Positions 1 through 48,617 of a stretch of 48,617 nucleotides of DNA are shown here, piece by piece. A model generated the notes under the pieces. That model was not told where the DNA came from. It did not search any database and worked only from the letters and a program-made list of their open reading frames with translations. The number at the start of each line of letters is the position of its first letter. Position 1 is the stretch's first letter. The position numbers and the translations under genes were made by a program. Source of the DNA: Selenomonadaceae bacterium (GTDB lineage Bacteria > Bacillota > Negativicutes > Selenomonadales > Selenomonadaceae); assembly GCA_017470715.1 (NCBI GenBank), contig JAFUYE010000039.1, forward strand, positions 1 through 48,617, written 5' to 3'.

Positions 1-1
1 G

Positions 2-1027
2 CGGGCGATTCAGGATTACGACAAAGCCATTCAACTCAATCCGAATTTCGCGAAGGCGTACTACAATCGCGGCATCGCTTACCGTCACTTGAATCAATAC
101 GAGCGGGCTATTCAAGATTACGACAAGGCGATTCAACTCAATCCGAATTATGCGGAGGCTTACAACAATCGCGGCAACGCTTACAATGACGGATTAAAAC
201 AATACGAGCGGGCGATTCAGGATTACGACAAGGCGATTCAACTCAATCCGAATGATGCCAACGCGTACTACAATCGCGGCAACACTTACCGTGACTTGAA
301 ACAATACGAGCGGGCGATTCAGGATTACGACAAAGCCATTCAACTCAATCCGAATGATGCTAAGGCGTACAACAATCGCGGCGTCGCTTACAATGACGGA
401 TTGAAGCAATACGAGCGGGCGATTCAAGATTATGACAAGGCGATTCAACTCAATCCGAATTTTGCAATGGCGTACACCAATCGCGGCTATGCTTACGACG
501 ACCTCGGACAATACGAGCGAGCGATTCAGGATTACGACAAGGCGATTCAACTCGATCCGAATGATGCCGATGCGTACAACAATCGCGGCGTCGCTTACCG
601 TCACTTGAATCAATACGAACGGGCTATTCAGGATTACGACAAGGCGATTCAACTCAATCCGAATTATGCCAACGCGTACTACAATCGCGGCTGGGCTTAC
701 TACAAACTTGGACAACACGAGCGGGCTATTCAAGATTTCGACAAGGCGATTCAAATCAATCCCAATTATGCCGATGCGTACTACAATCGCGGCATCGCTT
801 ACAATGACGGATTAAAACAATACGAGCGGGCTATTCAGGACTTCAACAAGGCAATTCAAATCAATCCAAATTATGCAAACGCGTACATCAATCGCGGCGT
901 CGCTTACTTCAACTTGAAGCAATACGAACGGGCGTTAAAAGACTTCGACAAAGCTCTGGAAATTAATCCGAATCACACACTGGCGAAAAATAATCGCGCC
1001 GCCTGCTTAAAAGCAATGGGCAAGTGA
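2..1027 (+). CDS. TPR-repeat protein, 3' part only
   Basis: The reading frame is open to the left edge, so the true start lies outside the window. About 341 residues are visible, made of ten tandem TPR units of the AIQDYDKAIQLNPN / AYNNRG type, ending in a degenerate unit and TGA. Most units are 34 residues; the second, fourth and eighth visible units are 35 because a glycine is inserted (NDGLKQYE instead of RDLKQYE). TPR solenoids bind proteins or peptides; no enzymatic domain is visible here. The repeats are almost identical at DNA level (102 or 105 bp period), so unequal recombination is likely. A hairpin terminator follows directly. The function and any N-terminal signal or domain cannot be judged from this fragment. 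Confidence 0.9.
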   Translation, partial: RAIQDYDKAIQLNPNFAKAYYNRGIAYRHLNQYERAIQDYDKAIQLNPNYAEAYNNRGNAYNDGLKQYERAIQDYDKAIQLNPNDANAYYNRGNTYRDLKQYERAIQDYDKAIQLNPNDAKAYNNRGVAYNDGLKQYERAIQDYDKAIQLNPNFAMAYTNRGYAYDDLGQYERAIQDYDKAIQLDPNDADAYNNRGVAYRHLNQYERAIQDYDKAIQLNPNYANAYYNRGWAYYKLGQHERAIQDFDKAIQINPNYADAYYNRGIAYNDGLKQYERAIQDFNKAIQINPNYANAYINRGVAYFNLKQYERALKDFDKALEINPNHTLAKNNRAACLKAMGK

Positions 1028-1046
1028 AAAATTTTCGTCAAAACGC

Positions 1047-1090
1047 AAAAAAAATCCCGTCACTCGAATTTGAGCGGCGGGACTTTTTTA
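1047..1090. terminator. bidirectional intrinsic terminator
   Basis: An 11-bp stem (one mismatch, one G-U) with arms at 1055-1065 and 1072-1082 and a six-base loop is flanked by eight A on the left and a T-run on the right. It can end both the TPR gene (plus) and the long efp operon (minus). Confidence 0.8.
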
Positions 1091-1092
1091 AT

Positions 1093-1175
1093 TTGGAATG
1101 TGGAATTAAGAATGAGTAATTAAATTCGTATCACCGGAACAATTCTTAATTCCTAACTCCTAATTTCAAATTGCA
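1093..1175. repeat. heptamer-repeat element with inverted arms
   Basis: Left arm 1093-1120 holds four 7-bp units (TGGAATG-like); right arm 1141-1175 holds five (AATTCCT-like). The arms share a perfect 12-bp inverted match (1102-1113 with 1142-1153), so the element can fold. It lies between the terminator and the efp stop codon. Close relative of the element at 24175-24237. Confidence 0.75.
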
Positions 1176-1178
1176 GTT

Positions 1179-1736
1179 TCAAGCGCGTTCGATGTAGTTG
1201 CCGGTGCGAGTGTCGATTCGCAAAACGTCGCCTTCGTTGATGAACAGCGGCACGCGAACGACGTAACCGGTTTCAAGCGTTGCATTTTTCGTCGCGCCGG
1301 TTGCGGTGTTGCCTTTTACGGCGGGTTCGCAGTCGACAACTTTCAATTCAACGGAATTCGGCAGGTTGACGCCGATAATGCGCCCTTTGAACGTCTGCAG
1401 GTTGACTTCCATGTTTTCCATCAAGAAATTCAGCGCGTTGCCGAGTTGCTCTTTTGTGAGTTCAATTTGATCGTAAGTCGTTGTGTCCATGAAAACATAT
1501 TGCCCGTCGTTTTCGTAGGAAAATTCCATCCTGGTTGTTTCGATGCGAGCGGGCGGCATTTTTTCGTTGGGATTGAAAGTGCGTTCGACGACCGCGCCGG
1601 TTTCGACGTTTTTAATTTTCGTGCGAACGAACGCCGCGCCTTTGCCGGGCTTGACGTGCTGGAATTCGACGACTTGCCACGCCGAGCCGTCAATCTCAAT
1701 CGTTAAACCTGTGCGAAAATCTGTACTTGAAATCAT
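1179..1736 (-). CDS. efp: Translation elongation factor P
   Basis: 185 residues, the normal EF-P length. The start [16 protein letters not shown], the loop [10 protein letters not shown] with Lys32 at the tip (the position modified in many species) and the C-terminal [20 protein letters not shown] are family signatures. EF-P binds between the P and E sites of the ribosome and relieves stalling at proline runs. The start is ATG with a GGAGG site. It is the last gene of the ireB-to-efp operon, next to an Xaa-Pro peptidase as in many Firmicutes. The 56-bp gap upstream holds five 7-bp repeats. No modification enzyme gene is visible nearby. Confidence 0.97.
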
Positions 1737-1752
1737 TGGTATCGACCTCCAT

Positions 1753-1787
1753 TTTTAGCTTTCAGCTGTCAGCTTTTAGCTTTCAGC
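1753..1787. repeat. five-unit heptamer array in the efp leader
   Basis: Five consecutive 7-bp units (TTTTAGC, TTTCAGC, TGTCAGC, TTTTAGC, TTTCAGC on the plus strand) fill most of the gap between the Xaa-Pro peptidase stop and the efp ribosome binding site. No inverted second arm is seen. Confidence 0.75.
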
Positions 1788-1792
1788 AGTTG

Positions 1793-3016
1793 TTACAGCT
1801 CAATTAAAGTTTTCGGCGAACACGTCAACGCTTCGGAAACGCCGTCTTTGACAAGCACGGTGTCTTCGATTCGCACGCCGCCGAAATTTTTGATGTAAAC
1901 GCCGGGTTCGTCCGTGACAATCATGTTCGGCAAAAGGTGTTCGCAGGTGCTCAGACTACTCAAGCGCGGTTCCTCGTGAATTTCCAAGCCGACGCCGTGA
2001 CCGAGACTGTGCACGAAAAATTCTCCGTAATCGGCATCTCTCAAGCGGTCGCGAACAGCCGTGTCAATCTCTTTGCAACTTTTGCCCGCCGAAATAAGTT
2101 CCAAGCCGTAAAGTTGCGCGTCATAAACGGCGTCATAAATTTTTTTCTGCTCAAGAGAAATTTTTCCGACGGCAACCGTGCGCGTCATATCCGAACAGTA
2201 ACCGCCGAATGTCGCGCCGAAATCCATCGTGACCAATTCGCCCGCGCAGATTTTTTTCTCCGTGGCAATTCCGTGCGGAAGTGAGCCGCGAATTCCCGAC
2301 GCAACAATCGTATCGAACGCCGCACGTTCCGAGCCGAGTTTGCGCATGAAATATTCCAGCTCCGCCGCAACTTCAATCTCGCGAACACCGGGCTTGATGA
2401 CTTCCAAAATTTTTGTGAACGCGTTATCGGCGATTTCGCACGCCTTGCGAATCATTTCGATTTCCGACGCGTCTTTGACCTGCCTGAGCGTGTCAAACTC
2501 AAGCGATTTAAATTCGACGCCGACAATTTCCCGCGCAAGATAATCGTGCTGTGCGACAGTCATAACGGTTGCTTCGACGCCGATTTTTTTTGCACCGGAA
2601 GATTTTATTTCTTCGACGATTTTTTTATAAAGCCCGTCCGTGTGTTCGACGATTTGAAAATTTTTTGATTGACGTTTGGCCTGTTCGGTGTAGCGACCGT
2701 CCGTGACAAGTTTGCGAAAATTGTCCCCGACGAACAGAGCCGCACTGTCGCCGAGAAAACCGCTGAAGTAAGTTACATTGGCGTCTTTCGTTATCAAAAC
2801 CGCGTCGACTTCTTCGGCGGAAATTTTGTCGTTCAAACGCGCAAGCCGTCCGTTGAAATCAAAGTTCGGGTTCATCGAAGCGGCACTGACGCTGCGAGCA
2901 CCGCTGAAGGGAATTATATCGGCGTCTTTCGTTGTCGAAGCCGCGTCGACTTCTTCGGCGGAAATTTTTTTGTACAGACGCGCAATGAGTCCGCTGAAAT
3001 CAAAATCCGTATTCAT
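1793..3016 (-). CDS. Xaa-Pro aminopeptidase (M24 family) with duplicated N-terminus
   Basis: 407 residues. The C-terminal pita-bread metallopeptidase domain carries all five metal ligands: D265, D276, H340 (in HSLGHGVG), E370 (DEPGVY) and E384. It removes N-terminal residues preceding proline in the cytoplasm. The usual family length is about 355; the excess is explained by a tandem duplication: residues 1-47 (MNTDFDFSGLIARL...) repeat as 48-94 (MNPNFDFNGRLARL...), both with KISAEEVDA. The ATG used here overlaps the aroQ stop (ATGA), suggesting translational coupling. Met48 would be the ancestral start but has no ribosome binding site. It precedes efp in the operon, a common pairing. PepQ-like versus PepP-like specificity cannot be decided. 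Confidence 0.93.
   Translation of the reverse strand: MNTDFDFSGLIARLYKKISAEEVDAASTTKDADIIPFSGARSVSAASMNPNFDFNGRLARLNDKISAEEVDAVLITKDANVTYFSGFLGDSAALFVGDNFRKLVTDGRYTEQAKRQSKNFQIVEHTDGLYKKIVEEIKSSGAKKIGVEATVMTVAQHDYLAREIVGVEFKSLEFDTLRQVKDASEIEMIRKACEIADNAFTKILEVIKPGVREIEVAAELEYFMRKLGSERAAFDTIVASGIRGSLPHGIATEKKICAGELVTMDFGATFGGYCSDMTRTVAVGKISLEQKKIYDAVYDAQLYGLELISAGKSCKEIDTAVRDRLRDADYGEFFVHSLGHGVGLEIHEEPRLSSLSTCEHLLPNMIVTDEPGVYIKNFGGVRIEDTVLVKDGVSEALTCSPKTLIEL
2735..3016 (-). repeat. tandem intragenic duplication (about 141 bp x 2)
   Basis: The first 141 bp of the Xaa-Pro peptidase gene (2876-3016) are repeated as 2735-2875 at roughly three-quarters nucleotide identity and in frame. The block AAAATTTCCGCCGAAGAAGT occurs in both copies. 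Confidence 0.85.
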
Positions 3017-3489
3017 TTGGTATCACGACTGATTCGGCGAATTGCAATGTCGAGCGCGGCAATGTAGCTGTCGACGCCGAAACCGCAAATTTGTCCCATG
3101 ACGACGGGCGCGATAACTGACGTGTGGCGAAATTCTTCGCGGCGGTGAATGTTCGATAAATGCAACTCAATGACGGGCACGGGCACGGCGGCTATCGCGT
3201 CACGAAGTGCAATGCTGTAGTGCGTCAAAGCTCCGGCGTTGAGCAAAATGAAATCGTAACGTCCGCGAGCTTTTTGAATCGCCTCGACAAGTTCGCCTTC
3301 AAAATTTGACTGCAAAAAATCTATTTCGTCAACGCCGGCTTGAGCTGCACGCGCACGCAAAATTTCTTCAATGTCGGCAAGCGTCGTTCGTCCGTAAATT
3401 TCGGGTTCACGCGTGCCGAGCAAATTTAAGTTCGGTCCGTTCAAAACCAAAATTCTTTTGACGTTGACGCCGTCAGTAGCGGATTGCAA
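3013..3489 (-). CDS. aroQ: Type II 3-dehydroquinate dehydratase
   Basis: Converts 3-dehydroquinate to 3-dehydroshikimate in the shikimate pathway. Signatures: LNGPNLNLLGTREPEIYG (catalytic Arg27 and Tyr32 in this numbering), ILLNAGALTHYS, and ELHLSNIHRREEFR with the catalytic histidine. I place the start at TTG 3489 because an AAGGAG site lies 8 bases upstream; this gives 158 residues, near the family norm. The upstream ATG at 3525 would add 12 residues of unrelated sequence. The start overlaps the end of the acylphosphatase gene by 17 bp, and its stop overlaps the next gene. Dodecameric enzyme in the known family. Confidence 0.95.
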   Translation of the reverse strand: MQSATDGVNVKRILVLNGPNLNLLGTREPEIYGRTTLADIEEILRARAAQAGVDEIDFLQSNFEGELVEAIQKARGRYDFILLNAGALTHYSIALRDAIAAVPVPVIELHLSNIHRREEFRHTSVIAPVVMGQICGFGVDSYIAALDIAIRRISRDTK

Positions 3490-3817
3490 ATGTATTCTCT
3501 CCTTCCACAACGGGCAAATTTTCAAATTCGGACGCGGTGACGCGAATCCAGTCGTTGCCCTTTTTGATTTTGTTTATGAGATGTTCGACGGTTGCCGCTT
3601 CGCCCTGCAATTCCATCGTGACGGATCCGTCAGACATATTTTTTACCCAACCGGTAATACCGAGACTTTTTGCGTTGGATTGAACGAAAAATCGACAGCC
3701 GACACCTTGCACGCGACCTTGAATGCGACCGGCTTTGCGCACGCCGTTTTCAAGTTTGACGGTTTGAATTGTTTCGGCATCTTCGCCGCCGCCGAAAATT
3801 TTTCCAAAGATACTCAT
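3473..3817 (-). CDS. Acylphosphatase-domain protein
   Basis: 114 residues: a 27-residue glycine- and charge-rich tail (MSIFGKIFGGGEDAE) followed by an acylphosphatase fold. The motif GRVQGVGCRFFV supplies the phosphate-binding loop and Arg42; GWVKNMSDGSV supplies Asn60. Acylphosphatases hydrolyse carboxyl-phosphate bonds; most are about 90 residues, so the N-terminal tail is extra. The start is ATG with GGAG 8-9 bases upstream. Tightly packed between the cupin gene and aroQ, with which it overlaps. Substrate not predictable. Confidence 0.88.
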   Translation of the reverse strand: MSIFGKIFGGGEDAETIQTVKLENGVRKAGRIQGRVQGVGCRFFVQSNAKSLGITGWVKNMSDGSVTMELQGEAATVEHLINKIKKGNDWIRVTASEFENLPVVEGENTFAIRY

Positions 3818-3834
3818 GTTGTCAACTCCAAAAA

Positions 3835-4188
3835 TTATACGTCGCGAAAATCGGGCGGAAATGCCACGACCAACAACATTTTAAAATCTTCTTCGCCGTA
3901 AACCGCGTGCGGCTTGTTGGCGGGCATGACGATTGATTGACCGACTTTGAGCGTGAAATTTTCGCCGTTAATTGTGATTCGTCCCGTGCCTTCGAGAGCG
4001 GTAACAAGCGCGTCGCCTTTTGATTCGTGCGTGCTGATACCTTCGCCCTTCGCGAAAGCAAACAGTGTAATACCGACGCCGTTATTTTGAATCAGCGTTT
4101 TACTGACGACTTGCCCGTCCGCGCAGGCAACACAATCTTTCAAGCTGAGCACTTCGGCTCGTGCAATATTTTTCAAAATATTACTCAC
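3835..4188 (-). CDS. Small cupin-domain protein
   Basis: About 117 residues forming one conserved beta-barrel: STHESKGDALVTALEGTGRI is the first cupin motif (metal-ligand positions His and Glu) and MPANKPHAVYG the second. Such single-domain cupins bind metals or small ligands; the reaction here is unknown. I choose GTG at 4188 because the sequence before it (TTAGGAGTTGACAAC) is nearly the same as the one before the acylphosphatase start; the ATG at 4221 would overlap the upstream gene and lacks a site. Its two cysteines near the N-terminus (DCVACADG) are unusual for a cupin and could bind metal. Confidence 0.82.
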   Translation of the reverse strand: MSNILKNIARAEVLSLKDCVACADGQVVSKTLIQNNGVGITLFAFAKGEGISTHESKGDALVTALEGTGRITINGENFTLKVGQSIVMPANKPHAVYGEEDFKMLLVVAFPPDFRDV

Positions 4189-4199
4189 GTTGTCAACTC

Positions 4200-5330
4200 C
4201 TAACGGGCAAGCAACACACATTCGTTAAAGTTTTTGTAACACGGTTCCAATCCACAAAGCGCAAGTCGCCGCTGAAATTCTTCGTCGATGTTTGTAAACG
4301 GTTCATCTTCGGGTGAAACGCAGAATTGTCGCATTGCGAATTCGTATTCGGGATTTAACTGCTTGACGAAATCCATGAGCGTCCAAAAGTCGTCCCACTT
4401 GTGATACGCGCTCAAAAGCAAAATCGGCTTGAATCGGGAAATTGTGACTGTCGCGCCTTTCAAAACGTCGAGTTCGGCACCTTCAACGTCGAGTTTGATT
4501 AAATCGACGCGGGGAATATTTTTTTCGCGAACGTAGCTGTCGAGCGTGATAATCTGCGCGACTTCGCTGCCGTCGTCGTCAAGGTGCGTCGAGCCTCCGT
4601 CGAGCGGACGATAATTCGCCGTGTGTTTGTGCGAGCCGAGCCCGACATTTTCCACGACGAAATTATTTTCTTGGGCGACCTGTGCCGCATATTTGAAAAG
4701 ATTTTTGTCGAGTTCAAAGCCGTAAACTTTAAAGCCGCGTTCCGTGAATCGCAGACAAGTTCCGCCGTCGTAAGAGCCGACATCAAAGACAATCGCGCCT
4801 TTTTCGGGAATAAAGCCCGGTACCAAATAATGCGGATTTTTCGCGTGATGAATTTTGTTCAGCTGATTGGAAACGTTGCCGAGCCAATAGCCGCGAAAAG
4901 TTTTTTTGGATTCTTCGTCAATCAGCGCGTCATAAACTTTTTTCAACGCGGGCAAATTGTTCATGAATGTATCGTAAATTTCTTCCGTATTGTCGCGTTC
5001 GAGACAAAGAATTTTGCTTGACGGAAAATTTTTCGCGGCAAAACGTGCATCTATCACGCTGAGCGCAAAAATATATTCGGGGCGAAAATGTTTGTCAATC
5101 GCCTCACGCACGGAAACAACTTCAAAATCCGCCGAAAAATTTTCTTCCGACAGCGTGATAAAGTGCGTCAAGTTCAGTTGCTTGCGAAAATTTTTGGCAG
5201 TCTCGAAAGAATTTTTTACATCACCGCCTGAAAACATTGCGACGGGAATTTTTTGCGAAATAATTTTCTGCAGAACGAATTCGTAACATTCGGCGTGCAT
5301 GTCCCGAACAAGTTCGATAAATTTTTCCAT
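4200..5330 (-). CDS. FkbM-family methyltransferase
   Basis: 376 residues from the ATG at 5330, two bases after the U32 peptidase stop, with a GAGGGAG site. The C-terminal half is an FkbM methyltransferase: SAM-binding VFDVGSYDGGT (about 181-191) and VDLIKLDVEGAELDVLKGA. The first about 170 residues do not match a domain I recognise but contain a Rossmann-like pattern (IPVAMFSGGDV...). FkbM enzymes O-methylate sugars or natural products. In other Firmicutes this operon position is taken by the O-methyltransferase yrrM, so this may be a substitution by a different methyltransferase family; that is inference. Confidence 0.85.
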   Translation of the reverse strand: MEKFIELVRDMHAECYEFVLQKIISQKIPVAMFSGGDVKNSFETAKNFRKQLNLTHFITLSEENFSADFEVVSVREAIDKHFRPEYIFALSVIDARFAAKNFPSSKILCLERDNTEEIYDTFMNNLPALKKVYDALIDEESKKTFRGYWLGNVSNQLNKIHHAKNPHYLVPGFIPEKGAIVFDVGSYDGGTCLRFTERGFKVYGFELDKNLFKYAAQVAQENNFVVENVGLGSHKHTANYRPLDGGSTHLDDDGSEVAQIITLDSYVREKNIPRVDLIKLDVEGAELDVLKGATVTISRFKPILLLSAYHKWDDFWTLMDFVKQLNPEYEFAMRQFCVSPEDEPFTNIDEEFQRRLALCGLEPCYKNFNECVLLAR

Positions 5331-5332
5331 GA

Positions 5333-6637
5333 TTAAATTGTCTCCCTCATAAGTGACCAAATTTCAACAGGCTTGTCGATCGGAATTTTTACGATTTGTT
5401 GAGCGTGCGGCGCGCTGAAAATTTCTTCGCCGTCAACGTCGCGCATTTCGGTTATCGTCTGTGAAAAAGTTTCGTCGTGCGGTTGCAAAAATTCTGCTTG
5501 CGTGCCAACGGAAAATTTTCCGCGTTGTTCAATCGTCGCCGTCATTGTCGCCGCGTCGAATTCGCGAACGATACCCAAAAAATTAGCCGAACGCTTCGGC
5601 TTCGACGTGTCGTAAATTTCCGTGGGCTTGCCGTCGCCGAGAAAAAATCCTGTCGTGTACGGTCGGTGAGCAACTTTGTCGAGTTCGTCAATCCATTCAT
5701 CGCGCACAAAAAATTTTTCGGGATTGTCGCAGAACGAATCAATTGCCGCCCGATAAACTTTGACGACGCCCGCAACGTAATTGACGCTTTTCATGCGACC
5801 TTCGATTTTGAGCGACGACACACCGCTTTTGATGACTTCGCCGATATACGGCAACAGACATAAATCTTTCGAGTTCATGACGTAACTGCCGCGTTCGTCC
5901 GCCGCAACGGGAAAAAATTCGCCGTCCCGCGTTTCTTCGACCAAATTATATTTCCAGCGACAAGAGTGCGTGCAAGCTCCGCGATTGGCGTCGCGTTCCG
6001 TCAAAAATTTCGACAGCCAGCAACGTCCCGAATAGGAAATGCACATTGCGCCATGCACGAAAATTTCAAGTTCCGCCGCGCAGTTCGCTTTGATGTCAAC
6101 AATTTCGTCGCGGGTAAGTTCGCGAGCCAAAACGATTCGACTTGCTCCGAGTTCGTGAAAAAAATTTGCCGCGTGAAAATTCGTGACGTTGGCTTGTGTA
6201 CTGACGTGAATTTGTAAATCGGTAATTTTCCGCGCCAAAGCCATGACGCCCAAATCGGAAACCAAAATTGCATTGACTTTCGCCGCGTCCAAAAATTTCA
6301 GGTAGTCGGCAAGTTCGTCGAAGTCGGCGTTGTGAGCGTAAATGTTGACCGCCGCATAAATTTTTTTGCCGAGTGCGTGCGTAAATTCGACAGCCTGCAA
6401 AATTTCTTCGCGGGTGAAGTTGTCGCCGAACGCCCGCAAGCTGAAATTTTCTCCGCCGAAATAAACGGCGTCGGCTCCGTAAATCAACGCGGTTTGCAGT
6501 TTCTCAAAATTTCCCGCAGGTGCAAGCAGTTCCGGCTTAGGAACTAGGAAGCGGGAACTAGGGACTAGTCTCATCCCTTTAAACTCACTAGTTCCTGGTT
6601 CCTTGTTCCTAGTTCCTTTAACGATATTGATTGACAA
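5333..6637 (-). CDS. trhP: U32 peptidase-family protein (TrhP/YrrO-like), repeat-extended N-terminus
   Basis: 434 residues. The conserved domain begins at PELLAPAGNFEKLQTAL (residue 35) and includes FVHGAMCISYSGRCWLS and GACTHSCRW, whose cysteines (C199, C206, C222, C226) match the iron-sulfur ligands of the RlhA/TrhP group that hydroxylates RNA using prephenate. Position after ireB-ruvX-DUF1292-mltG matches B. subtilis yrrN/yrrO (trhP). The TTG start at 6637 lies inside the mltG end and has GAGGAG ten bases upstream. Residues 8-33 are encoded by a 79-bp heptamer-repeat element (6539-6617) rather than by family sequence. An ATG at 6574 inside the element is an alternative start with a poorly spaced site. 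Confidence 0.9.
   Translation of the reverse strand: MSINIVKGTRNKEPGTSEFKGMRLVPSSRFLVPKPELLAPAGNFEKLQTALIYGADAVYFGGENFSLRAFGDNFTREEILQAVEFTHALGKKIYAAVNIYAHNADFDELADYLKFLDAAKVNAILVSDLGVMALARKITDLQIHVSTQANVTNFHAANFFHELGASRIVLARELTRDEIVDIKANCAAELEIFVHGAMCISYSGRCWLSKFLTERDANRGACTHSCRWKYNLVEETRDGEFFPVAADERGSYVMNSKDLCLLPYIGEVIKSGVSSLKIEGRMKSVNYVAGVVKVYRAAIDSFCDNPEKFFVRDEWIDELDKVAHRPYTTGFFLGDGKPTEIYDTSKPKRSANFLGIVREFDAATMTATIEQRGKFSVGTQAEFLQPHDETFSQTITEMRDVDGEEIFSAPHAQQIVKIPIDKPVEIWSLMRETI
6539..6617. repeat. heptamer-repeat element inside the U32 peptidase N-terminus
   Basis: Four 7-bp units (AGGAACT, AGGAAGC, GGGAACT, AGGGACT; 6539-6566), an 18-20 bp spacer, then four inverted units (ACTAGTT, CCTGGTT, CCTTGTT, CCTAGTT; 6587-6614) plus CCT. 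The array ends exactly at the mltG stop codon (6618-6620) and can form a long hairpin. Confidence 0.85.
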
Positions 6638-7784
6638 GATTTAAATGCTCCTCGTAAGTGAAGGCGTAATGATTGTGCCCGTTGCGGTCGGCGACAAAAT
6701 AAAGATACTCCGTTTCCGACGGGTGCAAAACCGCTTCGATTGACGCCATGCCGGGATTCGCAATCGGACCGGGCGGCAAGCCGACGTGCTGATAAGTATT
6801 GTACGGCGAATCAATTTCCGTGTCGGCAATCGTCACGTCCTCTTTCGGCGTGTCCATCAAATATTGCAATGACGCATCTGTTTGCAACGGCATGTTGAGT
6901 TTCAGACGCTTTAAAAAAACCTGCGCGACAATCGGTCTGTCTTCGGGGAAACGAACTTCGCGTTCGACCAGCGACGCCAAAGTTATCAAGTCGTAAACGG
7001 ACAAGCCCATTTGTTCGGCGTGAGTGCGCATTTCGGGCGTCAAGCGTTCGTCGAAATTCCGCGCCATCAAATTTAAAATTTCGTCAATGTCCATGTCGCT
7101 TTCGACGTTGTAGGTGTCGGGGAACAAAAAACCTTCCGCCGCATAGAAAACATTTTGCCGCTTGCGCATGTAGTCATACGGTGCGAAATTTTCCGCCGCT
7201 TTAATGAAGTCGTTTTTGTCGGCAAGATCAAGATTTTGCAGACGCTCGCCAATTTCTTTGACGCCGAAACCTTCCGGCACGGTGAATTGAATAAGTTTCT
7301 TTTCGCCCGTCAACAGTTTGGCAAAAACGTCATCATCGCTCATGTTCGCCGTGAAAGTGTATGAACCGGGACGAAGTTTGTCGTCATAGCCGCGCAGTCG
7401 TGCAAAAAATCTGAACTTCAAGCTTGAGTCAATTATGCCTTTTTCGGCAAGACGTTCGGCAATTTCGGAAGTGGACATACCGTCGCGAATTTTTATGTTG
7501 ATTCGTTTTTCAATGACGTTTTCGGGCGATTCGACTTCGGTTGACGCGGCAGGTTGTTGAATGTGCGCAACGTCGGGATTGGCGAAAATCATCATCGCGC
7601 CGACAACCAAAATGCAAAACGTCACCGCGCCCGCAACCGCCGCAATGTACTTCCAAGAAATTTCGTCAAAAAAATCGCTCAACGAATCACGCACGTTGTC
7701 CGCGAAAGAAATTTTTTCGGAACGTCGCGAAGGAATTTTAGTCTCTTCGTCGTCGGAAAATTTTTTGTCGTCGGGCTCGCTCAA
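6618..7784 (-). CDS. mltG: Endolytic murein transglycosylase MltG
   Basis: 388 residues: charged cytoplasmic tail 1-44, one membrane helix about 45-67, then a periplasmic YceG domain. It cleaves nascent glycan strands at the membrane. Signatures: LASLVEREV with the catalytic Glu274, PLQTDASLQYL, and SPYNTYQHVGLPPGPIANPG. The TTG start overlaps the DUF1292 stop (TTGA). Within the ireB-ruvX-DUF1292-mltG cluster, the standard Firmicute arrangement. The stop codon abuts a heptamer-repeat element. Confidence 0.96.
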   Translation of the reverse strand: MSEPDDKKFSDDEETKIPSRRSEKISFADNVRDSLSDFFDEISWKYIAAVAGAVTFCILVVGAMMIFANPDVAHIQQPAASTEVESPENVIEKRINIKIRDGMSTSEIAERLAEKGIIDSSLKFRFFARLRGYDDKLRPGSYTFTANMSDDDVFAKLLTGEKKLIQFTVPEGFGVKEIGERLQNLDLADKNDFIKAAENFAPYDYMRKRQNVFYAAEGFLFPDTYNVESDMDIDEILNLMARNFDERLTPEMRTHAEQMGLSVYDLITLASLVEREVRFPEDRPIVAQVFLKRLKLNMPLQTDASLQYLMDTPKEDVTIADTEIDSPYNTYQHVGLPPGPIANPGMASIEAVLHPSETEYLYFVADRNGHNHYAFTYEEHLNLVNQYR

Positions 7785-8125
7785 GTCGTTTCGTCCTCAT
7801 CCAAAATTTTTTCGTAAGCCGCCTGCACAGCCTCGAATTCTTCGTCGGTAGGTTCGATATATTCATCTTCGCCGTCCGCGTTCGTGACGATTTTGGCAAT
7901 GATAACGTCGTCATCACAATCGCAATCACAGCCGCAATCGCAACCGTGTTCGTGTTCGTCGTGAAGTTCGACCAAAAGCGCGAATTTGTCATTGCCGACG
8001 GGAATAACCATTTCCTCGACGTAAAAATAACTGTTGCCGTCGTCGTCCGTCATTTCGACGATAATGCCGTCGTCGTCCGAAAAATTTTCCTCGTCGGGAA
8101 TTTGTTCGTTGCGTTTATCAGTCAT
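7781..8125 (-). CDS. DUF1292 (YrzB-type) protein with Cys-Asp insert
   Basis: 114 residues, very acidic. DUF1292 pattern: GIIVEMTDDDGNSYFYVEEM ... FALLVELHDE ... VIIAKIVTNADGEDEYIEP. Function unknown; the gene is nearly always between ruvX and mltG in Firmicutes, as here. ATG follows the ruvX stop directly and uses a GAGGAG site inside ruvX. Odd feature: residues about 55-73 read HDEHEHGCDCGCDCDCDDD, coded by a degenerate hexanucleotide run (TGCGAT-like), giving five cysteines and three histidines in a short loop that could bind metal. Confidence 0.9.
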   Translation of the reverse strand: MTDKRNEQIPDEENFSDDDGIIVEMTDDDGNSYFYVEEMVIPVGNDKFALLVELHDEHEHGCDCGCDCDCDDDVIIAKIVTNADGEDEYIEPTDEEFEAVQAAYEKILDEDETT

Positions 8126-8548
8126 TTAAAAATCTCCTCTCCGGCTGTCAAGCCAACCTTGCAAAATATAAACCGCTGCCATCTTGTCGATAACTTTTTT
8201 GCGTTTTCTGCGACTCAAATCCGCTTCGACCAAAGTGCGCGTTGCCGCAACCGTGCTCAATCGTTCGTCCCAAAAATTTTGTTCGACATTCGGAAGAGCC
8301 GCCGCAATTTTCGCCGCAAAACTTTTGACGAATTCGCAACGTTCGCCCTCCGTGCCGTCCATGTTTTTGGGAAGTCCGATAACAAAAATTTTCGCTTCGT
8401 ATTCGGCAACCAGTTCGCGCAAACGTTTCAAATCGTTTTTGTTGGACGTGCGGTTAATCGTCTCGACGCCCTGCGCAGTCCAGCCCAAAGGGTCACTTGC
8501 CGCCACGCCGATTGTTTTGTCGCCGATGTCCAAGCCCAAAACTCTCAC
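8126..8548 (-). CDS. ruvX: Putative Holliday junction resolvase / pre-16S rRNA nuclease
   Basis: 140 residues, full length for YqgF/RuvX. RNase H-like fold with MRVLGLDIGDKTIGVA (Asp7), FVIGLPKNMDGTEGERC, and DERLSTVAATRTL; C-terminal DKMAAVYILQGWLD. In E. coli the family processes the 5' end of 16S rRNA. The start is GTG overlapping the ireB stop (GTGA), with a GGAGG site. Directly followed by DUF1292. Confidence 0.96.
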   Translation of the reverse strand: MRVLGLDIGDKTIGVAASDPLGWTAQGVETINRTSNKNDLKRLRELVAEYEAKIFVIGLPKNMDGTEGERCEFVKSFAAKIAAALPNVEQNFWDERLSTVAATRTLVEADLSRRKRKKVIDKMAAVYILQGWLDSRRGDF

Positions 8549-8826
8549 GCTTTGCCCTCCAGCCGTTCAAGATACGTGCGCACAAGTTCTTCCAACAGTT
8601 CGTCGCGCTCGACTTTGCGAATTTGGCTGCGTGCTTCCATGTGGCTCGTCACGTAAGCGGGGTCGCCGCTCAAAAGATAACCAACCAGTTGATGCACGGG
8701 ATTATAGCCTTTGGCAGTCATTGCTTTATATGCGTTCCGGATAATTTTTTCGGCGCGGTTTTCTTCAATGCCGAAGCTGAACATTCTGGTTTCGTCGCTG
8801 ACGGTTTTCGTTTCGCTACCGGTCAA
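8545..8826 (-). CDS. ireB: IreB family regulatory phosphoprotein (UPF0297)
   Basis: 93 residues; signature GYNPVHQLVGYLLSGDPAYVTSH and RSQIRKVERDELLEELVRTYLE. In Enterococcus faecalis IreB is a substrate of the PASTA kinase IreK and affects cephalosporin resistance; no kinase is visible here. First gene of the operon, with a TTG start and a GAGGAG site about nine bases upstream. A promoter lies directly upstream. Confidence 0.95.
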   Translation of the reverse strand: MTGSETKTVSDETRMFSFGIEENRAEKIIRNAYKAMTAKGYNPVHQLVGYLLSGDPAYVTSHMEARSQIRKVERDELLEELVRTYLERLEGKA

Positions 8827-8859
8827 AATGAATCACTCCTCAATAAAAATTTTTCGTGC

Positions 8860-8889
8860 ATTGTACAACACACAAGCGGCGGGTGACAA
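8860..8889 (-). promoter_or_regulatory. sigma-A-type promoter of the ireB-efp operon
   Basis: On the minus strand, -35 TTGTCA (8884-8889), 18-base spacer, -10 TACAAT (8860-8865). About 33 bases upstream of the ireB start. Two CTTGTCA 7-bp units lie just upstream. Confidence 0.7.
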
Positions 8890-8917
8890 GAAATTTTTTA
8901 GTTGACAAGTGACAAGT

Positions 8918-10306
8918 TTATTTGAGTTCGTTGTATTTTTTCATGTCGGCTTGAGCTTTCGCGTTGTCGCCTAGAGCTTCGTAACACTTGCCGCGTTTCA
9001 TGTAAGCGAACGGAATCAGTTTCTTGAAGTTATCGTCGCGAGTCATAAGTTCAATCGCCCGCGTGTAATCGTCAATCGCTTCGTTGTAACGTTGCAAATT
9101 TTGGTAACACTCGGCGCGGCTGTAGTAATAATAACCAATCATGTATTCAAACGTCTCAAGCTCAATCGCCCGCGTGTAGTCGTCAATCGCCGCCGAAAAA
9201 TTTTTCAAATCGAGACGATAAAAACCTGCGCGATTCATGTAAGCATGAGCAGTCGGCTCCAGCTCAACGGCTTTGTTCAAATCGGCGAGCGCACGTCCGT
9301 TATCTTTGGCAACAAATCTCCAGTACAGCGAACGATAAATGTAATTCTGAGCGTTGTGCGGGTCGAATTGAATTGCACGGTCAAAATCTTTTATCGCCGC
9401 AGAATAATCTTTCGCCATGTAGTAAACAAAGCCGCGGTTGCCGTAAGCCTCCGAATAATCGGGCTTGAGCTGAATTGCGCGATTGAGGTCGTCGAGTGCC
9501 TGCTTGCGCAACCGTTTGCCTTCGGGAACATTTTTGTCGACAAGTATCTTAGTCAACGCGACGCTGTTGCGAATATTTCCGCGCATGTTGTAAGCTTCGG
9601 CATTGTCGGGCTTAAGGTCAATCGCCTCCGTGTAAAGTTGAATCGCCTCGTCGAATTTCTGTTGATAAGCAAGCCGCGTGCCTTCCTCGACTTTTTGATT
9701 CGACAAAAATTCGTTGTCGGCAGTTTTGAATTCGGCTTGAAGTTGAGCACGTCCCGCGTCGTCGGAAACATTTGCGGCACGTTTGCGCAAGTCTTCAACT
9801 TTGCGGTCGTTCTCTTCGGCGGCAACTTGTGATTCGCGGGTCTGACTAATCAGCGTCGAACGGTCGCGGTCGTCGCGCTTGAACCACTTGGAAATTTCGC
9901 CGTCGTCGACGTTGACATTAACCGTCGCTTCCCAAACAATCAAAATAATCTGGTCGGTAACCTGTTTCGTCACGCGGTTATATTGAACTTCGCCGACAAG
10001 TTCGTAACTGTTGCTCGTTATCGCCAAAACTTCGTCGTCGGTGAGTTCGGAATTGACACTGCGCGAATAAGTTTTCAGGTAAACGCCGGCTTGCTTCACG
10101 GCATTTTTAATCGCCTTGTCGCGGGCACGAAGTTTAACAATGTCCTGCGATTCAAGTTCGTTGCCGTAATCCGCGCCCATTGCCGTGTACATTTTGACTT
10201 CCGCACAAGCCACGGGAAAATTTTCGACGCCGCAAATTTCGGGCGCAAAAGTCAGCGTGCCGACAATCAAAGTTGCCGACAAAAGTTTACGAAATTTTTT
10301 ACGCAT
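8918..10306 (-). CDS. Secreted/periplasmic TPR protein with FlgT/LPP20-like N-domain
   Basis: 462 residues. Signal peptide 1-35 (positive start, hydrophobic core, cleavage near VACAEV). Residues about 38-140 (DIVKLRARDKAIKNAVKQAGVYLKTYS ... VNVNVDDGEISKWF) resemble the FlgT/LPP20-type domain seen in envelope proteins. A coiled, charged segment (about 145-210) follows, then at least five TPR units (AIQLYTEAIDLKPDNAEAY, DLNRAIQLKPDYSEAYGNRG, AIKDFDRAIQFDPHNAQNY and others). ATG with a GGAGGTGA site. The gene follows mtaB by 6 bp. The role is not known; the repeats suggest a scaffold in the envelope. Confidence 0.85.
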   Translation of the reverse strand: MRKKFRKLLSATLIVGTLTFAPEICGVENFPVACAEVKMYTAMGADYGNELESQDIVKLRARDKAIKNAVKQAGVYLKTYSRSVNSELTDDEVLAITSNSYELVGEVQYNRVTKQVTDQIILIVWEATVNVNVDDGEISKWFKRDDRDRSTLISQTRESQVAAEENDRKVEDLRKRAANVSDDAGRAQLQAEFKTADNEFLSNQKVEEGTRLAYQQKFDEAIQLYTEAIDLKPDNAEAYNMRGNIRNSVALTKILVDKNVPEGKRLRKQALDDLNRAIQLKPDYSEAYGNRGFVYYMAKDYSAAIKDFDRAIQFDPHNAQNYIYRSLYWRFVAKDNGRALADLNKAVELEPTAHAYMNRAGFYRLDLKNFSAAIDDYTRAIELETFEYMIGYYYYSRAECYQNLQRYNEAIDDYTRAIELMTRDDNFKKLIPFAYMKRGKCYEALGDNAKAQADMKKYNELK

Positions 10307-10312
10307 GATTCA

Positions 10313-11686
10313 TCACCTCCAAAGTTTACCGATAACACCGTCACGGAAAATTTTTTCGACGCGAACTTTAATGACTTCGCCTAGCGGAATATTTTCGTCT
10401 GGAAGATAAACGCGAATATAATTTTTCGTCAAGCCGTCGACAAGCCCGTCCTGTGAAGTTTCGGCAATGATTTCGACTTCACGCCCGATTAATCGTTCAG
10501 CAAAAGTTTTCGACTTGTCACGTGAAATTTCCAGTGCGGAACCTGCGCGAAGTTTTTTCGTCGACGACGGAATTTGATTCGGCAAACTCGCCGCAACCGT
10601 GCCCGCACGCGCAGAATACGGGAACACGTGAATTTTGCTGAACGGTTGACTGCGGATAAAGTTCAACGTGTCTGCGAAAAGTTTTTCCGTTTCGCCGGGG
10701 AAGCCGACAATTAAATCCGTGCCGATTGAAATTTCCGGTACTTCGTCGACAAGCCGCGCAGTCAATTCCGCAAAATTTTTCGTCGTGTACGGGCGGTGCA
10801 TTGCTTTCAAAATTTCGTCACTGCCCGACTGCAACGGCAAATGCACATGGTTACAAATTCGTTCGTCGCATTTAATCAACGCAATCAATTCGTCCGTCAA
10901 CTCGACCGGCTCAATCGAACCCAAACGAAGTCGCAAGGGATTGGCGGCGTCCAAAACTGTTTTTACCGCGTCAACCAAAGAAATTTTTTCGTGGAAGTCG
11001 CGCCCGTATGCTCCGACGTGAATTCCCGTCAAAACAATTTCCTTGAAGCCGGCGGATTTGAGTTTCAAACATTCGTCGCGGATACTTTCAAGACTTCGAC
11101 TGCGAACGCGCCCGCGCACAAACGGAATTATGCAGTACGAACAGAAATTGTTGCAGCCGTCCTCGATTTTCAGGAAAGCCCGCGTGCGTTGAGGAGCGTG
11201 CGGAAGTTCTTCAAAGTCATGAATTTCGTCGACCGTGCCGACTTGAAAAATTTTTTCGCGCTGATTAAAAGCCGCCTCGACAAGTTCAACGATTCGCGTC
11301 CGGTCCTTCGTGCCGACAACGACATCGACGCCGTCAATCGCCGCGACAACTTCGGGCTCGGATTGAGCGTAACAGCCGACAACCGCCACGATTGAATTCG
11401 GATTCGCGCCCGCCGCACGACGAATCATCTGCCGCGATTTTTGCGAACTGACCGCCGTGACCGTGCAGGTGTTGACGACGACAACATCAGCGTCCGAAAT
11501 TTCGCCGGCCGCAACGTAACCCGCAGCCTCGAAAAGTTTTTGCATTGCCTCCGATTCGTATTGATTGACTTTACAACCGAGCGTCACGAAGAAAAATTTT
11601 TTTTGTATCAACGGGGAGCCAATCACATGGGAATTGAAACTTGTCCCTTGCCCCTTGTCCCTTGTCCCTTTATCACATGAATTCAT
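10313..11686 (-). CDS. mtaB: tRNA t6A37 methylthiotransferase MtaB
   Basis: Radical-SAM enzyme that adds a methylthio group to t6A37 in tRNA. UPF0004 cysteines C38 (TLGCKVNQYESEAM), C74 (NTCTVT) and C105 (VVGCYAQ); radical-SAM cluster C178, C182, C185 (DGCNNFCSYC); C-terminal TRAM domain. Family proteins begin at about KKFFFVTLGCKVN, here residue 29; residues 6-16 (KGTRDKGQGTS) come from a heptamer-repeat array. The ATG at 11686 overlaps the rsmE end; TTG at 11611 is an alternative but lacks a site. The rsmE-mtaB order is the usual Firmicute one. Confidence 0.95.
   Translation of the reverse strand: MNSCDKGTRDKGQGTSFNSHVIGSPLIQKKFFFVTLGCKVNQYESEAMQKLFEAAGYVAAGEISDADVVVVNTCTVTAVSSQKSRQMIRRAAGANPNSIVAVVGCYAQSEPEVVAAIDGVDVVVGTKDRTRIVELVEAAFNQREKIFQVGTVDEIHDFEELPHAPQRTRAFLKIEDGCNNFCSYCIIPFVRGRVRSRSLESIRDECLKLKSAGFKEIVLTGIHVGAYGRDFHEKISLVDAVKTVLDAANPLRLRLGSIEPVELTDELIALIKCDERICNHVHLPLQSGSDEILKAMHRPYTTKNFAELTARLVDEVPEISIGTDLIVGFPGETEKLFADTLNFIRSQPFSKIHVFPYSARAGTVAASLPNQIPSSTKKLRAGSALEISRDKSKTFAERLIGREVEIIAETSQDGLVDGLTKNYIRVYLPDENIPLGEVIKVRVEKIFRDGVIGKLWR
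11640..11667. repeat. heptamer array in the mtaB N-terminus
   Basis: Four consecutive 7-bp units on the plus strand (CTTGTCC, CTTGCCC, CTTGTCC, CTTGTCC). Read on the minus strand within mtaB it gives the peptide KGTRDKGQGTS. The unit GGGACAA recurs in the array at 26240. Confidence 0.8.
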
Positions 11687-12416
11687 AGTTAATCATCGCC
11701 AAAGCAGAAATTGCCGCAGTATCGGTTTTCAAAACGCGGTTGCCGAGAGTGACGCTGACTCCGCCCGCAAATTTTATTTCACGAACTTCACGCTCCGAAA
11801 ATCCGCCTTCGGGACCAATCAGCACGATAAGATCTTTGTCCGCGCAAGAATTTTTATACGCGCTCAAAACTTCGCGGACAGTTGTATCTTGCTCACGTTC
11901 CCAACAAAACAGCAGGAAAAAATTTTTTTCATCAAGCGGCATAATTGTTTTAAGCCAATCATCCAGTTCGCGGATACTTCCGATTTCGGGCACGGTGTCG
12001 CGTGCGCATTGTTCGGCGGCCTCTTTCGCGATTCGTTGCCAACGTTCGAGTTTCGCTTTTTCGCGTAAATTATTCGGGCGGGCGATTGTCCTTTCGGAAA
12101 TAAGCGGCTGAATTTTGTCGACGCCGAGTTCCGTGGCTTTTTCGATAATCGTGTCGAAACGATTTTGTTTCGGCAGGCAGTCCGCCAAAATAATTTTTTT
12201 GTCGACGGCAACCGGTTGAAGTTCGCCGACACGTTGAGCGTTAATCGCGTTCCTGTCGAAATCGGTCAGCTCAATGACTGCACGTCTGCCGGCTCTGTCG
12301 ACGGCTGTCAATCTGTCGCCGCGTCGCGCTCTGAGCGAATATGCCAAATGACGGGCGTCGTCGCCGCTGATTGTGATTTTTTCGGCAGTCAAATCATCAA
12401 GGAAAATTCGTTTCAT
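11673..12416 (-). CDS. rsmE: 16S rRNA m3U1498 methyltransferase
   Basis: 247 residues, standard length. PUA-like N-domain 1-70 and SPOUT methyltransferase domain with EKATELGVDKI, LIGPEGGFSEREV and LGNRVLKTDTA (SAM-binding knot). Methylates N3 of U1498 in 16S rRNA. ATG with GAGGT upstream. It overlaps mtaB by 14 bp and has its own promoter-like -10 box upstream. Confidence 0.97.
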   Translation of the reverse strand: MKRIFLDDLTAEKITISGDDARHLAYSLRARRGDRLTAVDRAGRRAVIELTDFDRNAINAQRVGELQPVAVDKKIILADCLPKQNRFDTIIEKATELGVDKIQPLISERTIARPNNLREKAKLERWQRIAKEAAEQCARDTVPEIGSIRELDDWLKTIMPLDEKNFFLLFCWEREQDTTVREVLSAYKNSCADKDLIVLIGPEGGFSEREVREIKFAGGVSVTLGNRVLKTDTAAISALAMINYEFM

Positions 12417-12445
12417 GTTTTTACCTCGTGAAAAATTTTTGTCGC

Positions 12446-12454
12446 ATTATAACA
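12446..12454 (-). promoter_or_regulatory. extended -10 promoter for rsmE-mtaB
   Basis: Minus strand TGTTATAAT: a perfect -10 (12446-12451) with a TG one base upstream (extended -10). No good -35 is present, as the terminator of the upstream gene occupies that position. About 30 bases from the rsmE start. Confidence 0.55.
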
Positions 12455-12461
12455 CGTCGAG

Positions 12462-12490
12462 CAAAAAAAAATCCCGCGCAATCGGCGGGA
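12462..12490 (-). terminator. intrinsic terminator after the zinc-ribbon gene
   Basis: Six-bp GC stem (arms 12472-12477 and 12485-12490), seven-base loop, followed on the minus strand by nine T. Confidence 0.8.
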
Positions 12491-12498
12491 AAAATTTT

Positions 12499-12954
12499 TC
12501 AGTTTTTGGCGTCGTCTATTTCGTTGTACATTGTGTTTGAATAAGTTTTCGATGAACCGCCGCGTATCGTGGCACCTTTTTCGGCGGCACGAGTTCGCAT
12601 CTTCATCGCGTCGGCAAATTTTTTCGCTTCCATTTTGAGCTTGACGGCGCATTCGTCGCAATAGGCACCTTTGGTAATCATCTTGCCGCATCTTCCGCAA
12701 GGGTATTGAACTTCAAGCCCGCTGGCGTTTTCAAAAGCTCCCTGTCGAATCATGCGCCAAATCAATCTGTCGGGCGCGCCGGTCTCGTCGATTAGTTGGC
12801 GAACCGTAACGCCGGGATGGTCACGCACGTATTCTTTAACGTCCTCCTCAAGCGTCATTTCGTAAGCGCGACATTCGGGACAAACATTTTCGCCGAGAAC
12901 CGACAAGAAAATTTTATGACAGTGCGCGCAATTTTTCATGTTGAGTTTTGCCAC
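12499..12954 (-). CDS. YvyF-like zinc-ribbon / winged-helix protein
   Basis: About 151 residues from GTG 12954, which has GGGGTGG five bases upstream; ATG at 12939 is an alternative. Two zinc ribbons, CAHCHKIF...CPEC and CGRCGKMI...CDEC, flank a small helix-turn-helix (VRQLIDETGAPDRLIWRMIRQG). This layout matches the flagellar-operon protein family TIGR03826 (B. subtilis YvyF), a regulator found near flgM/flgK. No flagellar gene is visible here. The basic C-terminus (MKMRTRAAEKGATIRGG) may contact nucleic acid. Function inferred from the family only. Confidence 0.78.
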   Translation of the reverse strand: MAKLNMKNCAHCHKIFLSVLGENVCPECRAYEMTLEEDVKEYVRDHPGVTVRQLIDETGAPDRLIWRMIRQGAFENASGLEVQYPCGRCGKMITKGAYCDECAVKLKMEAKKFADAMKMRTRAAEKGATIRGGSSKTYSNTMYNEIDDAKN

Positions 12955-13045
12955 AGTAACCACCCCGCATAATTCACTAGTGTCGATTGATATTTTCAAC
13001 AGGCATCGAAAATTTTCCTGCCACGCCAAATATTTTTAACTGACT

Positions 13046-13933
13046 TTAAATTTTCAGCTCGCGATTGAATTCGGCAACCTCTTCTGGCGAAAATTCAACG
13101 CGCATTGACTTCCAACGGTCGTGTAACCAAAACCATTCGTCGGGAAATTTTTTTATGTGTTGTTCAATCAGCGTCGCAAGTTTCTGCGTCATCAATTTTA
13201 AGTCGGCGTGCTTGTCGGAAGTTTTTTCAACGAACAGCGGCGGAAAAACTTCAAGCGTGTGCGTGCCGTCGGAATTTCTGTGCATGAACGCGGGGAAAAT
13301 CGGAACTTTGCGGAACCGTGACATACTCGCCGCGCCCGTCACGAAGTTTGTCGCTTGGTTGAAAAATTTTACGACAACGCCGTCCGTGCGCCCGACATCC
13401 TGATCCATAATCAAGCCGATAAAATGTCCCGCGTCAAGCAATTTGTACATTTCGCGAACGTCGTTGCGATAAGTTATGTGCATGCCGACAAGTTCGCGAT
13501 ATTCGCAGATGAATTTGTCCGCGCCTTCGGAACGTTGCTTTTTGGCGACACCGACAAGCGGAATGCCGTATTGCGCAAAAGCACCGCCCATGAGTTCCCA
13601 GTTGTCGTTGTGACCCGTAATGATAATGCCACCGCGTCCCGTCGCCGAAATATAATTCGTCAAATGTTCCAGCCCGACAATTTTTACGTAATCGCGCATG
13701 TTCGGTTTGATTTTCGGCAAGGCAAGCACTTCCATAAAAATCGAACCGAGTTGAACGGAGCCGGCTTTTGCAATTCGTTCCGCTTCGTCGTTTGAAACGT
13801 TCAAACAATTTTTGACATTGTCGACGGCAATTTTTTTTCGTTTTGGCGGAATAAACATCCACAAAAAATTTGCCAAAGCTTTTCCGCACGCCACGGAAAA
13901 TTTCAGCGGCAAAAGACAAATCACGCGGCTCAA
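13046..13933 (-). CDS. LpxL/HtrB-family lipid A (lysophospholipid) acyltransferase
   Basis: At least 295 residues. Catalytic HX4E motif in TGHNDNWE, then MDQDVGRTDGVVVKFF and the C-terminal DEWFWLHDRWK, all typical of late acyltransferases that add a secondary acyl chain to lipid A at the inner membrane. This points to a diderm cell. The first standard start codon is TTG at 13933, but it lacks a ribosome binding site. Family-like sequence (EYRFLKLLS) continues eight codons upstream to an ATC at 13957, which sits 9 bases after a perfect GGGGAGG; a rare AUC start or a sequence error is possible. Follows the rhodanese gene directly. Confidence 0.9.
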   Translation of the reverse strand: MSRVICLLPLKFSVACGKALANFLWMFIPPKRKKIAVDNVKNCLNVSNDEAERIAKAGSVQLGSIFMEVLALPKIKPNMRDYVKIVGLEHLTNYISATGRGGIIITGHNDNWELMGGAFAQYGIPLVGVAKKQRSEGADKFICEYRELVGMHITYRNDVREMYKLLDAGHFIGLIMDQDVGRTDGVVVKFFNQATNFVTGAASMSRFRKVPIFPAFMHRNSDGTHTLEVFPPLFVEKTSDKHADLKLMTQKLATLIEQHIKKFPDEWFWLHDRWKSMRVEFSPEEVAEFNRELKI

Positions 13934-13979
13934 TAACTTTAAAAATCTGTATTCGATTGGCGTTGACCTCCCCGAAAAA

Positions 13980-14375
13980 TTATTTCACGTCGGAACCTTC
14001 GACTTCGCCCGTCCAATCAATCAGCCCGCCGAAATCGTAAACTTTCGTGTAGCCGCGTTTTGTCAAAAGTTCTGCGGCATCTTCGGCGCGTCGTCCCGTC
14101 CAACAGTAAACAAAAATCGGTCTGTCTTTGTCGGGCAGTTTGGACAAATTACCTGAGCGCAGATTTTCAATCGGAAGTAACGTCGCGCCTTTGATATGTT
14201 TTTTGTCGAATTCTTCGGGCGTGCGAACATCCAAAATAATCGCGTTCGGATTCGTCTTCATGATTCGTTTGGCGTCGTCAATCCCCAAATGCGTGTAACT
14301 TGACATGCAACCCGCGCACAAAAAAATCACGGTGCCCAACAAAAATACTGCTGTAAAACTGCGTAAACCATACAA
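13980..14375 (-). CDS. Rhodanese-domain lipoprotein
   Basis: 131 residues from TTG 14375, chosen because CGGGAG lies nine bases upstream. N-terminal hydrophobic segment ends in LCAGC, a near-lipobox, so a membrane-anchored lipoprotein is likely. Single rhodanese domain: AIILDVRTPEEFDKKHIKGA and active-site loop FVYCWTGRRAEDAA with the catalytic cysteine, then YDFGGLIDWTG. Rhodaneses move sulfane sulfur; the acceptor is unknown. Upstream non-coding DNA holds three hairpins; downstream is the LpxL-like gene. Confidence 0.87.
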   Translation of the reverse strand: MYGLRSFTAVFLLGTVIFLCAGCMSSYTHLGIDDAKRIMKTNPNAIILDVRTPEEFDKKHIKGATLLPIENLRSGNLSKLPDKDRPIFVYCWTGRRAEDAAELLTKRGYTKVYDFGGLIDWTGEVEGSDVK

Positions 14376-14417
14376 AATTATCAGCTCCCGAAAACTGCAA
14401 TTCGTAATGCGAAAATT

Positions 14418-14582
14418 GGAGCCGTCACGGATGACGGCTCCCAGCCGACGCATTTGCGTGATGCAAATACCGTCGGCCAAAAGCGTTACGAAACGACCGG
14501 TTCAACGCGAAAACGCACTGCCTCGCCCGCCGCGCAGGCGCAGCTTTCTTTGCTACTTTCTTTCGCTGCCGAAAGAAAGTAG
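14418..14582. repeat. cluster of three strong hairpins, including a dispersed repeat
   Basis: Hairpin 1 at 14418-14441: perfect 10-bp stem, loop CGGA. Hairpin 2 at 14444-14477: 7-bp GCCGACG/CGTCGGC plus 6-bp ATTTGC/GCAAAT, loop GTGAT. Hairpin 3 at 14553-14582: perfect 13-bp stem (CTACTTTCTTTCG), loop CTGC. The 20-mer TTTCTTTGCTACTTTCTTTC (14545-14564) recurs exactly at 24121-24140. The region separates the permease-kinase gene from the rhodanese gene; no gene is seen in it. Confidence 0.75.
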
Positions 14583-14633
14583 ATAACAAAAACTCAAATT
14601 CACGATTGACCTTGAACGAGCGAACACGCAAAA

Positions 14634-17576
14634 TTATTTCAAGACCTCCGTGAGTGTCTCAATCATTTTCGGAATGTCGAGCGGTTTGGCAATGTGTCCG
14701 TCCATGCCCGCATCTTTCGCGGCTTGAATATCTTCCGTGAACGCGTTCGCCGTCATTGCGATAATCGGGATATTCGCCAGTTTCTGATTGGACAGCTGAC
14801 GGATTTTCGCCGTGGCTTCGTAGCCGTTCATGACGGGCATTTGAACATCCATCAATACAACGTCGAAATCGCCGGGTTTCGACATCGCAACTTTTTCGTA
14901 AGCAACTTTGCCGTTCTCCGCCGTGTCAAGCTGAAAACCGAATTCCGTTAAAATCAGCGTGGCAATTTCGCGGTTGACTTCGTTATCTTCGACCAAAAGC
15001 AATTTCACTTTGCTGAAATCAATTTCGCGTTGCGTGTCGGAAATATTTTCGTCGGGAACTTCGTCGGGTTCGTCGACAATCGGGAAATTCACGCGCACAA
15101 TAAATTCCGTGCCCTTGCCGAGTTCTGTTTCAACGTCAATCGTGCCGCCCATCAATTCGACGATACTTTTCGTAATCGACATGCCCAAGCCCGTGCCTTG
15201 AATATTGCTGACGGTTCTGTCGCGTTCGTAAGCCGCGAAAACTTTTTTGGCGAATTCGGGCGTCATACCCATGCCGCTATCTTTAACGCGCAATTCGTAG
15301 TTGCCGACTTCTTCGTTGCCGCCGGTCTGTCGCAAAGTCACGGTAACCGCGCCGCCTTCGGGCGTGAATTTAAATGCGTTGCTTATCAAGTTCAGCAAAA
15401 CGCGATTTAAACGCGGCGTGTCGCACATGACGGTTTTATTCATGACGTGTTCGACGTTGACGGCGAATTTTAAACCTTTCGTCTCCATTTGCGTCGCGAA
15501 CAAATCACGAACGTCGTTTAACGCCTTGACCAAATTTGATTTTTGCGGATCAAGTTCCATTTTGCCGGACTCAATGCGGCTCATATCCAAAATATCGTTA
15601 ATCAGCGCGAGCAGGTGACCGCTTGACGCGTCGATTTTGTTCAGATAATCGCAAGCTTTTTTCGGAACTTCGTCGGGGCAACGTTCACGCGGGCAATTTT
15701 CGCACAGCTTGTAAAGTTTCTTCGACAAATTCACGTAACCGACAATCGCGTTCATCGGCGTTCGTATGTCGTGGCTCATGTTCGACAGGAAAGTTGACTT
15801 CGCTTTGTTGGAACGTTCCGCCTGCACTTTTTGGACTTCCATATTTTTTTCGCGCTTCATCATCAAATTGTAAATATTGAACATGATAAACAGCGAAATT
15901 GCAATCAAGCCCATTTGCATGAAGTTATGATTGTTGAGCGACGAACTGACAATTTCCATTTGATTTTCGAGATAGTACGCCGAATCGGCTTTTTCGCGGT
16001 CACTCTGCGGAATGCCGTGTTCGTTCATTTCTTCGATGTAGTATTCGCTCAAGTTGCCCAAAACTTCTTTGGCGGCGTCGTTGGTTGATTCGCGAACCCA
16101 AAGCATTGACGTAAAGAAAATCAGAAACAGCAACGCAATCCATGAAATTGTTGACTGCCCGAAACGTCGCAATTCGGTATCGCGCTGGAAAATGTAGCGG
16201 AAGAACACGAAACCGAGAATGCTCCACAGAATCAAAATCAGATAACTTTCCGTCGTCATTGCGCTGACCGTCCACGCGTTCGGCACCATGAAATACAGGA
16301 AAAAAATCGCCGACACGACGCAACCGACAATTCCCGTGAATTGCGGCAGACTTTTGCCCATTGCCCGCGCAGTTATCAGCGTGACGATTGAAGTATACGT
16401 GTAGTCGATTGTCGCGCCGATTGTGTTCACGTCGATAATCCAAGCTATTGCCGTGCGTCCGAGGAACGGTATCGGCAGGCTTAACAGCATGATAAAAAAT
16501 ACCGCGTTCATCGGTGTATGATTTTCGTTGAGCTTGCCGAACCACGGCGGTAACAAATCATCACGCGTCAAGGCGTAAATCAATCGGCTTGCGGCAATGT
16601 AATTTCCGACAAGACCCGTGATAACGCCGCCCATGATTGTCACTGCCAAAAGAATTATTCCCGTGTCGCCCATGAAAAAATTCACCGCGTGCGCCGTCGG
16701 CAAAGTCGCAAGTCCTTCGTAATCGTCAAGGTTGCCAAGGTAATCAACCCAACTTGTGCAACCTGCGGGCAACGTCGAAATGGCGATTATCGCCAAAAAC
16801 GTGTACGCCATTGCCGCCGAGACGACCGAGCAAAATAAAATCGCGAAAGTTTTTTTCACGGAGAACGTGAAACCTTCCGCCGACTGCGAAATTGATTCAA
16901 AGCCGGCGAACGCCCACGGTGCCAACACGACAATTCCGAAAATCGCCGCGAACGAACTGCCGCCTTCGGGCTTCATTGCCGGAGAAATTTCAAAGACATT
17001 TACGCCGCTCGAAACGACTGCACCGAAACAAATCAGCACGCCGCCGAATAAAATTATCGCGCAAACGGTTTGCACCCAAGCCGCCAACTTGCCGCCGCGC
17101 ATACAAATTGCCCCGAAAATCCACAACGCGCCCAAACTCAACAGAGCCTCGCCGAACCAAATATCAAAGCCCGCAATTTGGTAATGAAAACCGAATTGAA
17201 ACATGTCGCCCGTGAATCGTCGGAAAATCAACGGCAGGGCAGTCGCGTTCGCCCAAGTTATCGCGATGTAAACCAAAATCAAAAACCACGAACTCAAAAA
17301 GCCGTGATCGTAGCCGAGAACTTTTTTTGCATATGAATAAGTGCCGCCCGCGTCGGGATATTTGTTCATCATGAAATGATAATTGTAGCCGATAATCAAC
17401 ATGATGATTCCGCCGATTGCCATGCCCAACGCAGTTCCGAGCGGTCCGCCAATCGGTAAAAATGTCGTGCCCGGCATGACGAACGCGCCCCAACCGACTG
17501 CGCAACCGAATGACAATGCCCAAACATTTAGCGGCGACAGGTACGGCTTTAACTTTGTATTTTCTGCTGTGTCCAT
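14634..17576 (-). CDS. Amino-acid permease fused to hybrid histidine kinase
   Basis: 980 residues from ATG 17576. Residues about 15-465 form a twelve-helix APC-superfamily permease (FGCAVGWGAFVMPGTTF; MGGVITGLVGNYIAASR). A thirteenth helix, a roughly 55-residue loop (RESTNDAAKEV...) and a fourteenth helix lead into a kinase: H-box FLSNMSHDIRTPMNAIVGY (phospho-His602), a Cys-rich insert (CENCPRERC), N-box NLISNAFKF, G-boxes DSGMGM and GTGLGM, then a receiver domain with LLLVEDNEVNRE, Asp910 (VLMDVQMPVMNGYEA) and Lys964. By analogy with CbrA (a different, SLC5-type transporter-kinase), it may sense amino-acid flux. No output protein is nearby. The start is weakly supported: GGGAG is 15 bases upstream. 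Confidence 0.93.
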   Translation of the reverse strand: MDTAENTKLKPYLSPLNVWALSFGCAVGWGAFVMPGTTFLPIGGPLGTALGMAIGGIIMLIIGYNYHFMMNKYPDAGGTYSYAKKVLGYDHGFLSSWFLILVYIAITWANATALPLIFRRFTGDMFQFGFHYQIAGFDIWFGEALLSLGALWIFGAICMRGGKLAAWVQTVCAIILFGGVLICFGAVVSSGVNVFEISPAMKPEGGSSFAAIFGIVVLAPWAFAGFESISQSAEGFTFSVKKTFAILFCSVVSAAMAYTFLAIIAISTLPAGCTSWVDYLGNLDDYEGLATLPTAHAVNFFMGDTGIILLAVTIMGGVITGLVGNYIAASRLIYALTRDDLLPPWFGKLNENHTPMNAVFFIMLLSLPIPFLGRTAIAWIIDVNTIGATIDYTYTSIVTLITARAMGKSLPQFTGIVGCVVSAIFFLYFMVPNAWTVSAMTTESYLILILWSILGFVFFRYIFQRDTELRRFGQSTISWIALLFLIFFTSMLWVRESTNDAAKEVLGNLSEYYIEEMNEHGIPQSDREKADSAYYLENQMEIVSSSLNNHNFMQMGLIAISLFIMFNIYNLMMKREKNMEVQKVQAERSNKAKSTFLSNMSHDIRTPMNAIVGYVNLSKKLYKLCENCPRERCPDEVPKKACDYLNKIDASSGHLLALINDILDMSRIESGKMELDPQKSNLVKALNDVRDLFATQMETKGLKFAVNVEHVMNKTVMCDTPRLNRVLLNLISNAFKFTPEGGAVTVTLRQTGGNEEVGNYELRVKDSGMGMTPEFAKKVFAAYERDRTVSNIQGTGLGMSITKSIVELMGGTIDVETELGKGTEFIVRVNFPIVDEPDEVPDENISDTQREIDFSKVKLLLVEDNEVNREIATLILTEFGFQLDTAENGKVAYEKVAMSKPGDFDVVLMDVQMPVMNGYEATAKIRQLSNQKLANIPIIAMTANAFTEDIQAAKDAGMDGHIAKPLDIPKMIETLTEVLK

Positions 17577-17616
17577 AAAAGAGTTACGCGCTCCCGTAAT
17601 GAAAATTTTCCTTGCA

Positions 17617-17644
17617 ATTATACACGAATGCAGGTTAAAGTAAA
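17617..17644 (-). promoter_or_regulatory. promoter of the permease-kinase gene
   Basis: Minus strand -35 TTTACT (17639-17644), 16-base spacer, -10 TATAAT (17617-17622), about 40 bases upstream of the ATG. Lies in the short divergent region shared with the ATP-grasp gene. Confidence 0.65.
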
Positions 17645-17675
17645 GTTGACGATAAGTTGACGGAGGGAAAATTTT

Positions 17676-18686
17676 ATGCGTATCTGGTTCAATCATTGGT
17701 TTTCGACGGCGTATCACCTGATAAATTTGATTCGCGACGGCAACCCCGATTTTCGGTTCGTCGGCTCAAACAAAAACGAATTCGCCATTTACAAGCGCGC
17801 CTGCGACGAGTGGTATCGTGAGCCGGAAAAAATTTCCGAGGATGATTACGTTGACTTTTGCCTGAACTTTTGCCGCGAACATGCGATAAATATTTTCGTC
17901 CCGCGCAGGAATTTGACGGCGATTGCTCAACGGTTGGCGGACTTTGAAAATCTTAACGTAAAAGTTTTGGTCGGACGTGACGCACGCTTGATGAAAATTC
18001 TTGACGACAAAGTTGCAACTTACGAATTCATTTCGGCGGGCGGGCTTGACGAAATTATTCCGACGTATCGGCTCGCAAAAAATTTTTCGGACTTCGTGAC
18101 TGCCTGCGACGAAATTAAAACTTCGACAAATCGCGTCTGCTACAAACTTGCCCGTGACGAAGGCGCATTGACTTTCCGCGTGATTGACGATTCGATTGAA
18201 AATATTTCCGCGTTGCACAACATGCCGAACATGAAAGTTACCCGCGTCGCCGCCGAAAAAATTTTGTCGCGTTACGACTTCAAAATTCCGCTGATTGTCA
18301 TGCCGTATCTGAACGGGCGCGAAGTCAGCGTAGATTGCCTGTCGACACCGCAGGGAAATATTGTCGTGCCGCGTTTCAAGACGAACGGGCGTTTCAGCGA
18401 AATAAAATTCGACGATGAAATAATTTCCGTCGCCGAAAAAATTTTGTCGGTATTGAAACTCGACGTGCCGATTAATATTCAGTTCCGCTTTGATGGCGAA
18501 AAATTTTTCCTGCTCGAAATAAATCCGCGCATGTCGGGCGGCTTGCAACTGTCGTGTTTGGGCGCGGGAATAAACATTCCCGACATTGCGATAAATCACT
18601 TGCTCGGCGTCGAAAAAGTTTGGAGCCGTCCCGAAAAAAATTTTTGTCGCGTCGCAAACATTGAAACGCCGATTATTCTTGACTGA
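17676..18686 (+). CDS. ATP-grasp domain ligase
   Basis: 336 residues. The C-terminal ATP-grasp fold shows VMPYLNGREVSVDCL and the metal-binding strand FLLEINPRMSGGLQLSC. The N-terminal part (1-105) resembles the preATP-grasp domain of carbamoyl-phosphate-synthase-like enzymes. ATP-grasp ligases join a carboxylate to an amine or thiol through an acyl phosphate; the substrates are unknown. ATG with GGAGG nine bases upstream. The 3' end overlaps the convergent DUF4931 gene by 14 bp. Its divergent neighbour is the permease-kinase. Confidence 0.87.
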   Translation: MRIWFNHWFSTAYHLINLIRDGNPDFRFVGSNKNEFAIYKRACDEWYREPEKISEDDYVDFCLNFCREHAINIFVPRRNLTAIAQRLADFENLNVKVLVGRDARLMKILDDKVATYEFISAGGLDEIIPTYRLAKNFSDFVTACDEIKTSTNRVCYKLARDEGALTFRVIDDSIENISALHNMPNMKVTRVAAEKILSRYDFKIPLIVMPYLNGREVSVDCLSTPQGNIVVPRFKTNGRFSEIKFDDEIISVAEKILSVLKLDVPINIQFRFDGEKFFLLEINPRMSGGLQLSCLGAGINIPDIAINHLLGVEKVWSRPEKNFCRVANIETPIILD

Positions 18687-19440
18687 AATAAATTTCGCGA
18701 ACCTCATCGGCAACACGCTCGACGTTATTCGGCAGAAAATGAACGTTGTAGCCGACGAAATACGGCGAAGTTGCATAACGCGGCATAATTTTGGCGAAAA
18801 TTTTTTCGTAGCGTCGATAGAAAAAAATATTGTAACTGCCGCCGTTCCGTTGAAAATTATTTTTGACGTAATCAACACCGACCTGCAAAAAATCAGCCAG
18901 TGCGTCCAAACTTCCGCCGCGTTCGACGACAACATTCAATTCGCCGAAGCCGACACGCGGGCAATTTGAAACATTGAACTCGACGCCGTCGCGCTGTGTG
19001 ATGACAACGCCGCGAATTTCCGCCTCGTCGAAAAGCAAATCGGAATTCAAGTGCGGGAAGCCGACAAGTTGCATGTGCGGATGCCGAATCGTGCCGCCGC
19101 TCATGACGCCGTAATTCTTGAAAAATAAAACTTCCTCGTACTTGCCGCACGCCAAAAGATTTTGCCAGTGACGAACGCCCGTTTTGATGACGCGGCGCAT
19201 TTTTTCTTGCGGGTAATCGGGCATGTCGATTTTGCATTCGCGTCCCTCAATCAAAACGAATTGGTCGGCACCTTCGATGACGTTATACTTGTTGCGCAAA
19301 AAAATTATGTCGCCGTCGCGCTCGATAATGTCGGTCAAATGTTCCACATCGCAAAACGGGCAGGCTGTCTCGGCGTGAAAAAGCGTAGCGGGTTTCGTCC
19401 TGCCAACGTCGGTGTTGAATTTTATAAGGTTGATGTTCAC
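18673..19440 (-). CDS. DUF4931 / GalT-HIT-like protein
   Basis: 255 residues. CPFC near the N-terminus and GGTIRHPHMQLVGFP, an HxH motif like that of galactose-1-phosphate uridylyltransferase and HIT enzymes, suggest a nucleotidyl-transfer or hydrolase fold; this is the DUF4931 type. The reaction is unknown. GTG start with GGAGG eight bases upstream. It converges on and overlaps the ATP-grasp gene and follows the MBL hydrolase on the same strand with a 21-bp gap, so these two form an operon. Confidence 0.8.
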   Translation of the reverse strand: MNINLIKFNTDVGRTKPATLFHAETACPFCDVEHLTDIIERDGDIIFLRNKYNVIEGADQFVLIEGRECKIDMPDYPQEKMRRVIKTGVRHWQNLLACGKYEEVLFFKNYGVMSGGTIRHPHMQLVGFPHLNSDLLFDEAEIRGVVITQRDGVEFNVSNCPRVGFGELNVVVERGGSLDALADFLQVGVDYVKNNFQRNGGSYNIFFYRRYEKIFAKIMPRYATSPYFVGYNVHFLPNNVERVADEVREIYFSQE

Positions 19441-19461
19441 GCCGGTTGCCTCCTCAATGAA

Positions 19462-20250
19462 TCAAAATTCCAAAGTCTGTCCGTCCGCCGGCATAAAATA
19501 ATTTTCGACGCCGCGTCGTGCAAGAAGTCCGCGCATTTCGTGACGGGTAATCGTTGCGTGTGCGACGTTATCCATGTGCGAAACAACAATCTGAGCGGTC
19601 GGCAAAGTTTTTCGGATACAGTCAATGTCTTCGTCGTTCATGATTAATCTGCCGTTTTCGACGGTTTCGGCGGCGCAAGCGTTGACAATCACCACGTCGG
19701 GACGGAAATTTTTCAACGAATTTTGCACGCCGTCAAACCAAACTGAATCGCCGACAATGTACAAAGTTTTTTCGTTCGGCGCAGAAAAAATTATTCCGCA
19801 AGCTTCGCCGAGAGGATTAACCGTGCCGTGACGTGCGGGCGTTTTCGTCAACTTAATGTCGCCCAAAATATTTTCGCCGAGAATTTCGACATTCGAAAAA
19901 CCCGAATGTTTCAATGCGTCTGCGTCCTGCGAATTCTGCGCGAAAATCGGAATGTTTTTGTCAAGCGGTGCGCCCAAAGTTCCGTCGGGCGAAAAATCTA
20001 TGTGGTCGGGGTGAATGTGCGTCAAAACATAAAAATCTACGCCGCGCAAAATTTCTTCGACGGTGGCGGGCAACTCGAAAATCGGCATCGGAATTTCTTC
20101 GCGAACGGGGTCGGGCGTTCTGAACGGTTTGTTCGGAATGTCGATAAAACTTCCGAATTTTTGTTTGCCGATAAGCCACGGGTCAACGAGAAAAATTTTT
20201 CCCGCGAAATTAATTTTGAGCGTTGCGTTGCGAATTTGTTGTATCTTCAA
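19462..20250 (-). CDS. MBL-fold metallohydrolase
   Basis: 262 residues. Zinc motif THIHPDHID, further ligand in TPARHGTVNP, and VGDSVWFDG and VVSHMDNVAHAT in the C-terminal half; the overall pattern is UlaG-like. The protein probably hydrolyses a phosphate ester or lactone, but no substrate can be assigned. TTG start with GGAGG eight bases upstream. First gene of a two-gene operon with DUF4931, divergent from the flippase. Confidence 0.88.
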   Translation of the reverse strand: MKIQQIRNATLKINFAGKIFLVDPWLIGKQKFGSFIDIPNKPFRTPDPVREEIPMPIFELPATVEEILRGVDFYVLTHIHPDHIDFSPDGTLGAPLDKNIPIFAQNSQDADALKHSGFSNVEILGENILGDIKLTKTPARHGTVNPLGEACGIIFSAPNEKTLYIVGDSVWFDGVQNSLKNFRPDVVIVNACAAETVENGRLIMNDEDIDCIRKTLPTAQIVVSHMDNVAHATITRHEMRGLLARRGVENYFMPADGQTLEF

Positions 20251-20276
20251 GTCAATCGCCTCCGTTTTTTTAAAGG

Positions 20277-20304
20277 ATTATGCCACACTACGGCGAAAAA
20301 GCAA
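20277..20304 (-). promoter_or_regulatory. promoter of the MBL-DUF4931 operon
   Basis: Minus strand -35 TTGCTT (20299-20304), 16-base spacer, -10 CATAAT (20277-20282), about 27 bases before the TTG start. Confidence 0.5.
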
Positions 20305-20342
20305 AGATAAATCTTTCAACTAACTAACCAAGGCGGTACACA

Positions 20343-21968
20343 ATGGCTGAAACAAAATCGAGCGAAAAATTTTTAAAGGGCACGTTCATCTTGACGATTG
20401 CAAGTTTCGTCGTCAAAGTTATCGGCTCGTTGAATTGGATTTTTGTCTCAAGAATACTTGGAGGCACCGGGATTGGGATCTACATGCTCGCATTTCCCAT
20501 ATATTTCTTTGCAATGACGGCTTCGCAAGCGGGCGTTCCCGTTGCAATTTCAATTATCACGGCGGAGCGCGTCGCGTTGAATGACATTTACGGAGCGCGA
20601 AGAGTTTTCCGAATATCAATGCTGCTCATGCTGTTGACGGGAATAATTTTTTCGGTGCTCACATATTTTTCGGCACGCTGGTTGATTGACTTGCAATTTA
20701 TTCGCGACCCGCGTGCGTACATGTCGGTTGTGGCACTTGCGCCGACGGTTTTTTTCGTAACGTTTTTGGCGTCGAGTCGAGGATATTTGCAAGGTTGGCA
20801 ACGCATGACACCGACGGCGGTAAGCCAAATCGTCGAACAAATTTTCCGCGTGATAACGATGATTGTTTTGGCGAATTTACTCATGCCTTGGGGACTTGAA
20901 TACGCGGCGGCGGGTGCAAGTCTCGGAGCATTGGCGGGCGCGGTCACGGGCTTAATCGTGCTGGTTTACTTCCACATAAAATTGAATCGCGACATTGAAA
21001 AAACTTACGGGCTTGACTTGAAACCTTCGCCGCAATCCGAAAGTGAGCCGACGTTTTCAATCATCAAACGGATTTTCAAATTGGCGTTGCCTGTGTCAGC
21101 CGCGTCGATAATGTTGCCCGTCGTGTCGAAGTTGGACTTGATGATCGTTCCGCAACGTTTGGAAGTCGCGGGCTATTCCGTTCGACAGGCGACGGAACTT
21201 TTCTGTTACTTGACGGGCATGGCAGTTCCGCTGATAAATTTGGCGACGATTTTGACGGCGTCATTGGCGGTATCAATCGTGCCGGCAATTTCGGAGGCTC
21301 GTGCGCTCAAAGACACGGCAAGAATTTTTCGGCAAACGGCGGCGGCAGTCAGAATTTCAAATTTCGTTTGCTTTCCCGCGTTCGTAATTGTATTTTTCCT
21401 TGCGACGCCGATTTCAAGTTTGATTTACAACGCACCAGGCGCGGGCGATGCCGTAATGATTTCCGCCGTGTCGATAATTTTGCTCGGACTGCATCAAGTT
21501 TCGACGGGCGTGTTGCAGGGGCTCGGACACACGACAATTCCAATGGTCAACATGATTTTGGCGGCGGCGGCGAAAGTTGCGTTGAACTGGACTTTGACGG
21601 CAATACCTGCACTCGGAATTATGGGCGCGGCTTGGGCGACGGCTGCCGATATGGGCGTTGCGGCGTTCATAAATCTCTATTTCATCTGGAAATATATCGG
21701 CTACAAAATGGAGCTTGGGCAACTTTTCAAAACGATTTGCGCGGCGGCGGTTATGTCGGTTGTCGTGAAATTTTTTTACGAATTTACGGCGGCTCAGTGG
21801 CATATCGAAGTTTTCTCGACGTTCGGCGCGGTTATCGTCGGTTGCGTGGTGTACGTTGCGACAATGGCGGCAATCGGCGGCGTGCTTGAAGAAGACATGG
21901 CACGAATTCCGATGGTCGGCAAGTTCGCGATAAAAATTTTCCGCAAGCTTGGAATTTTTAAGTCATGA
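20343..21968 (+). CDS. SpoVB/MurJ-like lipid flippase (MOP superfamily)
   Basis: 541 residues with about 14 membrane helices. N-terminal FLKGTFILTIASFVVKVIGS and SRILGGTGIGIYMLAFPIY, plus SSRGYLQGWQRMTPTAVSQI, are typical of the SpoVB/YtgP group of MurJ-like flippases, which move lipid-linked cell-wall precursors across the inner membrane. ATG with AAGGCGG upstream. Its end overlaps the lipid kinase start by 4 bp (ATGA), so the two are probably co-translated. Confidence 0.92.
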   Translation: MAETKSSEKFLKGTFILTIASFVVKVIGSLNWIFVSRILGGTGIGIYMLAFPIYFFAMTASQAGVPVAISIITAERVALNDIYGARRVFRISMLLMLLTGIIFSVLTYFSARWLIDLQFIRDPRAYMSVVALAPTVFFVTFLASSRGYLQGWQRMTPTAVSQIVEQIFRVITMIVLANLLMPWGLEYAAAGASLGALAGAVTGLIVLVYFHIKLNRDIEKTYGLDLKPSPQSESEPTFSIIKRIFKLALPVSAASIMLPVVSKLDLMIVPQRLEVAGYSVRQATELFCYLTGMAVPLINLATILTASLAVSIVPAISEARALKDTARIFRQTAAAVRISNFVCFPAFVIVFFLATPISSLIYNAPGAGDAVMISAVSIILLGLHQVSTGVLQGLGHTTIPMVNMILAAAAKVALNWTLTAIPALGIMGAAWATAADMGVAAFINLYFIWKYIGYKMELGQLFKTICAAAVMSVVVKFFYEFTAAQWHIEVFSTFGAVIVGCVVYVATMAAIGGVLEEDMARIPMVGKFAIKIFRKLGIFKS

Positions 21969-22840
21969 AAAAAATTTTGCTCGTTTATAATCCCGTGTCC
22001 GGTCACGCGGAATTTAAAAATCGTCTCGACAACGTCATTGAACATTTTCAGCGGCGCGGAATTTTTCTGTCGGTTTACAGAACGCAGGCGGGCGACAACT
22101 CGGCTTTCGTCACCGGCGTCAAACTTTCCAAACCTGCGGGCGTCATTGCGGCGGGCGGCGACGGAACTTTACACGCGGTGATTAATTGGCTCAAAAAAAA
22201 TTCAATCGATTTGCCCGTCGGAGTTCTCGGCAGCGGCACTTCCAACGACTTCGCGACGCATTTGCAACTTGACGACGAAAAATTTTTCGACGCGATTGCC
22301 GCAGGTAATACGCGCCCCGTCGATTTGGGTTTGGTCAACGGCACGAAATTTTTTATCAACGTGGCAAGTGCGGGCGTTTTCACGTCGATTGCTCACGAAG
22401 TTGATTCGCGGCTGAAAAATTTTTTGGGCAAGTCGGCTTACTATCTGCGCGGGCTCGGCGAATTGAAAAATTTTCGGGCGGTGGATTTTGACATCACGGC
22501 TGACGGGAAAAATTTTTCTGCCGAAGCGTTTTTGTTCCTCGTGATAAATTCGCCTGCCGTTGCGGGATTCAAAAAAATTTCTTCGGTTGCCGAAGTCGAC
22601 GACGGTAAACTTGACTTGCTTGCGTTGAAAAAAACTTCGACGGCGGGACTTTTGAGCTTGACGAAAAAACTTTTGGCGGGCGAATGCGTTGACGGCGACG
22701 AAAATATTTTGTATCTGCAGGCGAAAACTTTCGAGATAAAATCTTCCGCTCAACTTGTCGGCGACATTGACGGCGAGGCGGGCGACCCGTTGCCGCTGAC
22801 AATCGAAACCGTTCCCCGTGCGATAAATTTTTTCTGTTGA
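21965..22840 (+). CDS. Diacylglycerol kinase-like lipid kinase (YegS/DagK family)
   Basis: 291 residues. Catalytic-domain signatures: LLVYNPVSGHAEFKN, AAGGDGTLHAVINWL and GTSNDFATHL; C-terminal GDIDGEAGDPLPL. It phosphorylates diacylglycerol or a related lipid and returns lipid to phospholipid synthesis; coupling to a flippase fits envelope lipid turnover. ATG overlaps the preceding stop. A strong terminator follows. Confidence 0.92.
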   Translation: MKKILLVYNPVSGHAEFKNRLDNVIEHFQRRGIFLSVYRTQAGDNSAFVTGVKLSKPAGVIAAGGDGTLHAVINWLKKNSIDLPVGVLGSGTSNDFATHLQLDDEKFFDAIAAGNTRPVDLGLVNGTKFFINVASAGVFTSIAHEVDSRLKNFLGKSAYYLRGLGELKNFRAVDFDITADGKNFSAEAFLFLVINSPAVAGFKKISSVAEVDDGKLDLLALKKTSTAGLLSLTKKLLAGECVDGDENILYLQAKTFEIKSSAQLVGDIDGEAGDPLPLTIETVPRAINFFC

Positions 22841-22870
22841 AATTTTCTACGGGCGCAGGAAATTCGCACG

Positions 22871-22901
22871 TCTTCCCGAAATTTTTTGGGAAGATTTTTT
22901 T
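22871..22901 (+). terminator. intrinsic terminator after the lipid kinase gene
   Basis: Seven-bp stem TCTTCCC / GGGAAGA (22871-22877 with 22888-22894), ten-base loop, then seven T. Confidence 0.8.
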
Positions 22902-22921
22902 GTTGAGCAAGGTGATTTAAA

Positions 22922-24022
22922 TTGAGATTGACGGACAAAGACGCGTTGAAACTTTTCGAGGAGAGCGACCTTATCGAACTCGGCGCGCAGGCTGACGCAA
23001 TTCGCAAAGAAAAATTCGGCAACGTGACGACTTTCATAATCGACCGAAACATCAACTACACGAACGTTTGTCAAAACGAATGCAAATTTTGCGCGTTCTT
23101 TCGGCGGGCGAACACGGCGGACGCGTATCTTTTGACCTACGAAGAAATTCTGCAAAAAGTTCGCGAAACCGTCGAGGCGAAAGGCACGCAAGTCATGATT
23201 CAAGGCGGCTTGCATCCCGATTTGCCGTTGAGCTGGTATGAAGAAATGTTGCGGCTCATCAAAAAAAATTTCGACGTAACAATTCACTCGTTCACCGCGA
23301 CGGAAATTCTGCACTTCGCGAACAAAGCGGGACTGTCGATTTCGGAAACGCTCAAACGTTTGCAGGACGCGGGACTTGACAGCTTGCCCGGCGGCGGCGC
23401 GGAAATTTTGGTTGACGACGTGCGACAAAAAATTTCTCCGAAAAAAATTTCTGCCGACGACTGGTTAAACGTCATGAAAACCGCGCATTCAATCGGCATG
23501 AAGTCAACCGCGACAATGGTTATCGGCTTCGGCGAAACTTTAAAACAGCGACTTGAACACATGGAAAAAATTCGTCGACTGCAGGACGAAACGGGCGGAT
23601 TTCGTGCGTTTATCACGTGGAGTTATCAGCCGAAAAATACTGAGCTCGGCGGCGAAAAAACTTCCGCTTGGGACTACATGAAAACGTTGGCAATGACGCG
23701 AATTTTTATGGACAACGTCGACCATATTCAAGGCTCGTGGGTCACGCAAGGCGAACAAATCGGGCAGTTGACGTTGGCATTCGGCGCGGACGACCTCGGC
23801 TCAATCATGCTTGAAGAAAACGTCGTGCGTGCGGCGGGCACTTCGTTTGAAATGTCCGTGCGAAAAATGGTTGACTTGATTTATTCGGCGGGACGAATTC
23901 CCGCGCAACGAAACACGACTTATGACGTGCTGCGATTTTTCGGGCGACGTATAACCGCACATGAAAAATTTTCGGCGATAAATGCTCGTCGCGAACCGTC
24001 AAATTTTTTCGTCGACTATTAA
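22922..24022 (+). CDS. mqnC: Cyclic dehypoxanthinyl futalosine synthase MqnC
   Basis: 366 residues, a radical-SAM enzyme of the futalosine route to menaquinone. Cluster C50-X3-C54-X2-C57 (NVCQNECKFCAFFR), then QVMIQGGLHPDLPL, PGGGAEILVDDVRQKISP, GMKSTATMVIGFGE and GSWVTQGEQIGQ, which follow MqnC closely. CofH and MqnE are the nearest alternatives. TTG start with AAGGTGA six bases upstream. No other mqn gene is in the window. Confidence 0.88.
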   Translation: MRLTDKDALKLFEESDLIELGAQADAIRKEKFGNVTTFIIDRNINYTNVCQNECKFCAFFRRANTADAYLLTYEEILQKVRETVEAKGTQVMIQGGLHPDLPLSWYEEMLRLIKKNFDVTIHSFTATEILHFANKAGLSISETLKRLQDAGLDSLPGGGAEILVDDVRQKISPKKISADDWLNVMKTAHSIGMKSTATMVIGFGETLKQRLEHMEKIRRLQDETGGFRAFITWSYQPKNTELGGEKTSAWDYMKTLAMTRIFMDNVDHIQGSWVTQGEQIGQLTLAFGADDLGSIMLEENVVRAAGTSFEMSVRKMVDLIYSAGRIPAQRNTTYDVLRFFGRRITAHEKFSAINARREPSNFFVDY

Positions 24023-24120
24023 CCGCAAAAAATTCTCGTGTGTCGTTGGTAAATGAATCAAGCACGCTTTGCCGCAATGTTTGTTTTGCGAACGACTAAC
24101 GCTCCACGCGTAGTGGCGAA

Positions 24121-24158
24121 TTTCTTTGCTACTTTCTTTCTTCGCTGGAAAAAAGTAG
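24121..24158. repeat. dispersed hairpin repeat, second copy
   Basis: Shares the exact 20-mer TTTCTTTGCTACTTTCTTTC with 14545-14564. Arms CTACTTTCTTTC (24129-24140) and GAAAAAAGTAG (24148-24158) pair with one bulge. Lies directly before a heptamer element in the mqnC downstream gap, which contains no gene. Confidence 0.7.
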
Positions 24159-24174
24159 ATTTACAAAACCAATT

Positions 24175-24237
24175 TGGAATGAGGAATTAATTTCGCGTCA
24201 ACAATTCCTAATTCCTAACTCCTAATTCCACATTGCA
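24175..24237. repeat. heptamer-repeat element with inverted arms
   Basis: Left arm of two units (TGGAATG, AGGAATT; 24175-24188), then five inverted units at 24203-24237 (AATTCCT, AATTCCT, AACTCCT, AATTCCA, CATTGCA). Closely matches the element at 1093-1175 in unit sequence and order. Confidence 0.75.
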
Positions 24238-24254
24238 TTTCGGGGGTGAGGCGA

Positions 24255-25346
24255 TTGGACGACGACAAAAAAACTTGTGACTTGCAGGAAAATCTGCGCA
24301 AGATGATGCAGACGACGAAGAAATCCGACTTGGAACGGGCGTTGCAAAAAATGATGCAGACAACGCGTTCGACCGACTTGCAAAACGCCTTCCGAAAAAT
24401 GATTCACGTGACGCGCTCGCTCGACCAACAGATTGAAGAGCAACAAAAAGCGCAGGAAAAAAATATTGCCGACGCATTCCAAAAAATGATTCGCCTGTCG
24501 CATTCGCTCGAACACGACAGCGAAAACGAAATTGTCAGCTACGAACACGCGCAAGATTTGACAATCGACGAAACAAAAAAAGCTCCGCCGCCCGAAAATA
24601 AACTCGACAAAGTCAAGAAAAAAGTTCCGCGCAGAATTCGCAGCTTCCCCGCCGCATTTCGCCGCAACCCGAAAACCGTCATAAAATATTTTCTCGGCAT
24701 GGCGTTGGGCAGAATTTTGGCTATCGTGCTGTACGTTTTGATGGCGTTGATTCCCGCGTTGCCGATACCGGATGCCGTCGCGAACATGAGCAAGCCGCCC
24801 GCGATTTTCGGCACGGCGTTTAACTCGATGCGAAAATTTTTCACGGACTTGAGCCCGCAAATGATTATGGCGACGATAACGAACATCCCGACGGACATCA
24901 ACAAAATTCTGCAGAAAGTCGGCGAATTTTTTACGTATTACGCACGGCGGGCGGGAAAATTTTTGCTCAAGGCGATTCGGCACCCGAAACTTGCTTTTCG
25001 CGACGTTCGGCAATCGATTCGTCAAAAAATGCCGCTCGTCATTCGATTGGCGCGGGCGACTTTTTCCGTGATATTTTCGTTCCTGCTGATAAAACTTGCG
25101 ATGATTTTCCTGTTGCCGCTGTTCGGCGGTATCGCGTTGACGATTTTGGGCATCAAAGTTTCGATAATTTTGTTCGTCGTGGCGCGCATGATTGCGGACA
25201 AAGTCGGCGAACTTATCGGCAAGTATGTTTTCAACGGCAGCTTGAAATGCGTCAACATTGCCAAAAGCATTCGCGAAGCGCAAGTCGTCAAAGCTATCGG
25301 CGACTACCTGAGGGAGTGGCTCAATCAAGCGACGAATAAAAAATAA
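24255..25346 (+). CDS. Unknown membrane protein with four 16-residue helical repeats
   Basis: About 363 residues; not a family I recognise. The N-terminal 80 residues hold four 16-residue units (LQENLRKMMQTTKKSD, LERALQKMMQTTRSTD, LQNAFRKMIHVTRSLD, then IADAFQKMIRLSHSLE after a 13-residue Gln/Glu spacer). They look like short amphipathic helices. A basic linker (KVKKKVPRRIRS) precedes a hydrophobic segment at about 143-175 and a longer one at about 270-330, probably three or four membrane helices. I choose TTG 24255, eight bases after GGGGG; GTG 24246 would overlap that site. Ends in a terminator. Confidence 0.72.
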   Translation: MDDDKKTCDLQENLRKMMQTTKKSDLERALQKMMQTTRSTDLQNAFRKMIHVTRSLDQQIEEQQKAQEKNIADAFQKMIRLSHSLEHDSENEIVSYEHAQDLTIDETKKAPPPENKLDKVKKKVPRRIRSFPAAFRRNPKTVIKYFLGMALGRILAIVLYVLMALIPALPIPDAVANMSKPPAIFGTAFNSMRKFFTDLSPQMIMATITNIPTDINKILQKVGEFFTYYARRAGKFLLKAIRHPKLAFRDVRQSIRQKMPLVIRLARATFSVIFSFLLIKLAMIFLLPLFGGIALTILGIKVSIILFVVARMIADKVGELIGKYVFNGSLKCVNIAKSIREAQVVKAIGDYLREWLNQATNKK

Positions 25347-25373
25347 CCGCCCGAAAATCTCGGACGGTTTTTC
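25346..25373 (+). terminator. intrinsic terminator between convergent genes
   Basis: Arms ACCGCCCGA (25346-25354) and TCGGACGGT (25360-25368), one mismatch, five-base loop, then a T-run. Confidence 0.7.
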
Positions 25374-25386
25374 TTCGCAAAAATTT

Positions 25387-25680
25387 TTACAGCTCGCGCA
25401 ACAGACCGCTGACCAATAAAAAGCTGACGATCAAAAATACGACGCAACCGCCGACGAAGACAATCCAATCGGGTTTGTATCGCCAAATCATGTCGCCGCT
25501 CAAACGTTCAAGCGGCAGTTTCGAGTGTTTTTGAGCATACGGCAAATAAATCAACATGCCCAAAATTATTCCGAAGACAAAAATTCCGATCATGCCGATT
25601 GCCACGTCCGCCGGCGGAATTTCGACGAGACCCGAAAAAGCTTCGCCGAAAGAATTTTCTGCAACGTTGTGTTCTTCCAT
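25387..25680 (-). CDS. Small two-helix membrane protein, unknown
   Basis: 97 residues with membrane helices at about 26-46 and 72-94 joined by a basic loop (QKHSKLPLERLSGDMIWRYKPD). No recognisable family. ATG with GGAGG seven bases upstream; lies 3 bp downstream of nrdG on the same strand, so it is probably co-transcribed. Confidence 0.75.
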   Translation of the reverse strand: MEEHNVAENSFGEAFSGLVEIPPADVAIGMIGIFVFGIILGMLIYLPYAQKHSKLPLERLSGDMIWRYKPDWIVFVGGCVVFLIVSFLLVSGLLREL

Positions 25681-25683
25681 GAT

Positions 25684-26181
25684 TCAACCTCCGATTAACG
25701 CCCACGGCACGATTTTTTTTTGCTCGCGGGATTTTTTCACGTCAATGATTCGCTGATTGCTTGAGCCGCGAAAAGTCAATTCCAAATCGCGCAGGCTTTC
25801 GATAAATTCTCCGTCAATCAGCACGTCAACATATTCCAAAAAATTTTTCGCGTCGTCGCCGAGTTCCTCAAAAGTAAAACCGGTGTAGCACCAGACGCTT
25901 AAGCCGAAATTTTTTGTGGCGCGTGCAAGTTCGGTTGCCGCCGCAAGTTGCAGAAACGGTTCGCCGCCCGTCAAAGTGATTCCGTTAAGCAACGGATTTT
26001 TTTTCAGCGCGGAAATAATTTCGTCCGTGTCAATTAATTTCCCGCCGTCAAGCGCGTGCGTTTCGGGATTGTGGCAACCTTCGCAATTTCGTTTGCAACC
26101 TTGAAAAAAAACCGCGAAACGAATTCCGTCGCCGTCCACAAAACTTTCGGGCACAAGTCCCGCGATACGAATCTGCAACAA
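25684..26181 (-). CDS. nrdG: Anaerobic ribonucleotide reductase activating protein
   Basis: 165 residues. Radical-SAM cluster C29-X3-C33-X2-C36 in FFQGCKRNCEGCHNPETH, start IRIAGLVPESFVDGDGIRF, and TLTGGEPFLQ are NrdG signatures. It generates the glycyl radical on the class III reductase NrdD, which is not in the window. Implies an anaerobe. Two adjacent TTG codons (26181, 26178) follow a GGAGGTCG site. Confidence 0.92.
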   Translation of the reverse strand: MLQIRIAGLVPESFVDGDGIRFAVFFQGCKRNCEGCHNPETHALDGGKLIDTDEIISALKKNPLLNGITLTGGEPFLQLAAATELARATKNFGLSVWCYTGFTFEELGDDAKNFLEYVDVLIDGEFIESLRDLELTFRGSSNQRIIDVKKSREQKKIVPWALIGG

Positions 26182-26198
26182 AATCGACCTCCGAGGCG

Positions 26199-26226
26199 AT
26201 TATAATTCTTCGCACGACAAAAGGCA
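26199..26226 (-). promoter_or_regulatory. promoter of nrdG
   Basis: Minus strand -35 TTGCCT (26221-26226), 16-base spacer, -10 TATAAT (26199-26204). The -35 runs into the left inverted repeat of the heptamer array. Confidence 0.6.
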
Positions 26227-26302
26227 ACCTTAAGGGAGAAGGGACAAGGGACAAGGGAGAAGTTCATTACGCATTACGAATTAAGCATTGCAGTTAAGGT
26301 TG
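26223..26302. repeat. nine-unit heptamer array bounded by 10-bp inverted repeats
   Basis: Nine 7-bp units in unbroken register (26233-26295): GGGAGAA, GGGACAA, GGGACAA, GGGAGAA, then GTTCATT, ACGCATT, ACGAATT, AAGCATT, GCAGTTA. Flanked by the inverted repeats GCAACCTTAA (26223-26232) and TTAAGGTTGC (26293-26302). Lies between divergent nrdG and the phosphatase gene. Confidence 0.82.
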
Positions 26303-26327
26303 CGTTTTGAAAAATTTTTTGCTATCT
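26299..26327 (+). promoter_or_regulatory. possible promoter of the phosphatase-trkA operon
   Basis: -35 TTGCGT (26299-26304), 17-base spacer, -10 TATCTT (26322-26327). The -35 begins in the right inverted repeat of the heptamer array. Weak consensus match. Confidence 0.4.
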
Positions 26328-26398
26328 TTATCCGCAAAATAAATCGAAGGAGGCACAGGCGGTTGCCGTGTCTTTTATTTTTCGGGAGGCGATTGGCA

Positions 26399-27019
26399 TT
26401 GATCAGAATTTTTTTGATTCGGCACGGCGAAACCGAATGGAACGCGCTGGGCAAATTGCAAGGCACCTCGAACGTTCAACTTTCGGCCGTGGGAATTCAT
26501 CAGGCGAAACTTTTGGCGGCTCATGCACCGTTTAACACGGCGGACGCGATTTATTCAAGCGACTTGATTCGGGCACGTTCGACGGCGGAAATTTTGGCAC
26601 AACGTTTCAATTTGAAAGTGCGTGTCATGCTTGAATTGCGCGAAGCAAATTTCGGCGATTGGGAAGGTCATTCAATCAAAGAACTTGCCGAAGATTTGAA
26701 TTCCAACTTTGAAACGTTTTTCACTGCTCCGGAAATTTGTCACCCGCCGCACGGTGAAACTTCTTTCGACTGTCAAACCCGCGTTGTCGGCGCAATCAAA
26801 AAAATCGTTGCCGAAAACAAAAGTTCCAACGACAAACGCATTATCGTCATTTCGCACGGCGCGGCAATTCGACTGTTCCTGTGTTGGGTTTTGGGTATGC
26901 CGATTCGCAAAATGTGGGCGTTGTCGCAATTCAACATGGCACTGAACGTTTTGCGCGTCGACGACGGAAATATCACCGTCGAACTTTTGAACAGCACGTT
27001 GCACCTTTACAATTTCTGA
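26399..27019 (+). CDS. Histidine phosphatase (phosphoglycerate mutase-like / CobC-like)
   Basis: 206 residues. FLIRHGETEWNALGKLQG with the phospho-accepting histidine at the start, YSSDLIRARSTAEIL, LREANFGDWEGHS and IVISHGAAIRLFL. Family members remove phosphates from small molecules; alpha-ribazole phosphate (CobC) is one option. TTG at 26399 lies nine bases after GGGAGG. An in-frame TTG at 26363 has an even better AAGGAGG nine bases upstream and would add MPCLLFFGRRLA, so two starts are possible. First gene of a run through trkA. Confidence 0.88.
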   Translation: MIRIFLIRHGETEWNALGKLQGTSNVQLSAVGIHQAKLLAAHAPFNTADAIYSSDLIRARSTAEILAQRFNLKVRVMLELREANFGDWEGHSIKELAEDLNSNFETFFTAPEICHPPHGETSFDCQTRVVGAIKKIVAENKSSNDKRIIVISHGAAIRLFLCWVLGMPIRKMWALSQFNMALNVLRVDDGNITVELLNSTLHLYNF

Positions 27020-27033
27020 TTGGAGCGATTGGC

Positions 27034-27537
27034 GTGAAAAAAATTTTTTTGTTCGCGACGTTTTTATTTTTCGTGACGACTTTCGCGCAGGTTTCCGCGA
27101 ATTCAATGCCGATTTCCGAAATGTGCGTCGGCGGCGTCGGTTACGGCTCGTCGCTCGGTTATGTCAAAAAAATTTACGGCGAACCGGTCGACAAAACTTT
27201 TTTCACCGGTGAAGGCGTTCGTGTTGTCACGTGGATTTATTCGGAATATTTTTCCGTGGCGGCGCGCACGGGTGCCGAAGATTTTTCGCCCGAAGAAAAT
27301 TTGCCCGTCGTCGGTTTCAGCTTGAAAAATAATTCGCTGTCGACGCCTTCGGGTTTGACCGTCGGCATGAATTACAACGAAGTTGTCAAAATGTGGGGAC
27401 GCGGCGAACTTTTTGAGTCTGAAGCCGGCAGAAGTTATTTTTACGTGCCTGCCGATTCGCAAATTCCGATGGTGTTGACTTTTTACGTGGACGCGGACGG
27501 GACGATTACCGAAATTCAACTCGGCACGGATTTTTAA
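27034..27537 (+). CDS. Small secreted protein, unknown, with internal repeat
   Basis: 167 residues from GTG 27034, eight bases after GGAG. Signal peptide about 1-22 (KKIFLFATFLFFVTTFAQVSA). The mature part contains two similar segments, YGSSLGYVKKIYGEPVDKTF and VGMNYNEVVKMWGRGELF, each resembling the BamE/SmpA-type 'G-x-V-x-x-x-x-G-x-P' turn, followed by beta-rich sequence. Probably an envelope protein; no function assigned. Fourteen bases after the phosphatase stop and 19 before trkA. Confidence 0.75.
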   Translation: MKKIFLFATFLFFVTTFAQVSANSMPISEMCVGGVGYGSSLGYVKKIYGEPVDKTFFTGEGVRVVTWIYSEYFSVAARTGAEDFSPEENLPVVGFSLKNNSLSTPSGLTVGMNYNEVVKMWGRGELFESEAGRSYFYVPADSQIPMVLTFYVDADGTITEIQLGTDF

Positions 27538-27556
27538 TGCTGAAGAGGTGATTTAA

Positions 27557-28897
27557 TTGCGTGTTGTGATTGTCGGCGCGGGCAAGCTCGGTTACACAAT
27601 CGCGGAACTTTTGAGCAACGAACAAATGGAAGTTATCGTTGTCGACCGCGACGAAAACCAACTTACCGCCGTGAAAAATTATCTGGACGTGCTGACGATT
27701 GTCGCAAACGGTGCCAGCCCGATAACAATGGACGATCCCGACGTAAACGGTGCGGACATTTTTATTGCCGTCACCGCCGTCGACGAAGTCAACATGGTTG
27801 CCTGCATTTTGGCGAAGAAACACGGCGCACGTCACACAATCGCCCGAATTCGCGACATGCAATTTATCAGCGAGGCGAAAGATTATCTCAAAAAAAATTT
27901 CGACATTGATTTGATGTTGAACCCCGAAATGATTGCCGCGCACGAAATTTATCGGATTTTGATGACGCCCGCCGCGCTCAACGTCGACGAATTCGCCGGC
28001 GGCAAAGTTCGACTGTTTGAAGTCAAAATCGGCAAACACAGCAAAGTTTTGGACACGCCGCTAAAAAAATTGAAATTGCCCAAAGGCGTTCTTGCCGGCT
28101 TGATTTTTCGAGATCATCAAATGATTATTCCGCACGGCGACGACATGTTTCAAGTTGGCGACAACGCATATTTTATCGGCTTCCCCGACGCGATTGAGGC
28201 TTTCAGTTCAAATTTCGTTCAGCAGGAATCCCGCAAACTTGAACGCGTGATGATTATCGGCGCGGGACGAATCGGACGAACATTGGCGGTCATGCTGATT
28301 AAAGCCGGCGTCAACGTCAAAGTCATCGAAAAAGACCGTCAACGTTGCGAAGAAACGGCTCAACTTTTGACGGGCGACTCCATTGCGATTCACGGCGACG
28401 GCACGAACGTCGACTTGCTCGCGCAGGAAGGCATTACCTCGGCGGACGTGGTTGTCTGCCTGACCGAAGACGACAAGTTGAATTTGATGATGGCTTTGCT
28501 TGCGAAACATTTGGGCGCGAAAAAAACTGTCGTGCGTGTCTATCGAACCGAATACGCGGACTTGATTGAAAAAGTCGGTGTCGACGTTGTAATTTCTGCG
28601 CGTCTTCTTTCGGCGTCGGAAGTTTTGGCGTTCGTTCGTCGCGGCGGTGTTGTCAGCGTTTCGATTCTTGAAGGTGCCCGCGCAGAGGCGGTTGAAGTTA
28701 TCGTGCAGAGCGGCGCGAAAGTTGCCGGCAAAAAATTGATGGATGTCGACTTGCCGAAATCGTGTCTGGTTTGCGCTTACGTTCGCAAAAACAAAGCGGC
28801 AATTCCCAACGGCAACACAATCCTTGAACCGGGCGACCGAACGATTTTATTTTGTCTGCGCGGCGCGGCGAAAGAAGTTATGACGTGGTTTAATTGA
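27557..28897 (+). CDS. trkA: Trk potassium uptake regulator TrkA
   Basis: 446 residues with two RCK units. Each begins with a nucleotide-binding GxGxxG: VIVGAGKLGYTIAELL and MIIGAGRIGRTLAVML; each ends in a TrkA-C domain (VKIGKHSKVLDTPLKKL; VIVQSGAKVAGKKLMDV). It gates the TrkH potassium channel from the cytoplasm in response to NAD(H)/ATP. TTG start with GAGGTGA six bases upstream. No trkH is visible in the window. Confidence 0.94.
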   Translation: MRVVIVGAGKLGYTIAELLSNEQMEVIVVDRDENQLTAVKNYLDVLTIVANGASPITMDDPDVNGADIFIAVTAVDEVNMVACILAKKHGARHTIARIRDMQFISEAKDYLKKNFDIDLMLNPEMIAAHEIYRILMTPAALNVDEFAGGKVRLFEVKIGKHSKVLDTPLKKLKLPKGVLAGLIFRDHQMIIPHGDDMFQVGDNAYFIGFPDAIEAFSSNFVQQESRKLERVMIIGAGRIGRTLAVMLIKAGVNVKVIEKDRQRCEETAQLLTGDSIAIHGDGTNVDLLAQEGITSADVVVCLTEDDKLNLMMALLAKHLGAKKTVVRVYRTEYADLIEKVGVDVVISARLLSASEVLAFVRRGGVVSVSILEGARAEAVEVIVQSGAKVAGKKLMDVDLPKSCLVCAYVRKNKAAIPNGNTILEPGDRTILFCLRGAAKEVMTWFN

Positions 28898-28957
28898 CGA
28901 CAAAAATTTTTTGAAAAAATTTTTTGAACGCGGCAGGAAAATCGGCGTTTCCGACAG

Positions 28958-29036
28958 AATCAACCCGTCATGACGGTTGAGGGGTTGATTGATTCATTCC
29001 GGCCGCCCCCCTTCCGGGGCGATGAAGGAGGTTTGT
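28958..29036 (+). promoter_or_regulatory. structured leader of the DUF47 gene
   Basis: Upstream: AATCAACCC (28958-28966) can pair with GGGTTGATT (28982-28990), or an inner near-palindrome CCGTCATGACGG-like (28961-28979) can form instead. Downstream: CGCCCC/GGGGCG (29004-29009 with 29016-29021) competes with a pairing in which CCCCCTT (29007-29013) covers the AAGGAGG ribosome site (29025-29031). The two forms exclude each other. No known riboswitch class is recognised. Confidence 0.55.
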
Positions 29037-29693
29037 ATGTTTAACTTCTCTCGTAAAGATACAGAGTTTTTCGACCTGTTCACCGAGAACGCAAAATTCT
29101 TTCACACGGGCGCTGTTATGCTTGACAGCGTTATTCGAGACCCGAACAAGGCACTTGAGCAAATCGAAGACATTTTGGGCTTGGAGTCCGCCGCCGACGA
29201 AGTCAACGAAAAAATTATCAGCAAGCTCAATTTGAGTTTCATAACGCCGATTGACCGCGAAGACATTTACGCAATCGCCGGCGAACTTGCCACGGGCGTC
29301 GACATGTTGCATGGCGCGTTGCAACGAATCATCATGTATCACGCGGGACATTGCACGCGGCGCAGTCCCGACTTGACAAGACTTTTGGTCGAATGCACGG
29401 ACGAATTGGTTAAGGCGTTTAAATTGCTCGTCGACGTTAAAGAAAATCAGTTGGCAATTCTTGACGCCGTCCATAAAATTTCCGACAACGAAAGCAAAGG
29501 CGATTTGATTTACCGCACGGAAATCGGCGTGCTTTTCAACGACGCAGCAGAGGCCGCCAAAGAACACGGAGCCAGTCGCGCAGTTATTCATTTGATTAAG
29601 TGGAAAGATATTCTTGAAGACGTGGAAAACGCGCTTGACCACTGCAAAAAAATCGGCGACATGATTCGCGGCGTCGTCATGAAATACGCGTGA
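29037..29693 (+). CDS. DUF47 (PhoU-like) protein
   Basis: 218 residues, all-helical. FSRKDTEFFDLFTENAKFF at the start, TPIDREDIYAIAGELATGVDMLHG and the C-terminal IKWKDILEDVENALDHCKKIGDMIRG are typical of the DUF47/PhoU-divergent family, usually encoded beside a PiT phosphate transporter. No transporter is adjacent; trkA precedes it by 139 bp. ATG with AAGGAGG. Translation may be governed by the leader structure. Confidence 0.9.
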   Translation: MFNFSRKDTEFFDLFTENAKFFHTGAVMLDSVIRDPNKALEQIEDILGLESAADEVNEKIISKLNLSFITPIDREDIYAIAGELATGVDMLHGALQRIIMYHAGHCTRRSPDLTRLLVECTDELVKAFKLLVDVKENQLAILDAVHKISDNESKGDLIYRTEIGVLFNDAAEAAKEHGASRAVIHLIKWKDILEDVENALDHCKKIGDMIRGVVMKYA

Positions 29694-29705
29694 ACTGCAA
29701 TTCAC

Positions 29706-29744
29706 AAAAAAATCCCCGCTCGTTTGAACGGGGAAATTTTTTTT
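29706..29744. terminator. bidirectional intrinsic terminator
   Basis: TCCCCG / CGGGGA stem (29713-29718 with 29729-29734) with A-run before and T-run after; lies between the DUF47 gene and the convergent hydrolase gene. Confidence 0.8.
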
Positions 29745-29755
29745 GCGTGCGAAGT

Positions 29756-30898
29756 TTATTTCAGATTGTCGCGGAAAAATTTGTTGAGCTTATCGAACGG
29801 AATTTTGTCGAGTTGGTCGTAAAGGTCGGTGTGCGTCGCGTTCGGCACGACGATAATTTCTTTCGGATTTTTAGCCTGCGCGTAAAGATTGTCGGAATGA
29901 TATTTCGAGTGCGCCTTGTCGCCGGTGATTAACATAATCGGACGCGGGCTCAATTCGTCGACGTGCATGTCAAGCGGGAAGTTGAAAAATCCGTAAGGCG
30001 TCGTCGAAGACCAAATTCCGTTTGAATTTATCGAACGCGGGTGAAACGCTCTGCCGCGATAGTAGGCGAAAAATTCTTTGGTGACCGAATCAACGTCGGC
30101 GGGCAATTCTTTCGGGAAAAGTTTACCGTCCGTGCGAACTGCTTTACCGTCGACAACCGGCACTTCGTGATAACCGGGCAGACTGTGACCCGCTTCGGCT
30201 TCAGCCCAACGCATATCGGCAAGATAATTTTTGACGGCCTCGCGTTGTTCGGGCGTGTAATAGTCGCCTTGATAGTGGTTGCGAATGCTGTCAACCATGT
30301 CATACATTGCCGAAACCGCCACGGCTTTAATTCGCACGTCGTTAATCGCCGCAGTGACAGCCGGACCGCTCAAGCCGCAAATTCCCATTGCGCCGATTTT
30401 TTCACGGTCGACGTAAGCCAACGAACCGACAAAATCAACTGCCGCGCTGTAATCTTCGGTAAAAATATCGGGGGACGCCACGTCGCGAACATTGCCGCCG
30501 CTCTCGCCGGTGAACGACGGATCAAATGCCACGGCAACGAATCCGGCTTTGGCAAATTCCTGCGCGTACAGACCCGAATGTTGTTCTTTCACCGCGCCGA
30601 AAGCTCCGCTGACGACAATCGCCGAATATTTTTTGTTCGCATCAAAATTTTTCGGCAGATATAAATGTCCCGCCACGTCAATTCCGTAACGGTTGCGGAA
30701 AGTCACGAACTTTGTTTGAATCGACTTGTCAACTTTGAAAACCCGCGTGTCTTCGCGCAGGTCGGCAATCGAAGAATTTTTCATCGTCGTCGACACAACC
30801 GAATTTGTCGGAGCCGCAGAAACGAAATTAAAATTCGCCATTGAAATCACTCCCGCAAGAATCGCCGCCGATATAACGGATTTTTTAAGCTTAAACAT
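29756..30898 (-). CDS. Secreted alpha/beta hydrolase
   Basis: 380 residues from ATG 30898, with AAGGAG nine bases upstream. Signal peptide about 1-28 (SAAILAGVISMANFNFVSAA). Alpha/beta fold: FRNRYGIDVAGHLYLPKNF, VSGAFGAVKEQHSGLYA, nucleophile region MGICGLSGPAV, acid in LITGDKAHS, histidine in NATHTDLYD. A cysteine occupies the usual nucleophile place (GICG), as in dienelactone-hydrolase-like proteins, though the serine of GLSG is an alternative. Substrate unknown. Divergent from a LysR regulator with overlapping promoters, so it is a likely target. Confidence 0.86.
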   Translation of the reverse strand: MFKLKKSVISAAILAGVISMANFNFVSAAPTNSVVSTTMKNSSIADLREDTRVFKVDKSIQTKFVTFRNRYGIDVAGHLYLPKNFDANKKYSAIVVSGAFGAVKEQHSGLYAQEFAKAGFVAVAFDPSFTGESGGNVRDVASPDIFTEDYSAAVDFVGSLAYVDREKIGAMGICGLSGPAVTAAINDVRIKAVAVSAMYDMVDSIRNHYQGDYYTPEQREAVKNYLADMRWAEAEAGHSLPGYHEVPVVDGKAVRTDGKLFPKELPADVDSVTKEFFAYYRGRAFHPRSINSNGIWSSTTPYGFFNFPLDMHVDELSPRPIMLITGDKAHSKYHSDNLYAQAKNPKEIIVVPNATHTDLYDQLDKIPFDKLNKFFRDNLK

Positions 30899-30910
30899 GT
30901 CGCAATCTCC

Positions 30911-30939
30911 TTTACTTGTCTTTTGACGAATTATATAAT
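30911..30939 (+). promoter_or_regulatory. lysR promoter overlapping the divergent hydrolase -10
   Basis: Plus strand -35 TTTACT (30911-30916), 17-base spacer, -10 TATAAT (30934-30939). The palindrome ATTATATAAT also gives a minus-strand TATAAT (30930-30935) for the hydrolase gene, so the two promoters overlap. Confidence 0.6.
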
Positions 30940-31010
30940 CGCAACCGCCGAAAAGTACAATGCCTGATACTTTTTTGCGCAATGCCGAAAATTTATTGCT
31001 CGGAGGTTTT

Positions 31011-31892
31011 ATGGAACTGCGAACGCTGAAATATTTCGTTGCCGTGGCTCGCGAAGAAAATTTCACACGCGCCGCCGCAAAAATCCCGATAACCCAACCG
31101 GCGTTGACCAGAGCCGTTCAGTCGCTTGAAGAGGAACTCGGACAAAAACTTTTTGAGCGCGGGAAATTTTCCGTCAAGCTCACGGACGCGGGTTTTCGAC
31201 TGCTGAAACGCGCCGAAGAAATTTTGTCGCTCGTTTACGAAACCGAACTTGAATTTGCGGCGGGAAAAATCTACGGCGACATTTATATCGGTTGCGCGGA
31301 ATCCGACGCGATGAAATTTGTTGCACGGGCGATTAAAAACGTGCGCGCCGATTATCCCGACGTTCACTTCAATTTGTACAGCGGAAACATTGAGGACATT
31401 GAATTTCGTCTCGACGAAGGCTTGTTGGATTTTTACGTCACGTTGCAAACCGTCGACGCGGCGAAATATGATTCGATAATCCTGCCGAATCCCGACGTTT
31501 GGGGAATAATTTTGCGCCATGATGATGCGCTTGCCGACAAAAAATTTTTCACGCTTGAGGATTTGCAAACGTTGCCGCTGATTTTGTCACGGGAAGCAAT
31601 GCGCGAAGAATTCCCGAAAATTTTCGGTGCGGCACTTGAAAAATTTCGCGTCGTCGCCACATATAATCTGTTGTTCAACGCGGCGATATTGGCTCGCGAA
31701 GGTGTCGGCTATCCCGTTTCGCTCGACAAGCTGATTAACGACGCGGAACTTTGTTTTCGCCCGATTGCGCCGGAATTCACGTCGCCGCTGAAATTCATTT
31801 GGCGAAAAAATTTTCCGTTGACGCCGCAAGCACAAGTTCTGCTCGACGAAATGAAAAAACTTTACAGTCGGCACAACGAGTCACGGCAATAA
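31011..31892 (+). CDS. LysR-family transcriptional regulator
   Basis: 293 residues from ATG 31011, four bases after CGGAGG. N-terminal winged helix-turn-helix: LRTLKYFVAVAREENFTRAA and ITQPALTRAVQSLEEELG, then KLFERGKFSVKLTDAG. The C-terminal effector domain is periplasmic-binding-protein-like. The divergent arrangement with overlapping promoters suggests control of the secreted hydrolase and of itself. The effector is unknown. A terminator follows. Confidence 0.94.
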   Translation: MELRTLKYFVAVAREENFTRAAAKIPITQPALTRAVQSLEEELGQKLFERGKFSVKLTDAGFRLLKRAEEILSLVYETELEFAAGKIYGDIYIGCAESDAMKFVARAIKNVRADYPDVHFNLYSGNIEDIEFRLDEGLLDFYVTLQTVDAAKYDSIILPNPDVWGIILRHDDALADKKFFTLEDLQTLPLILSREAMREEFPKIFGAALEKFRVVATYNLLFNAAILAREGVGYPVSLDKLINDAELCFRPIAPEFTSPLKFIWRKNFPLTPQAQVLLDEMKKLYSRHNESRQ

Positions 31893-31931
31893 AAAAATCC
31901 CCAACGCGTTAAACGTCGGGGAAATTTTTTA
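31891..31931. terminator. bidirectional intrinsic terminator
   Basis: TCCCC-a-ACG / CGT-c-GGGGA hairpin with A-run on the left and T-run on the right, between convergent lysR and the pyridoxal-kinase-like gene. Confidence 0.8.
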
Positions 31932-32759
31932 TTTCAGTTCGGTCAAGAATTCTTCAAACGGCAAGCCGTAATTCCACGGCAGATTTAATTTTTCGGCGTG
32001 CGAAATGCATTTGCCGACGAAATCGGCTGCCTTGCGTGTCGCGTCAACCAAATTTTCGCCGTTGAGCCAAGACGCCGCAACAACCGCAAAAAACGCATCG
32101 CCCGCACCGGAACGGTCGCCGCCGATTTTTTTCGACATGAACAAACTATTTTGCCCGCGGTCGAAAATAAAATTCGCAATGTTTGTGCCGTCGTCGAAGT
32201 CAAGCGCAACGCCTGTGATAATCACACGCCCGCCGCGAGTTTTCGCCGCAATGTTCGCCGCCAAAGTCGCAAGTTCCGAATCGCTGATAATTCCGTCCGC
32301 AGGATACGCGACGCCCAAAAGTTCACAAGCCTCCGTCAAATTCGGCGTGACAAGGTCGGCAAATTCCAAAAGCCCGCGCAGATTTCGACACATTTCACGC
32401 GTGTAAGATTTGTAAATTTTTCCGTGGTCGCCCATGACGGGATCTACAATCACCGTTGCGGAAAAATTTTTTAGGTAACGGCGAACAATTTCAATCTGCG
32501 CGGCACTGCCGAAAAATCCCGTCGCAAGCGCGTCGAACGTCAAATTATTTTTTCGCCAACTGTCGATATAATTTTCCATGCGGTCGGTGAAGTCGTCCAG
32601 AAAATAATTCGGAAAGCCCGTATGAACCGATAACAACGCGGTCGGCAACGGACAGACTTGAATTTTCAGCGCGGAAATTATCGGCAACTCAACCGTCACC
32701 GAACACCGCCCGAAGCCCGTTACGTCGTTGATTAATGCAAGTCGTTTTTGTTTAAGCAT
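31929..32759 (-). CDS. Pyridoxal/pyridoxamine kinase-like protein (ribokinase superfamily)
   Basis: 276 residues from ATG 32759. Start RLALINDVTGFGRCSVTVELP, TVIVDPVMGDHGKIY, LVTPNLTEACELLG and the catalytic GGDRSGAGDAFFAV match the PdxY/PdxK group, which phosphorylates B6 vitamers with ATP; the Asp in GAGDAF is the catalytic base. Related HMP kinases (ThiD) are the alternative. It overlaps queF by 8 bp and is the last gene of the tsaD operon. Confidence 0.88.
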   Translation of the reverse strand: MLKQKRLALINDVTGFGRCSVTVELPIISALKIQVCPLPTALLSVHTGFPNYFLDDFTDRMENYIDSWRKNNLTFDALATGFFGSAAQIEIVRRYLKNFSATVIVDPVMGDHGKIYKSYTREMCRNLRGLLEFADLVTPNLTEACELLGVAYPADGIISDSELATLAANIAAKTRGGRVIITGVALDFDDGTNIANFIFDRGQNSLFMSKKIGGDRSGAGDAFFAVVAASWLNGENLVDATRKAADFVGKCISHAEKLNLPWNYGLPFEEFLTELK

Positions 32760-33189
32760 GGCGGTCAACCAGAATTTTTTTCGCCATCGACTCGAATTCA
32801 CCGCGCCCGTAGTTGACGAACGGCACGATTGAAATTCCGCCGCGAACGCTGAAAAGTCCTTCGACTTCAAGATAACGCGGCTCAAGAAGTTTAATCAGGT
32901 CGTCGGCAATCGTGTTTACAACGTCTTCGTGAAAAGTTCCGTGGTTGCGAAAACTCGTCAGATAAAGTTTCAGACTTTTGCTCTCGACCAAAAATTTATC
33001 GGGCACGTAACGGATTTTAATCGTCGCGTAATCGGGCTGATGAGTTATCGGGCAAAGGCAGGTAAATTCGTCGCTGGTCAACGTCACGAAATAATCGCGG
33101 TGACTGTTGACGTTCGGAATCGCCTCCAAAAATTCGGGCGAATAATCGTATTTGTAATCGGTTGTCTTGCCGAGATTTTTTAATTCCAT
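32752..33189 (-). CDS. queF: NADPH-dependent 7-cyano-7-deazaguanine reductase
   Basis: 145 residues from ATG 33189, seven bases after GGGAG. FTCLCPITHQPDYATI holds the catalytic cysteine; LVESKSLKLYLTSFRNHGTF is the QueF signature. It reduces preQ0 to preQ1 in queuosine synthesis. No other que gene is nearby; it sits between an acid phosphatase and a B6 kinase-like gene in an operon headed by tsaD. Confidence 0.96.
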   Translation of the reverse strand: MELKNLGKTTDYKYDYSPEFLEAIPNVNSHRDYFVTLTSDEFTCLCPITHQPDYATIKIRYVPDKFLVESKSLKLYLTSFRNHGTFHEDVVNTIADDLIKLLEPRYLEVEGLFSVRGGISIVPFVNYGRGEFESMAKKILVDRHA

Positions 33190-33206
33190 GTGAGGTCTCC
33201 CGTAGT

Positions 33207-34343
33207 TCAATTTATAAATCTGCCGTCAAGAATTCGTGCGTCGGAAAGTCTTTGCAACACGTCCGAAAGTTTATAAATTCCGTCCGCGTCAACCGTTTGC
33301 AGCCCGCGAAGTTTCAGCAGAACTTTCATCGGCGGGTTGTCGAGCGTGAGCATTTCGCGATTGACAATCTGCGCGGTCGACGGATAAACCAAACTCAAGC
33401 GGGCATATTCGTTGCCGTCACTGCCGCGAAATTTCTTGATGACAATTTTTGACGCAATCGGCACGCGCCATTCAATCGTACCCGGCAAAGTGTATTCTTC
33501 AACTTGCAAAGCCGTCAACACGTTGGAAATATTGCTGTCGTGTCCGCAAATGAAACTGAACTTGCGGTCGGGCGTTTCGAGTTCGTCGGAAATTACGGCA
33601 AGCATCGGAGCCGCGAAAACTTTTGCGCCAATCGGGCGGTCGAAGTTGCTGTTAATCAACAGGGAAGAAATTTTCGCAACGTCGCGCATTTCGGCATCGC
33701 TGTAAGAAACTTTCCCGTCGTAATAATCCATAAGAATTCCGTCGGCGGCAAGATTAAGTTTTTTCACGGAACCTTGAGTTTCCCATTCGGCGGCTTCGGT
33801 GCGAAGTTTCATCTTGTAAAAATCGTCGGGATTGAATTTTTCGCCGCTGAGACGTTCGACGGTTGCAATCGCCGGACGCACGTCGTTGAGCAATTTTTTC
33901 CAATCGGCTTCGGCTGAAAGTTTTTTCGTGAATGCGGGATCTGTCGGCGGCAGAAAAACTCTGTCCTTTTGCCCCAAGGCGCGATGATATTCAATCGGGA
34001 TGTTCGCTATCGGGAACGCGCCCGCAGAAAAATATTTCGCCGTTGCGATTGTCCGCTGATAGGAATTCGCGTAGAAACGAACTTCGTTTGCCGACGGCTG
34101 AGCGTTTTTCGGGAACAAGCCTTGCGCTCTGAGACGTGCCTCGAAATATTGTCCCATGAGCGTTTCCATTTCGCCGCCGCGCAACGTCAAAAGTCCTCGG
34201 TCGTCACCGGCTTTGAGCGAATAGCGCAGGTTGTGACGGCTGACGACTACAACCTGTTCAAGTTGATATTCCGTTGCGTACGCGGCAGACAAAAATGTTA
34301 CCGTGACGACGAAGAATACCAATACCGACAAAAATTTTTTCAT
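33207..34343 (-). CDS. Secreted histidine acid phosphatase (Agp-like)
   Basis: 378 residues from ATG 34343 with GAGGAG upstream. Signal peptide about 1-23. Branch-2 histidine phosphatase: VVVSRHNLRYSLK with RHNxR as in E. coli glucose-1-phosphatase (instead of RHGxR), and the proton-donor motif FICGHDSNISN. Likely a periplasmic sugar phosphatase or phytase-like enzyme. Starts 12 bp after the tsaD stop. Confidence 0.9.
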   Translation of the reverse strand: MKKFLSVLVFFVVTVTFLSAAYATEYQLEQVVVVSRHNLRYSLKAGDDRGLLTLRGGEMETLMGQYFEARLRAQGLFPKNAQPSANEVRFYANSYQRTIATAKYFSAGAFPIANIPIEYHRALGQKDRVFLPPTDPAFTKKLSAEADWKKLLNDVRPAIATVERLSGEKFNPDDFYKMKLRTEAAEWETQGSVKKLNLAADGILMDYYDGKVSYSDAEMRDVAKISSLLINSNFDRPIGAKVFAAPMLAVISDELETPDRKFSFICGHDSNISNVLTALQVEEYTLPGTIEWRVPIASKIVIKKFRGSDGNEYARLSLVYPSTAQIVNREMLTLDNPPMKVLLKLRGLQTVDADGIYKLSDVLQRLSDARILDGRFIN

Positions 34344-34354
34344 GATAAATCTCC

Positions 34355-35359
34355 TCACAATCCCAGATTCGGCACGGCATTAAGTGTCGAGTCCGCGAAA
34401 TTTTTTTCGAGCGATTGATAATAGCCGCGACAAGCAATCATCGCCGCGTTGTCCGTGCAAAGAATTTTCGACGGGTAAAAAAATTCAAAGCCGCGACGTT
34501 GACAGGCTTCGCGCAAAGTTTTTTCGAGTGACGAATTTGCCGCAACTCCGCCCGCCAAAACGATTTTGTTCAGCTTGAATTTGTCCGCCGCCGACAAAGT
34601 TTTTTCGGCAAGCGTATCGACAACCGTCCGCTGAAAACTCGCCGCAACGTCCGCCGCGTTAATCGATTCGCCTTTCATCTGCGCGGTGTTCAAAAAATTT
34701 AAAACCGCCGACTTCAAGCCGCTGAAACTGAAATCGTAGCCGTCAACTTTCGCGTGCGGAAATTTTATGGCAGTCGCGTCGCCCGTCTTCGCGAGCTTGT
34801 CAATTTCGGGTCCGCCGGGGTAAGGCAAGCCCATGACGCGTGCAATTTTGTCGAAGGCTTCACCCGCCGCGTCGTCGCGTGACTGACCCAAAAGTTCAAA
34901 GCGATTGTAATCGAACATGTGAATCAGCGCGGTGTGTCCGCCCGAAACGACCAATGCCAAAAACGGCGGTTCAAGTTCGGGCGTGCTTAAAAAGTTCGCG
35001 AAGATGTGACCTTCAAGATGATTGACGGCAACGAGCGGAATTTTCAACGCGTAAGCCAAACTTTTCGCCACAGACAAACCGACGAGCAACGCGCCCGCAA
35101 GACCGGGACCGAACGTCACCGCAATTTGGTTTATGTCGCCGAGTTCGACGTTTGCTTTCGTCAACGCTTCGTCGATAACGGGCATGATGTTGACGATGTG
35201 TTTTCGCGACGCGATTTCGGGCACGACGCCGCCGAATTTTTGATGCAACGGAATTTGCGTCGAGATGACGTTCGACAAAAGTTCGCGTCCGCCGCGCAGG
35301 ACAGCCGCCGCAGTTTCGTCGCAACTTGTTTCGATACCGAGTGTTAAAATTTTATCCAT
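34355..35359 (-). CDS. tsaD: tRNA t6A37 threonylcarbamoyltransferase subunit
   Basis: 334 residues from ATG 35359 with AGGAG six bases upstream. ASKHA-fold: LGIETSCDETAAAVL, metal-binding HLEGHIFA, LVVSGGHTALIH, DDAAGEAFDKIARVMGLPYPGG and CTDNAAMIA. It transfers threonylcarbamoyl to A37 of ANN-decoding tRNAs, the substrate later methylthiolated by MtaB, which is also in this window. First gene of a four-gene operon; a 21-codon ORF precedes it. Confidence 0.97.
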   Translation of the reverse strand: MDKILTLGIETSCDETAAAVLRGGRELLSNVISTQIPLHQKFGGVVPEIASRKHIVNIMPVIDEALTKANVELGDINQIAVTFGPGLAGALLVGLSVAKSLAYALKIPLVAVNHLEGHIFANFLSTPELEPPFLALVVSGGHTALIHMFDYNRFELLGQSRDDAAGEAFDKIARVMGLPYPGGPEIDKLAKTGDATAIKFPHAKVDGYDFSFSGLKSAVLNFLNTAQMKGESINAADVAASFQRTVVDTLAEKTLSAADKFKLNKIVLAGGVAANSSLEKTLREACQRRGFEFFYPSKILCTDNAAMIACRGYYQSLEKNFADSTLNAVPNLGL

Positions 35360-35417
35360 GAAGTCTCCTAAATTGAGCTTTGCCGATTGACGACAACATT
35401 TGAGCAATGATAAACAC
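35352..35417 (-). CDS. possible 21-residue leader peptide of tsaD
   Basis: GTG at 35417 lies seven bases after a strong GGGAGG and reads MFIIAQMLSSIGKAQFRRLHG before a TAA that overlaps the tsaD start by 8 bp. The arrangement would permit translational coupling. No homologue is known to me, so this is only a candidate. Confidence 0.3.
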   Translation of the reverse strand: MFIIAQMLSSIGKAQFRRLHG

Positions 35418-35431
35418 AAAAATTCCTCCCA

Positions 35432-35545
35432 CAAAATTGTACTGTGTTAAACTGCGTCATTGTACCGCGAAAATTTCATCTTGAAAAGATTTTGGGCAAA
35501 AAAATTGCCGCCGCGATTGTTTACGACAGCAACAAAAAATTTTTT
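35432..35545. repeat. STAND-associated flank repeat, copy A
   Basis: Downstream of the first STAND gene. The half at 35432-35485 (CAAAATTGTACTG...TACCGCGAAAATTT) and the core at 35498-35545 (AAAATTGCCGCCGCGATTGT, then ACGACAGCAACAAAAA) match copy B (41887-42037); the core also matches copy C at 40142. Confidence 0.75.
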
Positions 35546-35551
35546 CGACGT

Positions 35552-38500
35552 TCAGTTGACTTCTAAGCCGAAATTTTTACACAAGGCAGCAAGTCCGCCG
35601 TTGAAACCCGCGCCGACCGCGTTGAATCGCCATGCGCCTTTGTAACGATAAATTTCTCCGACGACAATCGCCGTTTCGTTCGTGAATTCGTCCGTCAAGT
35701 CGAAGTGCAAAATTTCTTTACGCGTTGTCTCGTCGACAATGCGGGCAGAAATTTTTACGCCGCTGAAATTTTGTTTGCGATTGTCCGCGTCGTAAATCGT
35801 CAACGTGAAGGAAATATTCGCAACGGTGTCGGAAATTTTTTTAAGCTCAACTTGCATTGTCGCCCGCCCGTCACCGTCAAGATATTTCACGCCGCCGGCT
35901 TCTTTGTTGCCGTAGAAAATAAAATCTTCGTCCGCGTGCGCTTTGCCGTCCGTGCTGAGCAGGAACGCCGAGGCGTCAATTTCCAAAGCCGTGTCGCTCT
36001 CCCAACGAAAATCAACGGCGAGTTTGTCGAGCGCAGAATTATTTTTCGCAAGCGGCACGCGCTGACCTTTGCGCAGGTTGAGCGATTCGCTTGTGTCAAT
36101 TTCCGTCGTTGAAATTTTTTCGGGCGAATCCTCTTCCGCTGTTGAAGTTTCTTCGGGCGAATCCTCTTCCGCTGTTGAAGTTTCGTCAGGCGAATCCTCT
36201 TCCGCTGTTGAAATTTCTTCGGGCGAATCATTTTCCGCTGTTGAAGTTTCTTCGTCGTCATTTTTGAAATACGCGGCGAACAGTTCATCGAATTTTGTCA
36301 AAGCCTGCGCGTCGCCGTTGATTTTTCTGCGAACGAAGACCATGAATTCCAAATTTTTTTTCGTCCAAAAATCGTCCGCGCCGAAAGCTTCGAGAAAGGC
36401 ATTAATCGCTTCAAGAAGTTTAATTCGTCCCGCCGTAGCTTCGTCGTGTCGACCGACTTTGTCGAGTTCGGCCGCCGCGTTAAAATCTAAACCAATAATA
36501 ACGCCATAGCCTTGACGATAAAGTTCGTTTCTGTTCGCAGTATTCATTCTGAAATTTTCACGCCAGAGGTCAACAATTTTTGCGCGCAGATTAAGTTCGT
36601 CGACAAATTTTCCCGCGTCGTGAAGAATATCTGCAAGGTTTTTATTTTCCTCGATTGTGTCAACGTTCGAAGGACCGCGATTTTTTTCCGTAATGGCGAC
36701 GCTCTCTCGGCAGTACTGTTCGGCTTTATCGTAATCTTTCAGTTGCTTGCAGACCTGAATTAAACTGTACAAGGCGTTCAAAGTTTCTTGGGAACCTTCC
36801 TCACGACAGAAAGCCCGAATTTTTTCGCGCCAAATTAATTCGTCGGAATAATTTCTCGCGTCCCGAAATATTCGGGCGATTTTTTTCATCGTGTCAAGAA
36901 TTTCTTGGTCGGCGGGTGCAGAATCTTTTTCGAGAAACTCAAGACGTTCTTGATACTTTTCAACGGCGGCGGAACTGTCACCATTGCGATAGAGAAATTC
37001 GGCGTGTTCGCTCAACGTCCGCGAAAAATCTGCGCGGCTCGCGGGACGTTTTTGCTTATAGAAGTCTTCGATTTCATCAAACAGCCGATTATATTCTGCG
37101 CGCTTATCAATGTCGGATAAACGTTTTTGGTAAATCCGTGTCAACCATTCCGATTTAGCTTTGATAATTTCTGCCTCGTCGACATTGGGTTTTCGCTCGA
37201 TAAGCAGAAAAATTTTTCGATCAAGCTCGTTTTTTTCTTCATCGTTTGATATGAATTTACGCATTTCGTTTAGCGTTGCAATGGCGGCGTCATAATCTTC
37301 GACCGGCTCGCGACAAGTTTGCTCGACAATGGCGTTGACAGTTGGATTGATTTTATTTTCCCAACGCCTTGCGTCTGTCGGTTGTCCTGCAGATTTCAAG
37401 TACTCGACCAAAGTTTTAATAAGCTCAACGATTTTTTTGTCGGACTTGTCGACGGCTTCAATGCGGCGTTTCAAATCGTCGGTGAGATTTTTATAAAAGT
37501 CCGTGACATCTTTGCCGCGACCGAGCTTGTTTAAAATTTTCGCGAAGTCTTTGAGCTGACCGGACGGAATGTTTCGTTCGGTTTTTTGGCAGAGCGCAAA
37601 GTATTGACGATAGCGTTCAGCTTTTTCTTCGAGATGTTCTTTGTCGGAAAATTTTCCCAGCGTTCCGATAAATTCGATAAGCGCGCCGATAAGTTTTTGG
37701 TCGTCGTCGTTGGCGGTTTCGTAAAACGCGACAATTTTTTTCAAAAGCGGCAGAGCCTCTTCAAACTTCTTGAGACGTTTAAGATCCGCCGAAAAAGATT
37801 TTGCCGCGTTGATAAATTTTTCGCCGTCGTGCTCGTCGAAAAGTTCAAAAATCTGCCGCCGAATTGCAAACGCTTCGTTTTGTCTGTCGCCGTTTTCAAG
37901 TGCTTTCGACAAAGATTTTTTCGCGTCAATGATTCTGTCGTCGCGCTTGTCAGGATAATAATTTTCGCATTCGGCAACAATTTCCTCACGCAACGGAATT
38001 TCATCCGTGTAGTGTTTTAATTTACGGCGCACGTCGGCAAGCGTCGTCATCACCGAAATTTTTATCGGACGTTCGTCGTCGCGCAGAGAAATTTTTTCGA
38101 CTTTGTCATAAGCCGCCGTCGCAAGTTCGAGAGCTTCTTTGGTTCTGCCTTGTGAGAAACTGAGCGAGCCGCGACGACTTTGGAAGTAAGCGGACGGCAA
38201 AGTTTCAGTGTCGCCGACTTTGATGAAAAATTTTTTAACGACAGCTTCAAGCGTTGAATTATCGAAACGTCTTTCCAACGGCTCAAGATTTTCGCGGTAA
38301 AGCGTCATTAATTCTTCGGGCGCGTCGGTCGTGCGCAAAATAATATCGCTCCACATGCCGAAATAAAAATCGGGCTTGCTGCCTTTGTCGTACCAACGCC
38401 GTTGATTTTCGTCGAAAAATTTTTTGAAGTAAACATTGGCGGCGTCGCGAATCTTGACGAAAAGATTTCGGCAGGTAACGTCGACTTTGAGGCTTTGGAA

Positions 38501-39973
38501 AAAGAACGCGTCAATCGTCCTGTCGAACGTGTAAATTTCGTCGTCGTCGAGGCTCTGCGAATTAGCGCGGGCGAACAAATTTTTAATGCGCTTGTAGGTG
38601 ACATTGTTGAGATTGTCAATCACGGCGGCGGCAATTTCGTCCGTCCAGCGGTTCAAAATGCACAGGCATTGCGTCAGATATTGTCCGTTATCGTCGAGAG
38701 TGCCGACGGCGCGTTCAATGATTTTGTCTTTGTTCTCGCCGAAATCTTTAATGCGCGGCAACCGGCTTTTGGAAATGTTGTCGTAAGTGATTGAACAGGT
38801 GTGCAGATAAAACGGATGCCCGCCCGTGAGTTTGTAAAGTTCGCGGCGAAGATTTTCTTCCTTGACGCCGACCTGTTTCAAATATTCGTTCGACCATTTT
38901 TCGTCGAAAACGTCGACCGTGGTATTTTTGACGAATCTATTGCCCGCAAGATTCACCTCGCCGATTTTGCTGAGCGGGTATCTGCCGGCGATAATCCACA
39001 TGACACGAGCGGCGGCCAAAAGTTTGCCGACCCACCAATCGACGGGCACATCGCGATTTTCGGAAAGCAATCGAACAGTTTTTTTACTGCCGCGTTCTTC
39101 ACCCGTCAAAACTTCGTATGTGTCTAGAAAGACAATCAAATCGGTGTTGTTTTCTTCCAGCCAAAACGAAAGATCTTGCGCGAACAGCGTCGGCAAAAAT
39201 TCTTTGATGTAAGCGGGTTCGTCTTCAGCGTTGAGCTTTTCCAGTTTTTTTGCCGCGTTCCCGTAAGACTTATTGCCTTTCCGATCTGCTGTTTCGAGGC
39301 GCGACTTCTGCTCACGTTTGGCAATTTTCTTGTCGATAAAATCCAAGACATACTTGCCCAATTTGACGACCGGCGTAATTTCCGTAATGCCTTCAGCGAT
39401 ACTTTTTACGCCTTCGCCGAGAGTTTGCAGACCTTCAACAAAAATATCTTCGTCCACAACAGTTTTACCGGCTTTTATCGCGGCCGAAGTTTTATCCTGA
39501 GTACTGAATGCTTTAGAAATATTTTTTTTGACCGAGCGCAAAGTCGAGCTGCTTTCCAACACGGCTTTTTGTTGCTCCGGGCTGACGAATTCGCCGCTTT
39601 TCTTCGCAAGACAAATGCAACCTTTGTCGAACAGCGGGAACTCCATTTGATAATTTTCGCTCAATTTTTTTCGCAAAGCTTTGAGCGTGCCGACCATATT
39701 GGTGCCGTTGTCCATAAAGTCATGGCGAACGAACTTTTTGCCGTACTGTTCGGCGAGCTTTTCAAATTCGTCAAACAAAAGTGTCTTGCCAATACCGCCG
39801 ACACCCGAATAAATCCACAAAACTCCGCCGGCGTCAATGCTTACTGTGGTCTTTGGGGTCAAGTACAAGTCAAAAGCATTTCGTTGGATTTCGCGGTCGA
39901 CAAATTTTTTGCCGAAAGATTCGTTTTCGCTTGAGTTCTGCGCAATGTCGTTGTCTTCAACAAAATTACTCAT
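35552..39973 (-). CDS. STAND-type NTPase with TPR arm and C-terminal TerD domain
   Basis: 1473 residues from ATG 39973 (GGAGG seven bases upstream). Entry motif FVDREIQRNAF, Walker A GVGGIGKT (57-64), Walker B DLIVFLDTYE (278-287), arginine strand MWIIAGRYPLS and LTGGHPFYL form a STAND ATPase module. A winged-helix and long TPR-like helical arm follow (about 480-1230). An 11-residue repeat linker (STAEEDSPEET x4) joins a full TerD domain at 1297-1473: LRKGQRVPLAKN, EIDASAFLLSTDGKAHAD, DFIFYGN, YDADNRKQNF, ETAIVVGEIYRYKGAWRF, GGLAALC. TerD domains bind calcium and belong to Ter stress/conflict systems. A defence or stress-sensing role is inferred. No N-terminal effector is present. It has its own promoter. 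Confidence 0.92.
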   Translation of the reverse strand: MSNFVEDNDIAQNSSENESFGKKFVDREIQRNAFDLYLTPKTTVSIDAGGVLWIYSGVGGIGKTLLFDEFEKLAEQYGKKFVRHDFMDNGTNMVGTLKALRKKLSENYQMEFPLFDKGCICLAKKSGEFVSPEQQKAVLESSSTLRSVKKNISKAFSTQDKTSAAIKAGKTVVDEDIFVEGLQTLGEGVKSIAEGITEITPVVKLGKYVLDFIDKKIAKREQKSRLETADRKGNKSYGNAAKKLEKLNAEDEPAYIKEFLPTLFAQDLSFWLEENNTDLIVFLDTYEVLTGEERGSKKTVRLLSENRDVPVDWWVGKLLAAARVMWIIAGRYPLSKIGEVNLAGNRFVKNTTVDVFDEKWSNEYLKQVGVKEENLRRELYKLTGGHPFYLHTCSITYDNISKSRLPRIKDFGENKDKIIERAVGTLDDNGQYLTQCLCILNRWTDEIAAAVIDNLNNVTYKRIKNLFARANSQSLDDDEIYTFDRTIDAFFFQSLKVDVTCRNLFVKIRDAANVYFKKFFDENQRRWYDKGSKPDFYFGMWSDIILRTTDAPEELMTLYRENLEPLERRFDNSTLEAVVKKFFIKVGDTETLPSAYFQSRRGSLSFSQGRTKEALELATAAYDKVEKISLRDDERPIKISVMTTLADVRRKLKHYTDEIPLREEIVAECENYYPDKRDDRIIDAKKSLSKALENGDRQNEAFAIRRQIFELFDEHDGEKFINAAKSFSADLKRLKKFEEALPLLKKIVAFYETANDDDQKLIGALIEFIGTLGKFSDKEHLEEKAERYRQYFALCQKTERNIPSGQLKDFAKILNKLGRGKDVTDFYKNLTDDLKRRIEAVDKSDKKIVELIKTLVEYLKSAGQPTDARRWENKINPTVNAIVEQTCREPVEDYDAAIATLNEMRKFISNDEEKNELDRKIFLLIERKPNVDEAEIIKAKSEWLTRIYQKRLSDIDKRAEYNRLFDEIEDFYKQKRPASRADFSRTLSEHAEFLYRNGDSSAAVEKYQERLEFLEKDSAPADQEILDTMKKIARIFRDARNYSDELIWREKIRAFCREEGSQETLNALYSLIQVCKQLKDYDKAEQYCRESVAITEKNRGPSNVDTIEENKNLADILHDAGKFVDELNLRAKIVDLWRENFRMNTANRNELYRQGYGVIIGLDFNAAAELDKVGRHDEATAGRIKLLEAINAFLEAFGADDFWTKKNLEFMVFVRRKINGDAQALTKFDELFAAYFKNDDEETSTAENDSPEEISTAEEDSPDETSTAEEDSPEETSTAEEDSPEKISTTEIDTSESLNLRKGQRVPLAKNNSALDKLAVDFRWESDTALEIDASAFLLSTDGKAHADEDFIFYGNKEAGGVKYLDGDGRATMQVELKKISDTVANISFTLTIYDADNRKQNFSGVKISARIVDETTRKEILHFDLTDEFTNETAIVVGEIYRYKGAWRFNAVGAGFNGGLAALCKNFGLEVN
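36108..36254 (-). repeat. 33-bp tandem repeat (four units plus a partial)
   Basis: Units at 36108-36140, 36141-36173, 36174-36206 and 36207-36239, with a partial unit to 36254. Coding strand gives the acidic 11-residue repeat STAEEDSPEET between the TPR arm and the TerD domain. Units 2 and 3 differ by only two bases. Confidence 0.9.
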
Positions 39974-40023
39974 GTGTTCACCTCCGATTTTTGGCACAAG
40001 AAATATTTTTATCTTCGCGAAAG

Positions 40024-40052
40024 AATTTTATAAACTTCAATCGATTTGGTCA
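40024..40052 (-). promoter_or_regulatory. promoter of the TerD-STAND gene
   Basis: Minus strand -35 TTGACC (40047-40052), 17-base spacer, -10 TAAAAT (40024-40029), about 50 bases upstream of the start codon. Among the best promoter matches in the window. Confidence 0.7.
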
Positions 40053-40058
40053 AGCTTG

Positions 40059-40091
40059 TAAAAAAATTGCCGCTGCCCGCTTTAAAAGCGG
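40059..40091 (-). terminator. possible terminator after trmB
   Basis: Seven-bp stem CCCGCTT / AAGCGGG (40075-40081 with 40085-40091), three-base loop; on the minus strand a T-run begins about eight bases after the stem, which is further than usual. Confidence 0.4.
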
Positions 40092-40141
40092 GAGAACAAT
40101 TTGGTCAGTCGCCAAATTCCAAAAAAGTTTTCATCATGCCG

Positions 40142-40184
40142 AAAAAAATTGCCGCCGCGATTGTTCACGACGACAAAAATTTTT
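40142..40184. repeat. STAND-associated flank repeat, copy C
   Basis: AAAAAAATTGCCGCCGCGAT followed by TGTTCACGACGACAAAAATT, same orientation as copy A (35498) and copy B (42003). With copy A it brackets the TerD-STAND gene and its promoter. A second, partial copy begins at 40060. The 243-bp gap otherwise holds the promoter and hairpin; no gene seen. Confidence 0.65.
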
Positions 40185-40216
40185 ATTCGGTTGTGCCGAT
40201 TCCTAAAAGCTGACAG

Positions 40217-40837
40217 TTAAAATTTCGCCACACAGAAATTAATCGGGACGCCCGCCGCGCTGAATTTCGTTTCGTATTCCGTGCGAATATTGTCGGCAGG
40301 CTCATTCGCGTGCAAGTCGTTCGTCACGTCGCGAACGGTCATGCCCGCCGTTGCGAATTGTTCAAGCGAAAAATCAAACAGTCCGCGATTGTCCGTCTTG
40401 AAAAAAATTTCTCCGTCGGGCGCAAGAATTTTCCTGTACAAGTCCAAAAATGATACGTAAGTCAAGCGACGTTTGGCGTGCCGCTTTTTCGGCCACGGGT
40501 CGCAGAAATTTATATACAGCCTGTCGACTGCGTGTTCCGCGAAAAGTTCGGCAATGTTGCTCACGTCGAAGACAATCAATCGAACGTTGTTTAAATTTTT
40601 TTCGTGAACTTTGCGCGCCGCCGTCAAAACAACCGTAGCTTCAACTTCGAGCCCGATAAAATTTATCTGCGGATTGCGTTCGGCGATTTGCGTGATAAAG
40701 TCGCCTTTGCCCGTGCCGAGTTCGACATAAAGTTTCCGCGATAAATCTTTCTGAACGGGTTGCACGTCGCCGACCGTCACGAAGTCCGCGAACGCCTGTA
40801 ATTTTTCGTCAGTGTGAGGCTTTTTCCTCAGCCGCAA
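40217..40837 (-). CDS. trmB: tRNA (guanine-N7-)-methyltransferase
   Basis: 206 residues. SAM motif VELGTGKGDFITQIAERNP, TrmB signature INFCDPWPKKRHAKRRL and C-terminal TEYETKFSAAGVPINF. Makes m7G46 in tRNA. TTG start seven bases after GGAGG, which lies in the end of aroF; the two are co-transcribed. Confidence 0.96.
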   Translation of the reverse strand: MRLRKKPHTDEKLQAFADFVTVGDVQPVQKDLSRKLYVELGTGKGDFITQIAERNPQINFIGLEVEATVVLTAARKVHEKNLNNVRLIVFDVSNIAELFAEHAVDRLYINFCDPWPKKRHAKRRLTYVSFLDLYRKILAPDGEIFFKTDNRGLFDFSLEQFATAGMTVRDVTNDLHANEPADNIRTEYETKFSAAGVPINFCVAKF

Positions 40838-40839
40838 AA

Positions 40840-41871
40840 TTATTCCTCCAGTCCGATTAAATTTTCTTCACGCATGAACGCCGCCAATTTTTTCACGCCG
40901 CTCATGATTGTGCGATAATGTTCGGGCGTCAGCGATTGCATTCCGTCCGAAAGTGCCCGCGCAGGATTCGGGTGCATTTCCATCATCAAGCCATCAGCTC
41001 CCGCCGCGATTGCCGCAAATGCCATCGGTTTAATCATGCGCCATTTGCCGGTGCCGTGCGACGGATCGACGATTATCGGCAGGTGCGACAGGTGTTTGAC
41101 AGCCGCAACAGCCGACAAGTCCAGAGTGTTGCGCGTGTAAGTTTCGTAAGTCCGAATTCCGCGTTCGCACAAAATCACGTCGGGATTGCCCGCGTTCATG
41201 ATGTATTCGGCAGCGTTCAACCATTCGTCAATCGTCGCCGCAAGTCCGCGTTTCAACATGACGGGTTTGCCGCATTTGCCGACTTCCTTAAGCAAGCCGA
41301 AATTCTGCATGTTGCGTGCGCCGATTTGCAACACGTCCGAATATTCGGCGACGGGCGCGATACCTTCAACCGTGGTGACTTCGGTGATGACTTTCAAGCC
41401 GGTGACTTCCCGCGCTTCGGCAAGATATTTCAAACCTTCGATTTCAAGACCTTGGAACGAATACGGCGAAGTTCTCGGTTTGTAAGCACCGCCGCGCAGA
41501 AATTGAGCACCGCCGTCTTTGACGATTTTTGCCGCCTTGATAATTTGTTCGCGACTTTCGACCGCGCAGGGACCCGCCATAACGACAGGTTCACCGCCAC
41601 CGATTTTCACGCCGTCAACGTCGATAACGCTTGATTGCGGATGAAATTCACGGCTCGCAAGTTTGTAGCTTTTGGAAATTGCAACTGAACTTTCAACGCC
41701 GGGCAACGCGTCAATCGCCACGGACGCAAGTTTCGTTTTGTCACCGATGACGCCGACGATTTTTTGTTGTGCGCCCTCCATGATTTTCGCGTCAAGTCCG
41801 ACACTTTTTATAGCTTTGATGACCTCGTCAATGTTTTGCGAAGTCGCTTCGGGATTCATAATTATAACCAT
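40840..41871 (-). CDS. aroF: 3-deoxy-7-phosphoheptulonate synthase (type I-beta)
   Basis: 343 residues: an N-terminal ferredoxin-like regulatory domain (1-70) and a TIM barrel with VMAGPCAVESREQI, FLRGGAYKPRTSPYSFQG, QIGARNMQNFGLLKE, CERGIRTYETYTRNTLDLSAV and VDPSHGTGKWRM. It condenses PEP and erythrose-4-phosphate, the first step of the shikimate pathway that aroQ also serves. ATG with GGAAGGA upstream. The leader contains copy B of the STAND-associated repeat. Confidence 0.96.
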   Translation of the reverse strand: MVIIMNPEATSQNIDEVIKAIKSVGLDAKIMEGAQQKIVGVIGDKTKLASVAIDALPGVESSVAISKSYKLASREFHPQSSVIDVDGVKIGGGEPVVMAGPCAVESREQIIKAAKIVKDGGAQFLRGGAYKPRTSPYSFQGLEIEGLKYLAEAREVTGLKVITEVTTVEGIAPVAEYSDVLQIGARNMQNFGLLKEVGKCGKPVMLKRGLAATIDEWLNAAEYIMNAGNPDVILCERGIRTYETYTRNTLDLSAVAAVKHLSHLPIIVDPSHGTGKWRMIKPMAFAAIAAGADGLMMEMHPNPARALSDGMQSLTPEHYRTIMSGVKKLAAFMREENLIGLEE

Positions 41872-41886
41872 GAAAAATCATCCTTC

Positions 41887-42037
41887 CAAAATTGTACTGC
41901 ATTAAACCGCGCCATTTTACCGCGAAAATTTCCGTTTGAAAAGATTTGTCGCAAAAAAAAATCCCGCCGCGTTGACGGGAAAATTTTTTCGACAAAAAGT
42001 GGACGCCGCGATTGTTCACGACAGCAACAAAAATTTT
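41887..42037. repeat. STAND-associated flank repeat, copy B
   Basis: Between the second STAND stop and aroF. 41887-41940 matches 35432-35485 and 42003-42037 matches 35510-35545. Relative to copy A it contains an extra stretch of about 35 bases holding the terminator. Confidence 0.75.
41953..41980 (-). terminator. intrinsic terminator after the second STAND gene
   Basis: TCCCGTC / GGCGGGA stem on the minus strand (one G-U), five-base loop, followed by nine T. Confidence 0.8.
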
Positions 42038-42041
42038 CCGA

Positions 42042-45000
42042 TTATTTAACGTCTGAAGTCTCCATAGTTTTAACTTCTCTTACAACAGATTCGACTTCCT
42101 TCAAATGTTTCGCGAGTTCTTCTCCGGATAAAGATTCAAGCTCCTCAAACAATTCGTCAACGTTAAAGTCGTCGTCTTCGGGCAACGTGTTGGTATCGCC
42201 GATTTGTTCGCGCAGAGCCGATTCCTCGTCGAATTTTCCTTCGGCGTGAAGAATTCGTGCAAGCCGTTCTTTTTCTTCGAGCGTCTCAAAATAATCCGTG
42301 CCGTGCTTTTTCTCAGTGACGTCGACAAGGATTTTTTGATAGTGTTCGGCTTTGTCGTAAGCCTCAAGTTCCGTGTAATGCGTGCTCAAATCGCGCAACG
42401 TCGACAATATTTCGGGGGCGTCCTCAATGAAATGTTCGCGGCAAAAAGTCAAAGTGCGTTCGTACCATTCCGCTTCGTCGGAATATTTTTCCGCATACAT
42501 AAATGTTTCGGCGATTTTTTTCATCGCGTCAAAGATGTGTTTCGCGGTCGCCTTCGGGTGTTTTTCCACAAAGTCCAAAATTTCCATGCGTTTCGCGATT
42601 GCGGCGGGGAAGTCGTCAAGATGTATTCCAACGAAAAGAATTTGATTGAACAAAAACGTCGACGAAAAGTCATCAAAATTTTTCGGGAAAATTTTTTTGT
42701 AGTAAGCCTCAACGTCCGCGAAAAGCCGGAATTCTTCCGCAGCGTATTCGTCGGTTGATTCTTTTTGAATCAGTCCGCGAAGATGATTCGTTAAATTAAT
42801 TTTGGCGTCGACAATATTTTTTTCGACAACGGAATATTTTTCGGTCAACGCAAGAATTTTTCGCCACAAGACAATTTGACCTTCGTAATAAAATTTCCCG
42901 TCAAGAAAATCGCTGTATTCTTTGAGCGTCGAAACGGCGTCGGAATAATTTTCCACGGGTTCGCGACAAATTTTCTCGGCAATGAATTTCAGCGCGTCGG
43001 TTGCACGTTCCCGCCAAATTTTTTCGTCATCGAATTGTACCGTCAACTTCATGGCGTCCGCCAAAGAAACCATGCGCTTGAAAGTTTTTTCGTCGGGTTC
43101 GGTGACGGATTCGACACGCCGTTTCAAATCGTCAACGAAATTTTTGTAAAACTGCGCGGCTTCGTCGTTGCGTCCGAGTTGCTCAAGTGTGTCGGAAATA
43201 AAAGTTACCAAATCGGCGGGAATCGCAATTTCGTTCGTTTCGTGAAGACGAAAAATTTCTTCGTAGCACGCCAATTTTTCTTCAAGACTGTTCGGGGCGG
43301 AAATTTTATCCCAAAGAAATGACACTTTCCAAAGCGCATTGATTGCATTTTCGCAGTCGTAATTTCTTTTGTAAACGTCGGCGATTTTTTTTCGGACAGG
43401 CACGGCATCTTCAAATTGGTACCGGCGTTCGAGAGTTCCCGCAAGATTTTTTGCCGCAAGGATAAAATTTTCGTCGTCGCGTCCGTCAACTGTTTCGACA
43501 ATCTGCCGCCGAATTTCAATCGCCTCGTCAATCCTGTCGCCGCATTCCAGCGCACGTGCCAAATTTTCCTTCGCGTCAAGAATTCGTTCGTCGTCCGCGT
43601 CGGAATAGTAACTTTCACATTCGGCAATAATTTTTTCGCGCAGATTAATTTCGTCCGCCCGGCGTTCCAAACGATTTAAAATAGCGGCAAGGCAATTCAT
43701 TACCGCAATTTTTAACGCGCAAGTTTCGTCGTTAATCGGCAAGCGTTTCAATTTGTGATACGCCGCCCGCTCAAGTTCGAGAGCATCTTTGACGCGTTCT
43801 TGAAAAAGTTTTGTAACGCCCAAACAATGTTGGAAGTAAGCTGACGGAACAGTTTCGTTGTTGCCGACTTTGTCAAAAAATTTTTCTGCAATTTCCGCCA
43901 CCGTCGTGTTGTCGAAACGGTCTTCAATCGTTGAAAGATTTTCTCTGTGACGCGTCATTAATTCTTCGGGCGCGTCGGTCGTGCGCAAAATAATATCGCT
44001 CCACATGTTGAAATAAATTTCGGCTTTGTAGTCGTCGCCGTAATTTTCTTGCCGATTGTCCGCGAAAAATTTTTTGAAAAAATCATTGGCTCCCTCGCGA
44101 ATTTTGGCGAAAACAGGCACGAACAAAGCGTCTTGTTTCAGCCCCGGCAACAAAAACGCCGCGACTGTCCTGTTGAAACTGTAAACGTTAATTTCGTCGT
44201 CGTCCGTGTCAATGACCTCTGCTTCGGCAAAAAGATCCGTCAAGCGTTTGTAAGTGTTCGGATTGAATTCGGAAATTGCGGCAGTAACAAGGTCGTCCGT
44301 CCACCTGCCCAAAATGCACAGATTCTGTAGCAAAAATAAACTTGCGTCGTCGAAACTTCCCAAAGCCCGTTCAATGATTTTGTCGCGATTCTTGCCGAAA
44401 TCGGACATGCGCGGAACTTTTTTGGCGTCGATTATATTTTGGTAGGTGACGGCGCACATGGTGAGATACAGCGGGTGCCCGCCCGTGAGTTTGACAATGC
44501 CGGCGCGTAAATCGTCTTCGACAATGTCGAGCACTTCCAAATATCTGTTCGCCCAATTTTTTTCGAGCACGTCGACGCTATAATTTTCAACGGCGTCAAT
44601 GTCTTCAATCGCAATTTCGCCGATTTCGCTTATCTCGTATCGACTTGCGATAACCCACATGACGCGAGAGGCGGCAAGAAGTTCGCCGACCCACCAATCG
44701 ACGGGCACATCGCGATTTTCGGAAATCAAACGAACATTTTTTTTCTTGCCGAATTCTTCGCCCGTCAAAACTTCGTAGGTGTCGAGAAAAATAATCAAAT
44801 CCGTGTTGAATTCTTCAAGATAAAACGAAAGATCTTGCGCGAAAAGTTTCGGCAAAAGTTCTTTAACGTAAGCGGGGTCATCTTCGGCGTTGCATTCTTC
44901 CAGTTCGCGTAAAAGTTCTCCGTATTCTTCGTTGCCGTTGGCGCGATAGTTTTCGTCAGCCCGCTGTATTCGATTTTCGATAAGATGCAAAACCGGCTTG

Positions 45001-45668
45001 AGAGCTTTTAACAGGACGAGAGCTTCCACGCCGCCGGAAAAAATTTTCGGCAGATATTCGACAACAGAACTCACAGATGATTTCAAATGCGTTGAAGTCT
45101 CCACCAATTCAAGAAGAAAATCTTTCAAATCTTCGGAATTGGATTCGCCTATGGTTTCAGAAATTTTGTCGGAAAATTTATCGACGAAGGTAATGTAATC
45201 GTCCTTGTCGTTAATGACGGCTCCGCTCAGCGCGATAAACAAATTTCTTTTAAACCAGCGGAAAGCGGCCGTGTCCAGCAAAATTTTTTTCTTTTGCTCA
45301 TCGCTGACGAACTCGCCGTTTTTCTGCGCAAGATAAATGCAACCTTTGTCGAAAAGCGGAAACTCCATTCGATAACGGTCGCTCAATTTTTTTCGCAGAG
45401 TTTTAAGCACGGCAACCGGGTCGGTGTTACTTTTGAAGTCGTGCAGAACAAAATTTTTGTTTAATGCGCCCGCCATTTTTTGGAATTCGTTAAACAGCAA
45501 GGTTTTGCCGATACCGCCGACGCCCGAATAAATCAGTAACGCTCCGTCGCCGATTCCCGAATTTTTTATGGCGGTCAAATGTTTTTGAAACGAATATCGC
45601 TGAACTTCGCGGTCGACAAAAACGGGCGTCAGCTCGGTAATCGGCTGTGGTTTCGGTTTAATTTTCAT
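42042..45668 (-). CDS. STAND-type NTPase with TPR arm, no TerD (paralogue)
   Basis: 1208 residues from ATG 45668 with AAGGTGA upstream. Clearly paralogous to the TerD-bearing protein: FVDREVQRYSF, Walker A GVGGIGKT (49-56), NTDLIIFLDTYEVLTGEE, SENRDVPVDWWVGELLAASR, LTGGHPLYLTMC, MWSDIILRTTDAPEELMT, and TPR units in the C-terminal half (YDKAEHYQKILVDVTEKKHG). It ends in an acidic helical tail (DVDELFEELESLSGEELAK-like) where the paralogue continues into TerD. No N-terminal effector is present. It follows cbiD by 23 bp and may be read from the same transcript. A defence-type sensor role is inferred from the STAND-TPR layout. Confidence 0.9.
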   Translation of the reverse strand: MKIKPKPQPITELTPVFVDREVQRYSFQKHLTAIKNSGIGDGALLIYSGVGGIGKTLLFNEFQKMAGALNKNFVLHDFKSNTDPVAVLKTLRKKLSDRYRMEFPLFDKGCIYLAQKNGEFVSDEQKKKILLDTAAFRWFKRNLFIALSGAVINDKDDYITFVDKFSDKISETIGESNSEDLKDFLLELVETSTHLKSSVSSVVEYLPKIFSGGVEALVLLKALKPVLHLIENRIQRADENYRANGNEEYGELLRELEECNAEDDPAYVKELLPKLFAQDLSFYLEEFNTDLIIFLDTYEVLTGEEFGKKKNVRLISENRDVPVDWWVGELLAASRVMWVIASRYEISEIGEIAIEDIDAVENYSVDVLEKNWANRYLEVLDIVEDDLRAGIVKLTGGHPLYLTMCAVTYQNIIDAKKVPRMSDFGKNRDKIIERALGSFDDASLFLLQNLCILGRWTDDLVTAAISEFNPNTYKRLTDLFAEAEVIDTDDDEINVYSFNRTVAAFLLPGLKQDALFVPVFAKIREGANDFFKKFFADNRQENYGDDYKAEIYFNMWSDIILRTTDAPEELMTRHRENLSTIEDRFDNTTVAEIAEKFFDKVGNNETVPSAYFQHCLGVTKLFQERVKDALELERAAYHKLKRLPINDETCALKIAVMNCLAAILNRLERRADEINLREKIIAECESYYSDADDERILDAKENLARALECGDRIDEAIEIRRQIVETVDGRDDENFILAAKNLAGTLERRYQFEDAVPVRKKIADVYKRNYDCENAINALWKVSFLWDKISAPNSLEEKLACYEEIFRLHETNEIAIPADLVTFISDTLEQLGRNDEAAQFYKNFVDDLKRRVESVTEPDEKTFKRMVSLADAMKLTVQFDDEKIWRERATDALKFIAEKICREPVENYSDAVSTLKEYSDFLDGKFYYEGQIVLWRKILALTEKYSVVEKNIVDAKINLTNHLRGLIQKESTDEYAAEEFRLFADVEAYYKKIFPKNFDDFSSTFLFNQILFVGIHLDDFPAAIAKRMEILDFVEKHPKATAKHIFDAMKKIAETFMYAEKYSDEAEWYERTLTFCREHFIEDAPEILSTLRDLSTHYTELEAYDKAEHYQKILVDVTEKKHGTDYFETLEEKERLARILHAEGKFDEESALREQIGDTNTLPEDDDFNVDELFEELESLSGEELAKHLKEVESVVREVKTMETSDVK

Positions 45669-45691
45669 TGCGTCACCTTCAAAAAAATTTT

Positions 45692-46741
45692 TCAATCGGC
45701 ACCCAAAATATTTCCGGCGAAGTCGACAAGAATAGTTTTGACTTTCAACTTGCCGAAAACGTAACGCATTGCCCGAAGGCTCGCACGTTCGGCAATTTTT
45801 TTGTAGACGCGTTCCAAATGATTCGCGGAAATAATCTGCGCGGCATCTTCGGTCGTGTTCGCGTCAAGAATTTTTTGGACTTCGGTTGACGGCAAACCTT
45901 CCGCCGCAGAATAAGCCGCCAAAGTTTCAAGTCGTCCGTCTGCAACGCGGTTGTGCGTGTGAAAAATTCCCGCCGCAACTTTGACGAGTTTGCCGACATG
46001 ACCGCACAAAATTATTTTCGCAACATTACGCTGAGCCGCCGCCTCCAACATGAAGCCGATAAAATTGCTTGTCTGAATTATCGCGCCGTCCGGGAAGCCG
46101 ATTTTTTTCGCGATTGTCTCACCGATTTTGCCGGGCACGAAAATTAATTCGTTAAAACCCGCCGCGATTGCAACGTCGATTTGCGGCACGAGAGAATTTT
46201 TGAAAGCCTCTTCGCTCATGGGACGCAACACGCCCGTCGTGCCGATAATCGACAGCCCGCCTTCGACGCCCAAAATTGGGTTCAAAGTTTTTTTGGCAAG
46301 TTCGACGCCCGCAGGAATTGAAATTTCGACTTCAAGCCCGCCGATATTGAATTGAGCCGCGACGTTGCGAATCAGTTCACGCGGTTTTGGATTAATCGCG
46401 GGTTCACCGATTGGAAGTTGCATTCCGGCTTTGGTTATCGTGCCGACGCCGACACCTGCGCGGAAAATAATTTCGTCACCAAAAATTTGGCGCACCGTCG
46501 TAAAGACCGATGCGCCGTTGGTGATGTCGGGGTCGTCGCCCGAAAATTTGACAACTTCCACACGAATTCCGTCCGAAATTTTTTCAACGCGGGCAACGGG
46601 AATTTTTAGCTGAGTCCCGTCAAGCGCGGTAATTTCCACGTCGTCAACAATTTCGCCCGTCGTCAGCAAAATCAAAGCAGCTTTGACGCCCGCCGCCGCA
46701 CAAGCTCCCGTCGTGTAACCTGAACGCAAAAATTTTTTCAC
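45692..46741 (-). CDS. cbiD: Cobalt-precorrin-5B (C1)-methyltransferase
   Basis: 349 residues from GTG 46741, chosen for the GGTGA six bases upstream (GTG 46756 is an alternative). LRSGYTTGACAAAGVKAAL, GEPAINPKPRELI, GGLSIIGTTGVLRPMSEEAF and ILCGHVGKLVKVAAGIFHTHNRVADGR match CbiD, which acts in anaerobic cobalamin ring synthesis. No other cbi gene is nearby; it lies between hicB and the second STAND gene. Confidence 0.95.
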   Translation of the reverse strand: MKKFLRSGYTTGACAAAGVKAALILLTTGEIVDDVEITALDGTQLKIPVARVEKISDGIRVEVVKFSGDDPDITNGASVFTTVRQIFGDEIIFRAGVGVGTITKAGMQLPIGEPAINPKPRELIRNVAAQFNIGGLEVEISIPAGVELAKKTLNPILGVEGGLSIIGTTGVLRPMSEEAFKNSLVPQIDVAIAAGFNELIFVPGKIGETIAKKIGFPDGAIIQTSNFIGFMLEAAAQRNVAKIILCGHVGKLVKVAAGIFHTHNRVADGRLETLAAYSAAEGLPSTEVQKILDANTTEDAAQIISANHLERVYKKIAERASLRAMRYVFGKLKVKTILVDFAGNILGAD

Positions 46742-46764
46742 GCTATCACCGCTCACAAATTTTT

Positions 46765-47127
46765 TTATGCCGCTCCAACCGTTGTTGACGAAGAAACTTT
46801 TTTCGCGTCAAGCATTTTTCTGTAAGCGTCCGTGTCAACTTTAATCAACGTGACAAATGCGCTTGTTGAAAATTCGTCGGGTTCGGCTTTGACTTGGTCA
46901 ATCGGAGTCGGTTCGACAATGCGATTTTTCATCGGCGGATCTAATTTTCCTGCCTTGAAGTCTTCGTAAAGTACCAACATGCCCGCAAGCGCGTCTTCAG
47001 CCATCTCCAACGCTTCGTAAAGCGAATTGCCGAAAGTTGCCGCGCCCGCAACGTCGGGGAAGTCAACGCACCAAGTATCTTCCGACTCTTTATCTTTTTG
47101 GAAAATTGCAGGATAAACATACTTCAT
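46765..47127 (-). CDS. hicB: HicB-family antitoxin
   Basis: 120 residues. YPAIFQKDKESEDTWCVDFP and DVAGAATFGNSLYEALEMAE form the RNase-H-like HicB fold; the C-terminal part (KVDTDAYRKMLDAKK) may carry the DNA-binding or toxin-binding region. It neutralises HicA. ATG with GGAGGG seven bases upstream. It follows hicA by 12 bp, the usual toxin-first order. Confidence 0.9.
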   Translation of the reverse strand: MKYVYPAIFQKDKESEDTWCVDFPDVAGAATFGNSLYEALEMAEDALAGMLVLYEDFKAGKLDPPMKNRIVEPTPIDQVKAEPDEFSTSAFVTLIKVDTDAYRKMLDAKKVSSSTTVGAA

Positions 47128-47139
47128 AGAAAACCCTCC

Positions 47140-47337
47140 TCAATGCTTTTTTGGAACACCTGCTTGATTGCGAAGATTTTTTTCGGTTCCTGCGGGGACT
47201 TCCTGTTGATTGTGTCGTCCCATTTGAAAACGTTCGCCGGTTATCGGGCTGAACCACCATTCGTGATTGCTGCCCTCGCTCTCTTTGTAACATCCGGCGT
47301 CCTTGAATTCGCGTTTAAGCTCTGCAAACTTTGGCAT
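47140..47337 (-). CDS. hicA: HicA-family mRNA interferase toxin
   Basis: 65 residues, a single dsRBD-like fold: GSNHEWWFSPITGERF with the catalytic histidine, then MGRHNQQEVPAGTEKNL and the terminal NQAGV. HicA cleaves mRNA when HicB is lost. ATG with GAGGA upstream, 12 bp after the rfbB stop. No separate promoter is evident. Confidence 0.9.
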   Translation of the reverse strand: MPKFAELKREFKDAGCYKESEGSNHEWWFSPITGERFQMGRHNQQEVPAGTEKNLRNQAGVPKKH

Positions 47338-47349
47338 AAAAATTTTTCC

Positions 47350-48369
47350 TCAACGACGACCGTACATTTTTTCGTAATAATTTTGGTATTCGCCGCTGAT
47401 AATTTTTTCCCACCAAGCGCGATTGTTCAGATACCAGTCAACGGTCAACTTAATTCCGTCATCGAATTTCGTTTGCGGCGTCCAACCGAGTTCCGTTGAA
47501 ATTTTCGTCGGGTCAATCGCGTAACGGCGGTCGTGCCCCTTGCGGTCGGTGACGAATTCGATGAGGGCTTCACCCTTGCCGAGGATTCGCAAAATCGTTT
47601 TGACAACATCCAAATTCGTGCGTTCGTTGTGCCCGCCGATATTGTAGACTTCGCCGACGGTGCCTTTGCGGACAATCAAATCAATCGCCGAGCAATGATC
47701 TTCGACGTAAAGCCAATCGCGAACGTTTTCGCCCGTACCGTAAACGGGCAATTTTTTTCCGTTGAGCGCGTTGATAATCATCAGCGGAATTAATTTTTCG
47801 GGGAAGTGATACGCGCCGTAATTGTTCGAGCAACGGGAAATTGTTGCGGGAATTTGATACGTGCGCTGATACGCCTGAACGAGCAAATCTGCCGACGCTT
47901 TTGAAGCCGAATACGGGCTGGACGTGTGCAGATTCGTCGTCTCCGTGAAAAATAAATCGGGACGGTCAAGCGGCAAGTCTCCGTAAACTTCGTCGGTCGA
48001 AACTTGATGGAAACGTTTGATTCCGAATTTTCTGCAGGCGTCGAGCAAAACGGAAGTGCCAATAATGTTCGTGCGCAAAAAAAGTTCGGGGTCTTCAATC
48101 GAGCGATCAACGTGACTTTCCGCCGCGAAATTTATCACAACGTCGGGTTTGAGTTCTTCAAACAGCGAATAAATTTTTTCGCGGTCGGCAATGTCGGCAC
48201 GCACAAATTTAAAATTCGGATTGTTTTGCGCGTCCGCCAAAGTTTCGAGATTGCCCGCGTAAGTGAGTTTGTCAAGGCAAACGATTTTGTCTTCGGGATG
48301 ATTTTTGAGCTGATAGTAAACGAAATTTGAGCCGATAAAGCCCGCGCCGCCCGTAACAATGATTGTCAT
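47350..48369 (-). CDS. rfbB: dTDP-glucose 4,6-dehydratase
   Basis: 339 residues from ATG 48369 with GGAGG ten bases upstream. NAD-binding VTGGAGFIGSNFVYY, STDEVYGDLP and catalytic YSASKASAD; C-terminal GHDRRYAIDPTKI. It converts dTDP-glucose to dTDP-4-keto-6-deoxyglucose for rhamnose and other O-antigen sugars, consistent with an LPS-bearing cell. The other rml genes are absent from the window. A short TGTTGA/TCAACA inverted repeat precedes its ribosome site. Confidence 0.96.
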   Translation of the reverse strand: MTIIVTGGAGFIGSNFVYYQLKNHPEDKIVCLDKLTYAGNLETLADAQNNPNFKFVRADIADREKIYSLFEELKPDVVINFAAESHVDRSIEDPELFLRTNIIGTSVLLDACRKFGIKRFHQVSTDEVYGDLPLDRPDLFFTETTNLHTSSPYSASKASADLLVQAYQRTYQIPATISRCSNNYGAYHFPEKLIPLMIINALNGKKLPVYGTGENVRDWLYVEDHCSAIDLIVRKGTVGEVYNIGGHNERTNLDVVKTILRILGKGEALIEFVTDRKGHDRRYAIDPTKISTELGWTPQTKFDDGIKLTVDWYLNNRAWWEKIISGEYQNYYEKMYGRR

Positions 48370-48407
48370 AGAAATTTTCCCTCCAAAAATGTTGATAAAT
48401 TCAACAC

Positions 48408-48617
48408 CTAAACTTGTAAATGCCTGCAATCTGTCTGCAACGTCACTTTGTCTGCAGATTTTTGATAAAAATTGCGGCTGTTTCTTTTTGTAATTTTTGC
48501 GTGTGTATGCCGAAAAGAATGTGCGTTTAAACCTTCGGTTCTTGATGCGACTGCGATAGCGTTATGCAACATCAATCGCCCATCATCGCGAGTACAGACC
48601 GGCAAAACTTTTTTGCC
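48408..48617 (-). pseudogene. remnant of a tyrosine recombinase (integrase)
   Basis: The frame enters from the right edge and reads about 69 residues. GLNAHSFRHTHAKI contains the H-x-x-R (SFRHTH) box of phage-type integrases. After it the expected LGHSS-type helix and catalytic tyrosine segment are missing; the frame runs into unrelated sequence and stops at 48408. Only this C-terminal scrap is visible, so it is most likely a decayed integrase upstream of rfbB, marking past mobile-element activity. The rest lies outside the window. Confidence 0.6.

Follow-up and report, generated by a model that had tools for sequence, protein, structure and literature searches.

Does the rumen bacterium whose DNA is analysed here (a member of the Selenomonadaceae) really encode a STAND-type NTPase, a TPR arm, an acidic linker and a TerD domain in a single protein and, if so, what might such a protein do? 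The Ter system has long been tied to tellurite, stress and phage inhibition, and its mechanism has never been clear. The window, by which we mean the whole stretch of 48,617 nucleotides that was analysed, carries the gene on its minus strand (35552..39973): the reading frame opens with an ATG at 39973, with GGAGG placed 7 bases 5' of it, closes with a stop at 35552, and codes for 1473 residues. As we show below with Pfam and with relatives in other genomes, the four-part combination is real and recurs across genomes. The parts, all on the minus strand, are the NTPase (residues 1-460; 38594..39973), the TPR arm (residues ~600-1238; 36260..38176), the linker (residues 1239-1297; 36083..36259) and a TerD domain that lacks the calcium loop (residues 1298-1473; 35552..36082).

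The last 177 residues give a significant TerD match (E=5e-50): Pfam family PF02342 is matched by residues 1298-1468 over profile positions 3-187 of 187, with 170 bits against a cut-off of 25.3. In a sequence comparison with solved structures, the TerD chains 2kxt and 3ibz come nearest, followed by the TPRs of kinesin light chain. The TPR arm is real as judged from profile and model, since TPR_12 scores 61.8 bits against a cut-off of 30.1 (E=6.9e-17) and a structure model with fold search predicts helical hairpins resembling those of kinesin light chain at residues 1001-1237. In the model of arm, linker and TerD together, the TPR region lies mostly above a pLDDT of 70, the linker is disordered or of low confidence, and TerD stands at about 50; the fold search of that model returns chains that are mostly of TPR type, kinesin light chain among them, with no TerD among the 50 best. 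Between arm and TerD sits the linker, in which 25 of the 59 residues are acidic (D or E) and which is coded by a 33-base repeat present in 4.7 copies (36101-36254).

The NTPase part requires more care. A domain search of the N-terminal part gives a divided answer: 13 of the 15 aligned family members match AAA_16 at E<=0.1 (9 of the 15 match NB-ARC and 5 NACHT), but the window's own member reaches AAA_16 at E=0.14, under the cut-off, when the fused protein is searched, and its NTPase part scanned alone has no Pfam match at E<=0.1. E. coli MalT, an accepted STAND protein, also misses AAA_16, with 23.8 bits against a cut-off of 32.6. The original prediction had named loss of the Walker residues in homologues as evidence against it; in the 15-row alignment these residues are retained. 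Walker A (GVGGIGKT, residues 57-64; 39782..39805) follows the pattern GxxxxGK[ST] with G57, G62 and K63 invariant, and Walker B (LIVFLDTYE, residues 279-287; 39113..39139) follows hhhhDxYE with Y286 and E287 invariant and D284 kept in at least 90% of rows. Also invariant are R331, G385 and P387, and the motif TxGxP (T383, G385, P387) is kept; we take R331 to be the sensor arginine, and TxGxP the GxP motif, of STAND NTPases. When the alignment profile is compared with the PDB, it finds an NB-ARC protein at E=9.5e-4, spanning the P-loop region only, and a two-sequence structure model of the NTPase has a pLDDT of 33.6, too low for use. On these alignments and matches the assignment to STAND is likely, not proven.

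KAP NTPases carry a transmembrane hairpin between Walker A and Walker B. Such a hairpin is ruled out in the fused protein, whose insert reaches a largest hydropathy mean of 0.87; in distant paralogues the same insert reaches means of up to 1.77, and there a transmembrane hairpin is weakly possible. Over the whole fused protein the largest 19-residue Kyte-Doolittle mean is 1.23, which is below transmembrane strength, so that the membrane effect once suggested finds no support. The preferred model set out below places the protein in the cytosol, and this placement shares the tentative standing of that model.

We sampled 66 genomes of the genus, the bacterium's own included, using the first 524 residues as the NTPase query. 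Relatives of the NTPase family are present in 17 of the 66. The survey for the same fusion yielded two further single-frame copies, one broken copy and two partial ones. The single-frame fusions measure 1473 residues in the window, 1430 in genome G070 and 1377 in G061; because single-frame copies thus recur in other genomes of the genus, the fusion is no assembly accident. Broken copies stand at loci L039/L096 and L094; the one at L039 has the same flanking neighbours as the window gene, and L096 (in G067), whose frames are those of L039, appears to be the same record. The partial copies are TPR-TerD pieces cut by contig ends: 989 residues in G025, starting just before the TPR arm, and 479 residues in G011, a piece that comprises TPR and TerD only. 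TerD is absent from all nine loci of unfused members that we examined, as well as from the frames of G555 (802 residues) and G114 (1847 residues). Four unfused members searched with Pfam have NTPase- and TPR-type matches only and no output domain; therefore, the fold may work without TerD.

Beyond the genus the family thins out. The NTPase profile finds 7 of 300 genomes of the class, 6 of these in the genus, and 7 of 398 genomes of the phylum, the own genome among them and the other six being weak or partial matches; the named genome collection yielded a single relative, in an assembly of a Selenomonadaceae bacterium from the rumen of roe deer. TerD occurs in 16 of 299 phylum genomes, and among the phylum matches listed only the window's frame exceeds 700 residues (the next has 684). 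Within the genus, 65 of the 66 genomes have TerD genes, and the matches listed include a 742-residue frame with TerD in G066. An origin of the whole protein from phages or plasmids was considered and rejected: 86 phage and 2607 plasmid records match, none covers 80% of the query, and the best 15 of each set match the TerD part only. Two scans of viral_contigs found no relative.

The position of the gene speaks to its status in the genome. In G016 the corresponding site is empty, trmB being followed directly by tsaD, and the flanking housekeeping genes are 84-98% identical to those of the window. Because of this empty site, and because the NTPase family is found in only 17 of the 66 genomes, the gene is accessory, and it is probably a self-contained single-gene unit. 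A conserved housekeeping context had been named as a point that would weigh against a defence role; the flanks are indeed the housekeeping genes trmB and tsaD, but the fused gene is an insertion between them and not part of a conserved operon. In G070 and G061 the fused gene occupies a different site, adjoining glyA and an ATP-cone reductase (read by eye).

Of the ten neighbours searched with Pfam, nine were matched and one matched nothing; the matches are a kinase, QueF, a histidine phosphatase, TsaD, a tRNA-type methyltransferase, DAHP synthase, CbiD, a GDP-mannose dehydratase-type protein and a HicB-like antitoxin (46765-47127, minus strand; 6.8 kb upstream of the fused gene). The HicB-like antitoxin alone among these ten bears on the defence genes that had been anticipated, and no other anti-phage gene was recognised. 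PADLOC 2.0 gives 0 families at E<=1 for the fused protein and no match for the paralogue in the window, with weak partial matches for two of six further window proteins. Elsewhere, the TPR-TerD gene of G025 (locus L042) lies 1.4 kb from a GmrSD restriction gene. As a separate observation, the window also encodes (14634-17717, minus strand) a 1027-residue protein that combines an amino-acid permease, a histidine kinase and a receiver domain.

The gene has candidate signals of its own. Upstream lies a promoter-like TTGACC-17-TAAAAT (40025..40053, minus strand), a consensus match in a region that has 21 promoter-like sites against a shuffle mean of 11.1. Terminator-like hairpins on the minus strand stand between trmB and the gene (12 pairs, 40149..40176) and after the gene (11 pairs, 35504..35533); the scan found 17 sites against a shuffle mean of 27.8, and the terminator reading of these two rests on their stem lengths, the longest found, and on their T runs. 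Each hairpin overlaps one copy of an identical 24-base sequence (35498-35521 and 40142-40165, minus strand); even with up to 2 mismatches allowed, the 2.9-Mb genome has no further copy. Because of this overlap we do not favour the repeat as the end of a mobile element. Part of the 24-base sequence recurs after the paralogue, at 42004-42023.

That paralogue, a STAND-TPR protein without TerD and about 48% identical (42042..45668, minus strand, ATG at 45668), sits 2 kb upstream of the fused gene. The two were considered as an obligate pair, which we do not favour: G016 has the orthologue of the paralogue and a trmB/tsaD site without the TerD copy. On the L039 contig all frames and the STAND-TPR matches listed (three of a total of four) fall within the fused gene, and none of them lies in the 3.7 kb upstream of DAHP synthase. 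A third STAND-TPR relative of the own genome (L047:2-2012, minus strand) is split over frames and runs off its contig.

Ter genes are not found beside the fused gene, whose neighbours are tsaD, trmB, DAHP synthase and CbiD. A Ter partner is nevertheless present in the cell, because TerD is nearly universal in the genus and because contig C105 of the own genome bears a TerD cluster that comprises tandem TerD genes, an EIIA-TerD gene, glycosyltransferases, a cation ATPase and a phosphorylase. The EIIA (PTS)-TerD fusion of this cluster is at L046:5438-6628 (minus strand). Other TerD arrangements in the genus are an M48 peptidase-like protein of G017 with a canonical TerD at its end (L055:7378-8856, plus strand), that is, a further TerD tail on an unrelated protein, and a run of seven adjacent TerD-bearing frames in G003, several of them divergent (L044:5966-13459, plus strand).

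The reading that we prefer, tentatively and with rather less than even confidence, is that of a cytosolic STAND sensor-switch whose TerD tail docks on or signals to the Ter system, conflict with phages or mobile elements being a plausible setting. At rest the arm would hold the NTPase closed; binding of a phage-, mobile-element- or stress-derived target by the TPR arm would open the NTPase, ATP would drive oligomerisation, and the TerD tails, each on its flexible acidic tether, would be gathered together. Once clustered, the tails might attach or signal to the Ter system that is nearly universal in the genus, and would serve as an adaptor instead of sensing calcium. The switch and the oligomerisation are modelled on known STAND proteins; Ter as the target, and a role in conflict, we suggest with more reserve. 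In favour of the preferred reading are the motifs kept in 15 members, the TPR arm, the strong TerD match and its conservation in fusions, and also the patchy distribution, the empty site in G016, the broken copies and the GmrSD gene near the G025 copy. Against it are the lack of a PADLOC match, the housekeeping flanks in the window, and an arm that is not faster-evolving than the NTPase in every pair.

The arrangement itself is not without precedent. MalT of E. coli likewise runs from an NTPase through a TPR-type sensor to a C-terminal output domain, which rules out an unprecedented domain order. Passages of PMC4381067 state that STAND effectors occur at either end of the protein, so the order that the original prediction called unusual is not so; they also state that MalT multimerises when its inducer binds, an example of a STAND protein in which the TPR-type sensor can set off this step. 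The output of MalT is a LuxR-type DNA-binding domain, whereas that of the fused protein is TerD, with no GerE match in Pfam, and no homology between the two proteins is detectable beyond the P-loop. In the STAND anti-phage proteins known as Avs the effector is N-terminal. Avs and related proteins share with the fused protein a STAND NTPase and a long repeat arm as putative sensor; the fused protein differs in its TerD tail, in having no N-terminal effector matched and in matching no PADLOC model.

The likeness to MalT, which senses maltotriose, opens a second explanation: the protein may be a non-immune STAND regulator of stress or metabolism, whose arm detects a small molecule or the state of the cell and whose TerD feeds the Ter stress response. 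The domain order is MalT's, the gene is a self-contained unit amid housekeeping genes, and TerD is nearly universal in the genus, so that we regard this as a serious alternative, if a somewhat unlikely one. MalT is, however, not detectably related past the P-loop, and the patchiness of the family together with its broken copies would be unusual for a regulator of core physiology.

The rates at which the domains change bear on the same choice. Between the window protein and those of G070 and G061, TerD windows are 55-63% identical, and parts of the TPR arm have as little as 20-39% identity; the NTPase, too, has a low zone (residues 151-250), with 26-30%. Between G070 and G061 this contrast is missing, apart from the last part of the arm, with 61-69%. 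Compared with the broken copy at L039, the TerD of the window is 88% identical and the other pieces 46-62%. The G070/G061 pair is under purifying selection, with dN/dS of 0.20 in the NTPase, 0.23 in the next segment, 0.28 in the TPR arm and 0.19 in TerD; an unfused pair, namely the window paralogue and its G016 counterpart, gives 0.40 in the NTPase, 0.51 in the next segment and 0.37 in the arm. Because the fusion recurs and its domains show these low ratios (0.19-0.28), the gene appears to be maintained. These comparisons bear out a fast-evolving sensor arm only in part, because G070 and G061 lack the contrast and dN/dS does not single the arm out; in neither of the two pairs measured does the arm clearly outpace the NTPase, which is a further point for a non-immune regulator.

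A narrower form of the immune idea goes further than the preferred reading. An NLR-like protein would sense an invader and oligomerise, and its calcium-blind TerD, as an adaptor, would trigger or poison the resident TerD machinery; taken as a whole we consider this unlikely. Conflict genes often show patchy single-gene occurrence with broken copies, and to that extent the earlier conflict claim is supported; an immune function is inferred from this patchy and decaying pattern, and is plausible and unproven. According to passages of PMC7159879, TerD (as a nucleotide-binding domain) and STAND NTPases are both named components of vWA-MoxR conflict systems; these are multi-gene, ternary systems, whereas the fused protein is the product of a single gene. 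Another known family, the TPR proteins of FxSxx-COOH systems (NF040586), matches the distant paralogue in G014 with 508.5 bits against a cut-off of 300; the window protein scores 54 bits, far under that cut-off.

What the TerD tail might contribute depends on whether it can bind calcium. In passages of PMC8779313, site 1 of Klebsiella TerD consists of residues 40, 41, 42, 78, 79 and 89, and site 2 of residues 29, 82, 84 and 88. We mapped these positions by motif, through the genus's own canonical TerD and not by a structure file, and by this mapping the six fused TerDs retain 2 or 3 of the 10 ligands. Positions 82 and 84 are absent in all six, Asp40 is replaced by Glu in all, 79, 88 and 89 are lost or changed, and 78 is lost or changed in five. 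Thus, the domain that had been called a complete TerD matches the profile over its full length but carries a deletion at the canonical calcium loop, and the calcium effect proposed along with it is not supported: we reject a calcium effector because of the deleted ligand loop, and calcium sensing is, on these alignments, unlikely because all six fused TerDs lack that loop. KP-TerD (PDB 2kxt/2kxv) belongs to the family that the fused protein matches over its full length; the fused TerD differs from it in having no calcium-ligand loop, in being joined to a 1300-residue sensor and in lying away from ter genes. Loss of the loop is not peculiar to the fusions. All ten ligands are present in 23 of the 32 'long' TerDs of the genus, a class that includes a few divergent members, and 18 of the 21 'short' ones lack 78, 79, 82 and 84, in a class (short400) that includes the loop-bearing L015 and, partly, L017; therefore, the fused TerDs may stem from a class that was calcium-blind beforehand. 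Because the calcium loop is gone while the remainder is conserved, a role as an adaptor or in binding some ligand appears more likely than calcium sensing.

Such a ligand is central to a third explanation, in which TerD is a second sensor or a decoy: it would bind a Ter signal or serve as bait for an invader's attack and so license the switch, with the assembled NTPase as the output. TerD has been proposed to be a domain for nucleotide derivatives or other ligands, which binds a nucleotide-derived signal and acts with submembrane Ter components (passages of PMC7824862 and PMC7159879). The tail is, moreover, optional within the family, and in a tree of 59 of the 63 TerD domains (we excluded three that scored below 140 bits and a near-duplicate row of L031) the six fused TerDs form one group apart from operon TerDs. 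That grouping is weakly supported (87/9, and 84% of bootstrap trees), so that a single origin of the fused TerD is possible, not firm, and the tail lies far from the NTPase in sequence, behind a long flexible linker. We find a sensor or decoy decidedly unlikely.

The preferred reading, in which the tail is an output or adaptor, is consistent with how TerD is distributed over the NTPase tree. There the TerD label needs at least 2 changes, a count which assumes that the N-terminal half on a separate contig in G025 belongs to the G025 fusion; the tail thus comes and goes, and together with the nine of nine unfused loci without TerD this fits an exchangeable output module. The TerD-less protein of G017 ends with the cap that immediately precedes the linker in the window protein; when its C-terminal end was aligned pairwise with the window TerD, the apparent identity was 30-38%, which proved spurious on inspection. 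That the tail is a neutral or nearly neutral passenger of local recombination, as same-clade relatives that lack it (G017 stops where the linker begins) and the abundance of TerD genes in the genus might suggest, is highly improbable given dN/dS values for TerD of 0.19 (G070/G061) and 0.22 (window/L039), its place among the better conserved parts, and a junction, EIDT(S/R)ESLxLRKGQRVPL, common to three fusions.

The analysis of the Ter system by Anantharaman et al. in 2012 may list related architectures. Titles and abstracts of the open literature, in which subscription papers are mostly absent, report no STAND-TPR-TerD combination in one protein, and the TerD passages of papers that name TerD, STAND and TPR together describe no such fusion; within that scope, the earlier statement that no characterised protein combines these domains holds. 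With TerD and a STAND switch joined in one natural protein, deletion tests can address what TerD means, whether output, adaptor or second sensor, and the tail-less relatives are natural controls for a TerD deletion. If the immune form of the idea is true, an NLR-like protein with a Ter output would join two conflict systems that have hitherto been studied separately.
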